From assembly GCA_024687845.1 (NCBI GenBank), contig JAILEL010000267.1, positions 1 to 5,519 on the forward strand: a DNA stretch of 5,519 bases. The letters run 5' to 3'. Below, in pieces: positions 1-5,519 of this stretch (position 1 is the stretch's first letter; each line of letters opens with the position of its first letter). Under the pieces are notes generated by a model. That model saw only the letters and a program-made list of their open reading frames with translations. It was not told the origin of the DNA and did no database searches. The position numbers and the translations under genes are program-made. The DNA is from Eubacterium sp. GTDB lineage: Bacteria > Bacillota_A > Clostridia > Lachnospirales > Lachnospiraceae.

Positions 1-45
1 TGGCGACTGCATACTCATTTTTTGCAAAATAATGCTCCAGAATGA

Positions 46-131
46 TTAAATTCCACATTAAACGGAATTTAACTTTATGTCAAACCCTTTAAACGTGGAA
101 TTTAGTCTTCAGTATGGAATTTAACTTTTCA
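46..131. repeat. Cluster of four TGGAATTTAA-type motif copies, possible mobile-element end
   Basis: Three copies lie on the plus strand: GGAATTTAACTTT at 64-76, TGGAATTTA at 96-104, and TGGAATTTAACTTTTCA at 115-131. One inverted copy, TTAAATTCCA, is at 46-55. The first and last direct copies share 13 identical bases. Several related motif copies in about 90 bp recall the multiple terminal repeats of some insertion sequences, such as IS21-type elements, but no transposase is visible and the assignment is a guess. A short minus-strand reading frame beginning at 58 is open to the window edge (19 codons), without a clear ribosome binding site. Nothing else gene-like is seen in 1-146. Confidence 0.4.
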
Positions 132-146
132 CTCAAGCTTAAATGT

Positions 147-2336
147 TTATTCGTGATTCTTTATGAACTCAATGTTCTTTCTTTCATAATCATTAAATAC
201 ACTATCGTCAAATTTATCACCGGTATAAAGTGGAACATACCATGACTTACTGTTAAAATAACTAACAAACATTGGATCCTGGAAAATATATCCATGTCTG
301 GCATATATCTCATTTCTTGCATATGCCAGATCATCTAATGTAAGTCCTTTCATATCTGCTTCTGTTAAATACCTGGAATTACTATCTGCAAAATAGTATT
401 CTTTGTCATTTCCGGACTCGGACTGATCTGCTGTATAATCTTTATAGTTTATATAATATGTTCCATCCTGATTAATGTTTATAAATATATCTGCAGTCTG
501 TAATGCCTGGTTTAATGTTACTCTGTCCGTATCACCAAGTTTTCCAACTAACTGATCTTCAAAAGCACCTCGATCGCTATCTCTAAAGATATCCATCGTA
601 AATTCCCAGGTCCATGTTCCACCATAACTTTTGGCGTGATCAACGGCTGACATATATACTATATCTCCATCATCCAGAGTATCAGCAACAGCTACATCTA
701 GTATATTTACCGCTTTTTCTAATTCAGTATTCTTAGTGGAAGTATCCTTTGGGGCTTCAGTCTTATCTTCACCAGATTTATTTGTATTCTCCGCTGATTT
801 ATCTGTGTTCTCTCCAGATGGAGTAGAAAGTGTAAATGTATTCTTATATGATGAATCCAGTCCTGAGATAATCTGAATCTGTTTTTTTGCTTTATCAACA
901 GTAAATACTGCATCCAGTTCAACTTTTTCATTCATGCATACAATTACATTATCATCAATCAATACTACATATGGAACAGTATCTATTACCTTTTTACCAT
1001 TTTCTGTTATTTCAAGATGGTAATCATTATTGACATCTTCTAAGATCATTTTTCCACCATCTTCCGAAGAATAATCACCAAGCATTCCCGATAGCTGAGA
1101 CGAAAATACAGTAAGATTTTTAAGATTCTCCATTATTTCTGCGGAATAGTATGGAACTGTTCTCTCATCTCCAAGTGTAGTCTCATATTTCATAAGCCCA
1201 TCAAATGATCCGAATACGCAAACAAAATCATTTTCCAGGAAACGTTCAGCACCTTCTGGAAGTTCATAGAATACAAATCCAAATTCATCATCTGAATCTG
1301 CAACATATACAAGATATTCGCACTGATTGCCATCTTCAAGAACCTGTGCAATTCTACCCCAGAACATAACATTCTTTCCTACATTTGCATCTGGATTTCG
1401 AGCCAAATCCTCAAATTTCACATTTTCACATTTTGAAATATAATCAACTGAGGAATTTGTTATCCCATTTGAAGACTCACTGCTACCTGATTCATCGGAA
1501 ACTTCTTCGTCACCAATCTCTTCTTCATCATTAGGTCCATATCCTGCACCAACTATCTTATCATTACTATCTACATCAATAGATAGAAAGTATCCTGTAT
1601 TATTGTTATCATTATATATTGTCCTTGTAGCTTCAGAAATGGCATAAGTCTGTTTTTCAGTAAAATCATTTTTAAGCATTTCCTTTACAGTACTGGCAGA
1701 ATCACCCATCTTTATTCCACACAGATTATATTTATTATCATTACTACTTAGTTTAAGTACATAAACTTTTCCGTTCATACAATAAGCTAAAATATTATCT
1801 TCTGATGGATACATTCCCATTTCATTTTTCTCAACGCCAAAGAATTTGCATACTTCATCCTCTGTCGCATTCCATAAATCACGTATGTCATCTGATTTAG
1901 TATCACTTGTATTTGTATCCTCTGATTTTGTACTATCTGTACTGCTATTCTTTCCATCTCCTCCACCACTACTACAGAACGCGAGAAGGATACCTAAAAA
2001 TACAAAAACCCCTATACATATCAGAGCAATCTTCAGGCAGCCACTTTTCTTCTGTGGTGGAACATTCTGACCATTACCTGGAGCTCTATATGGACCATTT
2101 GCAGAGGCTCCCATGGAATTATATTGCTGTTGATTCGGTCCTGCTCCGTAATACTGCTGTTGAGTTGATTCTGGTCCGAAACTCTGTTGCTGATTCGATC
2201 CTGCTTCATAATACTGCTGATTATTTTCCCCCTGATAAGGTATATTTCCATTCTGTGTCTGAACAAACTGATAACCACAATCCGGACAGAACTTAGCACC
2301 ATCAGGTGATTCTTTTCCACATCTTAAACATTTCAT
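147..2336 (-). CDS. Zinc-ribbon, single-pass membrane protein with a large extracellular region ending in a YARHG domain
   Basis: This is a 729-residue protein of unknown function. An N-terminal zinc ribbon has C3, C6, C17 and C20 in two CxxC pairs. It is followed by four Gln/Tyr-rich decapeptide repeats (38-77), a basic stretch (KK at 96-97) and one membrane helix at about 101-121. This implies a cytoplasmic zinc ribbon and about 600 residues outside. The outer part has acidic Ser/Asp-rich linkers (about 122-150, 266-295, 505-540). They separate a domain at about 152-268, an OB-fold-like segment at about 296-405 (LARNP, then VGKNVMFWGRI, a pattern recurrent in Firmicutes surface proteins), beta-rich segments at about 408-500 and 540-635, and a YARHG domain at about 660-727 with the signature YARNEIYARHG. 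The start is set by AGGAGG eight bases upstream of ATG 2336. It lies 23 bases after the upstream gene, so the two are very probably co-transcribed under the cyclic-di-GMP riboswitch. LAFC at 118-121 resembles a lipobox, but Phe before the Cys makes lipidation unlikely. Confidence 0.93.
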   Translation of the reverse strand: MKCLRCGKESPDGAKFCPDCGYQFVQTQNGNIPYQGENNQQYYEAGSNQQQSFGPESTQQQYYGAGPNQQQYNSMGASANGPYRAPGNGQNVPPQKKSGCLKIALICIGVFVFLGILLAFCSSGGGDGKNSSTDSTKSEDTNTSDTKSDDIRDLWNATEDEVCKFFGVEKNEMGMYPSEDNILAYCMNGKVYVLKLSSNDNKYNLCGIKMGDSASTVKEMLKNDFTEKQTYAISEATRTIYNDNNNTGYFLSIDVDSNDKIVGAGYGPNDEEEIGDEEVSDESGSSESSNGITNSSVDYISKCENVKFEDLARNPDANVGKNVMFWGRIAQVLEDGNQCEYLVYVADSDDEFGFVFYELPEGAERFLENDFVCVFGSFDGLMKYETTLGDERTVPYYSAEIMENLKNLTVFSSQLSGMLGDYSSEDGGKMILEDVNNDYHLEITENGKKVIDTVPYVVLIDDNVIVCMNEKVELDAVFTVDKAKKQIQIISGLDSSYKNTFTLSTPSGENTDKSAENTNKSGEDKTEAPKDTSTKNTELEKAVNILDVAVADTLDDGDIVYMSAVDHAKSYGGTWTWEFTMDIFRDSDRGAFEDQLVGKLGDTDRVTLNQALQTADIFININQDGTYYINYKDYTADQSESGNDKEYYFADSNSRYLTEADMKGLTLDDLAYARNEIYARHGYIFQDPMFVSYFNSKSWYVPLYTGDKFDDSVFNDYERKNIEFIKNHE
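2106..2225 (-). repeat. Four tandem 30-bp units encoding Gln/Tyr-rich decapeptides
   Basis: Residues 38-47, 48-57, 58-67 and 68-77 of the YARHG protein are four consecutive ten-residue units of the form [N/T]QQQYYGAGP. Examples are NQQQSFGPES and TQQQYYGAGP. The underlying DNA repeats with a 30-bp period, with the CTGCTGTTGA and CTGTTGCTGATTC stretches visible on the plus strand. The tract lies between the zinc ribbon and the membrane helix, so it is probably a flexible cytoplasmic linker. Such a tract could vary in copy number between strains. Confidence 0.8.
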
Positions 2337-2359
2337 ACGCCCCGCCTCCTCTTATTTCA

Positions 2360-2992
2360 CTATTGTATTAATTTAGTACCGCAATTAGTACAAAACATAT
2401 CTCCTTCTTTATATTTTGTGCCACAATTCATACAGAATTTATATGTACCAGTATCAGGTTGTCCACCCATATTATTATATTCAGGTAACTGGGTTGCTTG
2501 CTGAATCACATAGGATATGATTCCCATATCAGCAGATATATTTCTGTACATTTTTATGCTATCAAAAACAGTAAAAGCCCCTCCTAAAGTTTTTCTCCAC
2601 CAGATAGAAAAAGTCATATCATCGTTATAACTGAAATCATATATAATTCTGTTATGACTTATCATTGGAGCCCCATTTCCATTCAATTCAACAGTCATAT
2701 TCATTCTTGTCAATTCTGGAATAATGGAATGTGTTAATTCTGATAGCGGAACCATATTGTAACACTTAAAGGTGTAATCTCTGAATTTATATGCTTTTAT
2801 ATCTAATAGCTTATTTTTTATAAGCCATCCAGCTCCAAGACCCAACGGAAGGCAAAATACTATTGCTACAACCCCACAAGCTAATCCAGTTATTCCTCCA
2901 ATAATTCCCGTTATCCAATAAATAATATTGTATTTTCTCCCACCGTCATCAACTGGTTCCATGGTAGTTTTAATAATATTAGTAGTTTCCAT
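2360..2992 (-). CDS. Membrane protein with C-terminal zinc ribbon, first gene of a riboswitch-controlled operon
   Basis: This is a 210-residue protein that I do not recognise as a named family. It has a polar N-terminus, then a hydrophobic stretch at about 22-58 (YWITGIIGGITGLACG followed by VVAIVFCLPLGLGAGWLI). That is long enough for one long or two short membrane helices and is Gly-rich. A mixed alpha/beta domain of about 120 residues (about 62-170) follows, with an exposed WW pair at 131-132, then a short linker and a C-terminal zinc ribbon with C187, C190, C201 and C204. The start at 2992 is chosen because AGGAGGAGGTG sits directly upstream at ideal spacing. The in-frame ATG at 3064 would put 24 extra residues inside the riboswitch aptamer and across its terminator. 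The TAG stop lies 23 bases before the next gene. Both proteins of the operon pair a zinc ribbon with a membrane anchor, which suggests they act together, possibly in one complex (inference). Confidence 0.9.
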   Translation of the reverse strand: METTNIIKTTMEPVDDGGRKYNIIYWITGIIGGITGLACGVVAIVFCLPLGLGAGWLIKNKLLDIKAYKFRDYTFKCYNMVPLSELTHSIIPELTRMNMTVELNGNGAPMISHNRIIYDFSYNDDMTFSIWWRKTLGGAFTVFDSIKMYRNISADMGIISYVIQQATQLPEYNNMGGQPDTGTYKFCMNCGTKYKEGDMFCTNCGTKLIQ

Positions 2993-2997
2993 TCTGA

Positions 2998-3008
2998 CAC
3001 CTCCTCCT
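2998..3008 (-). promoter_or_regulatory. Strong ribosome binding site that fixes the start at 2992
   Basis: The minus strand reads AGGAGGAGGTG, then TCAGA, then ATG. The second GGAGG is seven bases from the ATG. This site lies just downstream of the leader terminator, so translation can begin only on transcripts that read through it. No comparable site precedes the alternative ATG at 3064. Confidence 0.85.
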
Positions 3009-3018
3009 AAACTGATAA

Positions 3019-3051
3019 TAAAAAAGAGTATTGCAGACACTACAACACTCT
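3019..3051 (-). terminator. Intrinsic terminator in the leader, expression platform of the riboswitch
   Basis: On the minus strand, arm AGAGTGTTGTAG (3051-3040) pairs with CTGCAATACTCT (3036-3025). This makes a 12-bp stem with two G-U pairs and a three-base loop (TGT), followed at once by a run of T residues (TTTTTATT). It lies between the cyclic-di-GMP aptamer and the ribosome binding site of the 210-residue protein, the usual place for an attenuator. The first bases of its 3' arm can instead pair with the end of the aptamer, so termination should depend on ligand. Confidence 0.88.
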
Positions 3052-3065
3052 CTAATCTCTGCAAC
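3030..3065 (-). promoter_or_regulatory. Predicted antiterminator pairing
   Basis: GTTGCAGA (3065-3058, minus strand) is the 3' edge of the aptamer. It is complementary, with one G-U pair, to TCTGCAAT (3037-3030), the start of the terminator's 3' arm. The two segments are separated by 20 bases. The pairing cannot coexist with the closed aptamer (which uses TTGC) or with the terminator. Bound ligand should therefore free the terminator arm and switch the operon off. The direction of switching is inferred from base pairing only. Confidence 0.65.
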
Positions 3066-3138
3066 TGGCTGTCATTTCAGATTAACTGACTTTAGACCCT
3101 ATAGCTTTGCGTCCCAGCATTTCTACCGGTTTGCTAAA
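3061..3138 (-). promoter_or_regulatory. Cyclic-di-GMP-I (GEMM-I) riboswitch aptamer
   Basis: The minus strand contains the conserved GEMM-I blocks in order. These are GCAAACC (3134-3128), a hairpin CCGGTA-GAAA-TGCTGG with the GAAA tetraloop, the near-invariant GGGACGCAAAGC starting at 3115, TATAGGGTCTA, a second hairpin whose base is GTCA/TGAC, and finally GACAGCCAGTTGC ending at 3061. GCAA and TTGC at the two edges form the closing helix. The residue before CAAACC is G (3134), the identity expected for cyclic-di-GMP; variants preferring cGAMP carry A there. The final C at 3061 corresponds to the second ligand-contacting base. Cyclic-di-GMP is the second messenger that switches bacteria between motile and sessile states, and in Clostridia this class often controls surface genes. 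Confidence 0.92.
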
Positions 3139-3173
3139 TATCTAATATTTTTCCTTGCTTTTTGACTAAATTA

Positions 3174-3182
3174 ATTATATCA
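3174..3182 (-). promoter_or_regulatory. Extended -10 promoter for the zinc-ribbon/YARHG operon
   Basis: The minus strand reads TGaTATAAT, a perfect -10 hexamer (3179-3174) with an extended TG one base upstream. The -35 position (about 3197-3202) has no good TTGACA match, as is common for extended -10 promoters. Transcription would start near 3167 and leave about 30 bases before the aptamer. The -35 region lies within the left arm of the 3197-3221 palindrome. Confidence 0.65.
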
Positions 3183-3196
3183 TCTATCATTTTTTT

Positions 3197-3221
3197 AATC
3201 ATTCTCTGTGAGAGAATGATT
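3197..3221. promoter_or_regulatory. Perfect 25-nt palindrome, probable operator
   Basis: Arms AATCATTCTCT (3197-3207) and AGAGAATGATT (3211-3221) are perfect reverse complements around GTG. No T run follows on either strand, so it is not a typical intrinsic terminator. Its place between divergent genes and over the -35 region of the minus-strand promoter fits a binding site for a dimeric regulator. The helix-turn-helix protein encoded 90 bp away is the obvious candidate, but this is inference. Confidence 0.6.
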
Positions 3222-3243
3222 TATGCTTTATGGGCATTTTTGA

Positions 3244-3300
3244 TTGAAATATGCCTCTTGCTTGTATTAAACTTATATCTGTTATCATTATGTTTGGAGT
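3244..3300 (+). promoter_or_regulatory. Weak candidate promoter and ribosome binding site for the HTH-kinase unit
   Basis: TTGAAA (3244-3249) followed after 18 bases by TAAACT (3268-3273) is the best -35/-10 pair seen, but it is only a moderate match. Other pairings, such as TTGCTT (3258-3263) with TATCAT (3283-3288), are also possible. GGAGTGA (3295-3301) is the ribosome binding site, with GGAG about 11 bases from ATG 3310, rather long. An imperfect inverted repeat, GGGCAT/ATGCCT (3232-3237, 3251-3256), overlaps the -35 candidate. Confidence 0.3.
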
Positions 3301-3309
3301 GATTATAAA

Positions 3310-3774
3310 ATGAAGAAGACCTATTCAACAAAAGATATATTTAACAGCATTCACGACGGAAATACTATTGATCAGCAGGAAATATCTTTCTATACTGAAG
3401 ATGATTTGAGAAAAGATCTTGAAATGATATCAGCCGATATTGAAAAATACATTACAACTCACAAAACTCCATCTTCTTTTAATGAATTTGCAAGAGAAGC
3501 ATGCATTACCCCTTCTCATCTGAACCAATTTCTAAATGGCAAGAAAAAAATGACTAAGTATTATCTTCTCAGAATTTTTATTACACTCGGATATGATCTT
3601 GACAAAGTAAACTCACTTCTTCAAAGATTTGACGGAAGTTTTCTTTATGCAAGAAACAAGCGTGACTATATAATTATGAACGGAATTGTTGACAAACTTT
3701 CGATTGATGATATAGACTCTGTGTTAAGAGCTCAGGGATTAGAAGCACTGTGTCCAGTCGGAAACTATGAATGA
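3310..3774 (+). CDS. Small XRE-like helix-turn-helix protein, probable regulator
   Basis: This 154-residue soluble protein is probably a DNA-binding regulator. Residues about 56-104 fit a lambda-repressor/XRE-type helix-turn-helix: FNEFAREACITPSHLNQFLN, then GKKKMTKYYLLRIFITLGY. The ITPSHLNQFLNGKK segment matches the usual 'gvs.s.ls.i.nGk' recognition region, and LGYDLDKVNSLL matches the last helix. Residues 84-112 and 119-147 align with each other as a degenerate repeat (for example DLDKVNSLLQR against SIDDIDSVLRA), so the C-terminus seems to duplicate the last HTH helices. The N-terminal 50 residues are polar and unassigned. It lies 68 bp upstream of the kinase gene on the same strand with no terminator between, so co-transcription is likely. 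The nearby palindrome is a plausible target. It could instead be mainly a kinase partner or substrate; the sequence does not decide this. Confidence 0.85.
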   Translation: MKKTYSTKDIFNSIHDGNTIDQQEISFYTEDDLRKDLEMISADIEKYITTHKTPSSFNEFAREACITPSHLNQFLNGKKKMTKYYLLRIFITLGYDLDKVNSLLQRFDGSFLYARNKRDYIIMNGIVDKLSIDDIDSVLRAQGLEALCPVGNYE

Positions 3775-3874
3775 TATATCTCTTATATCTCTGGGTTTAA
3801 CTGAAGAACTGAAAAATCAATGCTATATCCAGAGGTTGTCTTATGGAAAATCCATATCTGCAAAAAATAAATAG
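3767..3874 (+). CDS. Possible 35-residue overlapping ORF bridging the HTH and kinase genes
   Basis: ATG 3767 lies five bases before the HTH gene's stop, in another frame, and opens a 35-codon frame that ends inside the kinase gene, 32 bases past its start. Its N-terminus is MNDISLISLG. Only a weak GGA precedes it. It could be a coupling ORF that carries ribosomes from one gene to the next, or a chance frame. I favour chance, because the kinase gene has its own ribosome binding site. Confidence 0.15.
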   Translation: MNDISLISLGLTEELKNQCYIQRLSYGKSISAKNK

Positions 3875-5099
3875 CATCATAGAGTCTTCAAGTGACCTAG
3901 AAATGATAGACAGGTCATACTTTAGTAATGCAAAAAACATCTCTGGAAAAATGCCTGTAATAAAGGTAAAATATAAGGGTACCCCTGCTATTCTAAAAAT
4001 CCTTACCCAAGAACAGACATCATTATATCAGCATCTTATCCCAATCCATAATGAACGTCTCGAAAGAATATTTGAAGTAAATTATTCTGATGGAGTCTTC
4101 TATTCAGTAAATGAATTTATCCCCCGTCCCAGCAATTTCAATTATAAGCTTTTTGATGTTCTTTATAAGCCTGAAATTGATTCCCTTACCTTATATGAAT
4201 ACATAACCAATTATAGTATGTTTGAAAAAACTACTGATCAGATACATTTTGTGCCTGAAAGTATTGCGCTAAGAATAGTTTTAGAACTGATAGAAGGACT
4301 TGAGGAACTAAATGCAAATGGACTGGTTCATGGTGACCTTTCCCCTCAGAATATTCTGCTCACAAATGCTCTAAATAAAGATCAAACAAGCAAAAAATCA
4401 GATAAATCAATAAATTGTCAGATTAGTAATTACAGCCTGAAAATAATCGATTTCGGTGCAATGCGCCCTCATAAACCCAGTGATCATCCGGTAACAGAGG
4501 TCGTTGGCACCAAAGAATTCCTGGCTCCTGAGATTCTTGCCTATAATATCCCTAATGACAGAATCGACATCTATTCCATCGGTTGCCTTTTACACTACAT
4601 ATGTCTTGGAATGTCCCCTACTGAATGTGGACCTGACTATGCCAAAGCTTTTCTAAGTCCTGGTGTATATAACATCATTAAGATATGCAACAATGAATAT
4701 AGTTCAAGATACAGCAGTCTGACACAGCTCAAGAAAGCAATAAAAAAAGAGATACAATTTCCATCCAGCACTTCTGGCAAATTCTTCTCTCATTTACCAG
4801 GTTTCAGAACTAATAAATTGTGGAAGAAAATAATTGCATCTCTTTTCTATTTATGGCTTATTGCCGATATTCTTATCGCACTGCTTATGGGCGACTTCAG
4901 CTTTAATTCGTGGTTTTTTATTGCATTTAGTATCCTGGAGGTTATCTTTGTATGCGATGCATTTGATATCGGAGGCAAGATACGAAGCTATAACACTTTC
5001 CGAAGAGAATATCCGATACTCCGTTTTCTGATCAAAATGGGTATAATGTTCTTCCTTCTTGTCGTTTACTGGATACTCTGGTATGCAATCAAAGGATAA
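3843..5099 (+). CDS. Membrane-anchored Ser/Thr protein kinase-like protein
   Basis: This 418-residue protein has an N-terminal kinase domain (about 20-305) and three C-terminal membrane helices (about 328-349, 355-375, 394-415). The visible motifs are the beta-3 lysine K52 (AILKIL), a hinge near NEFIP (90-94), the catalytic loop HGDLSPQN (163-170, D165 and N170), the metal-binding DFG (203-205), the activation-loop end FLAPE (226-230), the helix-F aspartate in DIYSIG (D242), and a late arginine, R289. The full set predicts an active kinase phosphorylating Ser/Thr at the inner membrane face. It is a non-RD type, with Gly before the catalytic Asp, and no GxGxxG loop is apparent. The alpha-C glutamate is not certain. 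The C-terminal membrane part has no large outside domain, unlike PASTA kinases, so any signal is probably sensed within the membrane or through a partner. AGAGG seven bases upstream supports ATG 3843, and in-frame stops lie just upstream. It is probably transcribed with the HTH gene. Confidence 0.9.
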   Translation: MENPYLQKINSIIESSSDLEMIDRSYFSNAKNISGKMPVIKVKYKGTPAILKILTQEQTSLYQHLIPIHNERLERIFEVNYSDGVFYSVNEFIPRPSNFNYKLFDVLYKPEIDSLTLYEYITNYSMFEKTTDQIHFVPESIALRIVLELIEGLEELNANGLVHGDLSPQNILLTNALNKDQTSKKSDKSINCQISNYSLKIIDFGAMRPHKPSDHPVTEVVGTKEFLAPEILAYNIPNDRIDIYSIGCLLHYICLGMSPTECGPDYAKAFLSPGVYNIIKICNNEYSSRYSSLTQLKKAIKKEIQFPSSTSGKFFSHLPGFRTNKLWKKIIASLFYLWLIADILIALLMGDFSFNSWFFIAFSILEVIFVCDAFDIGGKIRSYNTFRREYPILRFLIKMGIMFFLLVVYWILWYAIKG

Positions 5100-5213
5100 A
5101 TCATTTTACTTATAAGGCTTCTTCTGATTCATTTATCCGTTCACCGAGTATCTTGTTTAGCATAAAAAGACTCTGTATCCGGCATGCTTTTCTAACAAAA
5201 TAATGAAACTTAA

Positions 5214-5253
5214 AACGGGAAGCCCCTAAATAAGAGCTTCCCGTTACTTTTTT
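5214..5253 (+). terminator. Intrinsic terminator after the kinase gene, probably bidirectional
   Basis: AACGGGAAGC (5214-5223) pairs perfectly with GCTTCCCGTT (5236-5245) over a 12-base loop. ACTTTTTT follows on the plus strand. On the minus strand the same stem is followed by a shorter T run (GTTTTAAG), so it may also end transcripts arriving from the right. It lies 115 bases after the kinase stop. The stretch 5100-5213 shows no other convincing feature. Confidence 0.85.
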
Positions 5254-5270
5254 CATTCCTTTATCTCATA

Positions 5271-5372
5271 TTACTGGCAGGAACCATCAATTCCAACCCA
5301 GTAGTCTCCGATATTCTAATTTGTTGCCATTATTCCATTGTCAACATCAGCTTTCACTTCGTTATATACAAA
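5271..5372 (-). pseudogene. Decayed fragment resembling the C-terminal end of a surface-protein repeat
   Basis: One minus-strand frame reads FVYNEVKADVDNGIMATN, a TAG stop, then NIGDYWVGIDGSCQ and TAA. The pattern ATNxxIGDYWVGxDG is like the C-terminal repeat of some secreted Firmicutes proteins with cell-wall-binding-type repeats, recalled from general familiarity rather than a search. The in-frame stop, the lack of a start, the short length and the overlap with the end of the neighbouring ATPase gene point to a remnant. It could also be chance. Confidence 0.3.
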
Positions 5373-5519
5373 ATACTACATATAGCGGAACTGATTTAAT
5401 CCCATCGACAAATCCAAAATTATTCTCTGATATTCTGATTACATATTCAGGACTAAACTTTGAACGATAATTATTCAAACTGGTAGATTTCTTATGTCTT
5501 CCTGACTTAATCTCTATCG
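5362..5519 (-). CDS. C-terminal end of a DUF4143-type AAA ATPase (partial, runs off the window)
   Basis: The frame is open from the window edge (first full codon ends at 5517) for 51 codons to TAA at 5364-5362. It begins IEIKSGRHKKSTSLNNY and ends GIKSVPLYVVFCI. Both parts match the known end of ATP-binding proteins with a C-terminal DUF4143 domain. These have an IEIKSG-type, nuclease-fold-like motif followed by variable sequence and a terminal PLYAVFC-like strand. Such proteins have an N-terminal AAA domain of about 400 residues in total, and their role is poorly known. Only about 50 residues are visible, so whether the gene is intact cannot be told. The terminator at 5214-5253 could serve it from the other strand. 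Its orientation, opposite to the kinase gene, makes it a separate unit. Confidence 0.7.
   Translation of the reverse strand, partial: IEIKSGRHKKSTSLNNYRSKFSPEYVIRISENNFGFVDGIKSVPLYVVFCI

Follow-up and report, generated by a model that had tools for sequence, protein, structure and literature searches.

A probable GEMM-I riboswitch attenuator precedes a two-gene zinc-ribbon/YARHG membrane protein operon in a Lachnospiraceae Eubacterium

The window, meaning the whole stretch of 5,519 nucleotides that was analysed (Eubacterium sp., Lachnospiraceae, whose habitat is probably the gut or rumen), carries on its minus strand a two-gene operon preceded by a riboswitch leader, and on its plus strand a divergent regulator candidate and a kinase gene. 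The features referred to below are the following.

2992-2360, minus strand: gene 1, a 210-residue DGGRKYN membrane protein with a C-terminal zinc ribbon (PF13240, 34.9 bits)
2336-147, minus strand: gene 2, a 729-residue zinc-ribbon/membrane/YARHG protein (PF13308, 90.7 bits; PF13240, 25.2 bits)
3182-3174, minus strand: extended -10 promoter element TGATATAAT, read from the sequence
3145-3057, minus strand: c-di-GMP-I (GEMM-I) riboswitch aptamer (RF01051)
3135, minus strand: A at the position equivalent to Vc2 G20, the selectivity base (Rfam position 11, cmscan alignment)
3065-3058, minus strand: candidate antiterminator 5' strand GUUGCAGA (constrained folding, length scan)
3061, minus strand: ligand-contacting C, equivalent to C75 of the cGAMP RNA, C87 of Cd1 and C92 of Vc2 (J1/3, by alignment)
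3053-3023, minus strand: intrinsic terminator hairpin of 14 pairs with a U6 tract at 3025-3020 (terminator scan)
3037-3030, minus strand: candidate antiterminator 3' strand UCUGCAAU, common to the terminator (constrained folding, length scan)
3008-3000, minus strand: ribosome-binding site AGGAGGAGG, 7 nt before the ATG at 2992
3197-3221, no strand: perfect 11-bp palindrome between the divergent promoters
3310-3774, plus strand: helix-turn-helix regulator candidate of 154 residues (HTH_3, 19.2 bits, below the cut-off)
3843-5099, plus strand: Ser/Thr kinase of 418 residues with a hydrophobic C-terminal part (PF00069, 78.8 bits)

The original prediction had placed two membrane proteins of unknown function behind the leader, and the zinc ribbons, membrane helices and YARHG domain expected of such an operon were all recovered by Pfam searches and structure models. 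The gene 1 product has two hydrophobic helices (residues 19-39 and 41-72 in the model) followed by an alpha/beta part; its family alignment holds nine sequences, and its structure model (pLDDT 79.1) gave no match to the PDB with E under 0.001. Gene 2 follows after a gap of 23 nt and is preceded by AGGAGG. Its product comprises, in order, an N-terminal zinc ribbon, a Q-rich linker, one hydrophobic helix, a beta-rich part and the C-terminal YARHG domain, with both families above their curated cut-offs (YARHG 90.7 against 27, Zn_Ribbon_1 25.2 against 25), one recognised zinc ribbon and a structure model of low confidence (52.9); we propose that this protein faces the envelope. "Unknown function" was a correct description, although a close architecture had already been described: an N-terminal zinc-ribbon pair, a membrane helix and a YARHG domain, in 73 instances, of which the function was left open in 2012 (PMC3355149). 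Gene 2 shares this architecture type of the zinc-ribbon/transmembrane/YARHG proteins (PF13308), as does the product of another riboswitch-associated locus, L184, considered further below; the published proteins carry a zinc-ribbon pair, whereas one ribbon is recognised in gene 2.

The leader reads, from its 5' end, as a promoter element, an aptamer, a terminator and a ribosome-binding site. The claimed extended -10 element is present in sequence, and the assignment of a promoter to it would place the transcription start near 3167 on the minus strand; sigma-70 scans of 2900-3400 and of the whole window, however, leave the element unlisted because it has no recognisable -35. The intrinsic terminator and the strong ribosome-binding site that had been predicted were both borne out, the former as a scan hit in which three bases of the U6 tract close the stem. 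Two terminator-like sites were found in 2900-3400 against 0.1 expected, and three in the whole window against 2.1, which is no clear excess. The terminator lies 3' of the aptamer, as in an attenuator. The full leader folds only modestly better than its shuffles (z -1.52). As for the palindrome at 3197-3221, a role as operator or bidirectional terminator is possible.

Identity of the aptamer is settled by the covariance model. RF01051 aligns over its full length (model positions 1-87 of 87) with 66.6 bits (gathering score 35 bits) and E 6.6e-12, computed by cmscan for the whole window against 4227 families, so that the minus-strand match anticipated by the original prediction was obtained and the aptamer is present beyond chance; two weaker overlapping matches of the same clan were dropped by the tool, and the three other matches of the window to these families up to E 1 all fell under their gathering scores. 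The conserved blocks include the GAAA tetraloop, GGGACGCAAAGC and AUGACAGCC/GUUGC. In an alignment of 13 related aptamers, which takes in the window and whose structure is the RNAalifold consensus of the same alignment and is therefore favoured by it, 97.4% of cells are paired against 79.9% in shuffles, nine of 15 pairs are changed on both sides against 5.5, double-changed cells number 33 against 10.1, and the covariation score is 0.574 against 0.208, which supports the pairing of P2 and P3; in controls with the alignment slid, paired cells reached at most 41.5%. The claim that all conserved GEMM-I blocks are present holds for the blocks and for the length of the match, with one departure: at model position 11, where the consensus is a conserved G, the window has A (3135).

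The recurrence of this arrangement was followed through relatives of gene 1. A peptide-pattern scan of genome contigs gave 16 loci, of which L003 and L004 look nearly identical. A first genus scan used the full gene-1 alignment and returned mostly lone zinc ribbons, for which reason it was repeated with the part of the alignment that precedes the ribbon. Among 397 genomes of the family of G001, the metagenome-assembled genome (2.5 Mb) that carries locus L001, six had a gene-1 match, four of them new, which brings the gene-1 loci to 21 including the window. A GEMM-I aptamer at gathering score adjoins gene 1 in three of the 21: the window, L007, where it lies just upstream of gene 1, and L001, where it lies between gene 1 and the next gene. 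The latter is cut by the contig end, and its 67 readable residues differ at one position from P0014, a YARHG protein. The chance of two such neighbours among the 20 non-window loci is about 3e-5, a rough estimate made after the fact, and the L001 aptamer is the only RF01051 match in G001, in a genus where 53 of 61 genomes have such matches, up to 13 each. Since the Rfam scan found no adjacent GEMM-I at the remaining 18 loci, the riboswitch link is not general in the gene-1 family. Aptamers overlooked at those loci were considered and rejected, a dedicated model built from the 13 related aptamers giving strong matches only at the window, L007 and L001, and four further matches with E from 0.4 to 2.4. 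No relative of gene 1 was confirmed in viral contigs or in plasmid and phage collections. Three gene-1 relatives that lack GEMM-I (L002, L005, L008) lie amid genes that resemble those of mobile elements, a relaxase-like gene among them.

Upstream of gene 1 in L001, the -10 region and the palindrome align with those of the window; ATATAATT is common to both, the TG is not. Across 203 loci the palindrome pattern upstream of gene 1 recurred in L001 and in no other (the four loci listed being one single L001 place), where the upstream neighbour gene differs from that of the window. Between 3350 and 3428 of L001 there is an apparent degenerate first half of a GEMM-I aptamer, most similar to L007, which scores 47.5 against a shuffle maximum of 41.0 (0/300) and only E 1.2 with the dedicated model. 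From this remnant and the aligned -10 region and palindrome, the common ancestor of the window and L001 may have had a GEMM-I riboswitch before gene 1; in L001 one riboswitch seems to have disappeared before gene 1, while the intact one after gene 1 would have been retained or acquired. Such apparent decay in a relative would also fit an aptamer that has outlived its regulation in the window itself, yet there the conserved blocks, -10 element, terminator and ribosome-binding site are all intact, and we regard a non-functional relic as highly improbable.

The remaining neighbours of gene 1 recur in part. By tblastn, a relative of the helix-turn-helix protein is divergent from the gene-1 relative in L015 (38% over 141 residues) and a weak one occurs in L016 (21%, E 8e-6); kinases of distant similarity (23-26%) are found close to gene 1 in L012, L013 and L016; and YARHG C-termini follow gene 1 in L003/L004, L009, L012, L015 and L093. 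This suggests that the association of gene 1 with YARHG, helix-turn-helix and kinase genes is the older one and that a few lineages later acquired the riboswitch. The operon, the divergent regulator and the membrane Ser/Thr kinase may together form an envelope-sensing module. Beyond the kinase gene in the window there is a strong hairpin at 5214-5245, which the scan lists on the minus strand; followed by ACTTTTTT on the plus strand, it may terminate the kinase operon.

The departure from consensus at 3135 bears on the ligand. Model position 11 lies immediately 5' of the outermost P2 pair and was therefore taken to correspond to A14 of the cGAMP riboswitch structure, in which J1/2 spans A9-A14, P2 C15-G40 and J1/3 G74-C75 (PMC6274999), and hence to Vc2 G20 and Cd1 G11. 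In Geobacter GEMM-Ib RNA the A20G change shifts selectivity from cGAMP to c-di-GMP (PMC6456294), and a crystal structure of a G20A GEMM-I RNA with cGAMP exists and has been used in simulations (PMC6274999). In Cd1 of C. difficile, G11 is described as a selectivity factor and not a hard filter, A or C at this position having no large effect (PMC9262584). The proposal of a riboswitch-controlled operon thus keeps its complete aptamer, its attenuator-type platform and its two-gene zinc-ribbon/membrane/YARHG operon, and is qualified at the pocket base, an A at a published c-di-GMP/cGAMP selectivity factor: as the position acts as a selectivity factor and not as a hard filter, membership of the GEMM-I family stands, while specificity for c-di-GMP is presumptive.

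Sensing of 3',3'-cGAMP by the same attenuator, or of cGAMP and c-di-GMP alike, through the A at the G20 position is the reading that we rank second, and consider unlikely. It draws on the A at 3135, which the aptamer of the closest relative, L001, shares, on the switch of ligand caused by A20G in Geobacter (PMC6456294) and on the G20A-cGAMP crystal structure (PMC6274999). Against it, the same substitution is mild in Cd1 (PMC9262584), and the outermost P2 pair is G-C in the window and C15-G40 in the cGAMP RNA, as the published range is read (PMC6274999). Nor is A rare at this position: of 115 aptamer rows, 114 of them fetched and one the window's own, 17 have it, 93 have G and five are unreadable, so that roughly every seventh readable GEMM-I aptamer of the survey carries A. 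The 17 comprise six of 31 in the genus of G001, one of 33 in the genus of G007, nine of 50 family-wide (a set of high-scoring matches, three of them from G042) and the window; G is found in L007 and in the four further aptamers of that genome.

The enzymes encoded by proxy genomes also weigh against cGAMP. Hypr (cGAMP-type) cyclases are marked by Ser or Thr at one GGDEF position. Of 35 GGDEF matches in G001, the 34 readable at this position have D (30), E (3) or N (1) and none has Ser or Thr, while in G007, for which 15 of 52 matches were fetched and 12 were readable, the residues are 11 D and 1 N; a search for SMODS-type nucleotidyltransferases found none in G001 or G007. The ligand is therefore more likely c-di-GMP than cGAMP, given the softness of the selectivity base in Cd1 and the lack of Hypr residues among the readable GGDEF domains and of SMODS matches in the proxy genomes; c-di-GMP is likely and not certain, because an A at 3135 tunes selectivity between c-di-GMP and 3',3'-cGAMP. 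A broader proposal, in which a subset of gut and rumen Lachnospiraceae GEMM-I riboswitches with A20 senses cGAMP or both dinucleotides and gates a kinase/zinc-ribbon/YARHG envelope module, is speculative and somewhat less likely again; if true, the A20 subset would amount to a cGAMP or mixed-dinucleotide circuit in the Firmicutes, beyond Geobacter. With A at position 20, the identity of the dinucleotide sensed is open to a direct test.

The sign of regulation, to which the original prediction had not committed itself, was approached through folding of transcripts of increasing length. The candidate antiterminator strand GUUGCAGA reaches into the aptamer: it shares three bases with helix P3 and includes C 3061, the ligand-contacting base, which is number 107 in the modelled transcript. 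Without ligand, the antiterminator has a probability of 0.96-0.98 at lengths 138-140, when the transcript is still too short to form the terminator, and a bonus of -6 kcal/mol placed on two junction pairs lowers it to 0.69; at length 142 the same bonus changes antiterminator/terminator from 0.70/0.28 to 0.05/0.92. The modelled effect depends on where the bonus is placed, and it nearly vanishes when a bonus of -9 is spread over all aptamer pairs (antiterminator 0.98 versus 0.96 at length 140, terminator 0.95 versus 0.97 at 144). From length 144 the terminator, favoured over the antiterminator by about 2 kcal/mol, stands near 0.95 whether or not the bonus is applied; switching would therefore have to be kinetic. 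Such a kinetic choice has been described for Cd1, whose antiterminator takes up the equivalent C, C87 (PMC9262584).

In the window the antiterminator duplex is suggestive only: tested against shuffled terminators it falls short of significance, with 36 of 300 doing equally well. Two of the 12 leaders compared fall under 5%, L024 (0/300) and L007 (10/300), and L027 (21/300) and L028 (25/300) lie near that level; the others failed the test (of 300: L142, 58; L133, 88; L184, 101; L137, 117; L001, 136; L172, 171; L151, 264). An antiterminator kept in all leaders is accordingly not supported. L021, which has no terminator between aptamer and gene, lies outside this 12-leader test.

Since the candidate antiterminator would take up the ligand-contacting C, as in the Cd1 OFF switch, the anatomy favours an OFF switch in which ligand leads to termination, and the leader is probably a GEMM-I riboswitch that works by transcription attenuation, most likely an OFF switch for c-di-GMP, with both genes silenced by ligand. 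Without ligand, 3065-3058, including C 3061, would pair with the terminator 3' arm at 3037-3030 and RNA polymerase would read on into the two-gene operon; with ligand, the aptamer would keep 3065-3058, the terminator at 3053-3020 would form and both genes would be silenced. With c-di-GMP as the ligand, the operon module would be reserved for the low-c-di-GMP, planktonic state, and the operon would be tied to the motile/sessile switch. Cd1, which controls the flagellar operon of C. difficile, offers the nearest parallel: a GEMM-I aptamer, a separate terminator, an antiterminator with the ligand-contacting C (in the window a candidate) and OFF logic (PMC9262584, PMC6200980). It differs in having G (G11) at the G20 position and flagella as its target, where the window has A and zinc-ribbon/YARHG membrane proteins.

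An alternative full-leader fold, in which aptamer UGACAGCC pairs with GGUGUCA beside the start codon, would suggest the opposite, translational logic, as aptamer formation could then expose the ribosome-binding site. An ON switch of this kind, or one in which the ligand-bound aptamer prevents termination, has precedents in the Geobacter pilM RNA and in one C. difficile class I locus whose RNA-seq signal rises more than 30-fold with c-di-GMP (PMC6200980). In the window, however, the terminator (from 3053) and the aptamer (to 3057) do not overlap, whereas the corresponding pilM folds are mutually exclusive, and the start region of L007, GGAGGGATAACACTATG, lacks the GGUGUCA partner; we judge an ON switch improbable, below both cGAMP proposals. 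The Geobacter GEMM-Ib cGAMP riboswitches (pilM, pgcA) share with the window the A at position 20 and the aptamer fold; they are described as ON switches, have another outermost P2 pair, and control cytochrome, pilus and polysaccharide genes. The preferred reading remains the OFF switch.

The riboswitch type is well known, and its link to these proteins appears undescribed. The original prediction had not counted the gene pair among the described members of the c-di-GMP regulon, and our search agrees: in the open-access literature no paper was found that links GEMM or c-di-GMP to zinc-ribbon or YARHG genes. By term search, PMC3355149 mentions riboswitches or c-di-GMP zero times and PMC11477304 does not contain "zinc", while in PMC6200980 the word occurs three times, for a zinc-dependent metalloprotease in the passages drawn on. 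The aptamer, terminator, gene families, recurrence and A at the G20 position were computed here, while the ligand, the regulatory sign, the promoter and the role of the module are inferred. An uncharacterised pair of envelope proteins, joined perhaps by a membrane Ser/Thr kinase to judge from the neighbourhood, would be put under cyclic-dinucleotide control, and the riboswitch link provides a handle on YARHG proteins.

Other GEMM-I targets were examined in the same 115 rows, ten of them without a readable gene. A zinc-ribbon motif was present in the first downstream gene in 11: the window, L023 (the same place as L001), L026 (the same place as L007), L028 (from L007's genome), L133, L137, L142, L151, L172, L178 and L184; L023, L026 and L184 had been fetched through gene-1 or YARHG matches and are not independent. 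Of eight proteins tested, five reach the Zn_Ribbon_1 cut-off (L028, L137, L151, L172, L184) and those of L133, L142 and L178 fall under it; in the same Pfam test no zinc-ribbon match was obtained for the kinase of L134 or for L007's second gene. Within the genus of G001, two of 30 rows pass (L137, L151; in three of the 30 no gene could be read), compared with about 0.4% of genes as background, giving P about 0.007 after the fact; the background is for this genus only and derives from 586 zinc-ribbon matches over 159.3 Mb at an assumed density of 0.9 genes per kb. With L184 left out, the motif was found in the first gene of none of 49 family-wide rows (six unreadable; a high-scoring, biased set), and a family-wide link between GEMM-I and zinc ribbons is not supported. 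The findings suggest that in certain Lachnospiraceae genera GEMM-I RNAs repeatedly target membrane proteins with zinc ribbons. L184, from G042, encodes a zinc-ribbon/YARHG protein of 566 residues (YARHG 85.8 bits), whose gene begins 106 nt past a GEMM-I aptamer, and is a further instance of a gene-2-type target; among the matches listed for the 397 genomes, compared by eye, it was the only GEMM-I/YARHG neighbour.

Several further first genes were noted in this survey. In the genus of G001, GEMM-I directly precedes a Ser/Thr kinase in L134 (Pfam), and in L155 a PP2C-like gene followed by a zinc-ribbon kinase (by eye), hinting at phospho-signalling under cyclic-dinucleotide control in this genus. 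In L151 the aptamer stands before an SPFH/Band-7 protein with C-terminal zinc ribbons. The first genes after GEMM-I in L021, L039, L041, L152, L153, L165, L166, L170, L177 and L180 have GFTLVEL-like starts, motifs that we take to be type IV pilin signals.
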